The translations under genes and the position numbers were made by a program. 64,000 nt of DNA from an uncultured Clostridia bacterium (GTDB taxonomy: Bacteria; Bacillota; Clostridia; Lachnospirales; CAG-274), in assembly GCA_947632615.1 (NCBI GenBank), contig CANRPW010000007.1, positions 1-64,000 on the forward strand. Direction: 5' to 3'. Every line of letters begins with the position of its first letter. Position 1 is the first letter of the stretch. The notes under the pieces were generated by a model, which was not told the origin of the DNA, ran no database searches, and was given only the letters and a program-made list of their open reading frames with translations. Below are positions 1-64,000 of the stretch, piece after piece.

Positions 1-143
1 CAGGCAAGGACAGACCCCTAAAGGGGTCTGTCCTTGCCTGTTGTCGTTCTCGCGCGCCCCGCAACGCCCCGGCGGTCCGACCCACAATTTTCATCAGACT
101 GTCTGCGACGGTCTGATGAAAATTGTGGGTCGGACCGCCGGGG
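1..143. repeat. Palindrome element I (two long hairpins)
   Basis: Two inverted repeats lie beyond the 3' end of the MATE gene. Hairpin 1 (1-40) has 18-bp perfect arms around TAAA. Hairpin 2 (67-143) has 33-bp perfect arms around an 11-nt loop. It is GC-rich relative to the flanking genes and may continue to the left of the window. It belongs with seven similar elements in this window. No coding potential is credible. Confidence 0.85.
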
Positions 144-156
144 CTTGGTGCCAATT

Positions 157-1539
157 CTACATTAGTTCTCTATATGTCAGAGTTATGATGCAAGCCGAAA
201 TTATAAATGTGAGAATGTCGGAAACTGGCATTGAATAAAGCACACCGTCAAGTCCAAAAAACACAGGCAATAAAATGGCAAAGCCTACGCCAAAGGCTAT
301 TTCTCTTACCATAGAAAGCATAGTTGAAGCAGCGGCCTTTCCCATTGCCTGAAGAAATATAAAGGCAGACTTGTTTATGCAGGCAAACACTACCATGCAA
401 AGATACACTCTGAATGCCTTAACCGCGAACTGTGTATAATAAAGGCTTTCGTTTGCTGCCCCGAATATGCCTATAAGCTGCATAGGCAAAAGCTCAACTA
501 TAATAAGGGCAACAAAGCCAACACAGGCTTCGGCTGCAAGAAGCCTTGTAAAAAGCCCCTTCACTCTCTCTTTCTTTCCTGCGCCCATATTATAGCCTAC
601 AATAGGTATACAGCCCGCAGCCATACCTACAACTATTGAAATAACTATCTGAAAAAACTTCATTACTATACCCACAACTGCCATAGGTATCTGAGCATAC
701 TGCTCCTGTCCGAAAACAGCATCCATTGCCCCATATTTTCTGATCATATTATTTATTGCTGCCATAGCCGCCACAAGGGATATCTGAGATAAAAAGCTGC
801 ATATACCAAGTGTAAGCATATTTACCAATATATCGCCCTTAAATATAAAATCCTCTTTTGAAAGCTTTACCACCTTAGTATTCAGCAGATAACACACAGC
901 CAAAACCGCTGTGACGGCCTGCCCCAAAACCGTTGCCACTGCTGCTCCCATCATTCCCCACTTAAATACAAATATAAAAACAGGGTCTAACACAATATTT
1001 ACAGCTGCCCCGGCAAGTGTGGATATCATTGCAAATTTAGGGCTTCCGTCAGAACGTATCACGGGGTTCATAGCCTGACCAAACATATAAAACGGAATAC
1101 CCAAAGAAATATAGAAAAAATATTCCTTAGAATTGTCAAATGTTTCGGCGTTTACAGTGCCGCCAAACATAGCTATTATAATATCATCAAATATAAGGTA
1201 TATGCCGCAGAGTATAAGGCTTGAAATAATCGTCAGCACAACGGCATTTCCCATACTTTCGGAGGCATCCTTCATTTTATTTTTCCCCAAACTAAGGCTC
1301 ACAAAGGCGCAGCAGCCGTCACCTATCATAACGGCTATGGCAAGGGCAATGACCGTCAGAGGAAATACAACAGTATTTGCCGCATTGCCGTAAGAACCGA
1401 GATAAGAGGCATTTGCTATAAATATCTGGTCTACAATATTATATAAAGCGCCCACAAGAAGTGAAATTATGCAAGGTATGGCATACCTTCTCATAAGCTT
1501 TCCCACAGCCTCATCTGCCAAAAAAGTATTATTTTCCAT
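157..1539 (-). CDS. MATE family multidrug/metabolite exporter (1st of 3)
   Basis: A 460-aa polytopic membrane protein of the MATE (MatE/NorM/MepA-like) family, which exports cationic drugs or metabolites using Na+ or H+ gradients. About 12 hydrophobic segments run through the whole length in two similar halves. The N-terminus (MRRYAIPCIISLLVGALYNI) and the motif VDQIFIA are typical of the family, and the length is normal. The start is ATG at 1539 behind AGGAGATAAATGAA; the gene ends in TAG, so amber is a real stop in this genome. A hairpin followed by a U-tract in the leader (1566-1620) suggests control by premature termination. The substrate cannot be read from sequence. Confidence 0.9.
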   Translation of the reverse strand: MENNTFLADEAVGKLMRRYAIPCIISLLVGALYNIVDQIFIANASYLGSYGNAANTVVFPLTVIALAIAVMIGDGCCAFVSLSLGKNKMKDASESMGNAVVLTIISSLILCGIYLIFDDIIIAMFGGTVNAETFDNSKEYFFYISLGIPFYMFGQAMNPVIRSDGSPKFAMISTLAGAAVNIVLDPVFIFVFKWGMMGAAVATVLGQAVTAVLAVCYLLNTKVVKLSKEDFIFKGDILVNMLTLGICSFLSQISLVAAMAAINNMIRKYGAMDAVFGQEQYAQIPMAVVGIVMKFFQIVISIVVGMAAGCIPIVGYNMGAGKKERVKGLFTRLLAAEACVGFVALIIVELLPMQLIGIFGAANESLYYTQFAVKAFRVYLCMVVFACINKSAFIFLQAMGKAAASTMLSMVREIAFGVGFAILLPVFFGLDGVLYSMPVSDILTFIISACIITLTYRELM

Positions 1540-1565
1540 TTCATTTATCTCCTTTCAATTTATAT

Positions 1566-1620
1566 AAAAAAAGAACGTGCTACATTCTAACCGGACTTAC
1601 GCAGTTAATGCAACACGTTC
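1566..1620 (-). promoter_or_regulatory. Leader hairpin plus U-tract before MATE gene (attenuator or riboswitch candidate)
   Basis: On the minus strand a stem GAACGTG/CACGTTC encloses about 34 nt and is followed directly by seven U residues, then by the MATE ribosome site. Upstream on the same strand lies TTGAAA-16-TATAAT, so the hairpin would begin within about 10 nt of the RNA start. This is the layout of a transcription attenuator. I do not recognise a known riboswitch class. Confidence 0.5.
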
Positions 1621-1719
1621 ATAATTAATTATACTTATTTTAAAAATATTTTCAAAGGTGTTTTTACACAAAAATATAATAATTTTTGTGTTTTGATAAG
1701 TCAAAGTGCCAAGGGGCTT

Positions 1720-2961
1720 TTAGCTTTCAAACAGAGCTTTTGCAAATTCCTCGGCATTGAAGGGACGAAGGTCGTCTATGCCCTCGCCTACGCCTATAAA
1801 ACGAATGGGTATTTGCAGCTCGTTTTTTATGGCTATTATAATGCCGCCCTTTGCCGTACCGTCAAGCTTGGTAAGGATAATACCCGTTATGTCGGCTGCC
1901 TCTTTAAAAAGCTTAGCCTGCTGAAGGGCATTTTGTCCCGTTGTGGCATCCAATACAAGAAATACCTCTTTATGGGCATTTTCATATTCTCTTGAAATTA
2001 CCCTTGCTATTTTTGCAAGCTCATTCATAAGGTTCTTTTTATTATGAAGTCTGCCCGCAGTATCGCAGATAAGAATATCTGTATTTCTGTTTTTAGCTGC
2101 GGCAACAGCATCAAAAACAACTGCCGCCGGGTCGGAATTTTCGCTGTGCTTTATTACGGTCGTATTGCTGCGCTCGCCCCAAACCATAAGCTGGTCTATA
2201 GCTGCCGCCCTGAATGTATCGGCTGCGGCAAGCATTACCGACTTGCCCTCGCCTTTATAATAGCTTGTAAGCTTGCCTATAGTGGTAGTCTTGCCAACGC
2301 CGTTTACGCCTATTACAAGGAGTACGGAAGGCGACTCAAGTTCTAAAGGCTCATCCCCCTGAGCAAGCATATCGGTAATTACTCTTACGATAAGATCCTT
2401 TACCTCCCTTACCTCTTTTACCTTTTCTTCCTTAACAAGCTTTCTCACTCTGTCTATTATTTCGCAGGAGGTGTCCACCCCAATATCTGCCATAATAAGA
2501 GCTTCCTCCAGCTCGTCGTAGAGGTCGTCGTCTATTTCAGAAAATCCGTTTAAAACCTGCTCAATGCCGGACATTATGTTATTTCTGGTTTTTAAAAGTC
2601 CGCTTTTTATCTTAGCAAAAAATCCCTGCTTTTCCTCCTTGGGCGGCTCTGCCTCAGTGTCAGGCGCTTCCTCCGCTTCTTCAGCTTCTTCGCCTTCTTC
2701 CGCGGTCTCTTCCACAGGCTCCCGGTCTTCTTCCTCTTCTTCCGGTTCAACCCCGTTCTCCGAGTCATACTCAACAGGCAGCACTTCTTCTATATCTTCT
2801 GTATCGTCATAGACCGGCGCTTCCGCCTCGGGCTGCTCTTCTTCCTCTTCTTCCTCGTCTTCCGTTTCTGCTTCCTCCGCTTCAAGCTCCTCTGCTAAAG
2901 GCGAAGTCTGTTCAGGCTCGGAAGTCTTTTTATTCTTCTTAAAAAAATCAAAAAATGCCAT
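1720..2961 (-). CDS. ftsY: Signal recognition particle receptor FtsY
   Basis: A GTPase that docks SRP-ribosome-nascent chain complexes at the membrane for co-translational insertion. Residues ~20-110 form a highly acidic Glu/Asp-rich A domain, longer than in many Gram-positive FtsY proteins. The NG domain follows. G1 is GVNGVGKTT at ~218-226; DTAGR near 300 and TKLD near 366 complete the GTP site. It lies 11 bp after smc on the same strand, the usual Bacillota smc-ftsY pairing, and is probably co-transcribed. Length 413 aa is normal once the acidic domain is counted. Confidence 0.97.
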   Translation of the reverse strand: MAFFDFFKKNKKTSEPEQTSPLAEELEAEEAETEDEEEEEEEQPEAEAPVYDDTEDIEEVLPVEYDSENGVEPEEEEEDREPVEETAEEGEEAEEAEEAPDTEAEPPKEEKQGFFAKIKSGLLKTRNNIMSGIEQVLNGFSEIDDDLYDELEEALIMADIGVDTSCEIIDRVRKLVKEEKVKEVREVKDLIVRVITDMLAQGDEPLELESPSVLLVIGVNGVGKTTTIGKLTSYYKGEGKSVMLAAADTFRAAAIDQLMVWGERSNTTVIKHSENSDPAAVVFDAVAAAKNRNTDILICDTAGRLHNKKNLMNELAKIARVISREYENAHKEVFLVLDATTGQNALQQAKLFKEAADITGIILTKLDGTAKGGIIIAIKNELQIPIRFIGVGEGIDDLRPFNAEEFAKALFES

Positions 2962-2972
2962 GATTATCCTCC

Positions 2973-5900
2973 TTATTCATCGGACAGGGCGTTTGCCTCC
3001 TTAAGGCTTACGGAAACCATTTTGGATATACCCTGCTCCTGCATAGTTATACCGTAAAGGGAGTCTGCTTCCTCCATTGTGCCCTTTCTGTGTGTAATTA
3101 CCACAAACTGGGTAGAGTCGGAAAGCCGCTTTATATATTTGGCGTACCTTGATACGTTAGACTCATCAAGCGCTGCTTCTATCTCGTCAAGCAGACAGAA
3201 GGGCGAGGGCTTCATTTTAAGTATTGCAAAAAGCAATGCCATTGCAGTAAGCGCCTTTTCGCCGCCCGAAAGCAGCAGCATACTCTGCAGCTTCTTTCCC
3301 GGAGGCTGTGCGCTTATTTCTATTCCCGAATTAAGCACATCCCCTTCATCCGACAGCCTTATATCGGCGTGTCCTCCGCCAAACATTTCTCTGAAAACCT
3401 TTTTGAAGTTTTCATTTATAACCTTAAACTGGCTTGAAAATCTTTCTCTCATAAGCCCTTCAAGCTTGTCTATTATCTCCTTTAAGTCTTCCTCAGCCTT
3501 TACAATATCGTTTCTCTGCTCGCTTAAAAACTCATATCTCGCCTTGGTCTCCCTGAATTCTTCGGGAGCGGTGGGGTTGATGCTGCCAAGACCCTTTATT
3601 TTGCCCCTAAGCTCCGCCGCCTGCTTGTGAAGCTCAGAAAGGCTGAGCTCCGACTTTTCTGCACGCATGGCTTCGGGATAGGTTATTTCGTAGGTCTCCC
3701 ACATATTGTCAAAAAGAGCCTTGTTCTTTTCCTTAACCGATTCAAGACGTTCCTCCTGTCTCGTTTTTTCGGTGTTAAGATTTACAAGCGTTTCATTGTA
3801 GGCTCTTATATCTTCCTCAGCTTCTGAAATCACGCCGTTAAGACTATAGCGCTGTCTGAGCATATCGTCGTGCTTCTTTGTAAGCTCACCTATTTCGGCT
3901 TCTATTTTATTTGCCTCAGCGGTTTTTTCTTCGGCTTCAATCTTGTTTTTATTTATCTTATTCTCATATCCGCCAATTTCTTCCTTGCCCTTTGCAATTT
4001 CTGAGTTTATTTCCTCAAGCTCGGCACTTAGCTGCTCGGTCTTGCTTTCTTCACCTGATATCTCCGTCTGTATTCTTTCAACTTCTATCCTGCACTGTGC
4101 AAGCTCTCTATATTTTTCTTCTATCTCCAGACGCAGATCGGAGTTTTCTCCCTTTGACATATCAAGCCCATCATTAAGCGCCTTAAGACGGCTCTCAAGC
4201 TCTCCAAGCCTTTTTTCGCCGTTTTCAAGCTCAGCCGCCGCCGTATTTGCCCTTTCTCTGAGAAGCCTTACCTCATCTTCCTCCTTAGCCATTCTTTCCT
4301 TTATTTCTGCCGCTGCTCTCTTTTCTGAGTTAAGCCTTGTTGCAACGGTAGAAAGGGAAAGATTGCCCTCGTTGAATTGCTGTCTGTTTTTCTCTATGTC
4401 CTTAGTTATATTTTCAAGGTTAAATCTCGCCTTTTCAAGCCTTGCAGCCGCCTCGTCACGGGCAGCTTCACAGTCCCTCTTAAGCTTGTCAAGCTCCTTA
4501 AGGTCAGCCTTTCTTGACAGTATGCCTACAGACCTTTTAGCTCCAAAGCCGCCTGTAATAGAGCCGCCCGGGCTTAAAATTTCTCCTGTAAGGGTAACTA
4601 TCCTTGTGGAATATCTCGTCTTTTTGGCAAGCTCCACAGCATTGTCCATAGTATTTAATATAGCCGTTCTGCCAAGAAGGTTTGTAATAATTCCTCTGTA
4701 TTTATCGTCATAGCTTACAAGACTATCCGCCATACCTATATAGCCTTTTGCCCCTGTTATTTCGGCACGTGGAGCAAATGCCGCCTTAGGGCTTGCCGTA
4801 ATAGGCATAAATGTGGCTCTGCCGCTTTTGGTGGTCTTTAAATAGTCGATAGCCTGCTTAGCCGCTTCCTCGTCCTCAGTAATAATATTCTGAAGTGAAG
4901 AGCCAAGAGCAGTTTCAATGGCAAGGCGATATTTCTTATCTGTAGTTATTACCTCCCCTACAGCGCCGCAAATTCCTCTAAAACGCTTAGAGTCCCTCTG
5001 CTTGAGAATAGCCTTAACGCCGCCATAATAGCCCTCATAGCTGTTTTCAAGCTCTGTAAGTATGTTGATTTTTGACTTGCAGTTGTCAAGCTCGGCTATC
5101 GCCTGCCTATATGCCTTTTCAAGCTCGTTTGCCTTATTCGTAATTTCTCTGCTTTCATCAGACAGCGAGCGGTACTCGGTTTCTGACTTATTTATATCTT
5201 CTTCAAGACGGTTCTTTTTACCTTCCAAAGATGCCGCCGAAGTAAGCCTTTCGTTAAGCATACCCTCGTTTATAAGCCTTTCGCCCTCAATTCGGGAGAT
5301 ATGCCCATCGTTTTCCTTTATTATCTGCGCCGTTTTGGCAATTTCTTCCTTGCCTGCGGCTATCTTGCCCATTATGTCGATTATGCTGTCATTGTAGGAT
5401 GTAAGCGCCGCTTCCTTTTCCGTCAGGCTTTTCTGAAGCTCACCATACTCCTTTTCTAAAGAATTGGCTCTTTCCTCCGCCTTTTTAAGCTCAACATCCT
5501 TAAGCCTTGCCGCCGCTGCGCCTGCCTCTATAAGCGCTTTTTTCTCCTTTTCGGAAGCCAAAGCATTTTTTATAATATCCTCTATTCTGCGGATGTCCCT
5601 GTTCATATGCTCCGCATCGTTATTAAGAAGGTTTACATCGTTCAGCCTTTCACTGCGCTTAAGTGTCAGCTCGTTTATGCTTTTGTTTAAAAGGTCTATT
5701 TCCTCATTTATTTTTTCGGAGCTTTCCTTTCTGCCCGCCTGCTCAGCCTCGGCATTTTTAAGAGCCTTTGTTGTTTCCTCGGTCTGTGTGGCAAGAGTCT
5801 TTACAGCCTCACCGAGCTTTTTTATCTGCTCCTCAAATTTTTTAGCATCAAGAACAAATATATTAACATCCGTCTGCTTAAGCTTTTCGGCTAATTTAAG

Positions 5901-6545
5901 ATATACCTCAGCCTTTTCCGCAGCCTTTTCCAAAGGGCCTAATCTGCTTTCGGTCTCTCTTATAATGTCTTCTGCCCTGAGAAGGTTTGCATGCTCGCTT
6001 TCCAGCTTTTTCTGCGCCTCCATGCGGCGGTTTTTAAACTTTACTATTCCTGCGGCTTCTTCAAAAAGGGCGCGTCTGTCCTCTGATTTTATGGAGAGAA
6101 TTTCGTCAATTCTTCCCTGACCTATAATTGAATAGCCCTCTTTGCCAACGCCTGTGTCCATAAAAAGCTCCAATATGTCCTTACGGCGGCAGGCTGTCCC
6201 GTTTATAAGATAAGCGCTCTCTCCCGAGCGGAAAAGCCGTCTTGTTACGGTCACCTCTTCAAAGTCAAGGTTGAGCTTTCTGTCGGAATTATCCATCACA
6301 AGAGAAACCTCGGCAAACCCCAAAGGCTTTCTGTTTTCCGTACCGGCAAATATGACATCCTCCATTTTCTGACCTCTTAAATTTCTTGAGCCTGCCTCGC
6401 CCAAAACCCACCTTACGGCATCAGCCACATTACTTTTGCCACTGCCGTTTGGTCCTACAACAGCAGTTATGCCCTTGCCGAATTTAAGACGTATTTTTTC
6501 GGGGAATGATTTAAACCCCTGCATTTCAAGCTGTTTCAGATACAT
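2973..6545 (-). CDS. smc: Chromosome segregation protein SMC
   Basis: The 1190-aa ATPase core of bacterial condensin, which extrudes and organises DNA loops with ScpA/ScpB. The N-terminal head has Walker A GPNGSGKSN near residue 32. Two long charged coiled coils flank a hinge around residues 510-680, which contains GEILSPGGSITGG. The C-terminal head carries the signature LLSGGEKALTAMAL and Walker B PFCLLDEIEAALD. Length is typical. The start ATG follows GAGGGATAACAA. It sits between panE-like and ftsY on the same strand. Confidence 0.98.
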   Translation of the reverse strand: MYLKQLEMQGFKSFPEKIRLKFGKGITAVVGPNGSGKSNVADAVRWVLGEAGSRNLRGQKMEDVIFAGTENRKPLGFAEVSLVMDNSDRKLNLDFEEVTVTRRLFRSGESAYLINGTACRRKDILELFMDTGVGKEGYSIIGQGRIDEILSIKSEDRRALFEEAAGIVKFKNRRMEAQKKLESEHANLLRAEDIIRETESRLGPLEKAAEKAEVYLKLAEKLKQTDVNIFVLDAKKFEEQIKKLGEAVKTLATQTEETTKALKNAEAEQAGRKESSEKINEEIDLLNKSINELTLKRSERLNDVNLLNNDAEHMNRDIRRIEDIIKNALASEKEKKALIEAGAAAARLKDVELKKAEERANSLEKEYGELQKSLTEKEAALTSYNDSIIDIMGKIAAGKEEIAKTAQIIKENDGHISRIEGERLINEGMLNERLTSAASLEGKKNRLEEDINKSETEYRSLSDESREITNKANELEKAYRQAIAELDNCKSKINILTELENSYEGYYGGVKAILKQRDSKRFRGICGAVGEVITTDKKYRLAIETALGSSLQNIITEDEEAAKQAIDYLKTTKSGRATFMPITASPKAAFAPRAEITGAKGYIGMADSLVSYDDKYRGIITNLLGRTAILNTMDNAVELAKKTRYSTRIVTLTGEILSPGGSITGGFGAKRSVGILSRKADLKELDKLKRDCEAARDEAAARLEKARFNLENITKDIEKNRQQFNEGNLSLSTVATRLNSEKRAAAEIKERMAKEEDEVRLLRERANTAAAELENGEKRLGELESRLKALNDGLDMSKGENSDLRLEIEEKYRELAQCRIEVERIQTEISGEESKTEQLSAELEEINSEIAKGKEEIGGYENKINKNKIEAEEKTAEANKIEAEIGELTKKHDDMLRQRYSLNGVISEAEEDIRAYNETLVNLNTEKTRQEERLESVKEKNKALFDNMWETYEITYPEAMRAEKSELSLSELHKQAAELRGKIKGLGSINPTAPEEFRETKARYEFLSEQRNDIVKAEEDLKEIIDKLEGLMRERFSSQFKVINENFKKVFREMFGGGHADIRLSDEGDVLNSGIEISAQPPGKKLQSMLLLSGGEKALTAMALLFAILKMKPSPFCLLDEIEAALDESNVSRYAKYIKRLSDSTQFVVITHRKGTMEEADSLYGITMQEQGISKMVSVSLKEANALSDE

Positions 6546-6558
6546 TTGTTATCCCTCT

Positions 6559-7473
6559 TTAATAGCTCTGTTCTATCTTCTTTATCTCTCTGTACAAAAA
6601 TTCATTTGTAGGCGTAGGTATGCCGTGCTTTTTACCCAGCCTGTTTATTGTGCCTGAAAAAAGCTCCACCTCTGTGGGTCTTTTTGCAAGAACATCCTGA
6701 CGAAGCGACGGCATCCCCTTAGGGTTAAGCCCGTCTAAAATTTTAAGCCAGTGCTGTACATCCGCCTCGCTGAGGTCAACATTCTCCGCCTGCCCCACAC
6801 GCATTACCTCACGCATTGCCTCCGTCATAACTTCCCTCTCTTTGCCGTTTTTCTGCAGTGTGTCAAAACAGCAGTCAAACACAGCCGCCGCCTGATTGCA
6901 GCCCGTATTGAGCAAAAGCTTTCCCCAAAGAGCCTTTTTCATATCCTCGGGAGTGTTTATAGGGAAATCAATGGAGGTAAAAAATTCTTTAAGTTCATCT
7001 ATATTTTTCTTGCTTCCTACATTTCCTACTCTGCCAAAGCTTAAAAATCCCATATCGCGGTAAGTTATGCCGTTGCCCGATTTAAGCGAATCAAGCCCGT
7101 GAGTGGTTGCGTAAACAACATTTTCAAAACCAAACTTTTCTCCTATATCTTCCTCGCTTTTTATGCCGTTAAGCAGGGAGAGAAATATAGTGTGTCCGTC
7201 CACAAAGCCCTCGGCAAGCTTCAAAGCCTCACAGAGAGAATTATATTTCACGCCAAATATCATAAGGTCTACAGGCGGAATTTTATCCTCAGGGCTTATA
7301 TATGTCATATCGCAAAGCCCACCGTTTTTATATATGCCGTCTTTTTTATATCTTGCCGCTCTTTCCTTATCCGCAATTACGAAAAAGTTGTCTTTGCCTA
7401 TTTTTTCGCTTATATAAGAGCCATAAAGTATGCCCAATGCGCCAAAGCCTATAATGCCAACGGTTTTTATCAT
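6559..7473 (-). CDS. 2-dehydropantoate 2-reductase family protein (ApbA/PanE)
   Basis: An NADPH-dependent ketoreductase family; the best-known member reduces ketopantoate to pantoate for coenzyme A synthesis. The N-terminal dinucleotide fold has GFGALG near residue 10, and the C-terminal ApbA helical domain contains NTGCNQ and ends with PTPTNE. I chose ATG at 7473 because GGGAGG lies 8 nt upstream; the ATG six bases earlier is too close to that site. No panB or panC is nearby, and paralogues of this family act on other 2-keto acids, so pantoate synthesis is inferred only. It ends 13 bp before smc. Confidence 0.85.
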   Translation of the reverse strand: MIKTVGIIGFGALGILYGSYISEKIGKDNFFVIADKERAARYKKDGIYKNGGLCDMTYISPEDKIPPVDLMIFGVKYNSLCEALKLAEGFVDGHTIFLSLLNGIKSEEDIGEKFGFENVVYATTHGLDSLKSGNGITYRDMGFLSFGRVGNVGSKKNIDELKEFFTSIDFPINTPEDMKKALWGKLLLNTGCNQAAAVFDCCFDTLQKNGKEREVMTEAMREVMRVGQAENVDLSEADVQHWLKILDGLNPKGMPSLRQDVLAKRPTEVELFSGTINRLGKKHGIPTPTNEFLYREIKKIEQSY

Positions 7474-7572
7474 TTTCATTACCTCCCAAAAGCACATACT
7501 TTATTAATTATAGCATATTTTGCCTTATTTATCAACCTTTAATAATTGTACCCATACAATTTTAAATCACTC

Positions 7573-7600
7573 TTGAAACAAACTATCACAAGTATATAAT
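7573..7600 (+). promoter_or_regulatory. Putative SigA promoter for the aminotransferase/ECF pair
   Basis: TTGAAA (7573-7578), a 16-bp spacer and TATAAT (7595-7600). RNA starting near 7607 would run through the whole of palindrome element II before reaching the aminotransferase start at 7830. Confidence 0.5.
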
Positions 7601-7615
7601 AAATATATTAAAGTT

Positions 7616-7794
7616 TTAGCCGACCAGACTGCGGTCGCGGCGCGAGGGGGAACGGGTGGAGAGCCAAAGCCTGAGCAAGCGACCCCTTGCAGGGGTCGCT
7701 TGCTCAGGCTTTGGCTCTCCACCCGTTCCCCCTCGCCCCCCCCCGCCGTGGGACGTCCATACGCCCGCCCGGCGGCGGACGTATGGACGTCCCA
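7616..7794 (+). repeat. Palindrome element II
   Basis: The boundary motif TTAGCCGACCAGACTG at 7616-7631 is shared with element VI. It is followed by hairpin 1 (7642-7736, 45-bp perfect arms, 5-nt loop TTGCA) and hairpin 2 (7749-7794, 15-bp arms). This fills the 356-bp gap between divergent panE-like and the aminotransferase. It would lie in the 5' untranslated RNA of the aminotransferase if the promoter at 7573 is used. Confidence 0.88.
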
Positions 7795-7829
7795 TCGGAG
7801 TCCCATAAATAATTTCAGGAGGTAACAAA

Positions 7830-8975
7830 ATGAAAACACCCTATGTACTTACTCCGGGTCCTACCTACATTCACGAAACTGTAAGACGTGAAATGAGCAG
7901 GGAGCTTACAAATCCCGATATAGACCTTTCATTTTACGAATTTTATAAAAACACCTGCGAAAAGCTAAAAAAACTGTTAAAAACAAAAAATGAGACCCTC
8001 ATACTCTGCGGCGAGGGCATTTTAGGTCTTGAAGCCGCCTGCTGCTCCCTTACGGAAAAGGGCGACAGAGTGCTTGTATTAGATAACGGCATTTTCGGCG
8101 CAGGCTTTAAAGACTTTGTAGAAATGTACGGCGGCGAGGCAGTTATGTACTCCACCGACTATGAAAACGCCATAGACCCCGCGGACTTAAAGACCTTTTT
8201 AGAAAAAGACAGCGATTTTAAATACGCAGCATTAGTCCACTGCGAGACCCCCTCGGGCATTACAAACCCCATAGACAAGCTGTGTCCGCTCCTCAATGAA
8301 TACGGCATAATGACAGTAGTTGACAGCGTATCGGGGGTAGGCGGCGAAGAAGTAAAAACAGACGAATGGCACATAGACATACTTTTAGGCGGCTCACAAA
8401 AATGCCTTTCAGCCCCTGTGGGTCTTTCATTTTTAAGCATAAGCCCCAGGGCATGGCAGGCAATAGATGGCAGAAAAACTCCCATCACGGGCTTTTACTG
8501 TAATTTAGCCACATTTAAAGGCTGGTACGAAAAAAAGTGGTTTCCCTACACAATGCCCATTCACCTTATATATGCCTTGGATGCCGCATTGGACAGAGCC
8601 CTTTTAGAAAACTACGTAGAAAGGCACAATAAAATAGCCTATGCGGTGCGCTGGGCAGTTACAAAAGCAGGCTTAGAGCTTTACCCGAAAAGCGGCTGCT
8701 CCAATACTCTTACAGCAGTAAAAACTCCCGAAAATGCCGACTTTAAAAATATTCAGAAAACCTGCCTCGAAAAATATAACGTACTTACAGGCAGCTCCTT
8801 CGGCTGCTTCGGCGACAGTATTATGCGTCTGGGTCATATGGGAGAAAACTGCACGGAGGATAAAATGTTCCTCCTTATGACAGCCCTTACAGATGCTCTT
8901 ACCACAGAAGGTGTCGACCTCAAAGCACCACTTAACACATTATTTGCGGAAGGACTTGATAAATATGAAAAATAA
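7830..8975 (+). CDS. PLP-dependent aminotransferase, class V (alanine-glyoxylate/serine-pyruvate type)
   Basis: A 381-aa fold-type I PLP enzyme. It begins with TPGPTYIHETVRREMSRE, the usual start of alanine-glyoxylate, serine-pyruvate and 2-aminoethylphosphonate transaminases. The region DSVSGVGGEEV holds the PLP-binding Asp and GGSQKCL the probable Schiff-base lysine near residue 190. ATG at 7830 follows CAGGAGGTAACAAA. Its last 11 bases overlap the start of the ECF S component gene, so the two are translationally coupled and may act on the same small molecule. The exact substrate is not evident. Confidence 0.85.
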   Translation: MKTPYVLTPGPTYIHETVRREMSRELTNPDIDLSFYEFYKNTCEKLKKLLKTKNETLILCGEGILGLEAACCSLTEKGDRVLVLDNGIFGAGFKDFVEMYGGEAVMYSTDYENAIDPADLKTFLEKDSDFKYAALVHCETPSGITNPIDKLCPLLNEYGIMTVVDSVSGVGGEEVKTDEWHIDILLGGSQKCLSAPVGLSFLSISPRAWQAIDGRKTPITGFYCNLATFKGWYEKKWFPYTMPIHLIYALDAALDRALLENYVERHNKIAYAVRWAVTKAGLELYPKSGCSNTLTAVKTPENADFKNIQKTCLEKYNVLTGSSFGCFGDSIMRLGHMGENCTEDKMFLLMTALTDALTTEGVDLKAPLNTLFAEGLDKYEK

Positions 8976-9477
8976 AATAAGAGAACTTGTATTCACCGCC
9001 CTTATGACAGCCCTTGTTTTCGTAGGCTCGGGCATAGGCTTCCGTACTCCGTCCGTCACAGGCGGCGGCTATGTACATATGGGAACAGCCTTCCTTTTCT
9101 TCGCAGCCTTTATGTTCGGCAAAAAGCCGGCAGCCTTTGCAGGGGGCGTTGGCATGGGTCTTTTCGATCTGGTCTCGGGCTATTACACAGCTTGGGCGCC
9201 ATTCACATTTATAATAAGCCTGTTAATGGGGCTTACGGCAGCAGCCATAGCTTATTCCCCCGACAAGGCACTAAGCCCGGCAAAATGCACTCTCGCATTT
9301 ATTGCAGCAACAATAATAAAGGTTTTGGGCTATTACATAACAGAGGTGATACTCTACAATAATTTCATCTCACCCATAGCCTCCATACCCGGCAATATAG
9401 TGCAGATGGCAGCAGGCGCTTTAGTCGGCAGCCTTTTAGCCTTTGCCCTAAAACGAAATAAAGCATTTGTTCACTAA
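8965..9477 (+). CDS. ECF transporter S component
   Basis: A 170-aa, about six-helix membrane protein of the ECF S-component type, the substrate-binding subunit that joins a shared EcfA-A'-T energy module for vitamin uptake. The start MKNKIRELVFTALMTALVFV and the segment YVHMGTAFLFFAAFMFG resemble riboflavin/uncharacterised S components. No EcfA/T genes are nearby, as expected for a group II system. I chose ATG at 8965 rather than an earlier in-frame ATG because it gives a normal N-terminus and couples to the upstream stop. Confidence 0.8.
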   Translation: MKNKIRELVFTALMTALVFVGSGIGFRTPSVTGGGYVHMGTAFLFFAAFMFGKKPAAFAGGVGMGLFDLVSGYYTAWAPFTFIISLLMGLTAAAIAYSPDKALSPAKCTLAFIAATIIKVLGYYITEVILYNNFISPIASIPGNIVQMAAGALVGSLLAFALKRNKAFVH

Positions 9478-9481
9478 ATAA

Positions 9482-9586
9482 TTGCCTCCTTATAAAAATT
9501 GAGGTCGACTTGTCACATCTTTTACTCCCTTTCATAGTATGGAGTATGAGAACGGGCAACAAAAATCAATTTTTTTAAGGAGGCAA
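9482..9586 (+). promoter_or_regulatory. SigE-like promoter and Shine-Dalgarno-sequestering inverted repeat
   Basis: Arms 9482-9502 and 9566-9586 are complementary at 20 of 21 positions. The right arm contains the AAGGAGG that serves the gene at 9592. Between them lies GTCACAT (9512-9518), a 14-bp spacer and CATAGTAT (9533-9540), close to the SigE pattern. RNA begun near 9547 lacks the left arm and leaves the ribosome site open. RNA reading through from the ECF gene would bury it. Confidence 0.6.
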
Positions 9587-9591
9587 CTTTA

Positions 9592-10500
9592 ATGAGTGCA
9601 TTTGATTTTGACAACTGCGGCAAAAAAAACGCCCTTAAGGACGAATGTCTTATTGCTTTTAAGGTATATGACTTTTTCAGAATTCAGGAATGTCTTAACT
9701 TCGACAACTTAGGCTATGCAAGAGCCGCCGAAACAACCACATCCTGCGGCGGAGCACCTATTACAGAGGGAGATGTTATAACACCTCCCGCAAATGCCAC
9801 AAGCGTTACTATAAACAACCTTGAGGTAGCTTCGGCAAACGTACTGAACAAAAAGAAAAATTCCTTCAGAAAGGGCTATTACGATGTGGATATTCAGTTT
9901 ATATTCACATACGACCTTGTATTTCTTGATCAGACAGGAATGACCCTTTGCTCTGTTCCTGCCACAAACAGCTTCTCTACTAAGATAAGCCTTTTCGGCT
10001 CTATTGACACCGATGTAACTCTCTCAACAGACCTCTTCGGCGGCTTTGGCTGTCAGACGGGCTTTACTATGAACGCAAACCCATTCATCTGGGTAGAAAG
10101 CAAGGCAGTGGCTCTTGCAGCAGACCTTGTTTATCCCTGCTGCGCAAGCGACGGAGACGATCCTACGGCAGTTCAGCCAACCATCGGGCTTTTTGCAATA
10201 ATCAAGCTCTTCAGAATAGTCAACCTTTCAGTAGCCTCAAAGGGCTTCTGCATACCTGAGGAGATAGGCGATATTTCATCTATCGACCCCTGCGACTATT
10301 TCAACAACCTTGACTTCCCTATGGATTCCTTCGCTCCACCACAGCGCCCGGAATTTGAAGCAGGTATTTCATCAAACATTCCTGCCGAAAACAACACAGC
10401 CGGCGACAGTTCAAACTCAGGCTGTGGCTGCGGCTGCGTAAGTAATACGGGCTGTGGCTGCGTAAGTAATTCAGGCTGTGGCTGCGGCTGCGGCAGATAA
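9592..10500 (+). CDS. Cys/Gly-tailed protein, probable spore surface or morphogenetic protein
   Basis: A 302-aa soluble protein with no signal peptide. The body looks beta-rich and has scattered cysteines (SCGG, YPCC). The last ~30 residues are a low-complexity run of CGCGC blocks separated by VSN and SNSG. A body ending in a Cys-rich tail is common in coat and exosporium proteins that cross-link, but I do not recognise a named family. The SigE-like promoter and the next gene, spoIVA, support a sporulation role by inference. ATG at 9592 follows AAGGAGGCAACTTTA. Confidence 0.65.
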   Translation: MSAFDFDNCGKKNALKDECLIAFKVYDFFRIQECLNFDNLGYARAAETTTSCGGAPITEGDVITPPANATSVTINNLEVASANVLNKKKNSFRKGYYDVDIQFIFTYDLVFLDQTGMTLCSVPATNSFSTKISLFGSIDTDVTLSTDLFGGFGCQTGFTMNANPFIWVESKAVALAADLVYPCCASDGDDPTAVQPTIGLFAIIKLFRIVNLSVASKGFCIPEEIGDISSIDPCDYFNNLDFPMDSFAPPQRPEFEAGISSNIPAENNTAGDSSNSGCGCGCVSNTGCGCVSNSGCGCGCGR

Positions 10501-10526
10501 GTCTGCATATCCGGCAATATAAATAA

Positions 10527-10598
10527 GTCATAACAAAACCTCCCGAGTCATATTATAAGTGTAGAACAGTTTTCTCACTACGTATATGAATCGGGAGG
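10527..10598 (+). promoter_or_regulatory. SigE-like promoter and anti-Shine-Dalgarno arm of spoIVA
   Basis: GTCATAA (10527-10533), a 15-bp spacer and CATATTAT (10549-10556) resemble SigE. Left arm 10539-10553 pairs with 10584-10598 at 14 of 15 positions; the right arm holds the spoIVA site GGGAGG. Because the -10 overlaps the left arm, RNA from this promoter would start after it and remain translatable. Confidence 0.6.
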
Positions 10599-10604
10599 AA
10601 TTTT

Positions 10605-12083
10605 ATGGAAAACTACGAAATTTATAAAGACATAGAAACCAGATGCAACGGAAACATTTACATAGGCGTTGTAGGCCCTGTAAGAACGGGAAAATCCACA
10701 TTTATAAAAGCCTTTATGGATAGGCTCATACTTCCAAACATACAAGACCCCAACGAAAAGCAAAGAGTACGGGACGAACTCCCTCAAAGCGGCGACGGCA
10801 AAATGATAATGACCACCGAGCCAAAATTCATACCCGGCGAAGCTGTCAAGGTAAGCCTTGACGACAATGCCGAATTTTCCATAAGAATGATAGACTGCGT
10901 AGGCTATATGGCAGAGGGCGCCATGGGGCATATGGACGGCGACGTCCCCCGTATGGTAAGCACCCCGTGGTCTGATGAAAAAATACCCTTCGAGCAGGCA
11001 GCGGAAACAGGCACGCGTAAAGTAATAGCCGATCACTCATCCATAGGCATAGTCATAGCCACCGACGGCACAGTCACCGATCTGCCGCGCTCCTCCTACC
11101 TTACCGCCGAAAAAAGGGTGATAGACGAGCTTAAGGAGCTAAACAAACCCTTTGTGGTTGTACTAAACACAAGCTCCCCCACATCAGCCGAAGCCACAGC
11201 CCTCAAAGACGAAATGGAAGGCGAATACAGCGTACCCGTCATCCCCATAAACTGCAAAAATCTAAAGGGCAGCGACATAGAAAACATACTTACTACAGTG
11301 CTATACGAATTTCCCATAACGGAGATAAAATTCAATCTGCCCGGCTGGATAGACCCTCTCCCAAAAGACAATTCCATCAAGGCAAGCTACATAAGCTCCA
11401 TAATAGACACTTGTAAGGATATAAACAAGCTGAAAGATGTAAAAGACATACTGCCCGCCCTTTCGGAAAACGAAAACACCAAAAAATCTTACATAGACAA
11501 ACTTTCCCTGAGTGACGGCAGTGCAGTTATAGACATTTCGCTCCACGACAATATTTTTTATAATGTTCTCAGTGAAACCACAGGCACAGACATAGCCTCA
11601 GACAGCCAGCTCATTTCCACCATAAAGCAGCTCTCCGAAGCCAAAAAAGAATACGACAAAATAAAAAATGCCCTAAACGAGGTAAACGTAAAGGGCTACG
11701 GCGCGGTTGCTCCCCAGCTAAGCGAAACAGAGCTTGAAGAACCGACTCTTATAAAGCAGGGCAACAGCTATGGCATAAAAATGAAAGCCCGCTCCCAAAG
11801 CCTTCACCTCATAAAAGCCAATGTAGAAACAGAGGTCTCTCCCATAGTAGGCACAGAGGAGCAGAGCAAGGAGCTTCTGAACTATCTTAAAGATCAATAC
11901 GAAAACGACAGAGATAAGATTTGGAATTACAACATATTCGGCAAAACACTTGCCGACCTTGTAAACGATGGACTTAACAAAAAGCTGAACAATATGCCCG
12001 AAGACACACAGCAAAAGCTATGCTCCACCATAGAAAAAATAATAAATCACGGCAGCGGCGGCATTATCTGCATACTCTTGTAG
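10605..12083 (+). CDS. spoIVA: Stage IV sporulation protein A
   Basis: The ATPase that polymerises on the outer forespore membrane as the base of the spore coat. It is 492 aa, the usual length. The N-terminal TRAFAC-like domain has Walker A GPVRTGKST at ~24-32, followed by DCVGYM and the ADHSSIGIVIATDGT region. The C-terminal part ends in a short hydrophobic stretch (GSGGIICILL) like the membrane-anchoring tail of the family. ATG follows GGGAGGAATTTT. It is read after the Cys/Gly-tailed gene and ends in TAG. Confidence 0.97.
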   Translation: MENYEIYKDIETRCNGNIYIGVVGPVRTGKSTFIKAFMDRLILPNIQDPNEKQRVRDELPQSGDGKMIMTTEPKFIPGEAVKVSLDDNAEFSIRMIDCVGYMAEGAMGHMDGDVPRMVSTPWSDEKIPFEQAAETGTRKVIADHSSIGIVIATDGTVTDLPRSSYLTAEKRVIDELKELNKPFVVVLNTSSPTSAEATALKDEMEGEYSVPVIPINCKNLKGSDIENILTTVLYEFPITEIKFNLPGWIDPLPKDNSIKASYISSIIDTCKDINKLKDVKDILPALSENENTKKSYIDKLSLSDGSAVIDISLHDNIFYNVLSETTGTDIASDSQLISTIKQLSEAKKEYDKIKNALNEVNVKGYGAVAPQLSETELEEPTLIKQGNSYGIKMKARSQSLHLIKANVETEVSPIVGTEEQSKELLNYLKDQYENDRDKIWNYNIFGKTLADLVNDGLNKKLNNMPEDTQQKLCSTIEKIINHGSGGIICILL

Positions 12084-12094
12084 AATTGCGGACT

Positions 12095-12225
12095 GCCGAA
12101 GCCGAGGGGGAGGATAAAAGAAACAGGGACAGCGTGCGCGCTGTCCCTGTTTCTTTTATCCTCCCCCTCGGCTTCGGCTTCCCCGGGGGACTGTTTTTAA
12201 CCATTTTCAATGGTTGAAAACAGTC
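12095..12225. repeat. Palindrome element III
   Basis: Hairpin 1 (12095-12178) has 40-bp perfect arms around TGCG. Hairpin 2 (12189-12225) is GACTGTTTT/AAAACAGTC around an inner AACCATT/AATGGTT stem with one unpaired position. The element lies between convergent spoIVA and the secreted protein gene, where it could end transcription from both sides. Confidence 0.85.
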
Positions 12226-12237
12226 ACGCAACTTATA

Positions 12238-12990
12238 TTATTCTACAACCGTAATAGAAGCAGGGTTGTTAAGAGGCGGTAAGCTCATAGTCATAGCAGG
12301 TCCGAATACGACCTCTACATTCATACCAACTTCAAGCTCATCTGCGGATATCATTTTTCCGTCCTTATCTTTTATAATAACTCCGCCGCCGGTAGTAAGT
12401 CTTACATCTCCTCTTTCACTGTCGGTAAAAATTATTTCATCATCTGATTTGTCACTGATAACACCTGTTCTTACAACAGAACCCTCTGCAGCCTCTTCGG
12501 TGGCTTCTTCCGTAGCTTCCTCACCTTCGGCCTGTGTTTCATCTGCTGTAGCTTCCTCGGTAGGTTCTTCGGTTTCTTCCTCAGGTGCAGCAAATGTCAA
12601 AGTGCCGTCAGCCTCTGTCATTTCAAGCCCTAAAAGCTCGGTTGCCGCATCAACAGGTATAAATGTTGTGGCATTTTCAAGTACAGGCGCGCCGCTGTAT
12701 TTCATAGGCGCTGTCTTAGCAAATGTATAGCCGTTTTCACCTATTGAAAATGTGATATAAATAGGTCCGCCGTTTGTCAGAACAACAGTCTTTGTTTCCC
12801 CTATCCACTCAACATTAAGTCCGCAGGCTTCAGCCACAGCCCTTGCAGGCACATAGTCAACGCCTTCACATACAATGGCTTCTCCTACGCCCTCTCCGTT
12901 AAGCACAACCTGCTTTGCCGCTTCATCGGCAAACACCGAACCGCCCATCAATACAGCAAGAACAAGTCCTGTAAGTACATATTTTCTCAT
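12238..12990 (-). CDS. Secreted protein with copper amine oxidase N-terminal-like domains
   Basis: About 250 aa with a Sec signal peptide (MRKYVLTGLVLAVLMGGSVF, cleavage near ADE). Residues ~25-140 hold two short units of the Cu_amine_oxidN1 type (DYVPARAVAEACGLNVEW; TFIPVDAATELLGLEM), common in Clostridia cell-surface proteins and not themselves oxidases. A Glu/Thr-rich linker (~140-170) leads to a small beta-type domain at the C-terminus. ATG at 12990 has AAGGAGGAATTTATT upstream and leaves a proper signal peptide. The gene has its own promoter. Function unknown. Confidence 0.8.
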   Translation of the reverse strand: MRKYVLTGLVLAVLMGGSVFADEAAKQVVLNGEGVGEAIVCEGVDYVPARAVAEACGLNVEWIGETKTVVLTNGGPIYITFSIGENGYTFAKTAPMKYSGAPVLENATTFIPVDAATELLGLEMTEADGTLTFAAPEEETEEPTEEATADETQAEGEEATEEATEEAAEGSVVRTGVISDKSDDEIIFTDSERGDVRLTTGGGVIIKDKDGKMISADELEVGMNVEVVFGPAMTMSLPPLNNPASITVVE

Positions 12991-13024
12991 AATAAATTCC
13001 TCCTTGCTTTTCAAGTTATATCTA

Positions 13025-13053
13025 ATTATATAATAGAGCGTTATTTAATTCAA
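13025..13053 (-). promoter_or_regulatory. SigA promoter for the secreted protein gene
   Basis: On the minus strand TTGAAT (13053-13048), a 17-bp spacer and TATAAT (13030-13025), about 35 bp before the start codon. Confidence 0.6.
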
Positions 13054-13082
13054 TGTAATTTTAAGGTATTCATACTTTTTCA

Positions 13083-14441
13083 TTATTTGGCTTCTTCACC
13101 GTCAGCGGGCAGTCTTCTTAAAAAATATATAAGCATGGGCAAAGTTGCAAAAAATGTTATCATATCACTTATGGGCTGAGCCGCCTGTATGCCTATTAAG
13201 CCGAAAAGCTTAGCACCTGCAATAAGAATAGGTATGAAAAACACGCCGCTTTTAAATATAGACGACACAGTAGCGGCAACCGCCCTGCCCGCACTTTGGA
13301 AGGTCATATTCGCCATAACTCCCAAAGGCTGGAACAACAGCCCCACGCACTGAAGCCTAAGCGCCGTAACCCCTACGGCAATAACAGCCGGGTCATCTCT
13401 GAACAATACAATAAGCTGTGGCGCGATCATAAATATGATAACCGCAAAAACACCCAGAAGTATCTCACCTAAGCCAAGAGTAAATCTGAGTGCCTGCTTT
13501 ACTCTCGAATAAAGCCTTGCGCCATAATTAAAGCCGCAAATGGGCTGATATCCCTGACCTATGCCAAGCCCTACGGCAAATACCATAAAGCTCACTCTTG
13601 AAACTATGCTCATACCTGCCACCGCAGCATCTCCGTAAACAGCTGCGCAGTTGTTTAAAAGCATTGTAGAAATGCTCTGAAGTCCCTGTCTTGCAAGAGC
13701 GGGAAAGCCTATAGCCACAATATCAAAAGCCCTCTGTGGTTCAAAGCTTAAATTTTTTATACTTATTCTGCTTTGGGTCTTTCTGAATATGAAAAATGAA
13801 ATAAGTATGCCAAAGCTCACTACCTGTGAAAGCGCTGTTGATATGCCCGCGCCAAGTACCCCCATTTTAAAATAGAATATGAGTATGGGATCTCCTATCA
13901 TATTAAGAAGTGCTCCCGATACAAGCCCTATCATAGCAAGGTTTGCCCTGCCCTCATATCTTAAAATGTTGTTAAGTACAAAGGTGCTGACCATAAAGGG
14001 GCTTGAAAATATAATGCACAATATGTAAATTCTCGCATAGGGCAAAATAGTGGGCGTGCTTCCCAAAAACATAATAAAAGGGTCTAAAAAAAAGGAGCTG
14101 AAAGCCCCTACAATAACACTTACACCTATTGTAAGGGCAAGAGCCATGGTGGCATATTTGCTCGCGCTTTCCTCGTCCCTGTTTCCAAGACATCTGGAAA
14201 TAAGACTTCCCGCGCCCGAGCCAAAAAGAAAGCCTATAGCCTGCAAAACTATCATATAGCCAAACACTATGCCAACCGCTCCGCTGGCGCTTGTGCCCAG
14301 CTGACTTACAAAATAGGTGTCGGCGAGATTATATATGTTAGTCACAAGCATACTTATAGTAGTAGGTATGCCAAGCTTGATAACAAGCCCCGGTATAGGG
14401 CTTTCCGTCATAGTCTTAAACTTTGCATCGTTTTCACTCAT
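13083..14441 (-). CDS. MATE family multidrug exporter (2nd)
   Basis: A 452-aa membrane protein of the MepA/DinF-like MATE group with about 12 transmembrane segments. Typical motifs are GIPTTISMLVTNIYNLADTYFV at the start and QGYQPICGFNYGA in the second half. I use ATG at 14441, behind GAGGTGAGATTT; a longer reading overlaps the acetyltransferase and adds a basic, unrelated N-terminus. It follows the acetyltransferase by 26 bp, so the two may share a transcript. Substrate unknown. Confidence 0.9.
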   Translation of the reverse strand: MSENDAKFKTMTESPIPGLVIKLGIPTTISMLVTNIYNLADTYFVSQLGTSASGAVGIVFGYMIVLQAIGFLFGSGAGSLISRCLGNRDEESASKYATMALALTIGVSVIVGAFSSFFLDPFIMFLGSTPTILPYARIYILCIIFSSPFMVSTFVLNNILRYEGRANLAMIGLVSGALLNMIGDPILIFYFKMGVLGAGISTALSQVVSFGILISFFIFRKTQSRISIKNLSFEPQRAFDIVAIGFPALARQGLQSISTMLLNNCAAVYGDAAVAGMSIVSRVSFMVFAVGLGIGQGYQPICGFNYGARLYSRVKQALRFTLGLGEILLGVFAVIIFMIAPQLIVLFRDDPAVIAVGVTALRLQCVGLLFQPLGVMANMTFQSAGRAVAATVSSIFKSGVFFIPILIAGAKLFGLIGIQAAQPISDMITFFATLPMLIYFLRRLPADGEEAK

Positions 14442-14467
14442 AAATCTCACCTCAGCCTTTAAATAAC

Positions 14468-15019
14468 TTATATCTTCCTTATCACTCTGCAGGGGTTGCC
14501 TGCGGCTATAACGCCTTCCGGTATGTCCTTTGTCACAACACTGCCTGCGCCTATAACGCTGCCACGTCCTATGGTAACCCCGGGCATAACCTGCACTCCG
14601 CCGCCAAACCACACATCATCACCTACAATAATGGGCTTTGCAAACTCCATACCCGTGCGCCTTTCTTCGGGCTTTATAGGGTGAGCCGCCGTATAAAAGC
14701 CACAGTTAGGCCCTATAAGCACATTATCCCCAAATTTAACAGGTGCGCAGTCAAGTATTACGCAGTTATGATTTACATAAAAATCTTCGCCTATTTCTAT
14801 ATTATAGCCGTAGTCACACCAAAATGGGGCAGTTATGCAAAAATCCCCTTTTATTTTGCCAAAAAGCTTCTTTATAAATTCCTTTCCCTCGCCCCTGCGA
14901 GAAAACGGCAGACCGTTAAATTTATAGCAAAGCTCCTTACATACATTTCTGTCGTTTTCAAGACCGCTGTCTCCCGGATCGTAAAGCTCTCCGCTTATCA
15001 TTTTTTCTCTTTCTGTCAT
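14468..15019 (-). CDS. Sugar O-acetyltransferase (maltose acetyltransferase/NodL type)
   Basis: A 183-aa acetyl-CoA-dependent enzyme of the left-handed beta-helix (hexapeptide repeat) class. The N-terminal Mac domain starts MTEREKMISGELYDPGD. Hexapeptide repeats run from ~60 to 170, with the catalytic His in FYTAAHPI and the end motif GNPCRVIRKI. Length matches the family. The start codon overlaps the stop of the upstream 512-aa gene by 4 bp, indicating coupled translation. Confidence 0.92.
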   Translation of the reverse strand: MTEREKMISGELYDPGDSGLENDRNVCKELCYKFNGLPFSRRGEGKEFIKKLFGKIKGDFCITAPFWCDYGYNIEIGEDFYVNHNCVILDCAPVKFGDNVLIGPNCGFYTAAHPIKPEERRTGMEFAKPIIVGDDVWFGGGVQVMPGVTIGRGSVIGAGSVVTKDIPEGVIAAGNPCRVIRKI

Positions 15020-16554
15020 AAACTGTCCCTCATTTCTATGGGGTATTGTATACCCTGCTTTTTTTCTCCTCTGCCTAAAAACTCGGCTACAAAGTCATAA
15101 TATTGCTTTTTATCCCTTGCGTGGGGCTTTTTGTTTATTCTTATATAAAGCCTGTCGCCTTCCTCGCTTACCACTTCATTTAAAAATGTAAGCTCCGTTC
15201 TTTTAACCATTCTTTCCGACTCTCCGCTTGTATACTCGGAAAATATTGAGCGGTTTTCATTTGTAAATATACTATAACCTACAACGGGTCTCATAGGAAA
15301 AGAGCTTGCAGCGGCATAATATATTTCCGCAAGATAGTTATATTCCGAAAATTCAAAATACTTTGCATTTTTAGGTTTGTCTTCATTATATATTTTAAAT
15401 TTTAAAGTCTTTACTTTCTCCTGTTTAAAATCAGGTTTTTCCGTCTTTAAGCCGAAGGCGCTTGTTATGTCGTCAAAAACCTCCTTAAAAGACAGCTTGG
15501 ATAAAAGCATATTTTCAATGCTCCTCGTTTTATCCTTCACACCAAAAAAGCTCTCGCCAAAGGCTGTAAGGCTATAACCTCCCGGCACTGCCATAAACAG
15601 TGCTCCCTTTTGATTGTAGTCTAAATTCTGCCCGTTATTTACATAATACTGCATAGGATTAAATATCTCGCTGTAAAGACTGCAATAAGGGCGGATCATA
15701 TTAAGATAATATCCAAAAACAGTATAAAACCACTTAGTAAGCATTATGCCCAAAAAATAGGTGGCAGCCAGCTTGCCCTCGTCTACAGGCTCAGCTTCCT
15801 CGTCAATAGCGGTAATATCAGGCAGCTCATCAAGGTCTACATCATAATCCTTCAGAATAAATCTGAACATTTCATCGGTGTCTACAGGGTGTTTTAACAA
15901 ATCTTTTACTATCTGCTCCGTAAAAAACGGATAATTATCGGGGAAAAGCATATTCAGCTTATCACAGCACAAAACAACCGAGGCTTCAAAAATTTTGTCA
16001 AAGGTCACCCCCGCAAGAATTTCATCAGCTTCTTCACTCGCCTTAAAGCCTCTTACATTCACAAGGTACATAGGCTCTGTAAGCCCCAGATAAAGAGCAA
16101 TATTATGCAGATATTCCGTATAATAAGGAGAGTATGAAGAAACACCCTCTTTAAACGCCTTATCGTCCTCTATTATTACCTCTCCGTATTCATCTTCAAA
16201 AACTCTGTTTTTGGCACATTCAACAAATAAGGCGAGGTCTTTTATTACAGGGTGCTCCTCCTTTGTAAAGCTCATAATGCTTGGTATAAAATTTTTAAAC
16301 CTTGTGTAAGAGTCAGGCTTAAAATATAAAAAGGAAAAGCTCCCCTCTGCTTTCCCCCGTCTTGAAAGCTCGTCAATAAGTCCGTAGGGGGTTATGGGCC
16401 AATAAACGGAAATTTCCGACGACAGCCATTTATAATATAAAAGAGCCCCTACATCAGGTATGCTCTTTTTGTTATTTCCCGTACAAAAATAATAATTAAG
16501 CTCAAAAAAAGCCTTAAAGGCTCTTGCCAATATATTAATGTAATATTCTTTCAT
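15016..16554 (-). CDS. Uncharacterised 512-aa protein
   Basis: I do not recognise the family. The protein is soluble-looking, rich in Tyr, Phe and acidic residues, and has no signal peptide. The last ~130 residues (LKFKIYNEDKPKNAKYFEFSE...YDFVAEFLGRGEKK) faintly recall the pRiA4b ORF-3-like fold found in mobile-element passengers, but this is a weak impression. It is coupled by a 4-bp overlap to the sugar acetyltransferase. Base composition is AT-rich like the local intergenic DNA. Confidence 0.6.
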   Translation of the reverse strand: MKEYYINILARAFKAFFELNYYFCTGNNKKSIPDVGALLYYKWLSSEISVYWPITPYGLIDELSRRGKAEGSFSFLYFKPDSYTRFKNFIPSIMSFTKEEHPVIKDLALFVECAKNRVFEDEYGEVIIEDDKAFKEGVSSYSPYYTEYLHNIALYLGLTEPMYLVNVRGFKASEEADEILAGVTFDKIFEASVVLCCDKLNMLFPDNYPFFTEQIVKDLLKHPVDTDEMFRFILKDYDVDLDELPDITAIDEEAEPVDEGKLAATYFLGIMLTKWFYTVFGYYLNMIRPYCSLYSEIFNPMQYYVNNGQNLDYNQKGALFMAVPGGYSLTAFGESFFGVKDKTRSIENMLLSKLSFKEVFDDITSAFGLKTEKPDFKQEKVKTLKFKIYNEDKPKNAKYFEFSEYNYLAEIYYAAASSFPMRPVVGYSIFTNENRSIFSEYTSGESERMVKRTELTFLNEVVSEEGDRLYIRINKKPHARDKKQYYDFVAEFLGRGEKKQGIQYPIEMRDSL

Positions 16555-16749
16555 TCTTCAAACCTCATAAAGTTATTAAAACAATATAAATTTAAAGTAT
16601 AACAATTATAACATATACATTCTTTAAGTTCAAATATTTTTTGCCAAAATAAACTTTTCTGATTTTTAAAAAAATTTTTAAAAAATTTTCAGACTTTTTA
16701 AAACCCTAAAGCGTATATTATGATGTAATTGGAAAAAGATAAAAACAAG

Positions 16750-16770
16750 CCTCTTAAAAAAAGAGGTTTT
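16750..16770 (+). terminator. Short terminator-like hairpin in the mcsA leader
   Basis: CCTCTT (16750-16755), a five-A loop and AAGAGG (16761-16766) followed by TTTT. It lies 15 bp before the CIRCE operator and could cut off upstream transcription or act as an attenuator. Confidence 0.35.
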
Positions 16771-16784
16771 AAATTGAAAACAAC

Positions 16785-16811
16785 TTAGCACTCAACGATG
16801 GCGAGTGCTAA
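16785..16811 (+). promoter_or_regulatory. CIRCE operator (HrcA site)
   Basis: A perfect match to the CIRCE consensus: TTAGCACTC, nine bases, GAGTGCTAA. It is 24 bp before the mcsA start, so HrcA repression of mcsA-mcsB-clpC is strongly implied. I see no CtsR heptad repeat and no ctsR gene. Confidence 0.95.
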
Positions 16812-16835
16812 CAAAAAAATAAGGAGGAATTTATT

Positions 16836-17360
16836 ATGTTATGTCAAAAATGTAATCACAATAACGCAACCATACACTTTGAACAGAATATAAACGGTAA
16901 AATAACAGAGATGGATCTTTGCCCGGAATGTGCAAAAGAAATGAATATAGGTATGGATATGAACCTTCTCTCAGGCGCCGACAGTTTATTTAACAACTTC
17001 TGGGGCGACCCGGGCAGCTTCTTTACCCTTCCTTTATCTCACATAGCTAAGCAGTCATGTCCGTCTTGTCATACAAGCCTTTCATCTCTTATAAACTCGA
17101 GCTTTTTAGGCTGCACAGACTGCTATGACGAGTTTGGCGATATGATAGAGCAAAACCTTAAAAACTATCAGAGAGGCACACGTCATACGGGCAAGCGCCC
17201 AAGAAGCCTTGGAGCAGCGCCGCAGCAGCCCGTAAAGGAACAAGCTCCTCTTTCGGAAGCCGACAAGTTAAGAGCGGAGCTTAAGCAGGCAGTAAAGGAA
17301 GAAAACTACGAAAGAGCCGCAGAGCTGAGAGATAAAATAAAGGAATTGGGAGAAAAATAA
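16836..17360 (+). CDS. mcsA: McsA, zinc-finger activator of protein arginine kinase
   Basis: A 174-aa protein with two CXXC-type zinc clusters (MLCQKCNHN and LCPECAKEM; then SCPSCHTSL and CTDCYDEFG) and a C-terminal UVR motif (LRAELKQAVKEENYERAAELRDKIKEL). In Bacillota McsA activates McsB and adapts substrates for ClpC. ATG follows AAGGAGGAATTTATT. It is the first gene of the operon because no ctsR precedes it. Confidence 0.95.
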   Translation: MLCQKCNHNNATIHFEQNINGKITEMDLCPECAKEMNIGMDMNLLSGADSLFNNFWGDPGSFFTLPLSHIAKQSCPSCHTSLSSLINSSFLGCTDCYDEFGDMIEQNLKNYQRGTRHTGKRPRSLGAAPQQPVKEQAPLSEADKLRAELKQAVKEENYERAAELRDKIKELGEK

Positions 17361-17361
17361 A

Positions 17362-18330
17362 ATGAGCGATATTATTATTTCAACACGAATACGACTTGCA
17401 AGAAATTTAAAGGGCTATCCCTTCCCAAAAGGGCTTAACAAAAAACAGGCAGAAGAGATCACCGAAAAGGTACGTACTGCTCTTAAGCCTGTTGAAAAGG
17501 ACTTCCGCTTTGTAGATCTTTCGGCTATCGACAAGCCAACTAAGCTCTCACTTACGGAAAATCACATTATAAGCCCCGAAATGGCAGAAGACAACAAATG
17601 TGCGCTTTTCCTGAAAGGTGACAACAAAGCCGAAATTCTTATAAACGATGAAGACCATATAAGAATACAGACTGTCTTCCCCGGGGATGACATAGACGCC
17701 TCTTACGAGCTGGCAAATAAGCTTGACGATCTTATTGACGAAAGCCTTGGCTTTGCCTTCGACGAAAAATACGGCTACTTAACAGCCTGCCTTACCAACA
17801 TAGGCACAGGGCTTCGGGCTTCTTATATGCTCCACCTGCCTATGCTTGAAAAAACAAAGCAGATAAAAAACCTTCAAAATGAGGTGGCAAGGTTTGGTAT
17901 GGTAATAAGAGGCATATACGGCGAGGGCAGCGAACCTCTCGGCAGCCTTTATCAGATATCAAATCAGCTCACCTTAGGCAAGTCAGAGTCTGAAATAATA
18001 ACCGACCTCAAAAATGTAGTAAGTCAGGTCATAAAAAAGGAAAAAGAGCTTCAGTCTAAAATAATAAATAATGCAGATTATAATGATATGGTATTCAGGA
18101 GCTTAGGACTTTTAAAATACTGCAAAAAAATATCGGGCCGCGAAGCCATGGAGCATCTTTCCAACGTAAAGCTTGGCATTACAAGCGGTATAATAAAAGA
18201 CATGGATGACAATATATATAATATAATGGTAAACATTCAGCCGGGCAGCCTTATAAAGCGTGCCGGAGATATGCTCGACACCAAACGCCGGGACATATTA
18301 AGGGCTGAATATATAAATAACGAACTGTAA
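17362..18330 (+). CDS. mcsB: Protein arginine kinase McsB
   Basis: A 322-aa phosphagen-kinase-type enzyme that phosphorylates arginines, marking proteins for ClpCP. The N-terminus ISTRIRLARNLKGYPFP and LTACLTNIGTGLRASYMLHLP are family hallmarks; GIYGEGSEPLGSLYQISNQ follows. It is somewhat shorter than the ~350-360 aa of Bacillus McsB. The start is one base after the mcsA stop, with the ribosome site inside the end of mcsA (AATTGGGAGAAAAATAA). Confidence 0.96.
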   Translation: MSDIIISTRIRLARNLKGYPFPKGLNKKQAEEITEKVRTALKPVEKDFRFVDLSAIDKPTKLSLTENHIISPEMAEDNKCALFLKGDNKAEILINDEDHIRIQTVFPGDDIDASYELANKLDDLIDESLGFAFDEKYGYLTACLTNIGTGLRASYMLHLPMLEKTKQIKNLQNEVARFGMVIRGIYGEGSEPLGSLYQISNQLTLGKSESEIITDLKNVVSQVIKKEKELQSKIINNADYNDMVFRSLGLLKYCKKISGREAMEHLSNVKLGITSGIIKDMDDNIYNIMVNIQPGSLIKRAGDMLDTKRRDILRAEYINNEL

Positions 18331-18346
18331 AGGAGGTTACATAACT

Positions 18347-20827
18347 ATGCAGATAAGATTTTCACAAAAAGCAAATGAAGTAATGGAAGCAGCCTGCACA
18401 CTCTCGGCTGAAATGGGGCATAATTATGTAGGAACAGAGCACATTCTCTTAGGGCTTGCAAGGGTAGACGACTCCACTGCCGAAAAGGCTCTTTCTTCTC
18501 AGAATATAACAGCAGAAGATATAGAAAACAAAATATATGAAATAATAGGCAAGGGCGAAACACCCCTTTCAAAACCAAACTCATACAACAACTTCACCCC
18601 AAGGGCAAAGCGTATTATACAGCAAAGCGGACAAGAGGCTGTATATATGGGTCAGGTAATGATAGGCACAGAGCACATGCTTTTGGCTCTTATAAAAGAC
18701 AACGCCATTTCCTATGACGAGAGCGTGGCAAACAGAATACTCACATCTCTTGGTGTAAGCCCCGAAAAGCTCTACACCGATCTTTTAGATATGCTGGGCT
18801 ATGATGAAAACGACCCTAATGCCGTGCCTATAGGCTCAGGCAAGGCAGGGGCAAAGGGCAAGTCAAACACCCCTACTCTCGACAAGTACGGCAGAGATTT
18901 AACTCTCTTGGCAAGCGACCACAAGTTCGACCCCATAGTCGGCAGAGATAAAGAGATAGGCAGAGTTATACAGATACTCAGCAGAAGAACAAAAAACAAC
19001 CCCTGCTTAGTTGGCGACCCCGGCGTAGGCAAAACAGCCATAGCCGAAGGACTTGCTCAGAATATTGCAGCAGGAGAAGTGCCCGAAATATTAAAGGACA
19101 AAAGAGTAGTTGCCCTTGACATAGCTTCTATGGTAGCAGGCAGCAAGTACAGAGGTGAGTTTGAAGAGAGGATAAAGTCAACTATGGACGAGGTCACAAA
19201 GGCAGGAAACGTTATCCTCTTTATAGACGAGCTTCACACGATTATAGGCGCAGGCGGCGCAGAGGGCGCAATAGATGCTTCCAACATACTTAAGCCCGCC
19301 CTTGCAAGAGGCGAAATTCAGGTTATAGGCGCGACTACTTTAAACGAATACAGAAAGTACGTTGAAAAGGATGCGGCTCTTGAAAGACGTTTTCAGCCCG
19401 TAACCGTTGACGAGCCCACCCGTGACGAAGCCATTGAAATGCTCATGGGGCTTCGTGACAAATATGAGGCTCACCACAATGTAAAAATTACTGACGAGGC
19501 TATAAAGGCAGCCGTAAATCTTTCTTCAAGATATATTGCCGACAGATTTCTTCCCGACAAGGCAATAGACGTTATTGACGAGGCTGCATCAAAGGTAAGA
19601 CTTCTCACATTTACAGCTCCTCCCGACCTTAAGGAAATAAAGGACAAAATAGATGCCCTTTCAAAGGAAAAGGAAGCCGCAGTCAAGTCAGAAGCCTACG
19701 AAAAGGCAGGTCAGATAAAGAAGGAGGAGGACTCTCTTAAAGAAAAGCTTGCCGAGCTTGAAGCCAAGTGGAAGGCTGAAAACAGCGAAAGCGTACAGAC
19801 AGTAACTCCCGACACGGTAGCCGAGATAATAGGCAGCTGGACGGGCATACCCGTTAAAAAGCTCCAGCAGGAGGAGGGCGAAAGACTCCGCAATATGGAG
19901 AACATTCTCCACAACCGTGTTATAGGTCAGCACGAAGCCGTAACTGCCATTTCTAAGGCTATCAGGAGAAGCAGGGTAGGTCTTTCAGACCCCAAGCGCC
20001 CCATTGGCTCTTTCCTGTTCTTAGGTCCTACAGGCGTTGGTAAGACAGAGCTTTCAAAGGCTCTTGCAGAGGTGCTTTTCGGTGACGAAAACTCCATTAT
20101 ACGTATAGATATGAGCGAATATATGGAGAAGCATACAGTATCTAAGCTTATAGGAGCGCCTCCGGGATATGTAGGCTTTGACGACGGCGGTCAGCTTTCC
20201 GAAAAGGTAAGGAGAAACCCCTACTCGGTAATTCTATTTGACGAAATAGAAAAGGCTCACCCCGATGTATTCAACATTCTTCTCCAGGTTCTTGACGACG
20301 GTCACATTACTGACAGTCAGGGCAGAAGAGTTGACTTTAAAAACACCGTTATCATAATGACTTCAAACGCAGGGGCAAAGAACATTACAGCCCCAAAGAG
20401 TCTTGGCTTTACGGGAGGAAGCGCTTCGGAGAGTGAAAAGCAAGACTACGAGAAAATGAAGTCGGCGGTTATGAGCGAGGTAAAGCGTATATTCCGTCCC
20501 GAATTTTTGAACAGAATAGACGACATTATAGTATTTGAAATGCTTAAGAAAGACGAGATAAAGCAGATAGCAGGGCTTATGATAAAGGATGTTGAAAGCC
20601 GCATTAAGGCTAACATGAACATTGACTTAAGCCTTACAGACGAAGCCCTTGACAAGCTCTCAGAAGAAGGCTATGACAAGGTTTACGGCGCAAGACCCTT
20701 AAAGCGTGCTATTCAGTCTCAGATAGAAGACCTCCTCGCAGACAGAATACTTGAAGGAAAAATTGTTGCAGGCGACTCTGTTATAATAGACTATAAGGAA
20801 GACAAATTTGAAGTTTCCAAAGCATAA
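18347..20827 (+). CDS. clpC: ATP-dependent Clp protease ATPase subunit ClpC
   Basis: An 826-aa AAA+ unfoldase that feeds ClpP. Two Clp_N repeats occupy ~1-150. AAA domain 1 has Walker A GDPGVGKT at 223-230. A UVR-type coiled middle region (SEAYEKAGQIKKEEDSLKEKL) lies near 430-460, and AAA domain 2 has GPTGVGKTE and the DEIEKAHPDVFN Walker B. The UVR insert marks ClpC rather than ClpB. It follows mcsB by 16 bp with AAAGGAGGTTACATAACT and ends the operon at a strong terminator. clpP is not in the window. Confidence 0.97.
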   Translation: MQIRFSQKANEVMEAACTLSAEMGHNYVGTEHILLGLARVDDSTAEKALSSQNITAEDIENKIYEIIGKGETPLSKPNSYNNFTPRAKRIIQQSGQEAVYMGQVMIGTEHMLLALIKDNAISYDESVANRILTSLGVSPEKLYTDLLDMLGYDENDPNAVPIGSGKAGAKGKSNTPTLDKYGRDLTLLASDHKFDPIVGRDKEIGRVIQILSRRTKNNPCLVGDPGVGKTAIAEGLAQNIAAGEVPEILKDKRVVALDIASMVAGSKYRGEFEERIKSTMDEVTKAGNVILFIDELHTIIGAGGAEGAIDASNILKPALARGEIQVIGATTLNEYRKYVEKDAALERRFQPVTVDEPTRDEAIEMLMGLRDKYEAHHNVKITDEAIKAAVNLSSRYIADRFLPDKAIDVIDEAASKVRLLTFTAPPDLKEIKDKIDALSKEKEAAVKSEAYEKAGQIKKEEDSLKEKLAELEAKWKAENSESVQTVTPDTVAEIIGSWTGIPVKKLQQEEGERLRNMENILHNRVIGQHEAVTAISKAIRRSRVGLSDPKRPIGSFLFLGPTGVGKTELSKALAEVLFGDENSIIRIDMSEYMEKHTVSKLIGAPPGYVGFDDGGQLSEKVRRNPYSVILFDEIEKAHPDVFNILLQVLDDGHITDSQGRRVDFKNTVIIMTSNAGAKNITAPKSLGFTGGSASESEKQDYEKMKSAVMSEVKRIFRPEFLNRIDDIIVFEMLKKDEIKQIAGLMIKDVESRIKANMNIDLSLTDEALDKLSEEGYDKVYGARPLKRAIQSQIEDLLADRILEGKIVAGDSVIIDYKEDKFEVSKA

Positions 20828-20869
20828 TTGTTACAGGTCGCAAGACCGACATGATAGACCTCCTTTTAG

Positions 20870-20900
20870 GAAGTCCCCCTTTGCGGGGGCTTCTTTTTTT
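20870..20900 (+). terminator. Intrinsic terminator after clpC
   Basis: A GAAG-T-CCCCC / GGGGG-C-TTC stem followed by a run of T residues to 20900. Its U-tract touches the first ARG-box-like site. Confidence 0.9.
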
Positions 20901-20987
20901 TGCATAATTATTAACTTTATTTGCATAATTATAAATAAAACTATTAATTTTTATTATTTTTTAAAAAACATCTTGCATAATATATTA
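20899..20987 (+). promoter_or_regulatory. Three ARG-box-like sites upstream of argC
   Basis: TTGCATAA occurs at 20900, 20921 and 20973, each followed by an AT-rich half (TTATTA, TTATAA, TATATTA) as in ArgR boxes (TGNATWWWWATNCA type). Centre spacings are 21 and 52 bp, about two and five helical turns. The first spacing equals the 18+3 bp of paired ArgR boxes. The third box covers the -35 of the argC promoter, the expected place for repression. Confidence 0.65.
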
Positions 20988-21001
20988 ATGTAGTGTATAA
21001 T
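20973..21001 (+). promoter_or_regulatory. argC promoter
   Basis: TTGCAT (20973-20978), a 17-bp spacer and TATAAT (20996-21001), with argC starting at 21045. The -35 lies inside the third ARG-box-like site. Confidence 0.75.
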
Positions 21002-21044
21002 AACCCTTAGTTTGTATTTTTATAAAAAATAAGGTGATGAAATT

Positions 21045-22082
21045 ATGATAAACGCAGGAATTATAGGCTCTACAGGCTATGCCGGCAGCGAACTTGCAAG
21101 ACTTCTTTTAAACCACCCCCAGGTAAATGTGGTTAGTCTTTGCTCTAAAAGCTATGCAGGCAAAATGTATAAAAATGTATATCCTAATATGAGTGTGACA
21201 GACCTCATTTGCGAAGCTGACGATATGGAAGCCTTGGCAGACAAGTGCGACGTTATATTTTTGGCTCTGCCTCACGGCGAAGCGAGCAAAAGAGTGACTG
21301 AGGACATACTTAAAAAGTGCAAAATAATAGACCTCGGCGCAGACTTCAGACTTCAGGACTTAGACGTTTATGAAAGCTGGTATTGCGAGCACTACTCTAA
21401 AGACATATTAAAAGAGGCAATATACGGTCTTTGCGAAATAAACAGAGATAAAATAAAGGGCAGACGCATTGTAGGAAACCCGGGCTGTTATACCACCTGC
21501 TCTATACTTTCTCTCTATCCTTTGGTTAAGGAAGATATTATTGACGAAAACACAATTATAGTAGATGCCAAAAGCGGCGTATCGGGGGCAGGCAGAGGTC
21601 TTTCTTTAGGCAATCTTTACTGCGAGGTAAATGAGTCTGTAAAGGCATATAAAATAGCATCTCACCGCCACACACCCGAAATTGAGGAGCAGCTTTCGTA
21701 TGCCTGCGGCAGATCTGTTGCCATAAGCTTTACCCCTCACTTGATCCCTATGAACAGAGGCATACTTGCCACCTGCTATGCAAGCCTTAAAAAGGATGTA
21801 GACTATGACGGGTTAAGAGCCATATATGAAAAATATTACGGAAAAGAATATTTTATAAGAATACTTGATAAGGGTGTTTTCCCCGAAACAAGATGGGTGA
21901 AAAACTCCAACTATTTTGACGTAGGCTTTACCGTAGACAAGAGAACAAACAGAGTAGTAGTAATAGGCGCTATAGACAATCTTTTCAAGGGCGCAGCGGG
22001 ACAAGCCGTACAGAATATGAACATACTTTTCGGATTTGATGAAAAAGAGGGAATAGGCTACATTCCGCCCTTCCCGGTTTAA
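21045..22082 (+). CDS. argC: N-acetyl-gamma-glutamyl-phosphate reductase
   Basis: Catalyses the NADPH reduction of acetylglutamyl phosphate to the semialdehyde, the third step of arginine synthesis. The dinucleotide fold begins with IIGSTGYAGSELARLL; the catalytic Cys148 is in VGNPGCYTT. Length 345 aa is normal. It heads argC-argJ-argB-argD, whose ribosome sites lie within 5-15 bp of the previous stop. AAGGTGATGAAATT is the ribosome site. Confidence 0.97.
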   Translation: MINAGIIGSTGYAGSELARLLLNHPQVNVVSLCSKSYAGKMYKNVYPNMSVTDLICEADDMEALADKCDVIFLALPHGEASKRVTEDILKKCKIIDLGADFRLQDLDVYESWYCEHYSKDILKEAIYGLCEINRDKIKGRRIVGNPGCYTTCSILSLYPLVKEDIIDENTIIVDAKSGVSGAGRGLSLGNLYCEVNESVKAYKIASHRHTPEIEEQLSYACGRSVAISFTPHLIPMNRGILATCYASLKKDVDYDGLRAIYEKYYGKEYFIRILDKGVFPETRWVKNSNYFDVGFTVDKRTNRVVVIGAIDNLFKGAAGQAVQNMNILFGFDEKEGIGYIPPFPV

Positions 22083-22097
22083 TACGGAGTGATATAT

Positions 22098-23312
22098 ATG
22101 AAAATAATCGAAGGAAACGTAACAAGCCCCAAGGGCTTTTCGGCAGCAGGAATTCACTGCGGACTTAAAAAAGAAAAAAAGGATATGGCTGTCATAGTAA
22201 GCAACAGTCTTTGCAGCGCAGCAGGCTGCTTCACCACCAACGTGGTAAAGGCAGCTCCTGTGCTATATGATATGGAAACTGTCAAAAACCCCATAAAGGC
22301 AGTTGTTGTAAACAGCGGAAACGCCAACGCCTGCACAGGCGAGCAGGGTCTTATTGATGCAGCTCACACGGCGGACGTACTTGCAGAGCTTGCAGGCTGT
22401 GAGGGCAAAAATGTGCTGGTGGCATCAACAGGTGTCATTGGTGTAAACCTTCCTATGGACATTCTCACAAAGGGAGTCAAAGACTGCTATGCGGAGCTTG
22501 GCAGCGACTTTGAAAGCGGCGAAAATGCCGCAGCTGCCATTATGACCACCGATACTTTTGCAAAGAAGATTTGCTGCGAAATAAACATAGGGGGAAAAAC
22601 AGTTACTCTTGCAGGTATGTCAAAGGGTTCGGGTATGATAAACCCCAATATGGCGACTATGCTCTGCTTTATAACAACAGATGCCAAAATTTCTTCCGAG
22701 GTACTTCAGAAGGCGCTTTCTGCGGCAGTTGTTGACAGCTTTAATATGATAAGCGTTGACGGAGATATGTCAACCAACGACACGGTAATAGCCCTTGCAA
22801 ACGGCTTGGCAGAAAATGAAGAAATAAAGGCAGACACCAAAGAATACGACAGCTTTTTTGAAGCCTTATTTTATATAAACAAGACTCTTGCCGTTATGTG
22901 CGCAAAGGACGGGGAAGGAGCAACAAAGCTTATTGAGGCTCACGTTTATAATGCTCCTACCAAAAATGATGCAAGACTTCTTGCGAGAAGCATAGTAAGC
23001 TCCAATCTTTTTAAGGCTGCTATTTTCGGCAGCGATGCAAACTGGGGCAGGGCCTTATGCGCTATGGGATATTCGGGAGGAAAGTTTGAGCCTATGAAGG
23101 TTTCATTGAGCTTTGTTTCTGACAATGGAAGCATACTTGTAATGGATAAGGGCAGACCTATTGTTTTTGATGAAGATCTGGCAAAGAAAATACTCAGTGA
23201 AGATAAAATAATTGTTGATGTAGATGTGGCAGAGGGAAGCGCCGAAGCAACGGCTTGGGGCTGCGACCTGACCTATGACTATGTGAAGATAAACGGCGAC
23301 TACCGCTCATAA
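22098..23312 (+). CDS. argJ: Bifunctional ornithine acetyltransferase/N-acetylglutamate synthase
   Basis: ArgJ moves the acetyl group from acetylornithine to glutamate and so closes the acetyl cycle; some members also use acetyl-CoA. The 404-aa precursor self-cleaves at the Ala186-Thr187 bond in INPNMATML, and VDGDMSTNDTVIALANG is the second signature. I chose ATG at 22098, 7 nt after CGGAGT, over a GTG nine bases earlier. The presence of argJ means argE and a separate argA need not be present. Confidence 0.97.
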   Translation: MKIIEGNVTSPKGFSAAGIHCGLKKEKKDMAVIVSNSLCSAAGCFTTNVVKAAPVLYDMETVKNPIKAVVVNSGNANACTGEQGLIDAAHTADVLAELAGCEGKNVLVASTGVIGVNLPMDILTKGVKDCYAELGSDFESGENAAAAIMTTDTFAKKICCEINIGGKTVTLAGMSKGSGMINPNMATMLCFITTDAKISSEVLQKALSAAVVDSFNMISVDGDMSTNDTVIALANGLAENEEIKADTKEYDSFFEALFYINKTLAVMCAKDGEGATKLIEAHVYNAPTKNDARLLARSIVSSNLFKAAIFGSDANWGRALCAMGYSGGKFEPMKVSLSFVSDNGSILVMDKGRPIVFDEDLAKKILSEDKIIVDVDVAEGSAEATAWGCDLTYDYVKINGDYRS

Positions 23313-23324
23313 AAGGAGTCTGAA

Positions 23325-24203
23325 ATGTCTGAATACAGTTTTAAAACGGAAATAAAAAAGGCGGCTATACTCACTGAGGCGCTGCCTTATATAAAGGAAT
23401 TTAACGGTATAACAGTAGTAATTAAATACGGCGGGGCAGCCCTTGTAAATGAGGAGATAAAAAGCTCTCTTATAAAGGACATCGCCCTTATGAAATACGT
23501 TGGCTTTAAGCCCGTATTGGTACACGGCGGCGGCAAGGATATTAACACCATGCTTAACGCCCTGAACATAGAGTCGGAATTCAGAAACGGCCTCAGGGTA
23601 ACAAAAGAGGACACCATGGAGGTCGTACAGATGGTTCTTGCAGGCAAACTTAATAAAGACCTTGTAACCGACCTTTGCGCTCACGGCATAAACGCCGTAG
23701 GACTTTGCGGCAAGGATGCAAACCTTTTAAGATGTACCAAAATGACCCCAAACGGCGACGACATAGGCTATGTAGGCGAGGTAGTTGACGTAAACACAGG
23801 GCTTATACACACGCTTTTAGACAACGACTTTGTGCCCGTTATATCCCCCATCGGCGTAGGGCTGGAAGACAACAAGAGCTATAACATAAATGCTGACTAT
23901 GCAGCAGTAAGCATAGCAGGCGCGCTTAATGCCGAAAAGCTTGTTTTCATAACAGATGTGCCGGGCATACTGAAGGACGTGGATGACCCCGAAAGCATTT
24001 GCTCCTTTATTAGCGTAGACGAAGTAAAGGAAATGATAGAGGACGGAACTATAAACGGCGGAATGATACCCAAGGTAGCCTGCTGTATAGCCGGCGTAGA
24101 GGCGGGAGTTTCTCACGTGCATATAATAGACGGACGTATAGAGCACTGTCTGCTGCTTGAAATATTTACAAATCGAGGTATAGGAACACTTATTGAGGAG
24201 TGA
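23325..24203 (+). CDS. argB: Acetylglutamate kinase
   Basis: A 292-aa amino acid kinase that phosphorylates N-acetylglutamate; often the feedback-controlled step. Motifs are VIKYGGAALVNEE near the start, HGGGKDINTML for the substrate glycine loop and GGMIPKVACC near the C-terminus. It has an N-terminal extension of ~25 residues like arginine-sensitive enzymes. The ribosome site is AAAAGGAGTCTGAA. Confidence 0.97.
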   Translation: MSEYSFKTEIKKAAILTEALPYIKEFNGITVVIKYGGAALVNEEIKSSLIKDIALMKYVGFKPVLVHGGGKDINTMLNALNIESEFRNGLRVTKEDTMEVVQMVLAGKLNKDLVTDLCAHGINAVGLCGKDANLLRCTKMTPNGDDIGYVGEVVDVNTGLIHTLLDNDFVPVISPIGVGLEDNKSYNINADYAAVSIAGALNAEKLVFITDVPGILKDVDDPESICSFISVDEVKEMIEDGTINGGMIPKVACCIAGVEAGVSHVHIIDGRIEHCLLLEIFTNRGIGTLIEE

Positions 24204-24207
24204 TTAT

Positions 24208-25383
24208 ATGAATACTATAGAAAAAGGCAAAAAATATGTTATGAATACATACAACCGCTTTCCCATAGCCTTAGACCGCGGCGAGGGCATGTATGTATAT
24301 GACGAAAACGGAAAAAAATATATCGACTTTTTAGGCGGCATAGCTGTAAACAGCTTGGGTCACGCTCACCCTGCGCTTGTTTCCAACATAGCAGAGCAGG
24401 CAAATAAGCTCATTCACTGCTCAAATTTATATTGGACGGCGCCCATGGCAAATTTAGCTGAAAAGCTTGTGAATGAAAGCGGACTTGACAGAGTATTCTT
24501 CTGCAATTCCGGTGCCGAGTCTATAGAGGCTGCCCTTAAGCTTGCCCGTAAATTCGGCAGCAAAACAGGCAGACAGGAGATAATAACAATGCTCCACTCC
24601 TTCCACGGAAGGACCTTCGGCGCAGTGACCGCCACAGGACAGACCCACTATCACGAGGGCTTCGGCGATATGCTGCCCCACATCAAATATGCCACATTCA
24701 ATGACATAGACTCTGTAAAATCGGCAATGACGGAAAACACCTGTGCCATACTTATTGAGCCTCTTCAAGGCGAGGGCGGCATACATCCTGCAAAAACCGA
24801 CTTTTTAAAGGCTGTAAGAAGTCTTTGTGACGAAAAGAACATAATGCTCATATTTGACGAGGTACAATGCGGCTGCGGACGTTTGGGCACATACTTTGCA
24901 TATCAGACCTTCGGCGTAACCCCTGATGCTGTATGTATGGCGAAGGGTATCGCAGGGGGAATACCAATGGGCGCAATGGCAGCAAAGCAGGAATTTGCAG
25001 ACTGCTTTAAGCCGGGAGATCACGCTTCTACATTCGGCGGCAATCCTATGGCAGCAAGCTGCGGAAATGTTGTTTTCGATCTGCTTAAAGGCGGCATACT
25101 TGAAAATGTAAAAAATAACGGCAAATATCTCACAGAAAAGCTGAATGAGCTTAAGGCTAAACATTCTGTTATAACAGATGTAAGAGGCATAGGCTATATG
25201 CAGGGCATAGAGCTTAGCGTACCTGTCGGAAGCATAATTTCATCAGCTATTGAAAACGGTGTGCTTTTGGCAAATGCAGGCACAAGCGTTATAAGATTTG
25301 TACCATCTCTCATAGCCGAAAAGGAACATATCGACGAGGCGGTGGAAATTTTAGACAAAACATTGACACAAGCCAATTTATAA
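24208..25383 (+). CDS. argD: Acetylornithine aminotransferase
   Basis: A class III PLP aminotransferase that makes acetylornithine; 391 aa. NSGAESIEAALKLAR binds the cofactor phosphate, IFDEVQCGCGRLGT carries the PLP Asp, and AKGIAGGIPMGA holds the Schiff-base lysine. ATG at 24208 lies 4 bp after the argB stop with GAGGAG overlapping that stop. No argF, argG or argH follows; the operon ends at palindrome element IV. Confidence 0.95.
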   Translation: MNTIEKGKKYVMNTYNRFPIALDRGEGMYVYDENGKKYIDFLGGIAVNSLGHAHPALVSNIAEQANKLIHCSNLYWTAPMANLAEKLVNESGLDRVFFCNSGAESIEAALKLARKFGSKTGRQEIITMLHSFHGRTFGAVTATGQTHYHEGFGDMLPHIKYATFNDIDSVKSAMTENTCAILIEPLQGEGGIHPAKTDFLKAVRSLCDEKNIMLIFDEVQCGCGRLGTYFAYQTFGVTPDAVCMAKGIAGGIPMGAMAAKQEFADCFKPGDHASTFGGNPMAASCGNVVFDLLKGGILENVKNNGKYLTEKLNELKAKHSVITDVRGIGYMQGIELSVPVGSIISSAIENGVLLANAGTSVIRFVPSLIAEKEHIDEAVEILDKTLTQANL

Positions 25384-25405
25384 AAATGGTCGCCAACTAC
25401 CTGCC

Positions 25406-25541
25406 GGGGCAACGCGGGGGAGAGGCGGCAAAAACAAGGGAGAGCAAACGGGTTTGCTCTCCCTTGTTTTTGCCGCCTCTCCCCCGCGTTGCCCCCTCTC
25501 GTCGTCGAACCGTCATCCGACGGTTCGGCGGCGAGAGGGGG
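25406..25541. repeat. Palindrome element IV
   Basis: Hairpin 1 (25406-25495) has 44-bp perfect arms around GG. Hairpin 2 (25492-25541) has 23-bp arms around ATCC, with two positions that pair only as G-U in RNA. The bases CCCC at 25492-25495 belong to both, so the two stems compete at their junction. The element separates convergent argD and the methyltransferase. Confidence 0.88.
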
Positions 25542-25552
25542 CGGGTTTGGCT

Positions 25553-26308
25553 TCAGAGTTTTATTGCCTTCATTCTTAGCCTTACATAGTCAACGTACCA
25601 ACTGCCATTTATGCAAAGCTCTTCCCGTAGTTCTTTTACTGCGAGCTTTATTATTTCGTCTGCCGTATGTTTATGCAAGCCCTCAAAGGGTTTTTTGTCA
25701 AACATTCTTATCCATTCTTCAAGACCGTTGTCGCCTTTCTGAAGCGTAGGACGGTCGAAAAGAGTGGCATAGACCACCTTAAAGCCTGCTTGCTCCAATA
25801 TTGGGGCATATTCGCCTATGGTGGGGAAGTAAAAGGTTCTTGGATATGTAAGCCCAAAGCGCGGAAATATCTCCTCTAATTTAGAATGTACACTTTCAGC
25901 GCAGCCCTTGCCCCCAAATTCAAACACAAGCTCTCCGCCATCTTTTAGCTGAGAGTGTATATTTTTTAACAGTGCGGGCTGCTTGTCACCATCTATCCAA
26001 TGGAATACGGCGTTGGAAAACATGCAGTCTGCCTTTTTGTCAAGCTCAAATGTCAGGGCATCGGCATTTATAAAGTGTATATCGGGATAATTTTCTCTTG
26101 CCGTTTTAAGCATATTCTCCGACATATCAATGCCTATTACATCATAGCCTTTCTCTTTTATGCTGTTAGAAAGAAAACCGTTTCCGCAGCCGACATCTGC
26201 TATAAGACTACCTTTTTCGGCAGTTATAAGCTCCGTCACGCCCTCGCCGTATTTATATACAAAGTCGAAGCCCTTTTCATATTGTACGACATTCCAGTTT
26301 ATATTCAT
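25553..26308 (-). CDS. Class I SAM-dependent methyltransferase
   Basis: A 251-aa small-molecule methyltransferase resembling trans-aconitate methyltransferase (Tam) in length and motifs. Motif I ADVGCGNGFLSNSIKEKG and the acidic loop VIGIDMSENML bind SAM; NADALTFELDKKADCMFSNAVFHWI is motif II/III. It lies 9 bp after the epimerase-like gene on the same strand, so the two are probably co-transcribed. The acceptor is unknown. Confidence 0.85.
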   Translation of the reverse strand: MNINWNVVQYEKGFDFVYKYGEGVTELITAEKGSLIADVGCGNGFLSNSIKEKGYDVIGIDMSENMLKTARENYPDIHFINADALTFELDKKADCMFSNAVFHWIDGDKQPALLKNIHSQLKDGGELVFEFGGKGCAESVHSKLEEIFPRFGLTYPRTFYFPTIGEYAPILEQAGFKVVYATLFDRPTLQKGDNGLEEWIRMFDKKPFEGLHKHTADEIIKLAVKELREELCINGSWYVDYVRLRMKAIKL

Positions 26309-26317
26309 ATTTACACC

Positions 26318-27187
26318 TTATCCTATAATAATTGAAAATTCTGCTGTGAAGGTTTCGCCCGGAGCAAGGCTTTGCTCGCCGTATTTGTCCTTAAGCTCGC
26401 CGTCAAAGCCCATATTGTCGCATCTGCCTATCCACGGCTCTAAGCATACAAAGGGCGCTCCTGACTTTGGCTTAGACCACAGACCGAATGAAGGAAAGCC
26501 CTTACATTCCACAGTCACATATGGGGTCTTATCGGGGTATAATATGCTTGCTTTTTCTATCTGATGACCGTCAAATATCAAGGCATCATTGTCAAACAAT
26601 TTTTCGCTTAGCTTAAATTCTCCGGCTATTTTCTTTGGGTTTTTAAAGTCAACGCTGCCTGTTTTTTCGTCTATAAGCACATATTTAAGCTCTTTATCCG
26701 ACAGGCGGACATAATAATCCGCTTTGGTGAGTCCCTCGTCTACGGGGCAATTAAAGGCAGGGTGACCGCCTATTGAAAAGTACATATCCGCATTTCCTGC
26801 ATTTTTTACTTCCCAATGTATTGTCACCTTTTTATCCTTTAATATGTGAGTCACCTTAAGCTCAAAATCAAAGGGATAAACCTTCTTTGTGTTTTCATTG
26901 GCTTTAAAAATATGTGTTGTCCTATCATCACTGCTCTCCACAAATTCAAACTCATTGTCTCTTGCAAAGCCGTGCTGACCCATAGGATATTTTTTACCCT
27001 CATAAGTATAAAAGCCGCCGTTTACCTTGCCTACAAAGGGAAACAATACAGGTGCATGTCTTGCCCAATATTCGGACTTTGCCGTCCATACCACCTGATG
27101 AGCCTTTTTCTTGTCGAAAATACCCGAAAGCTCTGCTCCAAAATCGGCTATTTCTACCCTTAAATTTTCATTTTCCAAAATTCTCAT
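26318..27187 (-). CDS. Aldose 1-epimerase family protein (LacX-like)
   Basis: A 289-aa beta-sandwich protein of the galactose mutarotase superfamily, LacX/YeaD-like group. GGHPAFNCP holds the conserved His, and ENENLRVEIADFGAELSGI is the usual opening. ATG at 27187 follows AGAGGTGGATTTT; an upstream GTG would sit on the ribosome site. A role as sugar or sugar-phosphate mutarotase is inferred from family only. Confidence 0.85.
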   Translation of the reverse strand: MRILENENLRVEIADFGAELSGIFDKKKAHQVVWTAKSEYWARHAPVLFPFVGKVNGGFYTYEGKKYPMGQHGFARDNEFEFVESSDDRTTHIFKANENTKKVYPFDFELKVTHILKDKKVTIHWEVKNAGNADMYFSIGGHPAFNCPVDEGLTKADYYVRLSDKELKYVLIDEKTGSVDFKNPKKIAGEFKLSEKLFDNDALIFDGHQIEKASILYPDKTPYVTVECKGFPSFGLWSKPKSGAPFVCLEPWIGRCDNMGFDGELKDKYGEQSLAPGETFTAEFSIIIG

Positions 27188-27218
27188 AAAATCCACCTCT
27201 TTTTAATTTATTTGCCCA

Positions 27219-27372
27219 CGCCCCAAAACCCATCTAAAGATGGGTTTTGGGGCGGAGCCGCGGGGCTGGGGATACATCGGCATTATCTGCCGTTTGGGGC
27301 AGACTCCGCTGCCCCAAACGGCAGATAATGCCGATGTATCCCCAGCCCTCCAAACCGCAGTTTTGTTGGCTT
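27219..27372 (-). repeat. Palindrome element V (reverse orientation)
   Basis: Hairpin 27219-27254 has 17-bp arms around AA; hairpin 27263-27348 has 39-bp perfect arms around an 8-nt loop. Read on the minus strand, 27372-27355 (AAGCCAACAAAACTGCGG) resembles the boundary of elements II and VI, so this copy is inverted. It sits between tRNA-Thr and the epimerase gene, probably in the latter's leader. Confidence 0.85.
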
Positions 27373-27393
27373 CGGTTTATTGTTTTCTCAACT

Positions 27394-27421
27394 AAAAAAT
27401 CCTCTCCGTAATAGAGAGGAT
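27394..27421 (-). terminator. Terminator of tRNA-Thr
   Basis: On the minus strand, an ATCCTCTC/GAGAGGAT stem followed by a run of T, just after the tRNA. Confidence 0.8.
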
Positions 27422-27428
27422 ATTTCAG

Positions 27429-27500
27429 AGCTGAAGAGCGGAATTGAACCGCCGACCTACGCACTACCAATGCGTTGCGCTACCCCTGTGCCACTTCAGC
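27429..27500 (-). tRNA. tRNA-Thr (anticodon GGT)
   Basis: A 72-nt cloverleaf on the minus strand: acceptor GCTGAAG/CTTCAGC, anticodon stem ACGCA/TGCGT with loop TTGGTAG (anticodon GGT, reading ACC/ACU), T-arm GGCGG-TTCAATT-CCGCT. CCA is not encoded. The D-stem GCAC/GCGC has one A-C mismatch. A promoter (27511-27539) and a terminator frame it as a single-gene unit. Confidence 0.93.
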
Positions 27501-27510
27501 ATACGAATAG

Positions 27511-27539
27511 ATTATACCATCAAACACCCTAAAGGTCAA
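27511..27539 (-). promoter_or_regulatory. tRNA-Thr promoter
   Basis: Minus strand TTGACC (27539-27534), a 17-bp spacer and TATAAT (27516-27511), ending 10 bp before the tRNA. Confidence 0.8.
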
Positions 27540-27694
27540 GTGTTTTTTGCTCTCTGTACGGGACGGGTAGGTTATAAATTAACAGGCTATATTGCCAAGC
27601 AGAACAAGACCGAACGTGGTTTTATTACTACATAAATACACATTTTTGGCAATACCTAAAAGGTATAGAGAACATTTCGTCGCCAGCAAAGACT

Positions 27695-28225
27695 TTAATT
27701 TGTCTTTTTGTCTTTATTGTCTGCCGGCTGCTTGGGTGCAGTATTCTTTGTTTCTATTTTTGTAAGCCCTGACTCCTTAAGGAGCTTGTCAGCATTGTTT
27801 ATGTAGTCAAGCTCGGCATTTAACATATCTCTTATGCTTGAAGAAAGCGCTTTATATCTTGATTTAAGGTCTATAACCTTCGACTCAAGCTCGTACTTTC
27901 TTACATTTGAGTCAAGCACTATCTCGTCTGCCCTGAGCTTTGCCTTTTTAATAATATTTTCTGCTGTTTCGGCTGCGTTTTTCTTTGCCTGCCTTGAAGC
28001 CTTTTCTGCCATTACAATAGAATTTTTAATGGTTTCTTCCAATGATTTATAATGATCGACAGACTCTTCAAGATTTTTAATTCTGTCTTTAAGATAGGCG
28101 TTTTCTTTATAAAGTGATTCAAAATCTTCAACCACTTTGCCTAAAAATTCGTCTACGTCTTCAGCAGCATAGCCTCTGCCGACTCTTTTAAATTCCACTT
28201 GTTCAATATCTATAGGTGTAAGCAA
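27695..28225 (-). CDS. divIVA: DivIVA domain protein
   Basis: A 176-aa coiled-coil protein that recognises curved membrane at the division site or poles. The N-terminal lipid-binding segment is MLTPIDIEQVEFKRVGRGYA, followed by EDVDEFLGKVVEDFE and long heptad-rich helices. The Lys-rich tail is probably disordered. It ends the ylmE-sepF-ylmG-ylmH-divIVA order, standard in Gram-positives. The 194-bp gap between its stop and the tRNA gene holds only the tRNA promoter. Confidence 0.93.
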   Translation of the reverse strand: MLTPIDIEQVEFKRVGRGYAAEDVDEFLGKVVEDFESLYKENAYLKDRIKNLEESVDHYKSLEETIKNSIVMAEKASRQAKKNAAETAENIIKKAKLRADEIVLDSNVRKYELESKVIDLKSRYKALSSSIRDMLNAELDYINNADKLLKESGLTKIETKNTAPKQPADNKDKKTN

Positions 28226-28237
28226 GGTACTCCCTCC

Positions 28238-29023
28238 TTAATTAAACTTAACATACCTTATTATCAGCTTGTCCTTCTTTGTGTTCCCCATAAATTCAAG
28301 GAGTTTTACTCTGCCCTTGCCTCTAAGCGTTATTACATCGTTTTCTCCCACTCGCTTGGAAACACTCTCCACCGGCGTCCAATTCACAAAAACCTTGCCT
28401 GCCTTTATATATTCGCAGGCACTGCCTCTGGAAATGTTGAAAACCTTGCCGAGGATAGCATCTATTCTTGGTGATGCCACCGTCCCAACTGCCTCGGTGC
28501 CTTCCTTTGTGTCGGTATATTTTGAAATATCCTCCAACGCCCGGCAGCTTACTTTGGTGTGCCCCACCTTTTCAAGATTATATATTATAAAATCGGCTGC
28601 TCCGTCCTGTGCAAAAACAAGAGCTCCGCCGTCATGCACTATGATATCGCCTATTTTTCCTCTGTCGAGCCCAAGCCCCAAAACTGAACCCAAAAAATCT
28701 CTGTGTGTAAGCTTTTTTGAATATTCAGCATTAAAGCTTATTTCCACTGCCTTAAGAGGAAAGTCCTCTTCGGGGGCATATTCGGGGAAAAAGCCCGCCA
28801 TAACTCTTTCGGCATATTCATATCCGCCGAAAAGCCTCACCTGCACATCTATGTTTCTTTCTGCCAGCCCTTTAAGCATTACTGCCTTGACGGGGTCTGA
28901 AAAGTCAGAAAACCTCGGTGAATATTTTTTTATGGCATCATAGGCTTTGTCGAGCCCCTTAGCAAGATATAGCCTTAGCTCTCTGTCTTCAATGCCCTTT
29001 AAAATTTCGTCTTTATATGCCAT
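28238..29023 (-). CDS. ylmH: YlmH family RNA-binding protein (S4 domain)
   Basis: A 261-aa protein with a C-terminal S4 RNA-binding domain (residues ~180-250: RIDAILGKVFNISRGSACEYIKAGKVFVNW). YlmH binds ribosomes/tRNA and has been linked to rescue of stalled 50S-peptidyl-tRNA complexes in Bacillus. Its start overlaps the end of ylmG by 11 bp, and divIVA follows after 12 bp. Confidence 0.92.
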   Translation of the reverse strand: MAYKDEILKGIEDRELRLYLAKGLDKAYDAIKKYSPRFSDFSDPVKAVMLKGLAERNIDVQVRLFGGYEYAERVMAGFFPEYAPEEDFPLKAVEISFNAEYSKKLTHRDFLGSVLGLGLDRGKIGDIIVHDGGALVFAQDGAADFIIYNLEKVGHTKVSCRALEDISKYTDTKEGTEAVGTVASPRIDAILGKVFNISRGSACEYIKAGKVFVNWTPVESVSKRVGENDVITLRGKGRVKLLEFMGNTKKDKLIIRYVKFN

Positions 29024-29300
29024 ATTTTAAAACTGCCATAATTATCAGTCTGCATACTACGTCTACAAGTATAATAGCAACAACAGGCGAAAAGTCTATG
29101 CCCATACCTGCTCCGCCTATAGGTGAATTGTTAAAAAGCCGTCTTATAGGAGCTAAGATAGGCTCTGTAAGCGTATAGCAAAGCTTAACAAGCGGATTAT
29201 TTCTGTTTATGGGCAGCCAGCTTATTATACATCTTATAAGTATAAGCAGATAAAAAATCCTTGACAGCATATATATAGACTGTGCCAGAATAACAGACAT
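29013..29300 (-). CDS. ylmG: YggT/YlmG family membrane protein
   Basis: A 95-aa protein with two membrane helices and the family pattern RCIISWLPINRNNPLVKLCYTLTEPILAPIRR between them. It is found with sepF in most Gram-positives and cyanobacteria/plastids, where it affects membrane or division organisation. It lies 20 bp after sepF. Confidence 0.9.
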   Translation of the reverse strand: MSVILAQSIYMLSRIFYLLILIRCIISWLPINRNNPLVKLCYTLTEPILAPIRRLFNNSPIGGAGMGIDFSPVVAIILVDVVCRLIIMAVLKYGI

Positions 29301-29320
29301 TCAATCACCCATTTCTTATA

Positions 29321-29815
29321 TTATTTCCACCTTGTAGAGGTCGTTCTTGCGATGTTTATGCCGTTTGCTTCAAGCTCTTCTGCAAAATTGCCCGTAATAT
29401 CAACGCTTGAAGGACCAATTATGAGAATTTCGTTTGAAATAGGCTGTATCTTTCCGTCAAGAACAAAACTTGCGCCGCTTAAAAAGTCGCTTATTCTCTG
29501 AGCTGTTTCGAGATTTACCTTTTCAAGATTTACAACGACTGTCTTATTATCCTTAAGAGCATCGCAGGCTTCGCCTATTTCGTCTATGCTTGTGGGGTTG
29601 CAAACAACTACCTCCATCTGCACATTTGTATTTACCTTATAAATGCGTGAAGTAGAGCCATAACGGCTTGAAGTATACCTTCTGGAAGATGAGGGCTTCG
29701 GGGCCGGTTCTTCCTCATAATCATCATATTCTTCCTCCATAGGCTCATCATAATATTCATCATAATTATCCCTGGGGAAAAATTTTTCCTTTAAGTTTTC
29801 AAATACGTTGCTCAT
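29321..29815 (-). CDS. sepF: Cell division protein SepF
   Basis: A 164-aa membrane-associated partner of FtsZ that aligns protofilaments at the septum. A short N-terminal helix (MSNVFENLKEKFF) would bind membrane; an acidic Tyr-rich linker with a basic patch (SSSRRYTSSRYGS) follows; the C-terminal ~85 residues are the SepF core (VCNPTSIDEIGEACDALKDN, VVNLEKVNLETAQRISDFLSG). It overlaps the ylmE stop by one base. Confidence 0.95.
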   Translation of the reverse strand: MSNVFENLKEKFFPRDNYDEYYDEPMEEEYDDYEEEPAPKPSSSRRYTSSRYGSTSRIYKVNTNVQMEVVVCNPTSIDEIGEACDALKDNKTVVVNLEKVNLETAQRISDFLSGASFVLDGKIQPISNEILIIGPSSVDITGNFAEELEANGINIARTTSTRWK

Positions 29816-30525
29816 TACTTGGTTCCTCCTTGATAATTTCTTTCGCCGAAAATACCCGTTCCTATACGAACAATGTTGGCGCCCTCTTCTATTGCAATTT
29901 CATAATCGTTTGTCATACCCATTGACAAATAAACCATATCTATATTATCACCGTTTTTTGCCTTTATGTCAACAAATAATTCACGCATTTTTCTAAAATA
30001 TGGGCGATTATTCTCCGGCTTTTCGTCATAAGGCGCTATGGTCATCAGTCCTTTTACTTTTATACCCTCAAGTCCTCTTAATTTTTCTGTTACTTCTGCT
30101 GCCTCTTCAGGCGTAAAGCCGTGTTTAGACTCTTCGCCGGCGGCATTTACTTCAATAAGTATGTCGGTCACCACTCCTGCCTTAATGCTTCGCTTAGCTA
30201 TTTCCTCAGCGAGCTTTAAGCTGTCAACGGAATGTATAAGGCTTACCTTGCCTATAATATATTTGACTTTATTTGTCTGAAGGCTGCCTATAAGATGCCA
30301 GTCTGTACTTGGGGGCAGCTTATCTATTTTAGACATAAGCTCCTGCACCTTATTCTCTCCGAGAGAGCTTACACCCAAGTCTATAAGCTCTGATATTCTG
30401 TCGCAGTCTATAGTCTTGGTGACCCCCAAAAGCAGCACATCGTCAGGGCTTCTGCCCGATCTTTCACAGGCTGCCGCAATATTTTTTCTGATATTTTTCA
30501 GATTATTTTCTATCTCGCTGTGCAT
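29815..30525 (-). CDS. ylmE: YggS/YlmE family PLP-binding protein
   Basis: A 236-aa fold-type III PLP protein involved in PLP and amino acid balance rather than a known reaction. It is a single alanine racemase-like barrel. LLGVTKTID carries the PLP lysine, HLIGSLQTNKVKYI and LSMGMTNDYEIAIEEGANIVRIGTGIFG are signatures. It is the first of the sepF cluster genes, 24 bp after the HlyD-like gene. Confidence 0.95.
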   Translation of the reverse strand: MHSEIENNLKNIRKNIAAACERSGRSPDDVLLLGVTKTIDCDRISELIDLGVSSLGENKVQELMSKIDKLPPSTDWHLIGSLQTNKVKYIIGKVSLIHSVDSLKLAEEIAKRSIKAGVVTDILIEVNAAGEESKHGFTPEEAAEVTEKLRGLEGIKVKGLMTIAPYDEKPENNRPYFRKMRELFVDIKAKNGDNIDMVYLSMGMTNDYEIAIEEGANIVRIGTGIFGERNYQGGTK

Positions 30526-30549
30526 GGTTTTCGCCTCTTTATATGAGTT

Positions 30550-32523
30550 TTATTTATAAAGCATATCATTATCCTGTATGTTCTTCGGGTCAGTAACGAT
30601 CCTGTCGTATACGCTTATATTGGTATTCTTTTTAGGGTCTAATATGGTATGGGTAGAATTAGAGCTGCTGCCCTCCATATTTATGGTATAAAATTCGGCA
30701 ATACCCGTATTCATTATATAAACGCCCTGCCTGTCTTCTACCTCTGTAAGCTCGTAGGAATTATCGGGGTTGTTAGGGTCTACTATCATATCGTGAAGAA
30801 CAAGTGTATTATAGCCCACAGGGAAGTAAGCAAAATCGCCGTTTGGCTCGCCTACGGAAACAGTTTCAGTACCGCCTGTAACGGTCTTTTTTGTTACCAT
30901 ACCTGAGTTTACATATTTTTTAGGTATTTTTATAAGCGTATTCTCTACAATAGAGGTGTTAGCTATTTTATAGCCTGTCTTTACCTTGTCTATTTCAAAT
31001 GAGAGATTTCGCATATACATAAACTCCTCTAAATATTTAGAGCATTTAAGTATCATAAATGTCGTCTTATTATCGGGAACAAGTGACTCTACCACAACAT
31101 CCATTTCCATGGTTTCGCCCATGGAGTCTTTAAGATATATGTTGTGTCTTTCACCCTGCTTCCATTCAGCAACATAATCGGAGTCTATGTAAGAGGCAAT
31201 ATACCATACATTTGAAGTAACTATCTTAAATACGTTTTCACCCTGCTCTACCTCTTTGCCCGCTACGTGTGACTCATCGGTGTTCTTCTTTATGCTGTTT
31301 TCCGTAAGATTAGTCATAGTGTCGGGGGTGAGCTCACCTTCAAAGCCGTCTGTCTGAAGGCAGAGTATGCCTCCCGAAAGAGCTGTTATGGCGGAGGACT
31401 TCTCGGCTATCTGATTTTCGGCAGACTTTTTCTGCTCGCTAAGCCGAGCGTCAGAGCTTCCGTTAAGTATGGTCTGATTTCTCATTTCCTGCTTTACGTT
31501 TACATTGTTTGTAAGGTCTCTTAAAGCATGGGTGTCGTTGGCTGCAAGGCTCATAGCGGCATCGTCAGAAAGAGCCTTTATCTCCATATTATATCTCAGG
31601 CTTTCTTCGTCTGTTGCTTCTATCTCCTGCTTTGCTGCCTCAGCATTTATAATATCTTCTTTTATGTTGTTTAAGTCCTGTTCCGCAGTCTGAACGGTCT
31701 GCGCCTCTTTGACTGTACATACAGTGTCTCCCGTTCTTACCTTTTCGCCGTCACCTATAAGGAAGTTTATTTCACCTGCCATATTAGCGGTATATACCTC
31801 CTCGCTTCTTATGATAACGCCGTCTGCTGACTTAGGAGTATCTATGCTGCCTATTTGCAGAGAGTCATAGCTGGTCATACTTCTGAAGGCATTGACTGCC
31901 AACTTTCCGCCCATATAAAGAATTACCAGTGAGAAAAAGGCTATCATAAAGAACTTAGCTGCGCCCTCATAGCCTGCGCCCCTGACTCTTTCTTTAGATA
32001 CGTTTTTATTCCTTCTTTTGGGGCTTGAAGTGTTTAGCCTTCTTCTGTCAGCTCCGTTTTTTACATCAATAACATTTACTCTGCGTGTGGAAGAAGAGCT
32101 GCGGCGCGGGGAAGAAGAGCTGCGGCGCTCGTAATCATCCGTGCTTCTTGTGGAGAGCCTCGGAGAAGAGGTATAGCCCGCCTTGGGGTAGCTTCTGCCG
32201 GGCATTGTATATCTATCCTGACTTCTGCTGTTTGTAAGGCGGCGACTGTTCTTTACTTCGTTTATATTTATTATTTTTTTGCTTTGTCGTGAAGACGTGC
32301 CTCGGCGTGAGGGTTCTGTCCTGCGGCTTCTTACAATACCGTCTGATTGGGAGGAGGGTCTTCTTGAAGACATACTCCTATCCGTGGATGCGCCTCTGCC
32401 GTAGGAAACAAGGCTTCTGTCTGAATAATAGCTTGTTTGCGTACGGCTGCGACCGTTTTGGGGTGAGCCTGCAGGCTTTCTTTTTCTTTTGTTTTTATTA
32501 TTTCTGTTAGCCAATTTGATCAA
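30550..32523 (-). CDS. HlyD-like membrane-fusion protein with long basic N-terminal tail
   Basis: About 655 aa. Residues 1-185 are low-complexity, rich in Arg, Ser, Asn and Lys, and probably cytoplasmic. One membrane helix follows (FFMIAFFSLVILYMGGKLAV, ~195-215), then a HlyD/biotinyl-lipoyl-like part with a barrel-sandwich motif (YTANMAGEINFLIGDGEKVRTGDTVCTVKEAQ) and a coiled coil. Related proteins sit in front of sepF clusters in other Clostridia. The start is uncertain: TTG at 32523 or TTG at 32514, the latter 10 nt after GGGA; neither has a strong ribosome site. Confidence 0.75.
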   Translation of the reverse strand: MIKLANRNNKNKRKRKPAGSPQNGRSRTQTSYYSDRSLVSYGRGASTDRSMSSRRPSSQSDGIVRSRRTEPSRRGTSSRQSKKIININEVKNSRRLTNSRSQDRYTMPGRSYPKAGYTSSPRLSTRSTDDYERRSSSSPRRSSSSTRRVNVIDVKNGADRRRLNTSSPKRRNKNVSKERVRGAGYEGAAKFFMIAFFSLVILYMGGKLAVNAFRSMTSYDSLQIGSIDTPKSADGVIIRSEEVYTANMAGEINFLIGDGEKVRTGDTVCTVKEAQTVQTAEQDLNNIKEDIINAEAAKQEIEATDEESLRYNMEIKALSDDAAMSLAANDTHALRDLTNNVNVKQEMRNQTILNGSSDARLSEQKKSAENQIAEKSSAITALSGGILCLQTDGFEGELTPDTMTNLTENSIKKNTDESHVAGKEVEQGENVFKIVTSNVWYIASYIDSDYVAEWKQGERHNIYLKDSMGETMEMDVVVESLVPDNKTTFMILKCSKYLEEFMYMRNLSFEIDKVKTGYKIANTSIVENTLIKIPKKYVNSGMVTKKTVTGGTETVSVGEPNGDFAYFPVGYNTLVLHDMIVDPNNPDNSYELTEVEDRQGVYIMNTGIAEFYTINMEGSSSNSTHTILDPKKNTNISVYDRIVTDPKNIQDNDMLYK

Positions 32524-32604
32524 ATCCCAATCATATTTTGTCTGACCCCCGAATAGAATATTAAAAAATCAAAGGACAGACCTACAATAAAGCCATCTGA
32601 ATTT

Positions 32605-32633
32605 ATTATACCAATAATTGTGTTGTTTTTCAA
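32605..32633 (-). promoter_or_regulatory. SigA promoter of the HlyD-like/sepF operon
   Basis: Minus strand TTGAAA (32633-32628), a 17-bp spacer and TATAAT (32610-32605). It overlaps the start of divergent ylbJ at 32620. Confidence 0.65.
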
Positions 32634-33573
32634 TGTTATAATAATATTTTTCCCCTCCGCCGCAGTAGAAGGCGCAAGAGAGGGGCTTATAATTTGGTAT
32701 AATACTGCCTTGCCTGCTTTGTTTCCCTTTGCTGCCGCAATGTGCCTGCTAAGCAGTCTTAATTTTACGGTTATTTCGGGAAATATTTTATCCCCCATAG
32801 GCCGCAAGCTTTTTAATTTATCTGCCGACGGTTTTTTTGTGTTTTTAAGCGGCATTACCTCAGGATATCCCATAGGCATTGCCATGCTTTGCGAGCTTTA
32901 CGGCTCAGGCAGAATAGAAAGAGAGGAAGCCATAAGGCTTTCCCTTTTCTGCAACAACTCCGGGCCTCTTTTCATACTGGGAAGCGTTGGAGCCGTTATG
33001 CTTAAAAACTCCCGTATAGGGGTATATATACTTATATGTCACTATTTAAGCGCAGTTATAATAGGTGTTATCGCGGGGCTTGTTTTTCCGCCCGCGCCTT
33101 CCCGCAAAAAAGCTCTGTCTTACCCTACAAAACCCTCCTTTGGCTCTGCCCTCTCCCACTCTGTGGAAACTGCCTGCAGGTCTATGCTTAACATAGGCGG
33201 CTTTATAGTTTTGTTTTCAGTAATAACCAAGCTTTTAAAAATAACAGGCATAGCGCACATACTTACCCTGCCTCTTACCCTATTGGGGCAAGAGCCTGAA
33301 ATGTCAGAAGCCATAGTCTTGGGGCTTTTTGAAATAACAAAGGGCTGCGCCGATATTGCCGCACTTTCTTCGCCATTCTCCCCTGTAATTATATGTATGC
33401 TCGTTTCTTTCGGTGGGCTTTCAATATGCGCCCAGTCTATAAGCTTTTTGGCGGCAAGCCGTCTTCCGGCACTCCCCTACATAATGGGCAAAACCGCCTC
33501 GGCAATAATTGCCCCGCTTATTTTATGCGCCCTGTTTTTTTGCGAAAAATCTATGATTTTGCCACATCCTTAA
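32620..33573 (+). CDS. ylbJ: Sporulation integral membrane protein YlbJ
   Basis: A multi-pass membrane protein with nucleoside-recognition (Gate) domains, needed for normal spores in Bacillus. ALPALFPFAAAMCLLSSLNF, LSGITSGYPIGIAMLCELY and SLFCNNSGPLFILGSVG are family motifs. At 317 aa it is shorter than Bacillus YlbJ (~400 aa). The start is uncertain: GTG at 32620 or TTG at 32623, with no visible ribosome site and an opposing promoter across it. Its place beside coaD and rsmD matches Bacillus ylbH-ylbI-ylbJ, but here it is divergent. Confidence 0.82.
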   Translation: MLFFNVIIIFFPSAAVEGAREGLIIWYNTALPALFPFAAAMCLLSSLNFTVISGNILSPIGRKLFNLSADGFFVFLSGITSGYPIGIAMLCELYGSGRIEREEAIRLSLFCNNSGPLFILGSVGAVMLKNSRIGVYILICHYLSAVIIGVIAGLVFPPAPSRKKALSYPTKPSFGSALSHSVETACRSMLNIGGFIVLFSVITKLLKITGIAHILTLPLTLLGQEPEMSEAIVLGLFEITKGCADIAALSSPFSPVIICMLVSFGGLSICAQSISFLAASRLPALPYIMGKTASAIIAPLILCALFFCEKSMILPHP

Positions 33574-33583
33574 AAACGCAAAT

Positions 33584-33610
33584 AAGGGGGTATTTCTCCC
33601 CCTTCTTTTT
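33584..33610 (+). terminator. Terminator after ylbJ
   Basis: AAGGGGG/CCCCCTT stem with a 7-nt loop followed by CTTTTTT. It may also stop minus-strand transcription from the coiled-coil gene. Confidence 0.8.
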
Positions 33611-33622
33611 TGCTGTATGTAA

Positions 33623-34159
33623 TTATGATGTCTTAAGCTCGTTTCTGTTTTTAAGTATTAACTCAAGCTCTGCGTTAAGGTCGTCAGTTATAAGACCGAA
33701 GCTATCGTTAAGCTGTGCAACAACATCTCTTGAATCGTCTTCTATTTTGCGAAGAGTGTTTGAAACAGCCTCTTCAACATCGCCTAAAAGAGCGTCTGCA
33801 TAAGCTACGGCGTTGCTTCTTAATTCTCTTGCATCTTTTCTGGCATCGTCAACTATGATGTCAGCCTGCTCTTTAGCCTGCTTTGTTATCTCATGTTCAA
33901 GCACAAGCTTTTCAGCCTGATCTTCAGCCTGCTTGATAATAAGATTGCCCTTATTATGAGCCTCCTGAACTATCTTTTCGCACTTCTCCGAAATGCGCTT
34001 TGCCTGAGCAAGCTCTGAAGGCAGGTTATATCTCATATCTTCTAAAATCTCTATTATCTCCTGCTTGTCAACTGTTATCTTGTTTGCCGAAAAAGCTGAC
34101 TTCTTACTGCTTTCAAGTAAATCTTGGATATCGTCAATAAGATCAATTATGGAATCCAT
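33623..34159 (-). CDS. Coiled-coil protein downstream of coaD
   Basis: A 178-aa, almost wholly helical charged protein (QEAHNKGNLIIKQAEDQAEK pattern). It resembles the V-ATPase subunit H/DivIVA-like coiled coils often annotated beside coaD in Clostridia. No catalytic motif is visible. ATG at 34159 follows GGGAGGAAGAAACAA, and the gene overlaps the coaD end by 17 bp. A division or scaffolding role is possible but not shown. Confidence 0.75.
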   Translation of the reverse strand: MDSIIDLIDDIQDLLESSKKSAFSANKITVDKQEIIEILEDMRYNLPSELAQAKRISEKCEKIVQEAHNKGNLIIKQAEDQAEKLVLEHEITKQAKEQADIIVDDARKDARELRSNAVAYADALLGDVEEAVSNTLRKIEDDSRDVVAQLNDSFGLITDDLNAELELILKNRNELKTS

Positions 34160-34652
34160 TTGTTTCTTCCTCCCTGTTTTTAAATTTTTCATACAAACAG
34201 TGTTTTACATTTTCGGGAACCATGTCCTCTACACATCCGCCGAACATTGCTATCTCCTTAATGCCGCTGGAGCTTACAAACATATAGTTTGCGCTTGCAG
34301 AAACAAATATAGTTTCTATCTTGGGGTCAAGCTTTCGGTTTGCAAGAGCCATATTGAATTCGTATTCAAAATCAGTGACAGCCCTTAAGCCTCTTATTAC
34401 AAGCTTGGCTTTTTCAAGCCTGCAAAAATCTACCAAAAGCCCATGAAAGGATTTTACGCTTACGCCCGGAATGTGCGCTGTTGCTTCAGTTATGTGTTTT
34501 ATACGCTCCTCAACCGTAAAGAGCGATTTTTTAGAGGGGTTATCCAGAACGGCAACAACAAGCTCGTCTACAAAACTTACGCATCTTTCTATAATATCGA
34601 GATGGCCGTTTGTAATCGGATCGAAGCTGCCCGGATATACTGCCTTTAACAT
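34143..34652 (-). CDS. coaD: Phosphopantetheine adenylyltransferase
   Basis: Adenylates 4'-phosphopantetheine, the penultimate step to coenzyme A. Short (169 aa) nucleotidyltransferase fold with YPGSFDPITNGHLDIIERC at the start, the VIRGLRAVTDFEYEFNMALANRKL segment and SSSGIKEIAMFGG. It overlaps rsmD by 7 bp, as in many Bacillota. Confidence 0.97.
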   Translation of the reverse strand: MLKAVYPGSFDPITNGHLDIIERCVSFVDELVVAVLDNPSKKSLFTVEERIKHITEATAHIPGVSVKSFHGLLVDFCRLEKAKLVIRGLRAVTDFEYEFNMALANRKLDPKIETIFVSASANYMFVSSSGIKEIAMFGGCVEDMVPENVKHCLYEKFKNREEETNGFHN

Positions 34653-35212
34653 GGTTCTTCCTCCAAATGCCGGATGAATGACATTTTTGTAGTCTTGCCG
34701 TATTCTTTGACACGAAAGACCTCAAACTCCGGTTTAATTATTTCGGATTCATCCTTTGCCTGTTCGACAACTATAATCCCCTTATTATTTAGTATACCCA
34801 AAAATTTAATTTCGTCAAGTATATTTTCAATAAAATCGCAATAATATGGCGGATCCATAAAAATTATATCAAATTTTAGACCCATATCAGCTATTTTCTT
34901 AAGGGCAGGACCAAAATTTTGCTTAATAACAAGGGCTTTTTTGTTGTAATTTGTCTTTTCAAGATTATAGTTTATAACGTCTATAGCTTCCTTAGCCCTG
35001 TCAACAAAAACGGCTGACTCGGCTCCTCTTGAAAGAGCCTCTATACCTATGCCGCCGCTGCCGGAAAACAGGTCAAGAAAGGTGCATCCGTAGAGGTTGG
35101 GGGCGAGAATGTTAAAAAGAGACTCTTTTATTCTGTCGGTAGTGGGTCTTGTATTTTGCCCTTGGGGGGCTTTCAGCTTAAACCCTCTTTTTTCTCCTGA
35201 AATGATCCTCAA
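34646..35212 (-). CDS. rsmD: 16S rRNA (guanine966-N2)-methyltransferase RsmD
   Basis: A 188-aa SAM-dependent enzyme. The opening MRIISGEKRGFKLKAPQG, the SAM loop DLFSGSGGIGIEALSRGA and the catalytic FMDPPYY are diagnostic. It lies between recG and coaD. Confidence 0.96.
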   Translation of the reverse strand: MRIISGEKRGFKLKAPQGQNTRPTTDRIKESLFNILAPNLYGCTFLDLFSGSGGIGIEALSRGAESAVFVDRAKEAIDVINYNLEKTNYNKKALVIKQNFGPALKKIADMGLKFDIIFMDPPYYCDFIENILDEIKFLGILNNKGIIVVEQAKDESEIIKPEFEVFRVKEYGKTTKMSFIRHLEEEPC

Positions 35213-35277
35213 TTAAAACACCGCCCTACTCCACTTTATTATATCATAAAATATATACATTTGTAAACATTTTTTTA

Positions 35278-37320
35278 CTAAAAAGTCACATTTTCATTGG
35301 CAAAACCGTATATTTCTCCAATTCTTTTTAATATAAGCTCATATTCGCCCTCCGAAAGTGATGAAATATGCTCTGCGCACTCCCTCACTTCCTTAAGTAT
35401 ATCCATATCTTTATATAAATTGGCAATTTTAAGCTCGGGCAGCCCGTGCTGTTTAGCCCCGAAAAACTCTCCCGGCCCTCTTAGCTCCAAGTCCTTTTCA
35501 GAAAGCTCAAAGCCGTCCGCCGACTTCACCATGGTTTTAAGCCTTTCTCTTGCCTCTTTTTCTTTCTTATCGCTTATAAGTATGCAGTAAGACTGATATT
35601 CTCCCCGTCCTACTCGCCCTCTTAGCTGATGGAGCTGAGAAAGCCCATATCTTTCGGCATTTTCAATAAGCATAATATTTGCATTTGCAACATTTATACC
35701 CACCTCAATAACGGTGGTAGCCACAAGCACGTCAATGTCCCCTGCGGCAAAGCTGTCCATTACGGCCTGCTTACGGTCGCTTTTCATCTTTCCGTGCACC
35801 ATAGCCACCCTGACCTCCCGAAGGGGCGTGCCCTTAAGGCTGTCAAAATATTTCTTCACCGACTGAAGCTCTGTTTTGTCGTTTTCTTCTATCACAGGGC
35901 AAACTATATAAGCCTGCCTGCCCTGCTTCACATGCTTATATATAAAGTTGTATATCCTCTCTCTGTAGGATGAGTCTACAAAGCTTGTATCTATCTTTTT
36001 TCTGCCCGCAGGCATGGTGGTGATAGTTGTTATGTCAAGATCGCCGTAAAGTATAAGCCCCAAAGTTCTTGGTATGGGGGTTGCTGACATAATAAGGGTG
36101 TGAGGGTAGTCACCCTTTGCCGTAAGCAGTTTCCTTTGGTTTACGCCAAAGCGGTGCTGCTCGTCCGTCACCACAAGCCCCAACTCTTTAAAGCTCACGC
36201 CTTCCTGTATGAGGGCATGAGTGCCTATGGCAATGTGAGCCTCTCCCTCTGCTATAAGCTTCTTTACCTCTCGCTTCTCTTTAGCCGGCATAGAGCCTTT
36301 GAGAAGCACCACCCGCACGCCTGTGCCTGCAAAAAGCTCGCTGAACGACTTATAATGCTGGGTTGCAAGCACGTCGGTAGGCGCCATAACAGCCGTCTGC
36401 GCCCCGTTTATATATGCAATATAGGCGCACACCTGGGCAATAGCCGTCTTGCCCGAGCCAACGTCACCCTGTATGAGCCTGTTCATAGGATGGTTTTCTG
36501 CCATATCCCCTATTATTTCATCAAGAGCTTCCTCCTGTCCCGAGGTTAGTTTAAACGGAAATCTGTCGATTATCCTTTCCGTCTCAAAAAATGAAAAGCT
36601 AAGCCCCGTATACTGCTTTTTTATAGACTTCTTTATATTCAGAAGCCTTAGCTGAAGTATGAGAAGCTCCTCAAAAACAAGCCTGCGCCTTGCGGTAAAA
36701 AAGGCTTCGTTTGTCTCGGGAAAGTGTATGTTTTTAAGCGCATAGACTCTGCCGCAAAGCCCGTATTCTTTCATTATGGACTTAGGCAAAAATTCCTTTA
36801 TTTCGCTCTCTATGCTTTCAAGGCAATCGTATATCAGCTTTCTTAACAGCTTTTGATTGAGATTTTTTGTAAGGTGATATACGGGCACAATTCGCCCTGC
36901 ATTTATGGCTTCTCCCTCTCTTACCATTTCAAAATCGGGAGAGGTAAGGGTGAGCCTGCCGAATTTACGTTCGAAAGTGCCTGTAAAGAAATATTCCTTA
37001 GAGGTATCGAAGGTGTTTTTTAAATATCTCTGATTAAACCACACCACAACTGCCTCGCCTGTTTTGTCCTTTATAGTTCCTCTTACAAGGGTCACCCTGC
37101 CCTTTGGCATAACCTCTATTTTATGTCCTATTTTTGCCCTTACGGTATATTCCTCCCCCTCTTCCACATCGCACAAGGGGGTGAGTTTGCTTCTGTCGGC
37201 ATAGTCACGGGGGATGTATTCTATAAGGTCTCTCACCGTATATATGCCTACCTTATTGAGAAGCTCCTTCCTTTTTTCACCTACATTTTTAATGGTCTCT
37301 ACCGGCGCATTTATATCCAT
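35278..37320 (-). CDS. recG: ATP-dependent DNA helicase RecG
   Basis: A 680-aa monomeric helicase that reverses stalled forks and remodels branched DNA. The N-terminal wedge/OB domain covers ~1-240; Walker A is QGDVGSGKTAIAQ, the helicase box is VVTDEQHRFGVNQR, and motif VI QLRGRVGRGEYQSYC lies near the end. The start abuts the asp23 stop directly. The fakA/yloV gene that often sits between asp23 and recG is absent. Confidence 0.97.
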   Translation of the reverse strand: MDINAPVETIKNVGEKRKELLNKVGIYTVRDLIEYIPRDYADRSKLTPLCDVEEGEEYTVRAKIGHKIEVMPKGRVTLVRGTIKDKTGEAVVVWFNQRYLKNTFDTSKEYFFTGTFERKFGRLTLTSPDFEMVREGEAINAGRIVPVYHLTKNLNQKLLRKLIYDCLESIESEIKEFLPKSIMKEYGLCGRVYALKNIHFPETNEAFFTARRRLVFEELLILQLRLLNIKKSIKKQYTGLSFSFFETERIIDRFPFKLTSGQEEALDEIIGDMAENHPMNRLIQGDVGSGKTAIAQVCAYIAYINGAQTAVMAPTDVLATQHYKSFSELFAGTGVRVVLLKGSMPAKEKREVKKLIAEGEAHIAIGTHALIQEGVSFKELGLVVTDEQHRFGVNQRKLLTAKGDYPHTLIMSATPIPRTLGLILYGDLDITTITTMPAGRKKIDTSFVDSSYRERIYNFIYKHVKQGRQAYIVCPVIEENDKTELQSVKKYFDSLKGTPLREVRVAMVHGKMKSDRKQAVMDSFAAGDIDVLVATTVIEVGINVANANIMLIENAERYGLSQLHQLRGRVGRGEYQSYCILISDKKEKEARERLKTMVKSADGFELSEKDLELRGPGEFFGAKQHGLPELKIANLYKDMDILKEVRECAEHISSLSEGEYELILKRIGEIYGFANENVTF

Positions 37321-37674
37321 TTATGCGATACCGATCCCTTCCACAAATATGTTTACAGCCCCTACCTTAACACCTGCAATTTCGCCTACCTTAGTCTTTA
37401 CCGCCTGGGCTGCGCTGTCGCCTACAGACTGTATGTTTGAGCCGTATTCTACAATTACGTGAATGTCAAAATTAAGCTTGTTGTCCTTTACGCTTACTTT
37501 AATACCTCTGAAGGCGTTTTGATCGTCAAGCAGAATAGCCTTGCCCTTTTTGCCGTTTTTTGAAGATATACCCAAAATGCCATAGCTGTCTTTTACGGCA
37601 AGAGCCGCAGCGTCTACAAGTATATCGTTTTCAACTGTTATAACTCCCATTTTATTCACTATTTTAACAGACAT
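37321..37674 (-). CDS. Asp23/Gls24 family protein
   Basis: A 117-aa envelope-stress-type protein, YloU-like. Motifs: GVITVENDILVDAAALAVKDSYGILG and IVEYGSNIQSVGDSAAQAVKTKV. Members sit at the membrane or interact with lipid-metabolism partners; the precise role is unknown. It is first in asp23-recG. Confidence 0.9.
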   Translation of the reverse strand: MSVKIVNKMGVITVENDILVDAAALAVKDSYGILGISSKNGKKGKAILLDDQNAFRGIKVSVKDNKLNFDIHVIVEYGSNIQSVGDSAAQAVKTKVGEIAGVKVGAVNIFVEGIGIA

Positions 37675-37744
37675 TTATGCTTCCTCCTTAAAAATTTCAT
37701 TACATTAAATTATACAACACCTACGCATAAATTACAAATAAAAA

Positions 37745-37774
37745 ATAAAAACGGCACGAATTATTTTCATGCCG
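37745..37774 (-). terminator. Terminator after gatB
   Basis: Minus-strand stem CGGCA/TGCCG followed by TTTTTATTTTT, just past the gatB stop. Confidence 0.8.
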
Positions 37775-37782
37775 CTTTATAT

Positions 37783-39216
37783 TTATAAGCTGTCTAACTT
37801 TTCTTTTAATATTTTGTTTACAGTCTGAGGGTTAGCCTTGCCCTTCAAGGCTCTCATGGTCTGCCCTACAAGAAAACCAAAGGCCTTCTGCTTACCACCC
37901 TTGTAGTCTTCTATAGACTTAGGATTGTTTTTAATTACCTCCTCAACGGTACTCTCCACAAGTCCGTCATCTTCAAGCATCATAAGCCCCTTTTCTTCTA
38001 TATAAGAGACAGGGTCGATGTCCTCTTTAAACAGGGCTTCAAAAACCTCCTTTTCGGCGTTTCTGTTTATTTTGCCCTCGACTGTGAGCTTTATTATCTC
38101 AGCCATTTTGCCGGGGTCTACATATATTTTATCCGCCGCCGTCTGGCTTTCCGTTATAAGCCGCATAAGCTCGCCTATTATAAGGTTGCAGACTTCCTTG
38201 GGTTCGCCGCAGAGTGCTGTCGTATCTTCAAACAACAGCGCCAACGACCTCTCGGTAGTAAGCACCTTAGCATCATATTCGCTAAGCCCCATTTCGCTTA
38301 CATACCTTTCTCTCTTAGCCCAAGCAGGCTCGGGCATTTCGCTCTTTGCCCTTTCTATCCATTCTTCTGAAATTTCTATAGGCAGAAGATCGGGTTCGGG
38401 GAAATATCTGTAGTCCTGGGCGTTCTCCTTAGACCTCATGGCATAGGTGGCATCTTTGTTTTCGTCCCATCTTCTCGTTTCCTGAATTACTCTCTTGCCC
38501 ATTTCTATTTGCTCTATCTGCCTTTTGGCTTCATAAGCAATAGCGCGACCTATAGCCTTGAATGAGTTTATATTCTTCATTTCCGTACGAGTGCCAAACT
38601 CTGCCGCACCCGTAGGGCGTACGGAAAGGTTTACGTCTGCTCGCATAGAGCCCTCCTGCATTTTGCAGTCTGATACACCTAAATAAATAAGGGTCTCTCT
38701 CAGCTTTTCAAGATAGGCTATAACTTCCTCGGCGCTTCTGAAATCAGGCTCTGAAACTATCTCCAAAAGAGGCACGCCGCATCTGTTGTAGTCTACAAGC
38801 GTAGAGTCCTCCCAAGGGTCGTGAACGAGCTTTCCCGCATCCTCCTCCATGTGTATCTCGTGTATGCCTATGGATTTTTTATTGCCGTTTACCTCAATAT
38901 CCACGTGCCCGTTTCTGCATATGGGCAGATAAAGCTGGCTCACCTGATAAGCCTTAGGCAGGTCGGGGTAGAAGTAATTTTTTCTGTCAAATTTGTTAAA
39001 TCTCGTAATTTCGCAGTTGGTGGCAAGCCCTGTTTTTATGGCAAACTCAACCACATTTTCGTTAAGAGTAGGCAAAACCCCCGGCAGACCGCTGCACACA
39101 GGGCATACATGGGTGTTAGGCGCTCCGCCAAACTCAGTAGTGCAAGAGCAGAATATTTTTGACTTGGTGGCAAGCTCTACATGCACTTCAAGTCCTATTA
39201 CAGTTTCCCATGACAT
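37783..39216 (-). CDS. gatB: Asp-tRNA(Asn)/Glu-tRNA(Gln) amidotransferase subunit B
   Basis: The kinase and tRNA-binding subunit of GatCAB, which amidates mischarged Asp-tRNA(Asn) and/or Glu-tRNA(Gln). WETVIGLEVHVELATKSKIFC opens the protein; FDRKNYFYPDLPKAYQVSQ is the cradle motif; a YqeY-like helical tail ends with AFGFLVGQTMRALKGKANPQ. Length 477 aa is typical. The start overlaps the gatA stop by one base. Confidence 0.97.
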   Translation of the reverse strand: MSWETVIGLEVHVELATKSKIFCSCTTEFGGAPNTHVCPVCSGLPGVLPTLNENVVEFAIKTGLATNCEITRFNKFDRKNYFYPDLPKAYQVSQLYLPICRNGHVDIEVNGNKKSIGIHEIHMEEDAGKLVHDPWEDSTLVDYNRCGVPLLEIVSEPDFRSAEEVIAYLEKLRETLIYLGVSDCKMQEGSMRADVNLSVRPTGAAEFGTRTEMKNINSFKAIGRAIAYEAKRQIEQIEMGKRVIQETRRWDENKDATYAMRSKENAQDYRYFPEPDLLPIEISEEWIERAKSEMPEPAWAKRERYVSEMGLSEYDAKVLTTERSLALLFEDTTALCGEPKEVCNLIIGELMRLITESQTAADKIYVDPGKMAEIIKLTVEGKINRNAEKEVFEALFKEDIDPVSYIEEKGLMMLEDDGLVESTVEEVIKNNPKSIEDYKGGKQKAFGFLVGQTMRALKGKANPQTVNKILKEKLDSL

Positions 39217-40694
39217 TATAAGCTTCCCCCTTTCATTTTCTCAAAGGCTCTTTTGTGCCAATCGGTGTTTTGCTGATAGGCATAAGCAGCCTTTACAAGC
39301 TTTGCCTCGCTGAAGGTCTGACCTATAAGCTGAAGTCCCACAGGCAGCCCCTTTCCGTCAAAGCCGCAGGGCACGGAAACAGCAGGAATACCCGCAAGGT
39401 TTACCGCAACTGTATATATATCTCCCAAATACATTTTAAGAGGGTCGGTAATGTTTTCTCCTATTTTAAATGCGGTGGTAGGCGCAACGGGAGAAATTAT
39501 CATATCGCATTTTTCAAAGGCCTCATTAAAGCTCTTTTTTATAAGCGCCCTTGTCTGAAGGCCTTTTTTATAGTAGGCATCGTAATAGCCCGAGCTTAAA
39601 ACGAAAGAGCCAAGCATTATTCTGCGCTTTACCTCCATACCGAAGCCCTCGCTTCTTGAATTTACAAATACGTCAAGCAGGCTTTCGCCCTCGTTGCTTC
39701 TGTAGCCGTATTTTATGCCATCATATCTGCTCAGGTTAGAGCTTGCCTCTGCGCAGGCGATTATATAATATGCGGGAACGGCATAGTCTACAACGGGCAT
39801 TTCAAACTCGTAAAGCTCCGCTCCCATATCCTTCAGAAGCTTGGCAGCTCCCAGAACAGAGGTCTTTACGTCCTCATTCAATCCCTCGCCGTAGAAATTG
39901 GTGGGAATGCCTATTTTAAGCCCTTTTACGCTGCCGTCAAAAGAGTCTGAAAAGTCATATTCAAAGCCCTTTACAGAGGTCGAGTCACGTCTGTCGTGCC
40001 CAGAAATTACCGAAAGTATCTCGGCGCAGTCTCTTACGTCCTTGCCTATAGGCCCTATCTGATCAAGAGAAGAAGCGAACGCCACAAGCCCATATCTCGA
40101 TACTCCCCCGTAGGTGGGCTTTATGCCGCTTACTCCGCAGAAGGAGCAGGGCTGACGTATAGACCCGCCTGTATCTGAGCCAAGGGCATAGGGCACAAGT
40201 CCTGCCCCCACAGCAGCCGCAGAGCCGCCTGAAGACCCGCCGGGCACTCTTTCATAGTCGTATGGATTTTTGGTGGCTCCATAATAAGAGGTCTCCGTAG
40301 AGCCGCCCATGGCAAACTCGTCCATATTTGTTTTGCCCAGCACTACAGCCCCTGCCGCCTCTATTTTTTCAACGGCGCAGGCATTGTAGGGGGGCTTGAA
40401 GTTGTAAAGCATTTTAGAGGAACAGCTTGTAAGCACGTCCTTTGTGCAGATGTTGTCCTTTATTGCCATAGGCACGCCTGCAAGGGGAGAAAGCTCCTCC
40501 CCCAAGTCAAGTCTTTTCTGCACCTCATCTGCCTGCTTTAGTCCTTCTTCTTCAAGTACGGTGACAAAGCTGTTAAGCTCTCCGTCCTTTGCCTTTATAT
40601 TTTCAATATAAGCCTTTGCCGCTTCACGGCAGCTTATGTCTTTATTTTTTATCATACGCCCAATTTCAAGGGCAGTTTTATCATATAATTCCAT
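39216..40694 (-). CDS. gatA: Asp/Glu-tRNA amidotransferase subunit A
   Basis: The amidase subunit that releases ammonia from glutamine. The Ser-cisSer-Lys triad is visible: Lys79 in AIKDNICT, Ser154 in PGGSSGGSAAA and nucleophile Ser178 in GSDTGGSIRQP. 492 aa, full length. The gene lies 11 bp after gatC. Confidence 0.97.
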   Translation of the reverse strand: MELYDKTALEIGRMIKNKDISCREAAKAYIENIKAKDGELNSFVTVLEEEGLKQADEVQKRLDLGEELSPLAGVPMAIKDNICTKDVLTSCSSKMLYNFKPPYNACAVEKIEAAGAVVLGKTNMDEFAMGGSTETSYYGATKNPYDYERVPGGSSGGSAAAVGAGLVPYALGSDTGGSIRQPCSFCGVSGIKPTYGGVSRYGLVAFASSLDQIGPIGKDVRDCAEILSVISGHDRRDSTSVKGFEYDFSDSFDGSVKGLKIGIPTNFYGEGLNEDVKTSVLGAAKLLKDMGAELYEFEMPVVDYAVPAYYIIACAEASSNLSRYDGIKYGYRSNEGESLLDVFVNSRSEGFGMEVKRRIMLGSFVLSSGYYDAYYKKGLQTRALIKKSFNEAFEKCDMIISPVAPTTAFKIGENITDPLKMYLGDIYTVAVNLAGIPAVSVPCGFDGKGLPVGLQLIGQTFSEAKLVKAAYAYQQNTDWHKRAFEKMKGGSL

Positions 40695-40705
40695 AATTGC
40701 CCTCC

Positions 40706-40993
40706 TTACTCCACTGTCTTAGGCACTTGAAAACAGCCGTCCTTCTTCTTGGGTGCATTTTTAAGTATAAGCTCTCTGTCAAAGGAAGGCTTGACTTCGT
40801 CTTTTCTGAAGTTGTTGGTAAAGTCAAAGGGGTGGCTCATAGGCTCTACGTCTGTTGTATCAAGCTCGTTTAAGCTGTCAACATAGCTTAAAATGCCCGA
40901 CAAGTCCTTTTTTACCTTTTCCTTTTCTTCATCAGAAAGCTTTAGCCTCGAAAGCTCTTCCAAATATTCTATAAGCTTTATATCCAATATCAT
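40706..40993 (-). CDS. gatC: Asp/Glu-tRNA amidotransferase subunit C
   Basis: A 95-aa stabilising subunit that wraps GatA and GatB. IEYLEELSRLKLSDEEKEK and NELDTTDVEPMSHPFD are conserved. It follows aspS by 26 bp, making aspS-gatC-gatA-gatB one T-box-controlled operon. Confidence 0.95.
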   Translation of the reverse strand: MILDIKLIEYLEELSRLKLSDEEKEKVKKDLSGILSYVDSLNELDTTDVEPMSHPFDFTNNFRKDEVKPSFDRELILKNAPKKKDGCFQVPKTVE

Positions 40994-41019
40994 AATTCAT
41001 CTCTGCCTTTCGTTATAAG

Positions 41020-42354
41020 TTAAGGAGCTATCCTCAGTGTATCTCTTGGGAACATGGAAGCCTGACGTATGTTTGTAAGTCCCAAAAGCTGCATTGTAAA
41101 TCTTTCAAGCCCCAGTCCCAAACCGCCATGTGGGGGTGCACCGTATTTATGCAGCATAAGATAGCTTTCAAAATCATCGGGATCAAGTCCCTTTGCCTTC
41201 ATTTTTTCCACCTGCTCCTTATAGTTATGTATTCTCTGACCGCCCGTAGTCACCTCAAGCCCTCTGAAAAGAAGGTCAAAGCTCAATGTATACTTGGGGT
41301 TTTTAGGGTCGTCCATAGCGTAGAATGGGCGCTTTTTGGTGGGGTAATGTGTTACGAAAACAAAGTCTGTGTCGTAGTCCTCTTTGAAGAGCTTGCCTAT
41401 AAGCCTTTCCTCCTCAGGCTCTAAATCGTAGGGGTCTCTTATTGGTCTGTTGTACTTTTCAGACACAAGCTCCTTAGCCTCTTTAAAGCGTACACAAGGT
41501 ATAGACTCAAACTCGGGCAGCTCTGCCCCAAGCATTTCAATATATGGTGCATAGTTTTCCTTAAGATAGTTAAGGGCAAACTTTATCATACCCGTTTCCA
41601 TATTTATAATGTCGTAAAAACTCTTTATAAAGCCCATTTCAAAGTCAACGCTTATATATTCGTTTAAGTGGCGCATTGTGTTGTGCTTTTCTGCCCTGAA
41701 TACGGGGGCTATTTCAAATACTCTCTCATATACGGGAATAAGTGTCTGCTTATAAAACTGCGGGCTTTGCGCCAGAAAAGCCTTCTTTCCGAAATATTCA
41801 AGCTTGAATATGTTGGAGCCGCCCTCTGCCCCGGAGGACACGATCTTGGGAGAAAATATCTCCGTAAAGTCGTTGCTTTCAAGATATTTTCTAAATCCCC
41901 TTACTAAGCCTTCTTCTAACTTGAATGTGCTTCTTCTTCTCTCGTTCCTGAGTACGATAGGTCTAACAGCTATCTCGTTTTCAAGTGCGATGCTCAGTTT
42001 ATTGTCGCTTACCTTTATAGGAAGCTCTGAGTCGGGCACAGAAATAAGCTCTATTTCAGACACCCTTATTTCAACGCCGTGGGGCGCCTTTTCGTTCTCC
42101 ACAAGGTCTCCCTTCACTCTTATGGAGTTTTCAACTCGGAGTATGTCCTTTTCGTCCTCTGCGCCTGTTTTGTCATATACGCACTGTATAAGACCGTTTA
42201 TTTTTCTCAGCACTATAAATGTAATGCCGCCTATGTCTCTTATGCTGTAGATCGTTCCGTGGGTGTAAATGCCCTCTCTTTCGTCCTCTTTCAGCTTAAG
42301 AATGTCAAAAAGACAAAGGTCTCTTTTGATGTTCTTTCCGTCTGCCATTATCAT
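41020..42354 (-). CDS. aspS: Aspartyl-tRNA synthetase, archaeal/non-discriminating type
   Basis: A 444-aa class IIb synthetase. It is much shorter than bacterial AspRS (~590 aa) because it lacks the GAD insertion, and it matches archaeal-type AspS2/AsnRS-like enzymes. An OB-fold covers residues ~20-110; motif 2 is FEIAPVFRAEKHNTMRHLNEY; motif 3 is GGLGLGLERFTM. Such enzymes usually charge both tRNA-Asp and tRNA-Asn, with GatCAB converting Asp-tRNA(Asn). The neighbouring gat genes support this. The start follows AAGGAGGGATTTAT. Confidence 0.93.
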   Translation of the reverse strand: MIMADGKNIKRDLCLFDILKLKEDEREGIYTHGTIYSIRDIGGITFIVLRKINGLIQCVYDKTGAEDEKDILRVENSIRVKGDLVENEKAPHGVEIRVSEIELISVPDSELPIKVSDNKLSIALENEIAVRPIVLRNERRRSTFKLEEGLVRGFRKYLESNDFTEIFSPKIVSSGAEGGSNIFKLEYFGKKAFLAQSPQFYKQTLIPVYERVFEIAPVFRAEKHNTMRHLNEYISVDFEMGFIKSFYDIINMETGMIKFALNYLKENYAPYIEMLGAELPEFESIPCVRFKEAKELVSEKYNRPIRDPYDLEPEEERLIGKLFKEDYDTDFVFVTHYPTKKRPFYAMDDPKNPKYTLSFDLLFRGLEVTTGGQRIHNYKEQVEKMKAKGLDPDDFESYLMLHKYGAPPHGGLGLGLERFTMQLLGLTNIRQASMFPRDTLRIAP

Positions 42355-42377
42355 ATAAATCCCTCCTTAAAATAAAA

Positions 42378-42635
42378 AAACGCCCTAAGACGTCATTAAT
42401 AAACATCTTAGGACGGAATAACCGTGGTACCACCTAAATTAGCAGTTCCTTCTGCTGTCTCAAGCATTATAACGTATGCTAAACGTATCATCCTACTAAA
42501 ATAAGCTCTTTCGGATGACAGGCTCGGGGGCGTTTTTCTCATTCTTGTATCAATATCGAAAATTTCAGTCTGTGTTTTCGACTCCCTGTAAAGTAACCGA
42601 AGGATACTCTTCCCTTTCGCTGCCTTTATCTTATA
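42378..42635 (-). promoter_or_regulatory. T-box leader of aspS-gatCAB
   Basis: Minus-strand leader with stem I sequences (AGAGTA, CAGGGAG), the conserved T-box AGGTGGTACCACGG at 42435-42422 and a terminator stem ending in seven T residues. It should raise expression when tRNA-Asp or tRNA-Asn is uncharged. The specifier is uncertain: GAT triplets occur on the 3' side of stem I, and no AAC is seen there. Confidence 0.88.
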
Positions 42636-42643
42636 ATAAAATC

Positions 42644-42671
42644 ATTATATCATAAAAAAACAAAAAATCAA
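42644..42671 (-). promoter_or_regulatory. Promoter of the aspS T-box operon
   Basis: Minus strand TTGATT (42671-42666), a 16-bp spacer and TATAAT (42649-42644), just before the T-box leader. Confidence 0.6.
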
Positions 42672-42753
42672 TACCCAATTTCAACTTTTTTTACTCCGTG
42701 AAAAAGTCAAAAACCGTCAATTACACCAAATTTAAAGTTTTTCAAAATTTTTC

Positions 42754-42782
42754 TTGACTTAATAGGCAGTTTTTAATATAAT
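42754..42782 (+). promoter_or_regulatory. rpmH promoter
   Basis: TTGACT (42754-42759), a 17-bp spacer and TATAAT (42777-42782). The leader to rpmH is about 60 nt. No DnaA boxes or dnaA are nearby. Confidence 0.75.
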
Positions 42783-42847
42783 AAGAAAAGTGCTTGTAAA
42801 TTATATTTAAACATAAAAGCAAAAATTTTTCGAGGAGGTGCTTTAAT

Positions 42848-42982
42848 ATGAAAATGACATATCAGCCTAAAAAAAGGCAGCGCTCAAGAGAGCATGGTTT
42901 CAGAAAAAGAATGAGAACTTCTAACGGCAGAAAGGTTCTCGCAAGAAGAAGAGCTAAAGGCAGAAAGGTTTTAAGCGCTTGA
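42848..42982 (+). CDS. rpmH: 50S ribosomal protein L34
   Basis: A 44-aa strongly basic protein: [16 protein letters not shown] and [14 protein letters not shown] are diagnostic. ATG follows CGAGGAGGTGCTTTAAT. It is followed by a hairpin that may lower expression of rnpA relative to L34. Confidence 0.97.
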
Positions 42983-42997
42983 TTTTCTGCATTTTTT

Positions 42998-43033
42998 AAG
43001 CTGTCTTGGGTTTAGCCTTAAGACAGCTTTTTG
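42998..43033 (+). terminator. Hairpin terminator between rpmH and rnpA
   Basis: AAGCTGTCTT/AAGACAGCTT stem followed by TTTG. Partial readthrough would supply rnpA and yidD. Confidence 0.7.
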
Positions 43034-43056
43034 ATTATTAAAAAGGGGTGAGGGCT

Positions 43057-43416
43057 TTGATATCCACCGTTTCTCTGAGAAAAAATCACGAATTTCGCAT
43101 AGTATACGGCAAGGGCAGGTCTAAGGCAAACAAATATCTGGTAATGTATGTATTCCCAAACAAGCCCGGCATAAACAGGCTTGGCATATCCGTGAGTAAA
43201 AAAATAGGCAATTCTGTAGTAAGAAGCAGGGTCACAAGGCTTATAAGAGAGGCATACAGGCTGTCGGAGGAAAATATAAAAACAGGCTATGACATAGCCA
43301 TAATAGCAAGAACGTCTATGAACGGCGCCACATACTCCGAGACCCACCGAAGTCTTAACCATCTTTTCAAAATACACAAGCTGCTCATACACACGGAAGA
43401 CCGGGGTAAAAAATGA
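43057..43416 (+). CDS. rnpA: Ribonuclease P protein component
   Basis: The 119-aa protein cofactor of RNase P. It contains [12 protein letters not shown], the RNR-type signature, plus [19 protein letters not shown] prefer TTG at 43057, about 7 nt after GGTGAG; the GTG at 43048 overlaps the ribosome site. It overlaps yidD by 4 bp. Confidence 0.93.
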
Positions 43417-43634
43417 GAAATATACCCTCAAAAATAGCTCTGGCGCTTATAAACTTTTACAGAGCCGCCATATCCCCTCACAAGCCCCCCTGCTGCATAT
43501 TCACCCCAACCTGTTCCGAATATGCCATACTTGCAATAAAAAAATACGGCTTTTTAAAAGGAAGCCTTAAATCTGTATGGCGCATATTAAGATGCAACCC
43601 ATTTAACAAACACGGCGGTTACGATCCGCCATAA
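43413..43634 (+). CDS. yidD: Membrane protein insertion efficiency factor YidD
   Basis: A 73-aa protein with the family pattern [24 protein letters not shown] and [18 protein letters not shown]. The order rpmH-rnpA-yidD is standard, but yidC and jag do not follow; a terminator and then dapB do. Confidence 0.95.
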
Positions 43635-43669
43635 AAAAAGCCCGATAATTACTCATCGGGCTTTTTTAT
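43632..43669. terminator. Bidirectional terminator between yidD and dapB
   Basis: A-tract, GCCCGAT/ATCGGGC stem, T-tract. It serves convergent yidD (+) and dapB (-). Confidence 0.9.
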
Positions 43670-44427
43670 TATAATTCGCTCATAACGTCCTGCATATCAT
43701 ACATACCGCAGGGCTTTCCTTTTATAAATTTTGCGGCTCTTACTGCGCCTACAGCAAATACCTCTTTTGAGTGAGCTGAGTGCTTAAACTCTATTACTTC
43801 ATTTCTGCCTGCAAATATAACAGAGTGTTCGCCTACTATTGTTCCCCCTCTTACGGCGGAAATGCCTATTTCCTTAGAGTCACGGCGTTCTCTTCTCTGG
43901 CTTCTGTCATAAACATAGTGGAATTTGTTATCCATACTTTCGTTTATGCTGTCAGCAAGAAGGAGAGCCGTTCCGCTGGGAGCGTCAAGCTTTAAGTTGT
44001 GGTGCATCTCTAAAATTTCGATGTCAAAGCCCGACTCGTCCAACACCTCGGCATATTTTTTAAGTATGCTGGCAATGAGGTTTATGCCTATGCTCATATT
44101 TGCCGAGCGGAAAACAGGTATAGTCTTAGCTGCTTCGTCTATAAGAGCAAGTGTGTCCTCTGAAAGACCTGTTGTGCATATTACGGCAGGCAGACCTTTA
44201 GCCATGGCATACTTTACCACCTCGGGCACTGCCCCTGCCGTAGAAAAATCCACTATAACGTCAGCATCAATATTACAGTCATTTATATCGGTAAATGTAG
44301 GAAACACGGCGTTGCTTTCCACCACGTCAATGCCTGCCGCTATTTCACATTCTTTATCCTTTGATACAATATCGCATATGACTCTTCCCATATGTCCGTT
44401 GCATCCGTTCATTATGATTTTTGTCAT
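43669..44427 (-). CDS. dapB: 4-hydroxy-tetrahydrodipicolinate reductase
   Basis: Reduces HTPA to tetrahydrodipicolinate in lysine/diaminopimelate synthesis. GCNGHMGRVICDIV binds the nucleotide, and EMHHNLKLDAPSGTAL is the substrate motif. 252 aa. It ends the minus-strand run asd-dapA-GNAT-dapB. Confidence 0.97.
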   Translation of the reverse strand: MTKIIMNGCNGHMGRVICDIVSKDKECEIAAGIDVVESNAVFPTFTDINDCNIDADVIVDFSTAGAVPEVVKYAMAKGLPAVICTTGLSEDTLALIDEAAKTIPVFRSANMSIGINLIASILKKYAEVLDESGFDIEILEMHHNLKLDAPSGTALLLADSINESMDNKFHYVYDRSQRRERRDSKEIGISAVRGGTIVGEHSVIFAGRNEVIEFKHSAHSKEVFAVGAVRAAKFIKGKPCGMYDMQDVMSEL

Positions 44428-44437
44428 ATAAAACTCC

Positions 44438-44998
44438 TTAAAATAATTCCCTTTCTATAACGGAATATCTTATCATAACAAGCTCCATAGGCTCGTTGTT
44501 TGACATATAGCGCTTTCTCATAACTCCGTCCTTTACCATGCCCGCCTTCATAAGCACCTTGCCCGCAGCAGGGTTAGACGCAAGATATTGCGCTTCTACA
44601 ACATAAAAACCAACTTCCTTAAGAAGAAATTTAAGAACTTCCTTAAGAGCCTCGGTTGCATAGCCGTTGTTCCACCATTTAGAGCCTACGCAAAAGCCTA
44701 TCATACAAAATCTCTGACCTGCGCTTTTAGTCGTGACCTCAATGTTGCCTATGAGCTTACCGCTGTCTTTAAGCTGTATACCCCAATTATATCCCAGCGG
44801 CTTAGAATAAGCTGTCACCCATCTGTGAATGACTGCCCTTGTCTCTTTAAGGTTTTTGTGGGTGTCCCACGCAAGATATTCTGTTGTCCTTTCGTCGCCT
44901 GCCCAATTTTCAAGCATCTCAGGACCGTCCTCTAAGGTTATTCGCCTAAGTATGAGCCTTGGGGTCTCAAGGGTCTTCATGCCCACATCCTTCATCAT
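44438..44998 (-). CDS. GNAT N-acetyltransferase (RimJ/RimL type)
   Basis: A 186-aa acetyltransferase: LETPRLILRRITLEDGPEML opening, WNNGYATEALKEVLKFLLKEVG around the acetyl-CoA site and VLMKAGMVKDGVMRKRY near the end. It sits between dapA and dapB, 10 bp before dapB. Nothing shows that it acts on a lysine-pathway intermediate; insertion of an unrelated gene is as likely. Confidence 0.88.
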   Translation of the reverse strand: MMKDVGMKTLETPRLILRRITLEDGPEMLENWAGDERTTEYLAWDTHKNLKETRAVIHRWVTAYSKPLGYNWGIQLKDSGKLIGNIEVTTKSAGQRFCMIGFCVGSKWWNNGYATEALKEVLKFLLKEVGFYVVEAQYLASNPAAGKVLMKAGMVKDGVMRKRYMSNNEPMELVMIRYSVIERELF

Positions 44999-45029
44999 AT
45001 TCTCAAATCCCTCCTTCTCTTATGTATTT

Positions 45030-45911
45030 TCAGATCAAGCCGTAAGACTTCATCACCTTTTCAAGTTTAGCATAGTTTGCCTCTGTCATGGTGGTAAGAG
45101 GCGCTCTGTAATAGCCTGCCTCACGTCCCATCATATTGAGGGCAGCCTTTACGGGTATAGGGTTGACCTCTATGAAAAGTGCCTTTACAAGCTCCAGCCA
45201 GTGAAGTTGAAGCTCCTTAGCCTTTTTGATATCTCCCTTTAAAAAGCTCATTACCATGTCGTGAGTTTCTCTTGGTGCTACATTGGCAAGTACGGATATA
45301 ACACCCTTGCCGCCAAGTGAAAGCACAGGGAGTATCTGATCGTCATTTCCCGAATATATGTCCATTCTGTCTCCGCAAAGGGCGGCTATCTCGGCTACCT
45401 GACTTATGTTGCCCGAAGCCTCCTTAATGCCGGCTATGTTTTCTGTATCGCACAGCTTATAAACTGTCTCGGGAGCAATATTAAGCCCTGTTCTTCCTGC
45501 TACGCTGTACATTATTATAGGAAGGTCGACACTTCCTGCCATAGCCTGATAATATTCTACAAGACCCTTTTGTGTAGTCTTGTTGTAATATGGCGTAACT
45601 ATGAGAAGACCGTCAACCCCTGCCTTTTCGCTTCTTCTGCAAAGCTCGCAGCCGTGCTTTGTGTCGTTAGAGCCTGCCCCTGCAATTACGGGCACTCTGC
45701 CCCCTACCGTCTTGACGGTAAAAGCAACGGTATCTATCTGCTCGTCATCCGTAAGAGTAGAAGCCTCTCCCGTTGTTCCGCAGATGATTATGGCATCTGT
45801 TCCGTTTTCTATCTGAAAATCTATCATTTTTTCAAGCGCAGAGAAATTCACATCTCCGTTTTCCTTGAATGGGGTAACTATTGCTACGCCCGAGCCTGTA
45901 AACAATGACAT
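45030..45911 (-). CDS. dapA: 4-hydroxy-tetrahydrodipicolinate synthase
   Basis: Condenses pyruvate with aspartate semialdehyde, the branch step to lysine. A 293-aa (beta/alpha)8 lyase: GTTGEASTL, the pyruvate Schiff-base Lys163 in IAGIKEASGN and Tyr135 in MYSVAGRTG. It is 11 bp after asd. Confidence 0.97.
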   Translation of the reverse strand: MSLFTGSGVAIVTPFKENGDVNFSALEKMIDFQIENGTDAIIICGTTGEASTLTDDEQIDTVAFTVKTVGGRVPVIAGAGSNDTKHGCELCRRSEKAGVDGLLIVTPYYNKTTQKGLVEYYQAMAGSVDLPIIMYSVAGRTGLNIAPETVYKLCDTENIAGIKEASGNISQVAEIAALCGDRMDIYSGNDDQILPVLSLGGKGVISVLANVAPRETHDMVMSFLKGDIKKAKELQLHWLELVKALFIEVNPIPVKAALNMMGREAGYYRAPLTTMTEANYAKLEKVMKSYGLI

Positions 45912-45922
45912 ATTATCACCTC

Positions 45923-46921
45923 TTAAATCAAATCATTCTTGATCATATATTCGGCGATCTGTACGGCATTGGAAGCTGCGCCCTTACGGATATTATCAGC
46001 AACTACCCAAAGGTTTACGCCGTTTTCCACCGAATTATCTCTCCTTATTCTTCCAACATATACCTCGTCTGTGCCTGTTGCATTTATAGCAAGAGGATAT
46101 TCGTCTTTAGAAAAGTCATTCTGAATAACGATGCCGGGAGCTTTTGCAAGAGTCTTAACTACCTCTTCCATAGTAAAGGGCTTTTCAAACTCTACATTGA
46201 TAGACTCGCTGTGTGAGTTAAATACAGGCACTCTTACCGCTGTAGCTGTAACCTTCAGCTTGTCATTGTGGAGTATTTTTCTTGTTTCGTTTATCATCTT
46301 TATTTCTTCCTTAGTATAGCCGCCGTCTGTGAATACATCTATATGAGGAAGACAGTTGTTTGCGATGGGGTGTTGGAACTTCTTGGGAGCTTCTCCCTTA
46401 AGCCCGTTTTCAAGATCCTCCCAGCCTGCTCTGCCGGCGCCCGAAACTGCCTGATATGTTGAGTAAACAACTCTCTTTATCTTGAAAGCTTCGTCAAGGG
46501 GCTTAAGAGCAACGACCGCCTGAATTGTCGAGCAATTGGGGTTTGCAATTATGCCCTTGTTCCACTTAACGTCTTCGGGGTTTACCTCGGGAACTACAAG
46601 GGGAACATCGGGGTCCATTCTCCAAGCGGAGCTGTTGTCAATAACAACGCAGCCGTGTTCTGCCGCTATAGGTGAAAATTTTTCGCTTGTTGAGCCGCCT
46701 GCGGAGAAGAGAGCGATGTCAATGCCTCTGTCGAAAGAATTTTCGGTAAGCTCCTCAACGGTGTATTCCTCTCCGTTGAATTTTATCTTGCTGCCTGCCG
46801 AACGCTTTGAAGCAAAAAACCATATATTCTCTATGGGAAGCTGCTTCTCCTCCAAAACCTTAAGGAATGTTCTTCCTACCATACCTGTTGCGCCTACAAC
46901 AGCCAAATTTACCTTTTTCAT
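45923..46921 (-). CDS. asd: Aspartate-semialdehyde dehydrogenase
   Basis: Makes aspartate semialdehyde for lysine, threonine and methionine. VVGATGMVGRTFLKVL binds NADP, and the catalytic Cys130 is in IANPNCSTIQ. 332 aa. It is 22 bp after the cytidylate-kinase-like gene; no lysine riboswitch is seen in front of it. Confidence 0.97.
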   Translation of the reverse strand: MKKVNLAVVGATGMVGRTFLKVLEEKQLPIENIWFFASKRSAGSKIKFNGEEYTVEELTENSFDRGIDIALFSAGGSTSEKFSPIAAEHGCVVIDNSSAWRMDPDVPLVVPEVNPEDVKWNKGIIANPNCSTIQAVVALKPLDEAFKIKRVVYSTYQAVSGAGRAGWEDLENGLKGEAPKKFQHPIANNCLPHIDVFTDGGYTKEEIKMINETRKILHNDKLKVTATAVRVPVFNSHSESINVEFEKPFTMEEVVKTLAKAPGIVIQNDFSKDEYPLAINATGTDEVYVGRIRRDNSVENGVNLWVVADNIRKGAASNAVQIAEYMIKNDLI

Positions 46922-46943
46922 TTTTATGCACCTCTGTTTAAAA

Positions 46944-47576
46944 TTATTTATTTAACTTTTTAGAAACTATATCACACATTATGTCAGCCGTAGCCTCATA
47001 ACCTATGACGGAGCTGTCTATTATAAAATTATAAAGTGACGAATCTCCCCAGTCTTTGCCTGTATAGTGTCTGAAATAGTCTTTTCTTTCTTTGTCGGTA
47101 TCCCTCATAAGCTTAATGGCTGCCATTTCGTCAAGGTCGTATATCTGCTTTAAAAGCTTGACCTTATAGTCTTCGGGGGCTTTCACAAAAAAGTGTACAG
47201 CCTCCTCCACCTTTGACAGAACTACGTTAGAGCACCTTCCCATTATAACGCAGGAGCCCTCGTACGCCAAAGTCTTAAGGACTTGATTTTGTATGAAAAA
47301 CAGCCTGTCATCCATAGTTATAAAGTCTTTTAAGCCTATAATGCCCTTGCGGCTGCCTCTGAGGGGCTTGCGCAAAAAGCTGTATACAAGATTAGAACAT
47401 CTCTTTTCATCCATCTTGTCAAAAACCTCGACGCCAAGTCCGCTTTCCTCCTCGGCTCTGTTTAAAAGCTCTTTATCGTAAAAGGGTATGCCCAGTCTGT
47501 CGGCAATTATCTGACCTATCTGTCTGCCGCCGCTGCCATATTCTCTGCCTATGGTAATAACGATCTTTCCACCCAT
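46944..47576 (-). CDS. Cytidylate kinase-like family protein
   Basis: A 210-aa P-loop kinase-like protein: VITIGREYGSGGRQIGQIIADRLGIPFYDKEL, with CVIMGRCSNVVL and a lid-like arginine-rich region. It belongs to the Cmk-like group of gut Clostridia, distinct from true CMP kinase. ATG at 47576 follows AAGGAGGTGGCTTTT. Substrate unknown; it is probably first in the operon with asd and dapA. Confidence 0.85.
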   Translation of the reverse strand: MGGKIVITIGREYGSGGRQIGQIIADRLGIPFYDKELLNRAEEESGLGVEVFDKMDEKRCSNLVYSFLRKPLRGSRKGIIGLKDFITMDDRLFFIQNQVLKTLAYEGSCVIMGRCSNVVLSKVEEAVHFFVKAPEDYKVKLLKQIYDLDEMAAIKLMRDTDKERKDYFRHYTGKDWGDSSLYNFIIDSSVIGYEATADIMCDIVSKKLNK

Positions 47577-47856
47577 AAAAGCCACCTCCTTCTTATTAAG
47601 GAAATACCATTTCAAATTATATATATTTTAGCACAATCACGTTATATTAGCAAACTTTTTTTAAAAAATTTCCTAAATATCTCATTCAACATAAAATAAG
47701 CCCTGCACCAAATATATGATATAACTGTATTATATCACGCATTTACCGCTGTGTCTAATATTTATACGGAATAATGCTTTAACCAAACAAAATTTACTTC
47801 TTGACTTATATTCGATTTTTTCCTCATCATTTGCTGAAATTTCAGACTTTATTTGC
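47577..47856. other. AT-rich gap before the small-RNA array
   Basis: About 280 bp of AT-rich DNA with stop codons in all frames beyond short lengths. It should contain the promoter of the minus-strand kinase-like gene. I see no further structured unit, although TTGACTTATATTCGATTTTTT near 47801 resembles the 3' end of a decayed array unit. Confidence 0.4.
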
Positions 47857-47891
47857 TTGACAATGCTGCGGCTTCGGTGTATAATTTTATC

Positions 47892-47959
47892 ATAGTCAAG
47901 ATTGCTTAAGCCCTTGGATGATTGTAGTCCAAGCACACTGAGCATAACTTGACTTTTTT
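47892..47959 (+). ncRNA. Small RNA unit 1 (group AGTCAAG)
   Basis: Promoter TTGACA (47857-47862), 17 bp, TATAAT (47880-47885). The predicted ~68-nt RNA has closing stem AGTCAAG/CTTGACT before TTTTTT and inner hairpin CTTGGAT/GTCCAAG with 7-nt loop GATTGTA. It is nearly identical to unit 2 across the transcript. Confidence 0.7.
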
Positions 47960-48005
47960 CTGTCTTTGTATTGACAATGTTGCCGCTTCGATGTATAATT
48001 TTATT

Positions 48006-48074
48006 ACAGTCAAGATTGCTTAAGCCCTTGGATGATTGTAGTCCAAGCACACTGAGCATAACTTGACTTTTTTT
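48006..48074 (+). ncRNA. Small RNA unit 2 (group AGTCAAG)
   Basis: Promoter TTGACA (47971-47976), 17 bp, TATAAT (47994-47999), 114 bp after unit 1. Same closing stem and inner hairpin as unit 1; ends in seven T. Confidence 0.7.
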
Positions 48075-48123
48075 ATTCTTTTTCAGAAGTAACAACAATT
48101 ATGCTGCCGGAATTTGAAGGCAA

Positions 48124-48152
48124 AATAAAAACGGCAGGATCTCTCTTGCCGC
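48124..48152 (-). terminator. Terminator after tnpV
   Basis: Minus-strand CGGCA/TGCCG stem followed by TTTTTATTTT. Confidence 0.75.
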
Positions 48153-48162
48153 TTTATCAAAA

Positions 48163-48501
48163 TTAATTAAATATAAAATCTCTGAGTATAAAACCTCTGA
48201 CCTCATGTTTTATAAGGTTATATTTGCCGACCCATTCAAACATATCCCTTTTTTTAAGCTCCTCGTTTACACCCTCGATCTCGCACTGCCGCTCTATCAT
48301 ATTTTCCTCCAATTCAAAGGCAAATTTGTCAATGCTTTTAAGATGTTCAAGAAGGGTCCCGCTTTCCACAAGCCGCTTGTAATATTCCGGCTTGTTTTCC
48401 TTTAAAAATTCCTCCCTCGGCACTCCATAGGTCATAGAGGGTGTATAGCTTTCTTCTTCCTCGTCCTCATCAGCAGGATAAATTTCAATATCCAAATCCA
48501 T
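48163..48501 (-). CDS. tnpV: TnpV family transposon-encoded protein
   Basis: A 112-aa protein whose core (FLKENKPEYYKRLVESGTL, then IDKFAFELEENMIERQCEIEGV, then FEWVGKYNLIKHEVRGFIL) matches the TnpV family carried by Clostridial conjugative transposons. An acidic N-terminus (DEDEEEE) precedes it. ATG follows GGGAGGAGATTTT. Function of TnpV is unknown. No transposase, integrase or att site accompanies it, so it looks like a relic or satellite of a mobile element inside the array. Confidence 0.8.
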   Translation of the reverse strand: MDLDIEIYPADEDEEEESYTPSMTYGVPREEFLKENKPEYYKRLVESGTLLEHLKSIDKFAFELEENMIERQCEIEGVNEELKKRDMFEWVGKYNLIKHEVRGFILRDFIFN

Positions 48502-48672
48502 AAAATCTCCTCCCTTCGTTTAAATAATTTCTTTTGCCATTTTCATTATATAATAGGCGTATGTAAAAAAATTTCCGACCCGTAAAACACGGGAAGGCTG
48601 TTCCCAATTATCCCTCCTATAATTTTTACTCGGGTAATTGACATTTTTCAAAATATATGCTATACTATCATC

Positions 48673-48740
48673 ATGGCTGATAAGTGTATCCTCTTGGGGC
48701 GATCAGAGCCCTAAAGAACGGATTATTTTTCAGCTTTTTT
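48673..48740 (+). ncRNA. Small RNA unit 3 (group AGCTGA)
   Basis: Promoter TTGACA (48638-48643), 17 bp, TATACT (48661-48666) with an extended TG. Closing stem GGCTGAT/TTTCAGCT is less regular than the others; inner hairpin GGGC/GCCC with loop GATCAGA; TTTTTT end. Confidence 0.65.
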
Positions 48741-48986
48741 ATTGACTGCTGTTATGCCATTTCTTGCTATATTATTTTCAATATAATTCCTAAATCTGTT
48801 TCTGCCATAAGCTGTTAAAATATTTTTACTCAGGTAATTGACATTAGCAAGAGTATATGCTATACTGTCATCATAGCTGATGAACCTTTTGCGCTTGGGG
48901 AAATCGACCCCTTCGTCGTAAAAGAGTTTCTCAGCTTTTTTAATGTTCAAAGCAAGTAAATTATCCTTTTTTATCTGTTCTGTCAT
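48723..48986 (-). other. Antisense reading frame across units 3-4 (87 codons)
   Basis: The complementary strand carries a frame repeated in most units, with the conserved segment ISYDDSIAYTLENVNY and later SKNILTAYGR. It is open here and in a 51-codon stretch at 49174-49329. Stops break it in units 3, 5, 7 and 9. Some differences among units are synonymous in this frame. It could be a decayed tandem small-protein gene or a by-product of the conserved promoter DNA. Confidence 0.3.
48873..48941 (+). ncRNA. Small RNA unit 4 (group AGCTGA)
   Basis: Promoter TTGACA (48838-48843), 17 bp, TATACT (48861-48866). Closing AGCTGA/TCAGCT, middle stem TTTTGCG/CGTAAAA, inner GGGG/CCCC with loop AAATCGA, then T-tract. 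Confidence 0.72.
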
Positions 48987-49076
48987 ATAATCCCTAAATT
49001 CATCCCGCCCATAAGCTGTTAAAATATTCTTACTTGGGTAATTGACATTTTCAAAAGTGTATGCTATACTGTCATC

Positions 49077-49145
49077 ATAGCTGATGAGTTATTCGGGCGA
49101 GGGGAAATCTACCCCTTTGTTGCGAAGTAATTTATCAGCTTTTTA
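49077..49145 (+). ncRNA. Small RNA unit 5 (group AGCTGA)
   Basis: Promoter TTGACA (49042-49047), 17 bp, TATACT (49065-49070). Closing AGCTGAT/ATCAGCT, middle TTCG/CGAA, inner GGGG/CCCC with loop AAATCTA; TTTTT end. Confidence 0.72.
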
Positions 49146-49275
49146 TTTGTGTACAGATAAAACATTGTTTTCTTCAAACTGTTATATAGTCTGAAAAGCT
49201 TTCCCTGCCATAAGCTGTTAAAATATTTTTACTCGGGTAATTGACATTTTCAAGGGTATATGCTATACTATCATC

Positions 49276-49346
49276 ATAGCTGATGAGTGGATCCTCTTGG
49301 GGCAATTGTAGCCCTAAAGACTGAAACATTTTATCAGCTTTTTTAT
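49276..49346 (+). ncRNA. Small RNA unit 6 (group AGCTGA)
   Basis: Promoter TTGACA (49241-49246), 17 bp, TATACT (49264-49269). Closing AGCTGAT/ATCAGCT, inner CTTGGGGC/GCCCTAAAG (one bulged A) with loop AATTGTA; TTTTTT end. Confidence 0.72.
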
Positions 49347-49476
49347 TGACCGCTATTATGCCGTTTCTTGCTATATTATTTTCAATATAATTTCTAAATC
49401 TGTTTCAGCCATACGTTGTTAAATATAATTAACTTGGGTAATTGACATTTTCAAAAGTGTATGTTATACTACCATT

Positions 49477-49548
49477 ATAGCAGACCACTGTATCGTGTAT
49501 GGACTTGGAATATTGGTTTCCTATGTCTGCGAGCATATCTGCTTTTTT
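49477..49548 (+). ncRNA. Small RNA unit 7 (group AGCAGR)
   Basis: Promoter TTGACA (49442-49447), 17 bp, TATACT (49465-49470). Closing AGCAGA/TCTGCT, inner GGAA/TTCC with loop TATTGGT; seven-T end. Confidence 0.7.
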
Positions 49549-49603
49549 TATTGCCAATATTTTTGTGGTTGACATTTTCAAGGGTGTATGTTATACTATC
49601 ATC

Positions 49604-49676
49604 ATAGCAGGTCACTGTATCGTGTATGGACTTGGAGAATTGGACTCCTATGTCTGCGAGCATATCTGCTTTTTTT
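49604..49676 (+). ncRNA. Small RNA unit 8 (group AGCAGR)
   Basis: Promoter TTGACA (49569-49574), 17 bp, TATACT (49592-49597). Closing AGCAGG/TCTGCT, inner GGAG/CTCC with loop AATTGGA. Versus unit 7, the fourth base pair changes A-T to G-C while the stem is kept. Confidence 0.72.
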
Positions 49677-49730
49677 ATTGCCAATATTTTTGTGGTTGAC
49701 ATTTTAAAGAGTGTATGTTATATTATCATC

Positions 49731-49800
49731 ATAGCTGATAAATAATTCCCCTAGGGGCAATTGAAGCCCGGCAGGTTGAATTATTAAATCAGCTTTTTTT
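49731..49800 (+). ncRNA. Small RNA unit 9 (group AGCTGA)
   Basis: Promoter TTGACA (49696-49701), 17 bp, TATATT (49719-49724). Closing AGCTGAT/ATCAGCT (two A before it), middle AATTC/GAATT and CCT/AGG, inner GGGC/GCCC with loop AATTGAA; seven-T end. Confidence 0.72.
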
Positions 49801-49867
49801 ATTTACTGCTTCTGCATATTCTGAAGTATACAAACCGTTTATGAAAGACATTATTCAGAGGTACTTA

Positions 49868-49918
49868 AAAATAAAAGGCAGCCGATACCCGAGGTTTTAA
49901 ACCATTGTATCGTCTGCC
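49868..49918 (-). terminator. Terminator of the aldo/keto reductase remnant
   Basis: Minus-strand GGCAG-A-CGATAC / GTATCG-G-CTGCC stem followed by TTTTATTTTT, about 30 bp past the remnant's stop. Confidence 0.75.
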
Positions 49919-49945
49919 TGTTATATATTGGAGAATTAAAACTTA

Positions 49946-50170
49946 TTACCAATTTTTCTTTTCTTTTGAACTGTCGTGGTTTGTTTTTCTTTCTTCTACC
50001 ATTTTTGCAAACCATTCTACCATACCCGGATCGTAGTGGGAGAAGAAAGAGCTTGTATTTTTGTCAAGGGCTGTTATTGCAGCCATATCCTCATCAGAAA
50101 GTGTAAAGTCAAACACATTTATATTTTTTGTTATTCCCTCTGTCTGTAAGGCATATATTGTGCAAAATTT
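49946..50170 (-). pseudogene. Aldo/keto reductase, C-terminal remnant
   Basis: About 70 codons with no start read ...ITKNINVFDFTLSDEDMAAI, SFFSHYDPGMVEWFAKMVEE and end at TAA. This matches the last ~60 residues of aldo/keto reductases (NxxVFDFxLSxEDMxAI, then DP.MV.W). The upstream ~200 residues, including the catalytic Tyr and Lys, are absent; the sequence before 50165 is AT-rich non-coding DNA leading to the OPT promoter. A truncated gene at the edge of the accessory island. Confidence 0.8.
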
Positions 50171-50202
50171 TATAAAAATATGTGCGTTTTGAAAATCAAC
50201 TG

Positions 50203-50231
50203 TTGACTTATTACAATTTTTTGTGTAAAAT
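50203..50231 (+). promoter_or_regulatory. Promoter of the OPT transporter gene
   Basis: TTGACT (50203-50208), a 17-bp spacer and TAAAAT (50226-50231), about 48 bp before the start codon. Confidence 0.6.
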
Positions 50232-50278
50232 TATATAATAACTTGTATATTTTTATAAAACAGACAGGAGGAGTTTTT

Positions 50279-52159
50279 ATGGAAGATCCTAAAAAATCTT
50301 TTGAACCGTATATACCGGCAGACAAGGTAGTACCGGAATTTACGGCGACTTCAATCATACTGGGTATTATTCTCTCAGTAGTTTTCGGCGCAGCAAACGC
50401 TTACTTAGGCCTTCGCGTAGGTATGACGGTTTCTGCATCAATACCGGCGGCAGTTATTTCAATGGGTATTATTCGTGTAATACTTAAGAAGAACTCCATA
50501 CTTGAAAATAACATGGTTCAGACCATAGGCTCAGCCGGCGAGTCACTGGCAGCAGGCGCTATCTTCACTCTCCCCGCTCTTTTCATGTGGGCAGCAGAAG
50601 ACAGCACGGTTGCTTCTCCATCATTTGTAATGATCACATTAGTGGCAATATGCGGCGGTATTTTAGGCGTATTGTTCATGATCCCACTTCGTACGGCTCT
50701 CATAGTTGAAGAGCACGGCGTACTCCCCTTCCCCGAAGGCATGGCTTGTTCTGAAGTTCTCCTTGCAGGCGAATAGGGCGGCGACAAGTCAAAGCTCGTA
50801 TTCTCGGGTCTTGGTATAGCTGCCGTTTATAAGTTTATTGCAGACGGCATTTGCTTATTCCCAAGCGAGGTAGACTGGTCTATCGACGCATATAAAGGCT
50901 CAGCTATAGGTATGGACGTACTTCCCGCACTTGTAGGTGTTGGTTATATCTGCGGCGCAAGAGTATCATCATATCTTCTTGGCGGCGCTGTTCTTGGCTG
51001 GTTTGTGCTTATGCCTTTGATGGTTCTTTTAGGCGGAGATCATATTATGTACCCATCTGAAGTAGCCTTCAACGCTATGGCGCCCGGCGACCTCTGGAGC
51101 AATTTCATAAGATACATAGGTGCAGGTGCAGTTGCCTGCGGAGGTATATTAAGTCTTATCAAGTCATTGCCTCTTATAGTTTCAACATTTACAAAGGCAA
51201 TAAAGGGCTTCGGTCATAGCGGCGGCGTTTCCCGTACAGAAAAAACTATTTCCGTACCCGTTTCAATGATAGGCGCTTTTATAATGGCGATCGTTCTTTG
51301 GATAATCCCAAGCATACCTATTACACTTATCGCAGCTATAATAATCGTTATATTCGGTTTCTTCTTCGCAACCGTTTCTGCACGTATGGTAGGTATCGTA
51401 GGCTCGTCAAACAACCCTGTTTCGGGTATGGCAATAGCTACACTTCTTATTTCCACCGTGCTTCTTAAAGCAACAGGCAACACAGGCATCGCAGGCATGA
51501 CAACAGCTATTTGTATAGGTACTGTTATCTGTATAGTAGCCGCTATGGCAGGCGATACATCACAAGACTTAAAGACAGGCTATATTGTTGGTGCTACACC
51601 TTACTATCAGCAGATAGGTGAGCTTATAGGTTCAGTTGCTGCGGGTCTTGCAATAGCAGGCGTGCTCTATCTTCTCAATTCTGCTTGGGGCTATGGCTCA
51701 GCGCAGATACCTGCTCCTCAGGCTACACTTATGAAGATGGTAGTTGAAGGAGTTATGGGCGGCAATCTGCCTTGGGGACTTGTTTTCACCGGCGTATTTA
51801 TAGCTATAGCAGTAGAAATACTCGGCATACCCGTACTTCCATTCGCTATAGGTCTTTACCTTCCTATACATCTTTCTACACCTATTATGGTGGGCGGTCT
51901 TATCAAGCTTTGGGTTGAAAAGCGTAAATTCAGCTCAGAAGAAAGACGTCAGGAGGTTATCAGCGACGGTATACTCTATTCTTCGGGTATGATAGCAGGC
52001 GAAGGTATTGTAGGTATCATTCTTGCTATACTTGCAGTTTTCGGAGTAAACTTAAGCGTAAACGGCATTTTAGGAAACTGGGGCGGCGTTGTATTCTTCA
52101 TTCTTCTCTGTGCCGTAATGATCTGGTTTATGTTTAACGGAGCTAAGAAAAAGAAGTAA
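50279..52159 (+). pseudogene. OPT family oligopeptide transporter interrupted by one amber codon
   Basis: A 627-codon frame for an OPT/YSL-like peptide or metal-chelate transporter with ~14 membrane segments. ATG at 50279 has CAGGAGGAGTTTTT. After LPFPEGMACSEVLLAGE the frame meets TAG (50774-50776) and continues without another lesion as GGDKSKLVFSGLG to TAA at 52159. OPT proteins usually have one residue (often Glu or Lys) at that place, so a single base change explains it. TAG ends other genes here (MATE at 157, spoIVA), so general amber recoding is unlikely. Recent null allele, readthrough or sequence error remain possible. Confidence 0.85.
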
Positions 52160-52187
52160 TTTTTAAAAAATTATTCTGACAATAAAA

Positions 52188-52223
52188 GGTGGGAAATAAC
52201 TGCCTTAGGGCATATTTCCCACC
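52188..52223 (+). terminator. Terminator after the OPT gene
   Basis: Perfect GGTGGGAAATA/TATTTCCCACC stem followed by ATTAATTTT; the T-run is weak. Confidence 0.65.
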
Positions 52224-52252
52224 ATTAATTTTAATATAACAAGGAGTCTTAT

Positions 52253-52612
52253 ATGGCTAAAAAGAAAAAAATCTCTCCAAATTATTTAGACAGCGTGCCT
52301 ACATGCAGCGCTGAGCGCCCTTGGCATATAAACGACGAGGGAATGGTGGAGATAGATATGGAAAACAAGGGCTTTTATCATTTTTTAGCCCAAAAATTTT
52401 TTAATAAACCTCGCATAAGCCATATAGCGCTGGACAAGTACGGAAGCGTAGTATGGCAGAGCATTAACGGGAAAAACACTATAAGAGATATTATAGAAAT
52501 AATGAAAAAGGAATTTCCCACCGAAAAGGACCGTATGCTCGACCGTATAGTCACATATATGGCTACTCTGCAGCGAAACGGCTTTATAACCGTAAAGGGG
52601 GCAAAAAAATGA
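52253..52612 (+). CDS. PqqD family protein
   Basis: A 119-aa small protein of the PqqD/RRE-like fold: HIALDKYGSVVWQSINGKNTIRDIIEIMKKEF. PqqD-type domains usually hand peptides to radical SAM enzymes, but no radical SAM gene or precursor peptide is nearby. It overlaps the next gene by 4 bp. A free-standing role is unknown. Confidence 0.8.
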   Translation: MAKKKKISPNYLDSVPTCSAERPWHINDEGMVEIDMENKGFYHFLAQKFFNKPRISHIALDKYGSVVWQSINGKNTIRDIIEIMKKEFPTEKDRMLDRIVTYMATLQRNGFITVKGAKK

Positions 52613-52959
52613 AGTTTATCATGATTGGCTTTTGTGTTCTTCTCTTTGCTCTCGTTACTGCCGCTTTGGTTTTGTGGGGTATGCGCAAGGCATATTTTCA
52701 ACGTGAAAACCTTGCCAAAATGCTGTTTTCAAAGTCTGCCGATGCGGTTATGACCTATCTTAAGACCCACGACTCAGTCACCGAGAACAAAATGCTCTCG
52801 TTGGTTGAAGGCATACAGGCGTCGGAGTTTTTAAGCCGAAACAAAGCGGTGGTACGTTCCGACAGGGCTTTTACCGCAAAGCTTATAGAAATAATGATAC
52901 ATGACGGGCTTATTAAAAAGGTTAAAAATGGCAAAAATGTTTATTATGTAAAAAACTGA
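52609..52959 (+). CDS. Membrane-anchored winged-helix-like protein
   Basis: A 116-aa protein with one N-terminal membrane helix (FIMIGFCVLLFALVTAALVLWGM) and a cytosolic part that reads like a small winged helix (SADAVMTYLKTHDSVTENKM ... LIEIMIHDGLIKKVKNGKNVYYV). No named family recognised. The 4-bp overlap with the PqqD-like gene suggests that the two proteins work together. Confidence 0.7.
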   Translation: MKFIMIGFCVLLFALVTAALVLWGMRKAYFQRENLAKMLFSKSADAVMTYLKTHDSVTENKMLSLVEGIQASEFLSRNKAVVRSDRAFTAKLIEIMIHDGLIKKVKNGKNVYYVKN

Positions 52960-52984
52960 CCCAAAACACAAAGGAGGGAAAAAT

Positions 52985-54433
52985 ATGGGAATATTATCTG
53001 ATATAGAACCTAAATCGGTATTTAAGTATTTTGAAGAAATTTGTGCTATTCCCCACGGCTCGGGAAATACGGATGCAATAAGCGACTACTGTGTAGATTT
53101 TGCAAATGAGCACGGTCTTAAATCTATAAAGGACAAAAGCAACAACGTCATTATATTTAAAAACGGCACGCCGGGCTATGAGGAGTCGCCTGCGGTAATG
53201 ATACAGGGTCACCTTGATATGGTATGCGAAAAAACACCTGAGTGCAACATTGACTTTGAAAAGGACGGGCTTACCCTTAAGCTGGAAAACGGCATAATCT
53301 CAGCCGAGGGAACAACCTTAGGCGGCGACGACGGCATAGCTGTGGCTATGGCTCTTGCTATTTTGGCTTCAGAAAACACACCCCATCCGCCTCTTGAGGT
53401 AGTTCTTACAACAGACGAAGAAATAGGTATGTTGGGCGCTGCCGACCTTGACTGCTCACCCCTTAAAGCAAGAACAATGCTCAACCTCGACTCAGAGGAC
53501 GAGGGTATACTTTTGGTAAGCTGTGCCGGCGGAACCACAACCACGTGCACTCTCCCCATAAAGCGCATTGACACAAAGGGCGTATTAGTAACGCTTAAAG
53601 TGGAGGGGCTTACAGGCGGACACTCAGGCGTAGAAATAGACAAGGGCAGAGCCAACTCAAACCGCCTTTTAGGACGTCTTTTAAATGAGATAAGCAAGAA
53701 GATACCTTACGACCTCGTTTCGGTGGACGGCGGACTTAAGGACAATGCCATACCTCGTGAATCTACTGCCAAAATAGTGATTTCTCCCGAAAACAGAACG
53801 GCGTTAAAGGCGCAGGCTCCTAAATTTTACAATATCTTCTCATCGGAATACAGAAGAACCGACCCCAAGCTCGACGTAAATGTATACGTTGGCGAGGAAG
53901 GCTCTTATACGGCAATGGATCCTCTTTCCAAAAAGAATGTTATAGCGGCTTTGGTAAATCTTCCCGATGGTATTCAGCGTATGAGCAACGATATACCGGG
54001 GCTTGTTCAGACATCCCTTAATATGGGTATTCTTAAAACAGGCGAAAGCGAAGTCAATATGAGCTTTGCAGTACGCAGCAGCGTAGGCACAGAAAAGGAA
54101 GAGCTTGTGAGCAGACTTTCAAGCCTTATGGACGTGCTTGGCGGAAGCATCTCCTGCGTGGGAGATTATCCCGCATGGGAATATAGGTCAGAATCAAGGC
54201 TTCGTGACCTTATGATAGAAGTCTTTGAAGAACAGTACGGCAGAAAGCCTACAGTAGCCGCAATACACGCAGGCGTTGAGTGCGGTCTGTTTGCAGGCAA
54301 ACTGCCCGGGCTTGACTGTGTTTCCATGGGCCCCGATATGACGGATATACACACACCCAACGAATCTATGAATATTGCTTCTGTAGAAAGAACATGGAAG
54401 TATGTTCTTGAAGTGCTCAGAAGACTTGTATAA
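52985..54433 (+). CDS. pepD: Aminoacyl-histidine dipeptidase (PepD, M20)
   Basis: A 482-aa zinc dipeptidase that hydrolyses Xaa-His and other dipeptides. MIQGHLDMVCEK and GGDDGIAVAMALAIL hold zinc ligands, TTDEEIGMLGA the catalytic Glu, and a lid domain lies in the middle. ATG follows AAAGGAGGGAAAAAT. The adjacent, now broken OPT peptide transporter gene makes a peptide-use context. Confidence 0.95.
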   Translation: MGILSDIEPKSVFKYFEEICAIPHGSGNTDAISDYCVDFANEHGLKSIKDKSNNVIIFKNGTPGYEESPAVMIQGHLDMVCEKTPECNIDFEKDGLTLKLENGIISAEGTTLGGDDGIAVAMALAILASENTPHPPLEVVLTTDEEIGMLGAADLDCSPLKARTMLNLDSEDEGILLVSCAGGTTTTCTLPIKRIDTKGVLVTLKVEGLTGGHSGVEIDKGRANSNRLLGRLLNEISKKIPYDLVSVDGGLKDNAIPRESTAKIVISPENRTALKAQAPKFYNIFSSEYRRTDPKLDVNVYVGEEGSYTAMDPLSKKNVIAALVNLPDGIQRMSNDIPGLVQTSLNMGILKTGESEVNMSFAVRSSVGTEKEELVSRLSSLMDVLGGSISCVGDYPAWEYRSESRLRDLMIEVFEEQYGRKPTVAAIHAGVECGLFAGKLPGLDCVSMGPDMTDIHTPNESMNIASVERTWKYVLEVLRRLV

Positions 54434-54436
54434 ATC

Positions 54437-54721
54437 TTAGCCGACCAAACTGAGTGTTGCTCGGGGCGAGGGCTCGGCATCAAGGCAATGAGGGGCGGAT
54501 GTATCCGCCCCTCATTGCCTTGATGCCGAGCCCTCGCCCCGACCCGTGGGGGAAAATCCGCAAAACCCGCCTGCGGCGGGTTTTGCGGATTTTCCCCCAC
54601 GGGTCACCGGGGGCAATCAGCCAAAGGGAGCAGCTGCGCTGCTCCCTTTGGCTGATTGCCCCCGGTGGGCAGGCATTTCATATGGCTCCGCTTGCAGCGG
54701 AGCCATATGAAATGTCTGCCC
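54437..54721 (+). repeat. Palindrome element VI (four adjoining hairpins)
   Basis: Boundary motif TTAGCCGACCAAACTG (54437-54452), then four hairpins with almost no unpaired DNA between them: 54463-54540 (38 bp arms), 54541-54605 (31), 54605-54667 (30) and 54667-54721 (25, one mismatch). Hairpins 2/3 and 3/4 share their junction base. It lies between pepD and the third MATE gene on the same strand. Confidence 0.9.
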
Positions 54722-54753
54722 GGCATATTATTTTATCTGAAAGGAACTTGTAA

Positions 54754-56100
54754 ATGAAAAACGACTTGAACAACGGCAGCATATTGAAAACTATATTGAG
54801 ATTTTCCATTCCATTTTTTATATCATATTTTCTTCAGACGCTTTACGGCATGGCAGACCTTTTCATTATAGGCAAATACAGCGGAGTAGACAGCACCACC
54901 GCCGTATCGGTCGGCAGCCAGATAATGCACATGCTCACCGTTATGATAGTAGGTCTTTCCATGGGCACTACCGTACTTATAGGGCGCAGCGCAGGGGCTA
55001 AGCTAAGGTCGGAAATTTCTCATATTATAGGAAACACCGTCATATTGTTTACTGCCCTTTCAGCAGTTGCGACCATAGTTTTGCTTGCTTTGGTAAAGCC
55101 CATAGTCGCAGTAATGCTGACCCCTGCCGAGGCTGTGTCGGGAACTATTCAATATCTGACGATCTGCTTTATAGGCATACCCTTTATTACGGCATACAAC
55201 ATAATTAGCTCAGTTTTCAGGGGCTTAGGCGACTCCAAAAGCCCTATGTATTTTATTGCCATAGCCTGTGCCGCCAACATTATTCTTGACCTCCTGTTTA
55301 TAGGGGCTTTTCATATGGGGCCTATTGGCGCAGCTCTTGGCACTGTTCTTTCTCAGACTCTCAGCGCCGCTATAGCTCTTTTTGTCATATCGAAAAGACA
55401 AACGGGCAAGCTCATATCAGCGCAGGAGCTTTCCCCCTCTGCAGCGACTATAAAAAGACTTTTACATATAGGCGTTCCCATAGCTTTACAAGACGGCTTT
55501 ATACAAATTTCATTTCTTGTTATTACGGCTATAGCAAATGCAAGAGGTCTGCAAGATGCCGCAGCTGTCGGTATTGTAGAAAAAATAATAGGCATGCTCT
55601 TTCTTGTGCCTTCGTCAATGCTGTCTTCAGTATCTGCCATTTGCTCTCATAACATAGGCGCAAAGCTATATGACAGGTCAAAACAAACGCTGTTTTGCGC
55701 CATAGGCATAACAGCAGGCTTTGGACTTATATTGGCAATTTTTATGCAGTTTGAAGCAAGTGCAGCCGTAAGTCTGTTTGTAAAAAGCAAAGAAACCGGC
55801 GTTATTTACGCCGGTTCTCAATATTTAAGAGGCTACGTATGGGATTGTGTCTTTGCGGGTATTCACTTCTGCTTCAGCGGCTATTTCTGCGCCTGCGGCA
55901 GATCTGAAATATCCTTCATACACAATTTTATAGCCATTATAAGTGCAAGAATACCTCTTGCATGGCTTGCCTCAAGACTTTTTACCTATACGCTTTTGCC
56001 TATGGGTCTTGCTACGACCACAGGCTCATTCGTATCGGTAGTTATTTGCATAATAATTTATATTATACTAAATAAACAAAATAAACTGATCAAAGCTTAA
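54754..56100 (+). CDS. MATE family multidrug exporter (3rd)
   Basis: A 448-aa, 12-helix MATE protein: SIPFFISYFLQTLYGMADLFIIGKY, SSVFRGLGDSKSPMYFI and a repeat of the fold in the second half. ATG follows GAAAGGAACTTGTAA. The stop abuts the convergent TrpB2 gene. Like the other two exporters, its substrate is not evident; all three differ enough to be separate subfamilies rather than recent copies. Confidence 0.92.
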   Translation: MKNDLNNGSILKTILRFSIPFFISYFLQTLYGMADLFIIGKYSGVDSTTAVSVGSQIMHMLTVMIVGLSMGTTVLIGRSAGAKLRSEISHIIGNTVILFTALSAVATIVLLALVKPIVAVMLTPAEAVSGTIQYLTICFIGIPFITAYNIISSVFRGLGDSKSPMYFIAIACAANIILDLLFIGAFHMGPIGAALGTVLSQTLSAAIALFVISKRQTGKLISAQELSPSAATIKRLLHIGVPIALQDGFIQISFLVITAIANARGLQDAAAVGIVEKIIGMLFLVPSSMLSSVSAICSHNIGAKLYDRSKQTLFCAIGITAGFGLILAIFMQFEASAAVSLFVKSKETGVIYAGSQYLRGYVWDCVFAGIHFCFSGYFCACGRSEISFIHNFIAIISARIPLAWLASRLFTYTLLPMGLATTTGSFVSVVICIIIYIILNKQNKLIKA

Positions 56101-57468
56101 TTACTCCGACTTGGGGAGCTTTGCCAAAGATTGGCTTATTTCTTCATCTGTAGGTATATGATCGCTCATTTTGCCGTCATGGAAGCTTTCATAAGCCACC
56201 ATATCGAAATAACCTGTTCCCGTAAGACCGAATACAATAGTCTTTTCTTCTCCTGCTTCTTTACACTTAAGAGCTTCATCAATGGCGCCCTTAATAGCGT
56301 GGCTGCTTTCGGGAGCGGGAAGTATGCCTTCTGTGCGGGCAAATAATTCAGCCGCTTCAAATACATCTGTCTGCTTATAAGATGTTGCTTCCATATATCC
56401 ATCATGATAAAGCTGTGAAAGAATTGTGCTCATGCCGTGAAATCTGAGTCCGCCGGCGTGGTTAGGCGCAGGAATAAAGCCGCTGCCAAGTGTGTACATC
56501 TTCGCAAGAGGACATATCATACCCGTATCGCAAAAATCGTATGCAAACTTGCCCCTTGTAAAGCTTGGGCATGAAGAAGGCTCTACAGCGATTATTTTAT
56601 AATCATTTTCTCCTCTGAGCTTTTCTCCCATAAAAGGAGCTATAAGACCGCCAAGGTTAGAGCCGCCGCCTGCGCAGCCAACTATAATGTCAGCCTTTTC
56701 TCCTATTTTATCAAGGGCTGCCTTTGTTTCAAGACCTATTACAGACTGATGCAGAAGCACCTGATTTAAAACGCTTCCCAATACATATCTGTAGCCCTCG
56801 CTTGTTGTAGCCACTTCAACAGCTTCGGATATAGCACAGCCAAGGCTTCCCGTTGTGCCGGGATGCTCTGCAAGTATTCTCTTGCCTACCTCGGTTTCCA
56901 TTGAGGGCGAAGGTGTTACTGATGCGCCATAGGTGCGCATTACCTCACGACGGAAGGGCTTTTGCTCGTATGATACCTTTACCATATATACCTTGCAGTC
57001 AAGGTCGAAATATGCACATGCCATAGAAAGAGCCGTACCCCACTGACCTGCTCCGGTCTCTGTAGTTACGCCCTTAAGCCCCTGCTTCTTTGCATAATAA
57101 GCCTGAGCTATTGCAGAATTTAATTTGTGGCTGCCGCTGGTGTTGTTTCCTTCAAACTTATAATAAATTTTTGCAGGTGTGCCTAACTTTTTCTCAAGTC
57201 TGTAGGCTCTCATAAGAGGTGACGGACGGTACATCTTATAAAATTCGACTATTTCATCGGGTATTTTGAAAAATGCTGTGTCGTTGTCAAGCTCCTGAGC
57301 TATAAGCTCCTTGCAAAATACGCCTTCAAGCTCTTCTGCCTTCATAGGCTGAAGTGTGCCCGGGTTTAAAAGCGGAGCGGGCTTATTTTTCATATCCGCA
57401 CGTACATTATACCAGCTTCTCGGTATTTCCTTTTCATCAAGATAAATTTTGTAGGGAATTTTTGCCAT
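56101..57468 (-). CDS. trpB2: Tryptophan synthase beta-like protein, TrpB2 type
   Basis: A 455-aa PLP enzyme of the TrpB2 group, which makes tryptophan from indole and serine without a tight TrpA partner. The PLP lysine is Lys115 in NNTSGSHKLNSAIAQAYYA; ETGAGQWGTALSMAC and GCAGGGSNLGGL follow. ATG at 57468 has AAAGGAGAAATTAAA. No trpA or other trp genes are near, and the Trp T-box leader indicates a free-standing indole-salvage role. Confidence 0.93.
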   Translation of the reverse strand: MAKIPYKIYLDEKEIPRSWYNVRADMKNKPAPLLNPGTLQPMKAEELEGVFCKELIAQELDNDTAFFKIPDEIVEFYKMYRPSPLMRAYRLEKKLGTPAKIYYKFEGNNTSGSHKLNSAIAQAYYAKKQGLKGVTTETGAGQWGTALSMACAYFDLDCKVYMVKVSYEQKPFRREVMRTYGASVTPSPSMETEVGKRILAEHPGTTGSLGCAISEAVEVATTSEGYRYVLGSVLNQVLLHQSVIGLETKAALDKIGEKADIIVGCAGGGSNLGGLIAPFMGEKLRGENDYKIIAVEPSSCPSFTRGKFAYDFCDTGMICPLAKMYTLGSGFIPAPNHAGGLRFHGMSTILSQLYHDGYMEATSYKQTDVFEAAELFARTEGILPAPESSHAIKGAIDEALKCKEAGEEKTIVFGLTGTGYFDMVAYESFHDGKMSDHIPTDEEISQSLAKLPKSE

Positions 57469-57536
57469 TTTAATTTCTCCTTTCTTATTTTTATGACCAT
57501 ATAGGTCTTCCCACAGCTTTATTTTATAAAGGCCAA

Positions 57537-57795
57537 ACAAAAAAGCCCCTGACAAGTATATAAATACTTATCAAGGGCGAAAATTCATTTCGCGGTGCCA
57601 CCTTGTTTCAAGCCTTTGAAAGCTCCTCTGCGGAATACCTACATATCCCCGACTATTTACGATAGTCACACGTCAGCGCATTTAACGCCGCCCTCAGCAG
57701 TCCATATTATTCGTACTGCACTGCGGAATTCACACCGTCATCCGCTCTCTTAAAATGCCAATTACGATTTTTTTCTGCCTCATAGGTTTGTCTAT
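57537..57795 (-). promoter_or_regulatory. Trp T-box leader of trpB2
   Basis: Minus-strand leader with stem I apex (AGAGAGCGGATGACGGTGTG), specifier triplet TGG at 57704-57702 followed by A, T-box AAGGTGGCACCGCG and a terminator ending in seven T. Uncharged tRNA-Trp should turn on trpB2. Confidence 0.9.
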
Positions 57796-57801
57796 GAGAT
57801 T

Positions 57802-57830
57802 ATAATAGCACAACCCTCTCGCTCTGTCAA
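57802..57830 (-). promoter_or_regulatory. Promoter of the trpB2 T-box
   Basis: Minus strand TTGACA (57830-57825), a 17-bp spacer and TATTAT (57807-57802). Confidence 0.7.
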
Positions 57831-57919
57831 GCATTAAGAGCGGTATTTATTAAATTTTAATTTAAAAAAGGCTTAGGGGAATTTATTTTATAATTTTATC
57901 AAAAAATAGAAATTAGGGC

Positions 57920-57948
57920 TTGCATTATGTTTTTAAATATGATAAAAT
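57920..57948 (+). promoter_or_regulatory. Promoter of the ACT-hom-lysC operon
   Basis: TTGCAT (57920-57925), a 17-bp spacer and TAAAAT (57943-57948), 40 bp before the start codon. Confidence 0.65.
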
Positions 57949-57988
57949 CTCTCTGTTGAAAACAATTGTATATCACAGGTGAACAATT

Positions 57989-58426
57989 ATGGAAGACAAC
58001 TCCAAATATTTAATTGTTGATAAAAGCGTTCTTCCCGATGTGTTTTTAAAGGTAATGAAGGCAAAAATGCTAATTGCTTCTGAGGGCATTTCCGTTTCGG
58101 AGGCAGTTCTTACAGCAGGCATAAGCCGCTCTGCCTTTTATAAATATAGGGATAATATCTTCCCCCTCTCAGATAACACTAAGGGCAAGACCGTAATTAT
58201 AGCCATGAACCTTTCTCATGTGCAGGGGCTTTTATCAACCGTTCTGAATACCATAGCGGAATTCGGGGCAAACATACTCACTATAAATCAGACCATACCT
58301 ATAAACGGTCTGGCAAATATCACCATAAGCTTAGAAACGTCCGAGTCATGTGACATTGATGTTCTTATAAAAAATCTCAAGTCGGAAAGCGGCGTTTTGG
58401 GCGCAAAAGTAATCGCAAGGGAGTGA
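57989..58426 (+). CDS. ACT domain-containing protein (UPF0735/PheB-like)
   Basis: A 145-aa protein: an N-terminal helix-turn-helix-like part (AVLTAGISRSAFYKYRDNIFP) and a C-terminal ACT domain (~70-145) that should bind an amino acid. Related proteins precede homoserine dehydrogenase or aromatic genes in many Bacillota. Position before hom and lysC suggests that it senses an aspartate-family amino acid; this is inference. Confidence 0.85.
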   Translation: MEDNSKYLIVDKSVLPDVFLKVMKAKMLIASEGISVSEAVLTAGISRSAFYKYRDNIFPLSDNTKGKTVIIAMNLSHVQGLLSTVLNTIAEFGANILTINQTIPINGLANITISLETSESCDIDVLIKNLKSESGVLGAKVIARE

Positions 58427-58435
58427 AACACAGCT

Positions 58436-59674
58436 ATGGCAAAAATAGCAGTTTTAGGATATGGCACCGTAGGCTCAGGTGTATATCAGGTAATAAAGAC
58501 AAACAGCGGCATAGTAGAAAAAAATGCCGATGAAAAAATCGAAATAAAATATGTTCTCGACTTAAGAGACTTCCCGGGAGACCCTGTTGAGGATGTTCTT
58601 ACACATAATTTTGAGGATATCATAAACGATGACGAGGTTTCGGTTGTTGTTGAGGTAATGGGCGGACTTAAGCCTGCCTACGAATTTACAAGAAGATGTC
58701 TTGAAAGCGGCAAAAGCGTATGCACCTCAAACAAAGAGCTTGTAGCCGAGCACGGCGCAGAACTTATAAAGGTAGCGGAAGAACACGGTGTGACCTATCT
58801 CTTTGAAGCAAGCGTAGGCGGAGGCATACCTATTATAAGAACTCTCATAAGCTCTATAACCTCTGAAAAAATACTTGAAATAAAGGGTATTTTAAACGGA
58901 ACCACCAACTATATGCTCACAAAGATGTCAAAAGAGAGCCTTGAATATGAGGACGTGCTTAAGGAAGCTCAGGAAAAGGGCTATGCAGAGCGCAATCCGG
59001 CAGCTGACGTTGAAGGACACGATGCCTGCAGAAAGATATCCATACTTATGTCACTTGCTCTTGAAGGTCAGGTAGACTACAAGGACGTGCATACAGAGGG
59101 TATAACCGAAATAACCAAGACTGATATGGAATATGCCGCAGCTCTTGGCTGCGAGATAAAGCTCTTAGGCGTAGGCAAAAACTCAGATGAGGGCAGCTAT
59201 GTTATGGTAGCGCCCTTCCTTGTAAGCTCTGCCAGCCCGCTCTTCAGCGTAAGAGATGTATTCAACGGCATTTGCATAACCGGCAACATGTTAGGCGAAG
59301 TAATGTTCTACGGAAGAGGCGCAGGCAAAGAAGCTACCGCAGCCGCTGTTGTTTCCGACGTTATAGATGCAGTAAGGAACAAGATCAACCCCAAGCGCAT
59401 AAAATGGGACTGTGAGAAGGTAGACCTTCTGCCCTTTGGAAGAATCCCCGAAAGCAAGCTTGTAAGAGTAGAAAGCCTTGATATAGAAGCAGGTAAAAAG
59501 GCTGTAGAGTCGGTATTCGGCAAGGTAGAATTTATACAGCTTGATAACCATGACGACGAATTTGCCTTTATTTCACCTAAGCAGAGCGAATCGGAGCTTG
59601 ATGAAAAGCTCAGCGCACTTCTTAATAAAGACAATGTAGAAAACATACTTGGAACTATTAGAACAGAGGAGTAA
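58436..59674 (+). CDS. hom: Homoserine dehydrogenase
   Basis: Reduces aspartate semialdehyde to homoserine for threonine and methionine. VLGYGTVGSGVYQVI binds NAD(P), KGILNGTTNYMLTKM is the catalytic signature, and a C-terminal ACT domain (~340-412) offers feedback control. 412 aa. It is 9 bp after the ACT gene and 5 bp before lysC. Confidence 0.96.
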   Translation: MAKIAVLGYGTVGSGVYQVIKTNSGIVEKNADEKIEIKYVLDLRDFPGDPVEDVLTHNFEDIINDDEVSVVVEVMGGLKPAYEFTRRCLESGKSVCTSNKELVAEHGAELIKVAEEHGVTYLFEASVGGGIPIIRTLISSITSEKILEIKGILNGTTNYMLTKMSKESLEYEDVLKEAQEKGYAERNPAADVEGHDACRKISILMSLALEGQVDYKDVHTEGITEITKTDMEYAAALGCEIKLLGVGKNSDEGSYVMVAPFLVSSASPLFSVRDVFNGICITGNMLGEVMFYGRGAGKEATAAAVVSDVIDAVRNKINPKRIKWDCEKVDLLPFGRIPESKLVRVESLDIEAGKKAVESVFGKVEFIQLDNHDDEFAFISPKQSESELDEKLSALLNKDNVENILGTIRTEE

Positions 59675-59679
59675 TAAAT

Positions 59680-60900
59680 ATGTTGATAGTAATGAAATTC
59701 GGCGGCTCATCTGTAGCAGATGCCGCAAGAATCCAGAATGTTGCAAGAAGGATAAAGAGGTCCTACGATGCAGGAAACAAGGTTGCCGTTATACTTTCGG
59801 CTCAGGGTGACACAACAGACGACCTTATTGAAAAGGCTCACGAAATAAACCCAAGACCCTCAAAGCGTGAAATGGATATGCTTTTGGCAACGGGCGAACA
59901 GCAGTCTGTAGCTCTTATGTGTATGGCTCTTGAAGGCATGAAAGTCCCCTGCATTTCACTTAATGCAAATCAGTGCCGCATTTATGCCACAAGCAATTAT
60001 TCAAACGCAAGAATTAAGGACATAAACTGCGAGAGAATAAGAAACGAGCTTGATGCAGGAAAGGTTGTCGTAATAACGGGCTTCCAGGGTATCAACCGCA
60101 AGGGCGATGTTGTTACGCTTGGCAGAGGCGGCTCTGATACTTCGGCGGTTGCTGTTGCTGCAAAGCTTAATGCAGACTTATGCGAGATATATACAGACGT
60201 TGACGGCGTTTACACAGCCGACCCAAGACACGTTAAGACAGCTAAAAAGCTCAGTGAGATATCGTTTGATGAAATGCTGGAATTTGCATCCTTAGGAGCG
60301 CAGGTTCTTCACAACCGCTCTGTAGAGCTTGCAAAGAAATACGGTGTAAAGTTAGTGGTAAGATCCAGCCTTTCAGAAGCAGAGGGAACAATTGTTAAGG
60401 AGGAAGCAAAAGTGGAAAGTATGTTAATAAGCGGCGTTGCCGTAGATAAAAATGTAGCAAGAATTTCAATAATAGGCGTTGAGGACAAACCGGGTACAGC
60501 GTACAAGCTGTTTGCTGCCCTTGCTCGCAAGAATATAAGCGTTGACATTATACTTCAGTCTATCGGCAGAAACGGCAGCAAGGATATCTCCTTCACCGTA
60601 GCAAGAAGCGACCTGCAGGAAGCTCTTTCAGCCATTGAAAATATAAAGGATGTTATAAAATTTGATAAGCTTGACCATAAGGAAAATGTAGCTAAGGTAT
60701 CTATAGTAGGTGCAGGTATGGCTACAAATGCAGGCGTTGCATCTTTATTCTTTGAAGCTGTATATAATGCAGGTGTAAATGTAAATATGATATCTACTTC
60801 AGAGATAAAAATATCTATTCTTGTAGACGAGAAAGATGCTGATTTTGCAGCAAACAAGATCCACGACGCATTTATACACCAATCATCTTCACTTCACTGA
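59680..60900 (+). CDS. lysC: Aspartate kinase
   Basis: Phosphorylates aspartate, the first step of the pathway. The kinase domain (~1-245) opens with MKFGGSSVADAARIQ and has TLGRGGSDTSAVAVAA; two ACT domains follow (~255-400). Length 406 aa matches the Bacillus aspartokinase II alpha subunit. An internal ribosome site suggests that a separate beta subunit is made from the same frame (see 60397-60900). Confidence 0.96.
   Translation: MLIVMKFGGSSVADAARIQNVARRIKRSYDAGNKVAVILSAQGDTTDDLIEKAHEINPRPSKREMDMLLATGEQQSVALMCMALEGMKVPCISLNANQCRIYATSNYSNARIKDINCERIRNELDAGKVVVITGFQGINRKGDVVTLGRGGSDTSAVAVAAKLNADLCEIYTDVDGVYTADPRHVKTAKKLSEISFDEMLEFASLGAQVLHNRSVELAKKYGVKLVVRSSLSEAEGTIVKEEAKVESMLISGVAVDKNVARISIIGVEDKPGTAYKLFAALARKNISVDIILQSIGRNGSKDISFTVARSDLQEALSAIENIKDVIKFDKLDHKENVAKVSIVGAGMATNAGVASLFFEAVYNAGVNVNMISTSEIKISILVDEKDADFAANKIHDAFIHQSSSLH
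60397..60900 (+). CDS. Predicted internal-start beta subunit of aspartate kinase
   Basis: Inside lysC, AAGGAGGA (60397-60404) lies 8 nt before an in-frame GTG (60412; ATG at 60421). The product would be ~162 aa and contain both ACT domains. Bacillus subtilis lysC uses the same arrangement, with a ~163-aa beta subunit. The internal site is stronger than that of the full-length protein. Translation from it is inferred, not shown. Confidence 0.6.
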   Translation, partial: KEEAKVESMLISGVAVDKNVARISIIGVEDKPGTAYKLFAALARKNISVDIILQSIGRNGSKDISFTVARSDLQEALSAIENIKDVIKFDKLDHKENVAKVSIVGAGMATNAGVASLFFEAVYNAGVNVNMISTSEIKISILVDEKDADFAANKIHDAFIHQSSSLH

Positions 60901-60927
60901 TAATCGGTCACCTAAAGCACCGAAGGT

Positions 60928-61057
60928 GCACCCTCATATCCGACGATCGCAGATCGTCGGATATGAGGGTGCCGCGGGGCGAGGGGAGTCGCAACGAAAA
61001 AAGCAAGCCCTGCGGGCTTGCTTTTTTCGTTGCGAATCCCCTCGCCCCGCGGCACCC
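60928..61057 (+). repeat. Palindrome element VII
   Basis: Hairpin 1 (60928-60972) has 21-bp arms around GCA. Hairpin 2 (60967-61057) has 44-bp arms around TGC with one mismatch. GGGTGC at 60967-60972 can pair with GCACCC at 60928-60933 or at 61052-61057, so the two folds exclude each other there. Its apex has A- and T-tracts like a bidirectional terminator, between convergent lysC and the aminotransferase. Confidence 0.9.
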
Positions 61058-61153
61058 TCTGCCGGATGGGTAAAACGGAAAATTTTGTAAAAATTTTGTA
61101 AAAATTTCTACCTTTTTCTCTGATAACCGGGAAACCACCCAAAGTACCGGTGT

Positions 61154-61285
61154 GCCCCCTCATTTCCAACGATCGCAGATCGTTGGAAATGAGGGGGCCG
61201 CAGGGGGATGTGGGAAGCCGAAACGGGAAAAGCGAGCCCTACGGGCTCGCTTTTCCCGTTTCGGCTTCCCACATCCCCCTGCGGC
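61154..61285 (+). repeat. Palindrome element VIII
   Basis: Hairpin 1 (61154-61198, 21-bp arms, loop GCA) and hairpin 2 (61197-61285, 43-bp perfect arms, loop TAC). It is a homologue of element VII next door: both flanks and hairpin 1 are alike, and differences in hairpin 1 are paired on both arms. Together VII and VIII fill the 428-bp gap between lysC and the aminotransferase. Confidence 0.9.
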
Positions 61286-61328
61286 TCCCTCTGCCGGGTC
61301 GGTAGACCGGAAAAATTGTGAAATTTTT

Positions 61329-62525
61329 TTAAAAATTTTGTTTAATGAATTTCTCTATGCGGTTAAGCCCCAATATAACGCTTTCCATTGAAGGAGCAAA
61401 GGAAAGACGTATAAAATCCGGCTCGCCGAATACATCTCCGGCTACTGTTGCCACATTATATTTATTCAGCAGTATTTTGGAAACATCTCTGCCGCTGTTT
61501 ATAGAAGTACCGTCAACTGTGCTGCCAAAAAGCCCTGCCACATTTACGAATATGTAAAGACCGCCTAAAGGTCTTGCGCTTCTCAGATAAGGAAGGTCGG
61601 ATATTCTTTGTGACATATAGTCACGTCTGCGCTTAAGCTCGTTGAGCATTTGTGTTATAAAGCCATCTCCGCCTTCAAGAGCAGCCAGCGCCGCATATTG
61701 AGATGCTACATTGGCATTAGTACATGAATGGCTCTGTATGTTTGACATAGCCTTTGCCGTTTCTTTATTTGAAATGGAATAGCCTATGCGCCAAGGTGTC
61801 ATGGAGTAGGTTTTGGAAAAGCTGTTTATAATGATAGTCCTTTCTCTTATCTTTTCGTTAAGAGAGGCTATGCTTGTAAACTTAACCTTTCCCGAATATA
61901 TCATTTTGTCATATACCTCATCGGATATTACAAAGAGGTCGTTTTTTTCTGCAAAATCTGCTATTACCCTGAGCTCCTCGGGTGTATAGAGCGCGCCTGT
62001 GGGGTTGTTGGGACTGTTTACTATTATTGCCCTTGTCCTGTCCGTCAAGGCGTTTTCAAGCTCGGAGGCTGTCATTTTATAGCCGTGCTCCTGCTTGGTA
62101 TGTATTATAACAGGGTTTCCCCCTGCAAGCCTTACAAGCTCCACATAGCTCTGCCAATATGGGGCGGAGATGACGACCTCATCCCCCTGACCCACTATTG
62201 AAAAAACTGCATTAAAGACCGCCTGCTTACCGCCATTTGTGATAACTACATTTTCGGGCTTACACTCAAAGCCCCTGTCGGCAAGTGTCTTTTCACATAT
62301 TGCCCTGCGAAGCTCTATATTACCCTCAGAGCTTGTATATCTGGGCAGTCCTTCTTCAATAGCCTTTACAGTGGCTTCCTTTATATAAGAGGGCGTTTCA
62401 AAATCCACCTCTCCCGTGCCTAAATTTACAACGTCAAAGCCGTTGATATTCATTTTTTCGGTTTCTGCCGAAGCGTTAAGCTCTGCGGAGGTTTTCACCT
62501 GCGTTGCTCTTTCGGATAGTATCAT
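61329..62525 (-). CDS. PLP-dependent aminotransferase, class I (aspartate aminotransferase-like)
   Basis: A 398-aa fold-type I enzyme: GTGEVDFETPSYI, VNSPNNPTGALYTPEEL and the lysine motif INSFSKTYSMTPWRIGYS. This is the AspB group common in Bacillota. ATG at 62525 follows GGGGGAGGGTGTTAT; an earlier in-frame ATG lacks a site. Aspartate-family neighbours fit oxaloacetate/aspartate exchange, but other amino acids are possible. Confidence 0.9.
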   Translation of the reverse strand: MILSERATQVKTSAELNASAETEKMNINGFDVVNLGTGEVDFETPSYIKEATVKAIEEGLPRYTSSEGNIELRRAICEKTLADRGFECKPENVVITNGGKQAVFNAVFSIVGQGDEVVISAPYWQSYVELVRLAGGNPVIIHTKQEHGYKMTASELENALTDRTRAIIVNSPNNPTGALYTPEELRVIADFAEKNDLFVISDEVYDKMIYSGKVKFTSIASLNEKIRERTIIINSFSKTYSMTPWRIGYSISNKETAKAMSNIQSHSCTNANVASQYAALAALEGGDGFITQMLNELKRRRDYMSQRISDLPYLRSARPLGGLYIFVNVAGLFGSTVDGTSINSGRDVSKILLNKYNVATVAGDVFGEPDFIRLSFAPSMESVILGLNRIEKFIKQNF

Positions 62526-62628
62526 ATAACACCCTCCCCCTATATAAACCTGCAATGGCATAATTTTTTCATTCTGTTTATATTTTATAACAAGGCATTA
62601 TTCTTTTCAAGTGAAAATTTTGGTATTG

Positions 62629-62922
62629 TCACGCTTTTGGAAGCTCATACAGCTTTTTGTCGGAAGGCTTGTAAAGCACAAACTTTCGACCTATTGTCTG
62701 CACAAGCTGAGAGCGTGTTCTTTCGGCAATTACCTCTGCTATATCTCTGACATCATCAAAGCAATTCTCTAAAACAGTGCCCTTTATAAGCTCTCTTGCG
62801 GCAAGAGCCTCGGCTGCCGACTTTACTACCTCAGGGCTTGCTCCGCCCTTACCAACCTGCACAACAGGTGTGAGCTTGGCAGCTTCACTTTTAAGATATG
62901 CCCTTTGTTTGCTTGTAAGCAT
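62629..62922 (-). CDS. yhbY: YhbY family CRM-domain RNA-binding protein
   Basis: A 97-aa single CRM domain: LTSKQRAYLKSEAAKLTPVVQVGKGGASPEV, with the GxxG loop in VGKGG. These proteins associate with pre-50S particles. It lies 15 bp after obgE, a usual partner in Bacillota. Confidence 0.95.
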   Translation of the reverse strand: MLTSKQRAYLKSEAAKLTPVVQVGKGGASPEVVKSAAEALAARELIKGTVLENCFDDVRDIAEVIAERTRSQLVQTIGRKFVLYKPSDKKLYELPKA

Positions 62923-62937
62923 ATTCTTCCTCCTTAA

Positions 62938-64000
62938 TCAGTCAAAAAATTCAAATTCAAGGTCGTAAATAGCAACGGTATCTCCGTCCTTTACGCCCTT
63001 TTCTTTAAGAGCCTCAATAATGCCCTTTTCTCTTAAATAGTTTTGGAAGAAGGCAAAGCCCTTTTCGGTGTCTATGTTGGTATAGCCTATCATTCTTTCA
63101 ACACCTGCACCTTCAACAAGGAAATATCCCGGCTCTACCTCGGTTATGGTAAATTTAGCCTTATCCTCGGGTATCTCGTCTATAAACTCGTCATATTCCT
63201 CTTCAAAAATGACGTCCTCGGGATAGTTTTCAAGTATGGAAGCCGCTTCCTTAAGAAGCTCATCAATGCCCGTATTGGTGATAGCCGAAAGAGGAAATAC
63301 CTTCATGCCCTTGCTTTCGTAGGCATCCTTTATTCTTTGAAGATTGTCCTTGCCTGTTTCTATATCCATTTTGTTGGCGGCGATTATCATAGGTCTGTCA
63401 AGAAGCTCCTTATTATATTTGTAAAGCTCCTCATTTATAAGCCTTATGCTCTCCACAGGGTCGTTGCCCTCTATGCCCGCTGCATCAACAACGTGAATAA
63501 ACGCCTTTGTTCTTTCAATGTGTCTTAAAAAGTCAAAGCCAAGCCCCGCGCCCTCACTTGCGCCCTCAATAAGCCCGGGGATATCCGCAAGCACAAAGTC
63601 TTTGCCATATTTTCCCCTTACTACGCCTAAATTGGGACTGAGAGTTGTGAAATGATATTCGGCAATTTTGGGGTTTGCATTTGTAGCCATTTTTAAAATG
63701 GTGGACTTGCCTGCACTGGGAAGCCCTATAAGCCCTACATCGGCTATGAGCTTAAGCTCCAATATAATGTCATATTCCTTTGAGGGCTTGCCCGGCTCGC
63801 TATATCTGGGAGCTTGCCTTGTGGCTGTGGCAAAGTGACGGTTTCCTCTGCCGCCTCTGCCGCCCTTTATGAGTATTTTTCTTTCGTCAGCCTTTGTAAG
63901 GTCCGCCATTACCTTGTTTGTGACGGCTTCTCTGATGATAGTCCCCGGGGGCACTTTTATGACGATGTCGGCTCCGTCGCCGCCTGAGCAGTTTCTCTTG
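62938..64000 (-). CDS. obgE: GTPase Obg (5' end outside the window)
   Basis: A ribosome-assembly and stress GTPase. The visible ~354 codons begin inside the glycine-rich Obg fold (KRNCSGGDGADIVIKVPPGT). G domain: VGLIGLPSAGKSTILKM (P-loop), DIPGLIEGASEGAGLGFDFLRH and NKMDIE. A C-terminal OCT domain (~260 on) ends DYDLEFEFFD-like. About 60-70 N-terminal residues lie beyond base 64000. Confidence 0.96.
   Translation of the reverse strand, partial: KRNCSGGDGADIVIKVPPGTIIREAVTNKVMADLTKADERKILIKGGRGGRGNRHFATATRQAPRYSEPGKPSKEYDIILELKLIADVGLIGLPSAGKSTILKMATNANPKIAEYHFTTLSPNLGVVRGKYGKDFVLADIPGLIEGASEGAGLGFDFLRHIERTKAFIHVVDAAGIEGNDPVESIRLINEELYKYNKELLDRPMIIAANKMDIETGKDNLQRIKDAYESKGMKVFPLSAITNTGIDELLKEAASILENYPEDVIFEEEYDEFIDEIPEDKAKFTITEVEPGYFLVEGAGVERMIGYTNIDTEKGFAFFQNYLREKGIIEALKEKGVKDGDTVAIYDLEFEFFD

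Follow-up and report, generated by a model that had tools for sequence, protein, structure and literature searches.

The window analysed here is a stretch of 64,000 nucleotides from a contig of an uncultured Clostridia bacterium (CANRPW010000007.1). Its plus strand carries nine predicted small RNA units, each behind a promoter-like site, within a short islet. Promoters were called by consensus, the source sequences being metagenome-assembled genomes. The features are the following:

47684..50188, no strand: islet of ~2.5 kb that holds TnpV and the array; missing from the syntenic site in the nearest relative, G005
47857..47885, plus: promoter of unit 1 (type A), TTGACA-17-TATAAT (consensus scan)
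47891..47959, plus: RNA unit 1 (type A; fold)
47971..47999, plus: promoter of unit 2 (type A), TTGACA-17-TATAAT (consensus scan)
48005..48074, plus: RNA unit 2 (type A; fold)
48163..48501, minus: TnpV (PF14198), transposon-encoded protein, splitting units 2 and 3
48638..48666, plus: promoter of unit 3 (type B), TTGACA-17-TATACT (consensus scan)
48672..48740, plus: RNA unit 3 (type B); minus-strand frame broken by a 1-nt deletion, hairpin intact
48723..48986, minus: relic coding for a MuF_C C-terminus (..ILTAYGRNRFRNYIENNIARNG..) between units (translation)
48838..48866, plus: promoter of unit 4 (type B; consensus scan)
48872..48941, plus: RNA unit 4 (type B; fold)
49042..49070, plus: promoter of unit 5 (type B; consensus scan)
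49076..49144, plus: RNA unit 5 (type B; fold)
49241..49269, plus: promoter of unit 6 (type B; consensus scan)
49275..49344, plus: RNA unit 6 (type B; fold)
49442..49470, plus: promoter of unit 7 (type C; consensus scan)
49476..49549, plus: RNA unit 7 (type C; fold)
49569..49597, plus: promoter of unit 8 (type C; consensus scan)
49603..49676, plus: RNA unit 8 (type C; fold)
49696..49724, plus: promoter of unit 9 (type B), TTGACA-17-TATATT (consensus scan)
49730..49800, plus: RNA unit 9 (type B; fold)

All nine promoters of a preliminary description were found where it had placed them, as 11-12/12 matches to the consensus with a spacer of exactly 17 bp (TTGACA-17-TATAAT/TATACT/TATATT). They rank top among the 45 sites of at least 9/12 counted in 8 kb, against 20.4±4.6 in shuffled sequences. 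Behind each of them a hairpin closes on a U-tract, so that every unit has indeed its own promoter and terminator, the distance from the expected start to the U-tract being 69-74 nt throughout. The hairpins, of ~61-66 nt and a predicted fold energy of -18 to -31 kcal/mol, consist of a closing stem that ends in UUUUU and an apical 4-bp stem with a 7-nt loop. The loop length and the paired base changes in inner and closing stems had been described correctly, and the latter are genuine covariation. The tandem array of nine units is interrupted by the TnpV gene. The idea that loop or flanks differ per target did not hold either: the loop is the most conserved part and the closing stem the variable one.

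Three sub-types were distinguished, A (units 1-2), B (units 3-6 and 9) and C (units 7-8). The loop signature is R-A-N-Y-N-N-A, with A2 and A7 invariant among the stand-alone units of type B. We defined the family by a 7-nt loop of this or a close sequence on a stem of at least 4 bp, a variable closing helix (6 bp or more) with a U-tract, and a promoter with a 17-bp spacer ending ~8 nt ahead of the helix. All nine units conform to this definition of the antisense RNA nested in MuF_C genes (see below), unit 7 with the loop UAUUGGU. In agreement with the earlier failure to recognise a family, Rfam release 15 gave no family above its curated threshold at the RNA units, nested or stand-alone. A hammerhead-like motif (CUGAUGA...GAAA) noticed by eye in some type B units is not conserved and was put down to chance.

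On either side of the islet, positions 46901-47683 and those from 50189 on can be aligned (~80%) with locus L108 of G005, where only ~98 bp separate them. TnpV also adjoins the stand-alone array of another relative, G001 (locus L049), and the layout is similar in both: two type A units 114 bp apart, TnpV, then a type B (and C) array. Elsewhere in the window, a T-box leader (42406-42629, minus strand, 113.6 bits) immediately precedes an asparagine/aspartate-tRNA-ligase-like gene (41020-42354) and gatC/gatA. A C-terminal relic at ~49940-50197 (minus strand), with a weak aldo/keto reductase likeness (12.5 bits, below the Pfam cut-off), sits between the array and an OPT-type transporter gene, and at 54454-54600 ORFs overlapping on both strands contain a small repeat, with the repeated peptide GARARHQGNEGR.

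The origin of the units became visible only with homologues. BLAST of one unit over the genus detected it in relatives and at two further places in the genome of the window. The copies on contig C2 of this genome, in G005 and in G008 are embedded, in antisense orientation, in ORFs of integrative elements, which encode topoisomerase III and helicase/methylase polyvalent proteins. The position of the nested RNA is always just downstream of the MuF_C domain (PF18819), overlapping the codons right after it. A search over the family yielded 14 MuF_C domains in 8 of 48 genomes, and an antisense TTGACA-17-TATAAT-like promoter of 10-12/12 was present at the same place in all 14. MuF_C belongs to polyvalent phage/ICE proteins and occurs in proteins of hundreds to more than 2000 amino acids; a nested copy has perfect complementarity to the mRNA of its own gene. 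On the minus strand, each window unit still reads as the C-terminal MuF_C tail (NKEKADxMFxSLGLQxP...SIAYTLENVN or EKSQ...GLQL...NKIIHxSRNIVK); further pieces of the C-terminus are left between units, including the relic at 48723..48986. The array thus consists of 3′ ends of MuF_C genes, copied out of them. Over promoter plus RNA, unit 6 shares ~91% identity with the copy nested in MuF_C of G005:C3, and units 1-2 share ~88% with the type A copy in the resident MuF_C gene; unit 8 (type C) has its cognate type in the MuF_C gene of G008:C51. We conclude that a small non-coding RNA is encoded antisense in MuF_C genes of phages, plasmids and conjugative elements, and that the nine units are stand-alone copies of it. 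The RNA family itself is well supported. Of the earlier proposal of a regulatory or decoy RNA family, the multi-copy RNA family stands, and the derivation from MuF_C genes had been missed.

The family is also wider than the Clostridial frame in which it had been placed. Besides Firmicutes, the nested hairpin is hosted by coliphages, a Pasteurella phage, an Acinetobacter plasmid and a plasmid of Verrucomicrobia (Opitutaceae). MuF_C queries from the bacterial family of the window gave few viral matches; coliphage and Pasteurella queries were productive. A literature search found no paper describing an RNA at MuF_C.

A covariance-model search, proposed in the preliminary description together with the Rfam search, was carried out with a model, R1, built from 15 sequences. 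R1 detected the RNA in 12 of the family's 48 genomes; within the order, two other families have it too. Stand-alone copies, whose counts depend on R1, number 9 in the window, 5 in G001, 3 in G024, and 1 each in G020, G063, G162 and G248; no MuF_C match was obtained in the genomes G001, G024, G063, G162 and G248. The window array is therefore one among several stand-alone sets, in which promoters and folds are kept though frames decay.

In E. coli prophages we found an unannotated array flanked by a PerC-type gene and a small ORF, in which up to five tandem hairpins share one TATAAT promoter and one terminator. It shows the same loop as the RNA family (RAYUGRA; here AACUGGA/AAUUGAA/AACUGAA), carried by unrelated, differing closing stems of 10-18 bp. 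Such loops on stems of at least 4 bp occur 3-5 times per E. coli region, compared to 0.06 in shuffles. Of 5426 E. coli genomes, 114 contain the third hairpin; all 30 places listed are outside MuF_C genes. In six prophage loci (L150, L152-L156) the array stands beside PerC-family and ProQ/FinO-family genes; the latter is an RNA chaperone family, which may be relevant. The anti-sRNAs AsxR/AgvB of EHEC prophages were considered and rejected, as their place differs, downstream of PR′ morons (PMC4104026).

Could promoters and hairpins be mere by-products of conserved coding, and the array a degenerate tandem of MuF_C 3′ ends? The tail peptide is conserved, the array pieces still encode MuF_C fragments, and shuffling of synonymous codons by itself reaches 7-10/12 promoter matches. 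Shuffles based on local codon usage were applied to 25 MuF_C genes, from Firmicutes, the coliphages PhiR5_2, PhiR12_3 and phi296, Pasteurella phage Pmp11, the Acinetobacter plasmid and the Opitutaceae plasmid. The antisense fold was better than in shuffles for 25/25 genes (mean z -3.25, Stouffer -16.3), whereas control windows of the same ORFs (n=797) had a mean z of -0.13 (Mann-Whitney 2e-16). An antisense promoter of at least 10/12 was present at 18 of the 25 sites, against 5 of the 797 control windows. Among the 18 Firmicute genome loci it beat the shuffles in 16 (p<0.05), but outside these 18 it did not; gammaproteobacterial and verrucomicrobial antisense promoters are weak (8-9/12) and not significant. 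The closing helix moreover stays paired while its sequence and the encoded amino acids change. In coliphages, for instance, the helix AGCCGCGA/UCGCGGCU is swapped for AACCCUGA/UCAGGGUU, altering amino acids on both arms. With the helix register picked by eye, all 35 distinct RNAs have standard pairs at the six outer positions of the closing helix, and 4-6 pair types occur at each of these. These helix-preserving changes, the shuffle and control-window tests, the base-pair asymmetry described next, selection in frame-broken copies and the non-coding E. coli arrays make a lack of RNA function very unlikely.

The helix might instead work in the sense mRNA, as a frameshift stimulator on an A-tract or as a roadblock. 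An A-rich run of KK codons does precede the hairpin on the sense strand, and the sense-strand fold has a similar z-score (-2.97). On the antisense strand, however, 13 G-U pairs were counted versus no A-C pair, which indicates that this strand is the folded one. Together with the antisense promoters, the T-tract after the helix and the stand-alone copies that lack the gene, this renders a sense-strand role hardly credible.

Stand-alone copies were examined in the same respect. Their promoter hexamers were changed at 16/228 positions versus 490/1962 elsewhere (p 1e-11), core pairs were kept in 138/140 cases (null 87.7±5.2) with many double changes, and loop positions A2 and A7 were found in 14/14 units. 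Selection hence holds the fold, and in Firmicutes also the promoter, beyond the needs of the protein in nested copies, and in stand-alone copies as well, several of which still have an open tail frame.

The nested RNA might act as a cis-antisense regulator of the type I kind, pairing with the 3′ part of the MuF_C mRNA via kissing loops and lowering its translation or stability, stand-alone units doing likewise in trans. Gram-positive type I antitoxins overlap the 3′ ends of their toxins, and the full complementarity of nested copies to the mRNA, as well as the likeness of units 1-2 to the resident type A RNA, would fit such a regulator. As many as 27 of the 62 positions nevertheless differ between a stand-alone unit and the nearest MuF_C, while the core pairs are retained, with compensatory double changes, meaning that complementarity was destroyed and the fold kept. 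The long self-fold disfavours pairing, and the third E. coli hairpin is found away from MuF_C genes at its listed places. We regard this regulator as unlikely. Since fold and loop are kept beyond complementarity, an RNA-protein antitoxin is preferred.

MuF-C is a PBECR domain, a predicted RNase of polyvalent proteins delivered at invasion, and its phage Mu version is predicted to be inactive (Iyer 2017, PMC5512222). Mu gp30 stops where the RNA-coding tail would begin and lacks the hairpin, a contrast given by one distant protein only, which scores below the Pfam cut-off. A predicted RNase delivered at invasion, and a version predicted to be inactive and devoid of the hairpin, suggest that active MuF_C needs the RNA as an antidote. 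AlphaFold gave poor models of MuF_C (pLDDT 46 and 56 with 3 and 14 sequences), with which Foldseek matched only phage MuF_C/polyvalent proteins; sequence search of the PDB found no relative of MuF_C, and PADLOC no match.

The derivation of the units from nuclease genes of mobile elements points to antitoxin or immunity rather than to a host mRNA regulon. Judging from sequence, we give a probability of about 55% to the RNA being an antidote or immunity RNA for the predicted nuclease MuF_C, orphan arrays protecting the host or rival elements. MuF_C, presumably a BECR-fold RNase, would be brought into the cell by polyvalent proteins at invasion. The element would make the RNA constitutively from within the toxin gene, and resident cells would thereby survive the nuclease. 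We infer that the RNA binds MuF_C, acting mainly as a folded ligand of the protein and not as a perfect antisense. The common signature would be the apical 4-bp stem with the loop R-A-N-Y-N-N-A, and the closing stem would vary with toxin type. In Firmicutes, where the RNA has its own antisense promoter, this closing stem doubles as an intrinsic terminator. Stand-alone arrays combining types A, B and C could then provide orphan immunity in trans against MuF_C from other elements.

High copy number, strong predicted promoters, the conserved loop and the genomes without MuF_C might instead reflect a role other than MuF_C neutralisation, such as a decoy of a host RNA-binding protein or RNase, an element cofactor or packaged RNA, or a bait for host RNA-based defence. 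The nested form is invariably linked to MuF_C (25/25 genes), and we hold such a role to be quite improbable. In coliphages L122-L141 the MuF_C-coding segment is mosaic, with stem types AGCCGCGA / AACCCUGA and several inner sequences in proteins otherwise near-identical. This suggests joint type switching of toxin and RNA.

Among known systems, type III toxin-antitoxins (ToxIN, CptIN, TenpIN) share the idea of an RNA antidote, a predicted endoRNase partner and tandem RNA hairpins, as in the E. coli array. Their RNA, which binds and inhibits the endoRNase and is processed by it, is encoded as repeats directly upstream of the toxin gene on the same strand, with a terminator in between, whereas the MuF_C RNA is antisense inside the coding sequence. 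Its stand-alone arrays have no toxin gene, it shows no recognised pseudoknot unit and no Rfam match, and its partner is a large polyvalent protein. Type I systems (txpA/RatA, bsrG/SR4, ibs/Sib) resemble it by an antisense RNA overlapping the 3′ part of the toxin from its own promoter, which is found in Firmicutes (by consensus only), and by multi-copy orphans, Sib-like. Their toxins, however, are small hydrophobic or membrane peptides, while MuF_C is a predicted RNase domain of large proteins. The MuF_C RNA also lies wholly inside an ORF that continues, and is complementary by construction when nested, stand-alone copies keeping fold rather than sequence. In its presumed action the RNA resembles the antitoxins of type III (or type I) and yet belongs to neither type, on account of position and strand in the first case, of toxin kind and an apparent loss of complementarity in the second. 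LhrC of Listeria is likewise a set of tandem sRNA genes with individual promoters, but it uses C-rich single-stranded anti-SD motifs, whereas the window units have an apical 7-nt loop as their signature and stem from a gene of a mobile element. Polymorphic toxin systems have orphan immunity genes that also form detached arrays diversified by type; their module is a protein, that of the window array an RNA. OmegaRNA and HEARO (at tnpB and iscB ends) are structured RNAs that sit within the end of a gene from a mobile element and can be found alone as well, whereas the MuF_C RNA is on the opposite strand, with its own promoter in Firmicutes and no guide segment. The units have the appearance of RNA antidotes or immunity RNAs against the MuF_C domain, in a family not described before.

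There may be an even chance that they represent a new class of conflict system, spread over several bacterial phyla, in which the antisense strand of a toxin domain gene encodes an RNA antidote, and antidotes escape as mobile, multi-type orphan immunity arrays into chromosomes and prophages. In any case a structured RNA, ranging from Firmicutes to Proteobacteria and Verrucomicrobia, is tied to one predicted nuclease domain, a single stretch of base pairs coding for protein on one strand and for RNA on the other. Should MuF_C be neutralised by the RNA, this would explain how elements survive their own injected RNases, and bacteria would be stockpiling immunity arrays made of RNA, equivalent to orphan immunity genes. 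As hundreds of E. coli prophages carry copies, the idea lends itself to immediate testing in K-12.

Two observations concern neighbouring genes. Similar small proteins, MAGHSYSPKAHSKATIKYVKKNLDRIEMRV.. (L049, 14169-14402, plus strand; no Pfam hit) and MASHSSSKEARNKAVTKYVKNNYDRISLRF.. (L047, 6112-6330, minus strand), lie beside the RNA array and near a MuF_C gene respectively, and are possibly ribbon-helix-helix-like partners. At L046 (7538-8022, minus strand) a RelE/ParE-like toxin and antitoxin-like pair, read from the sequence, shares its integrative element with two MuF_C genes.
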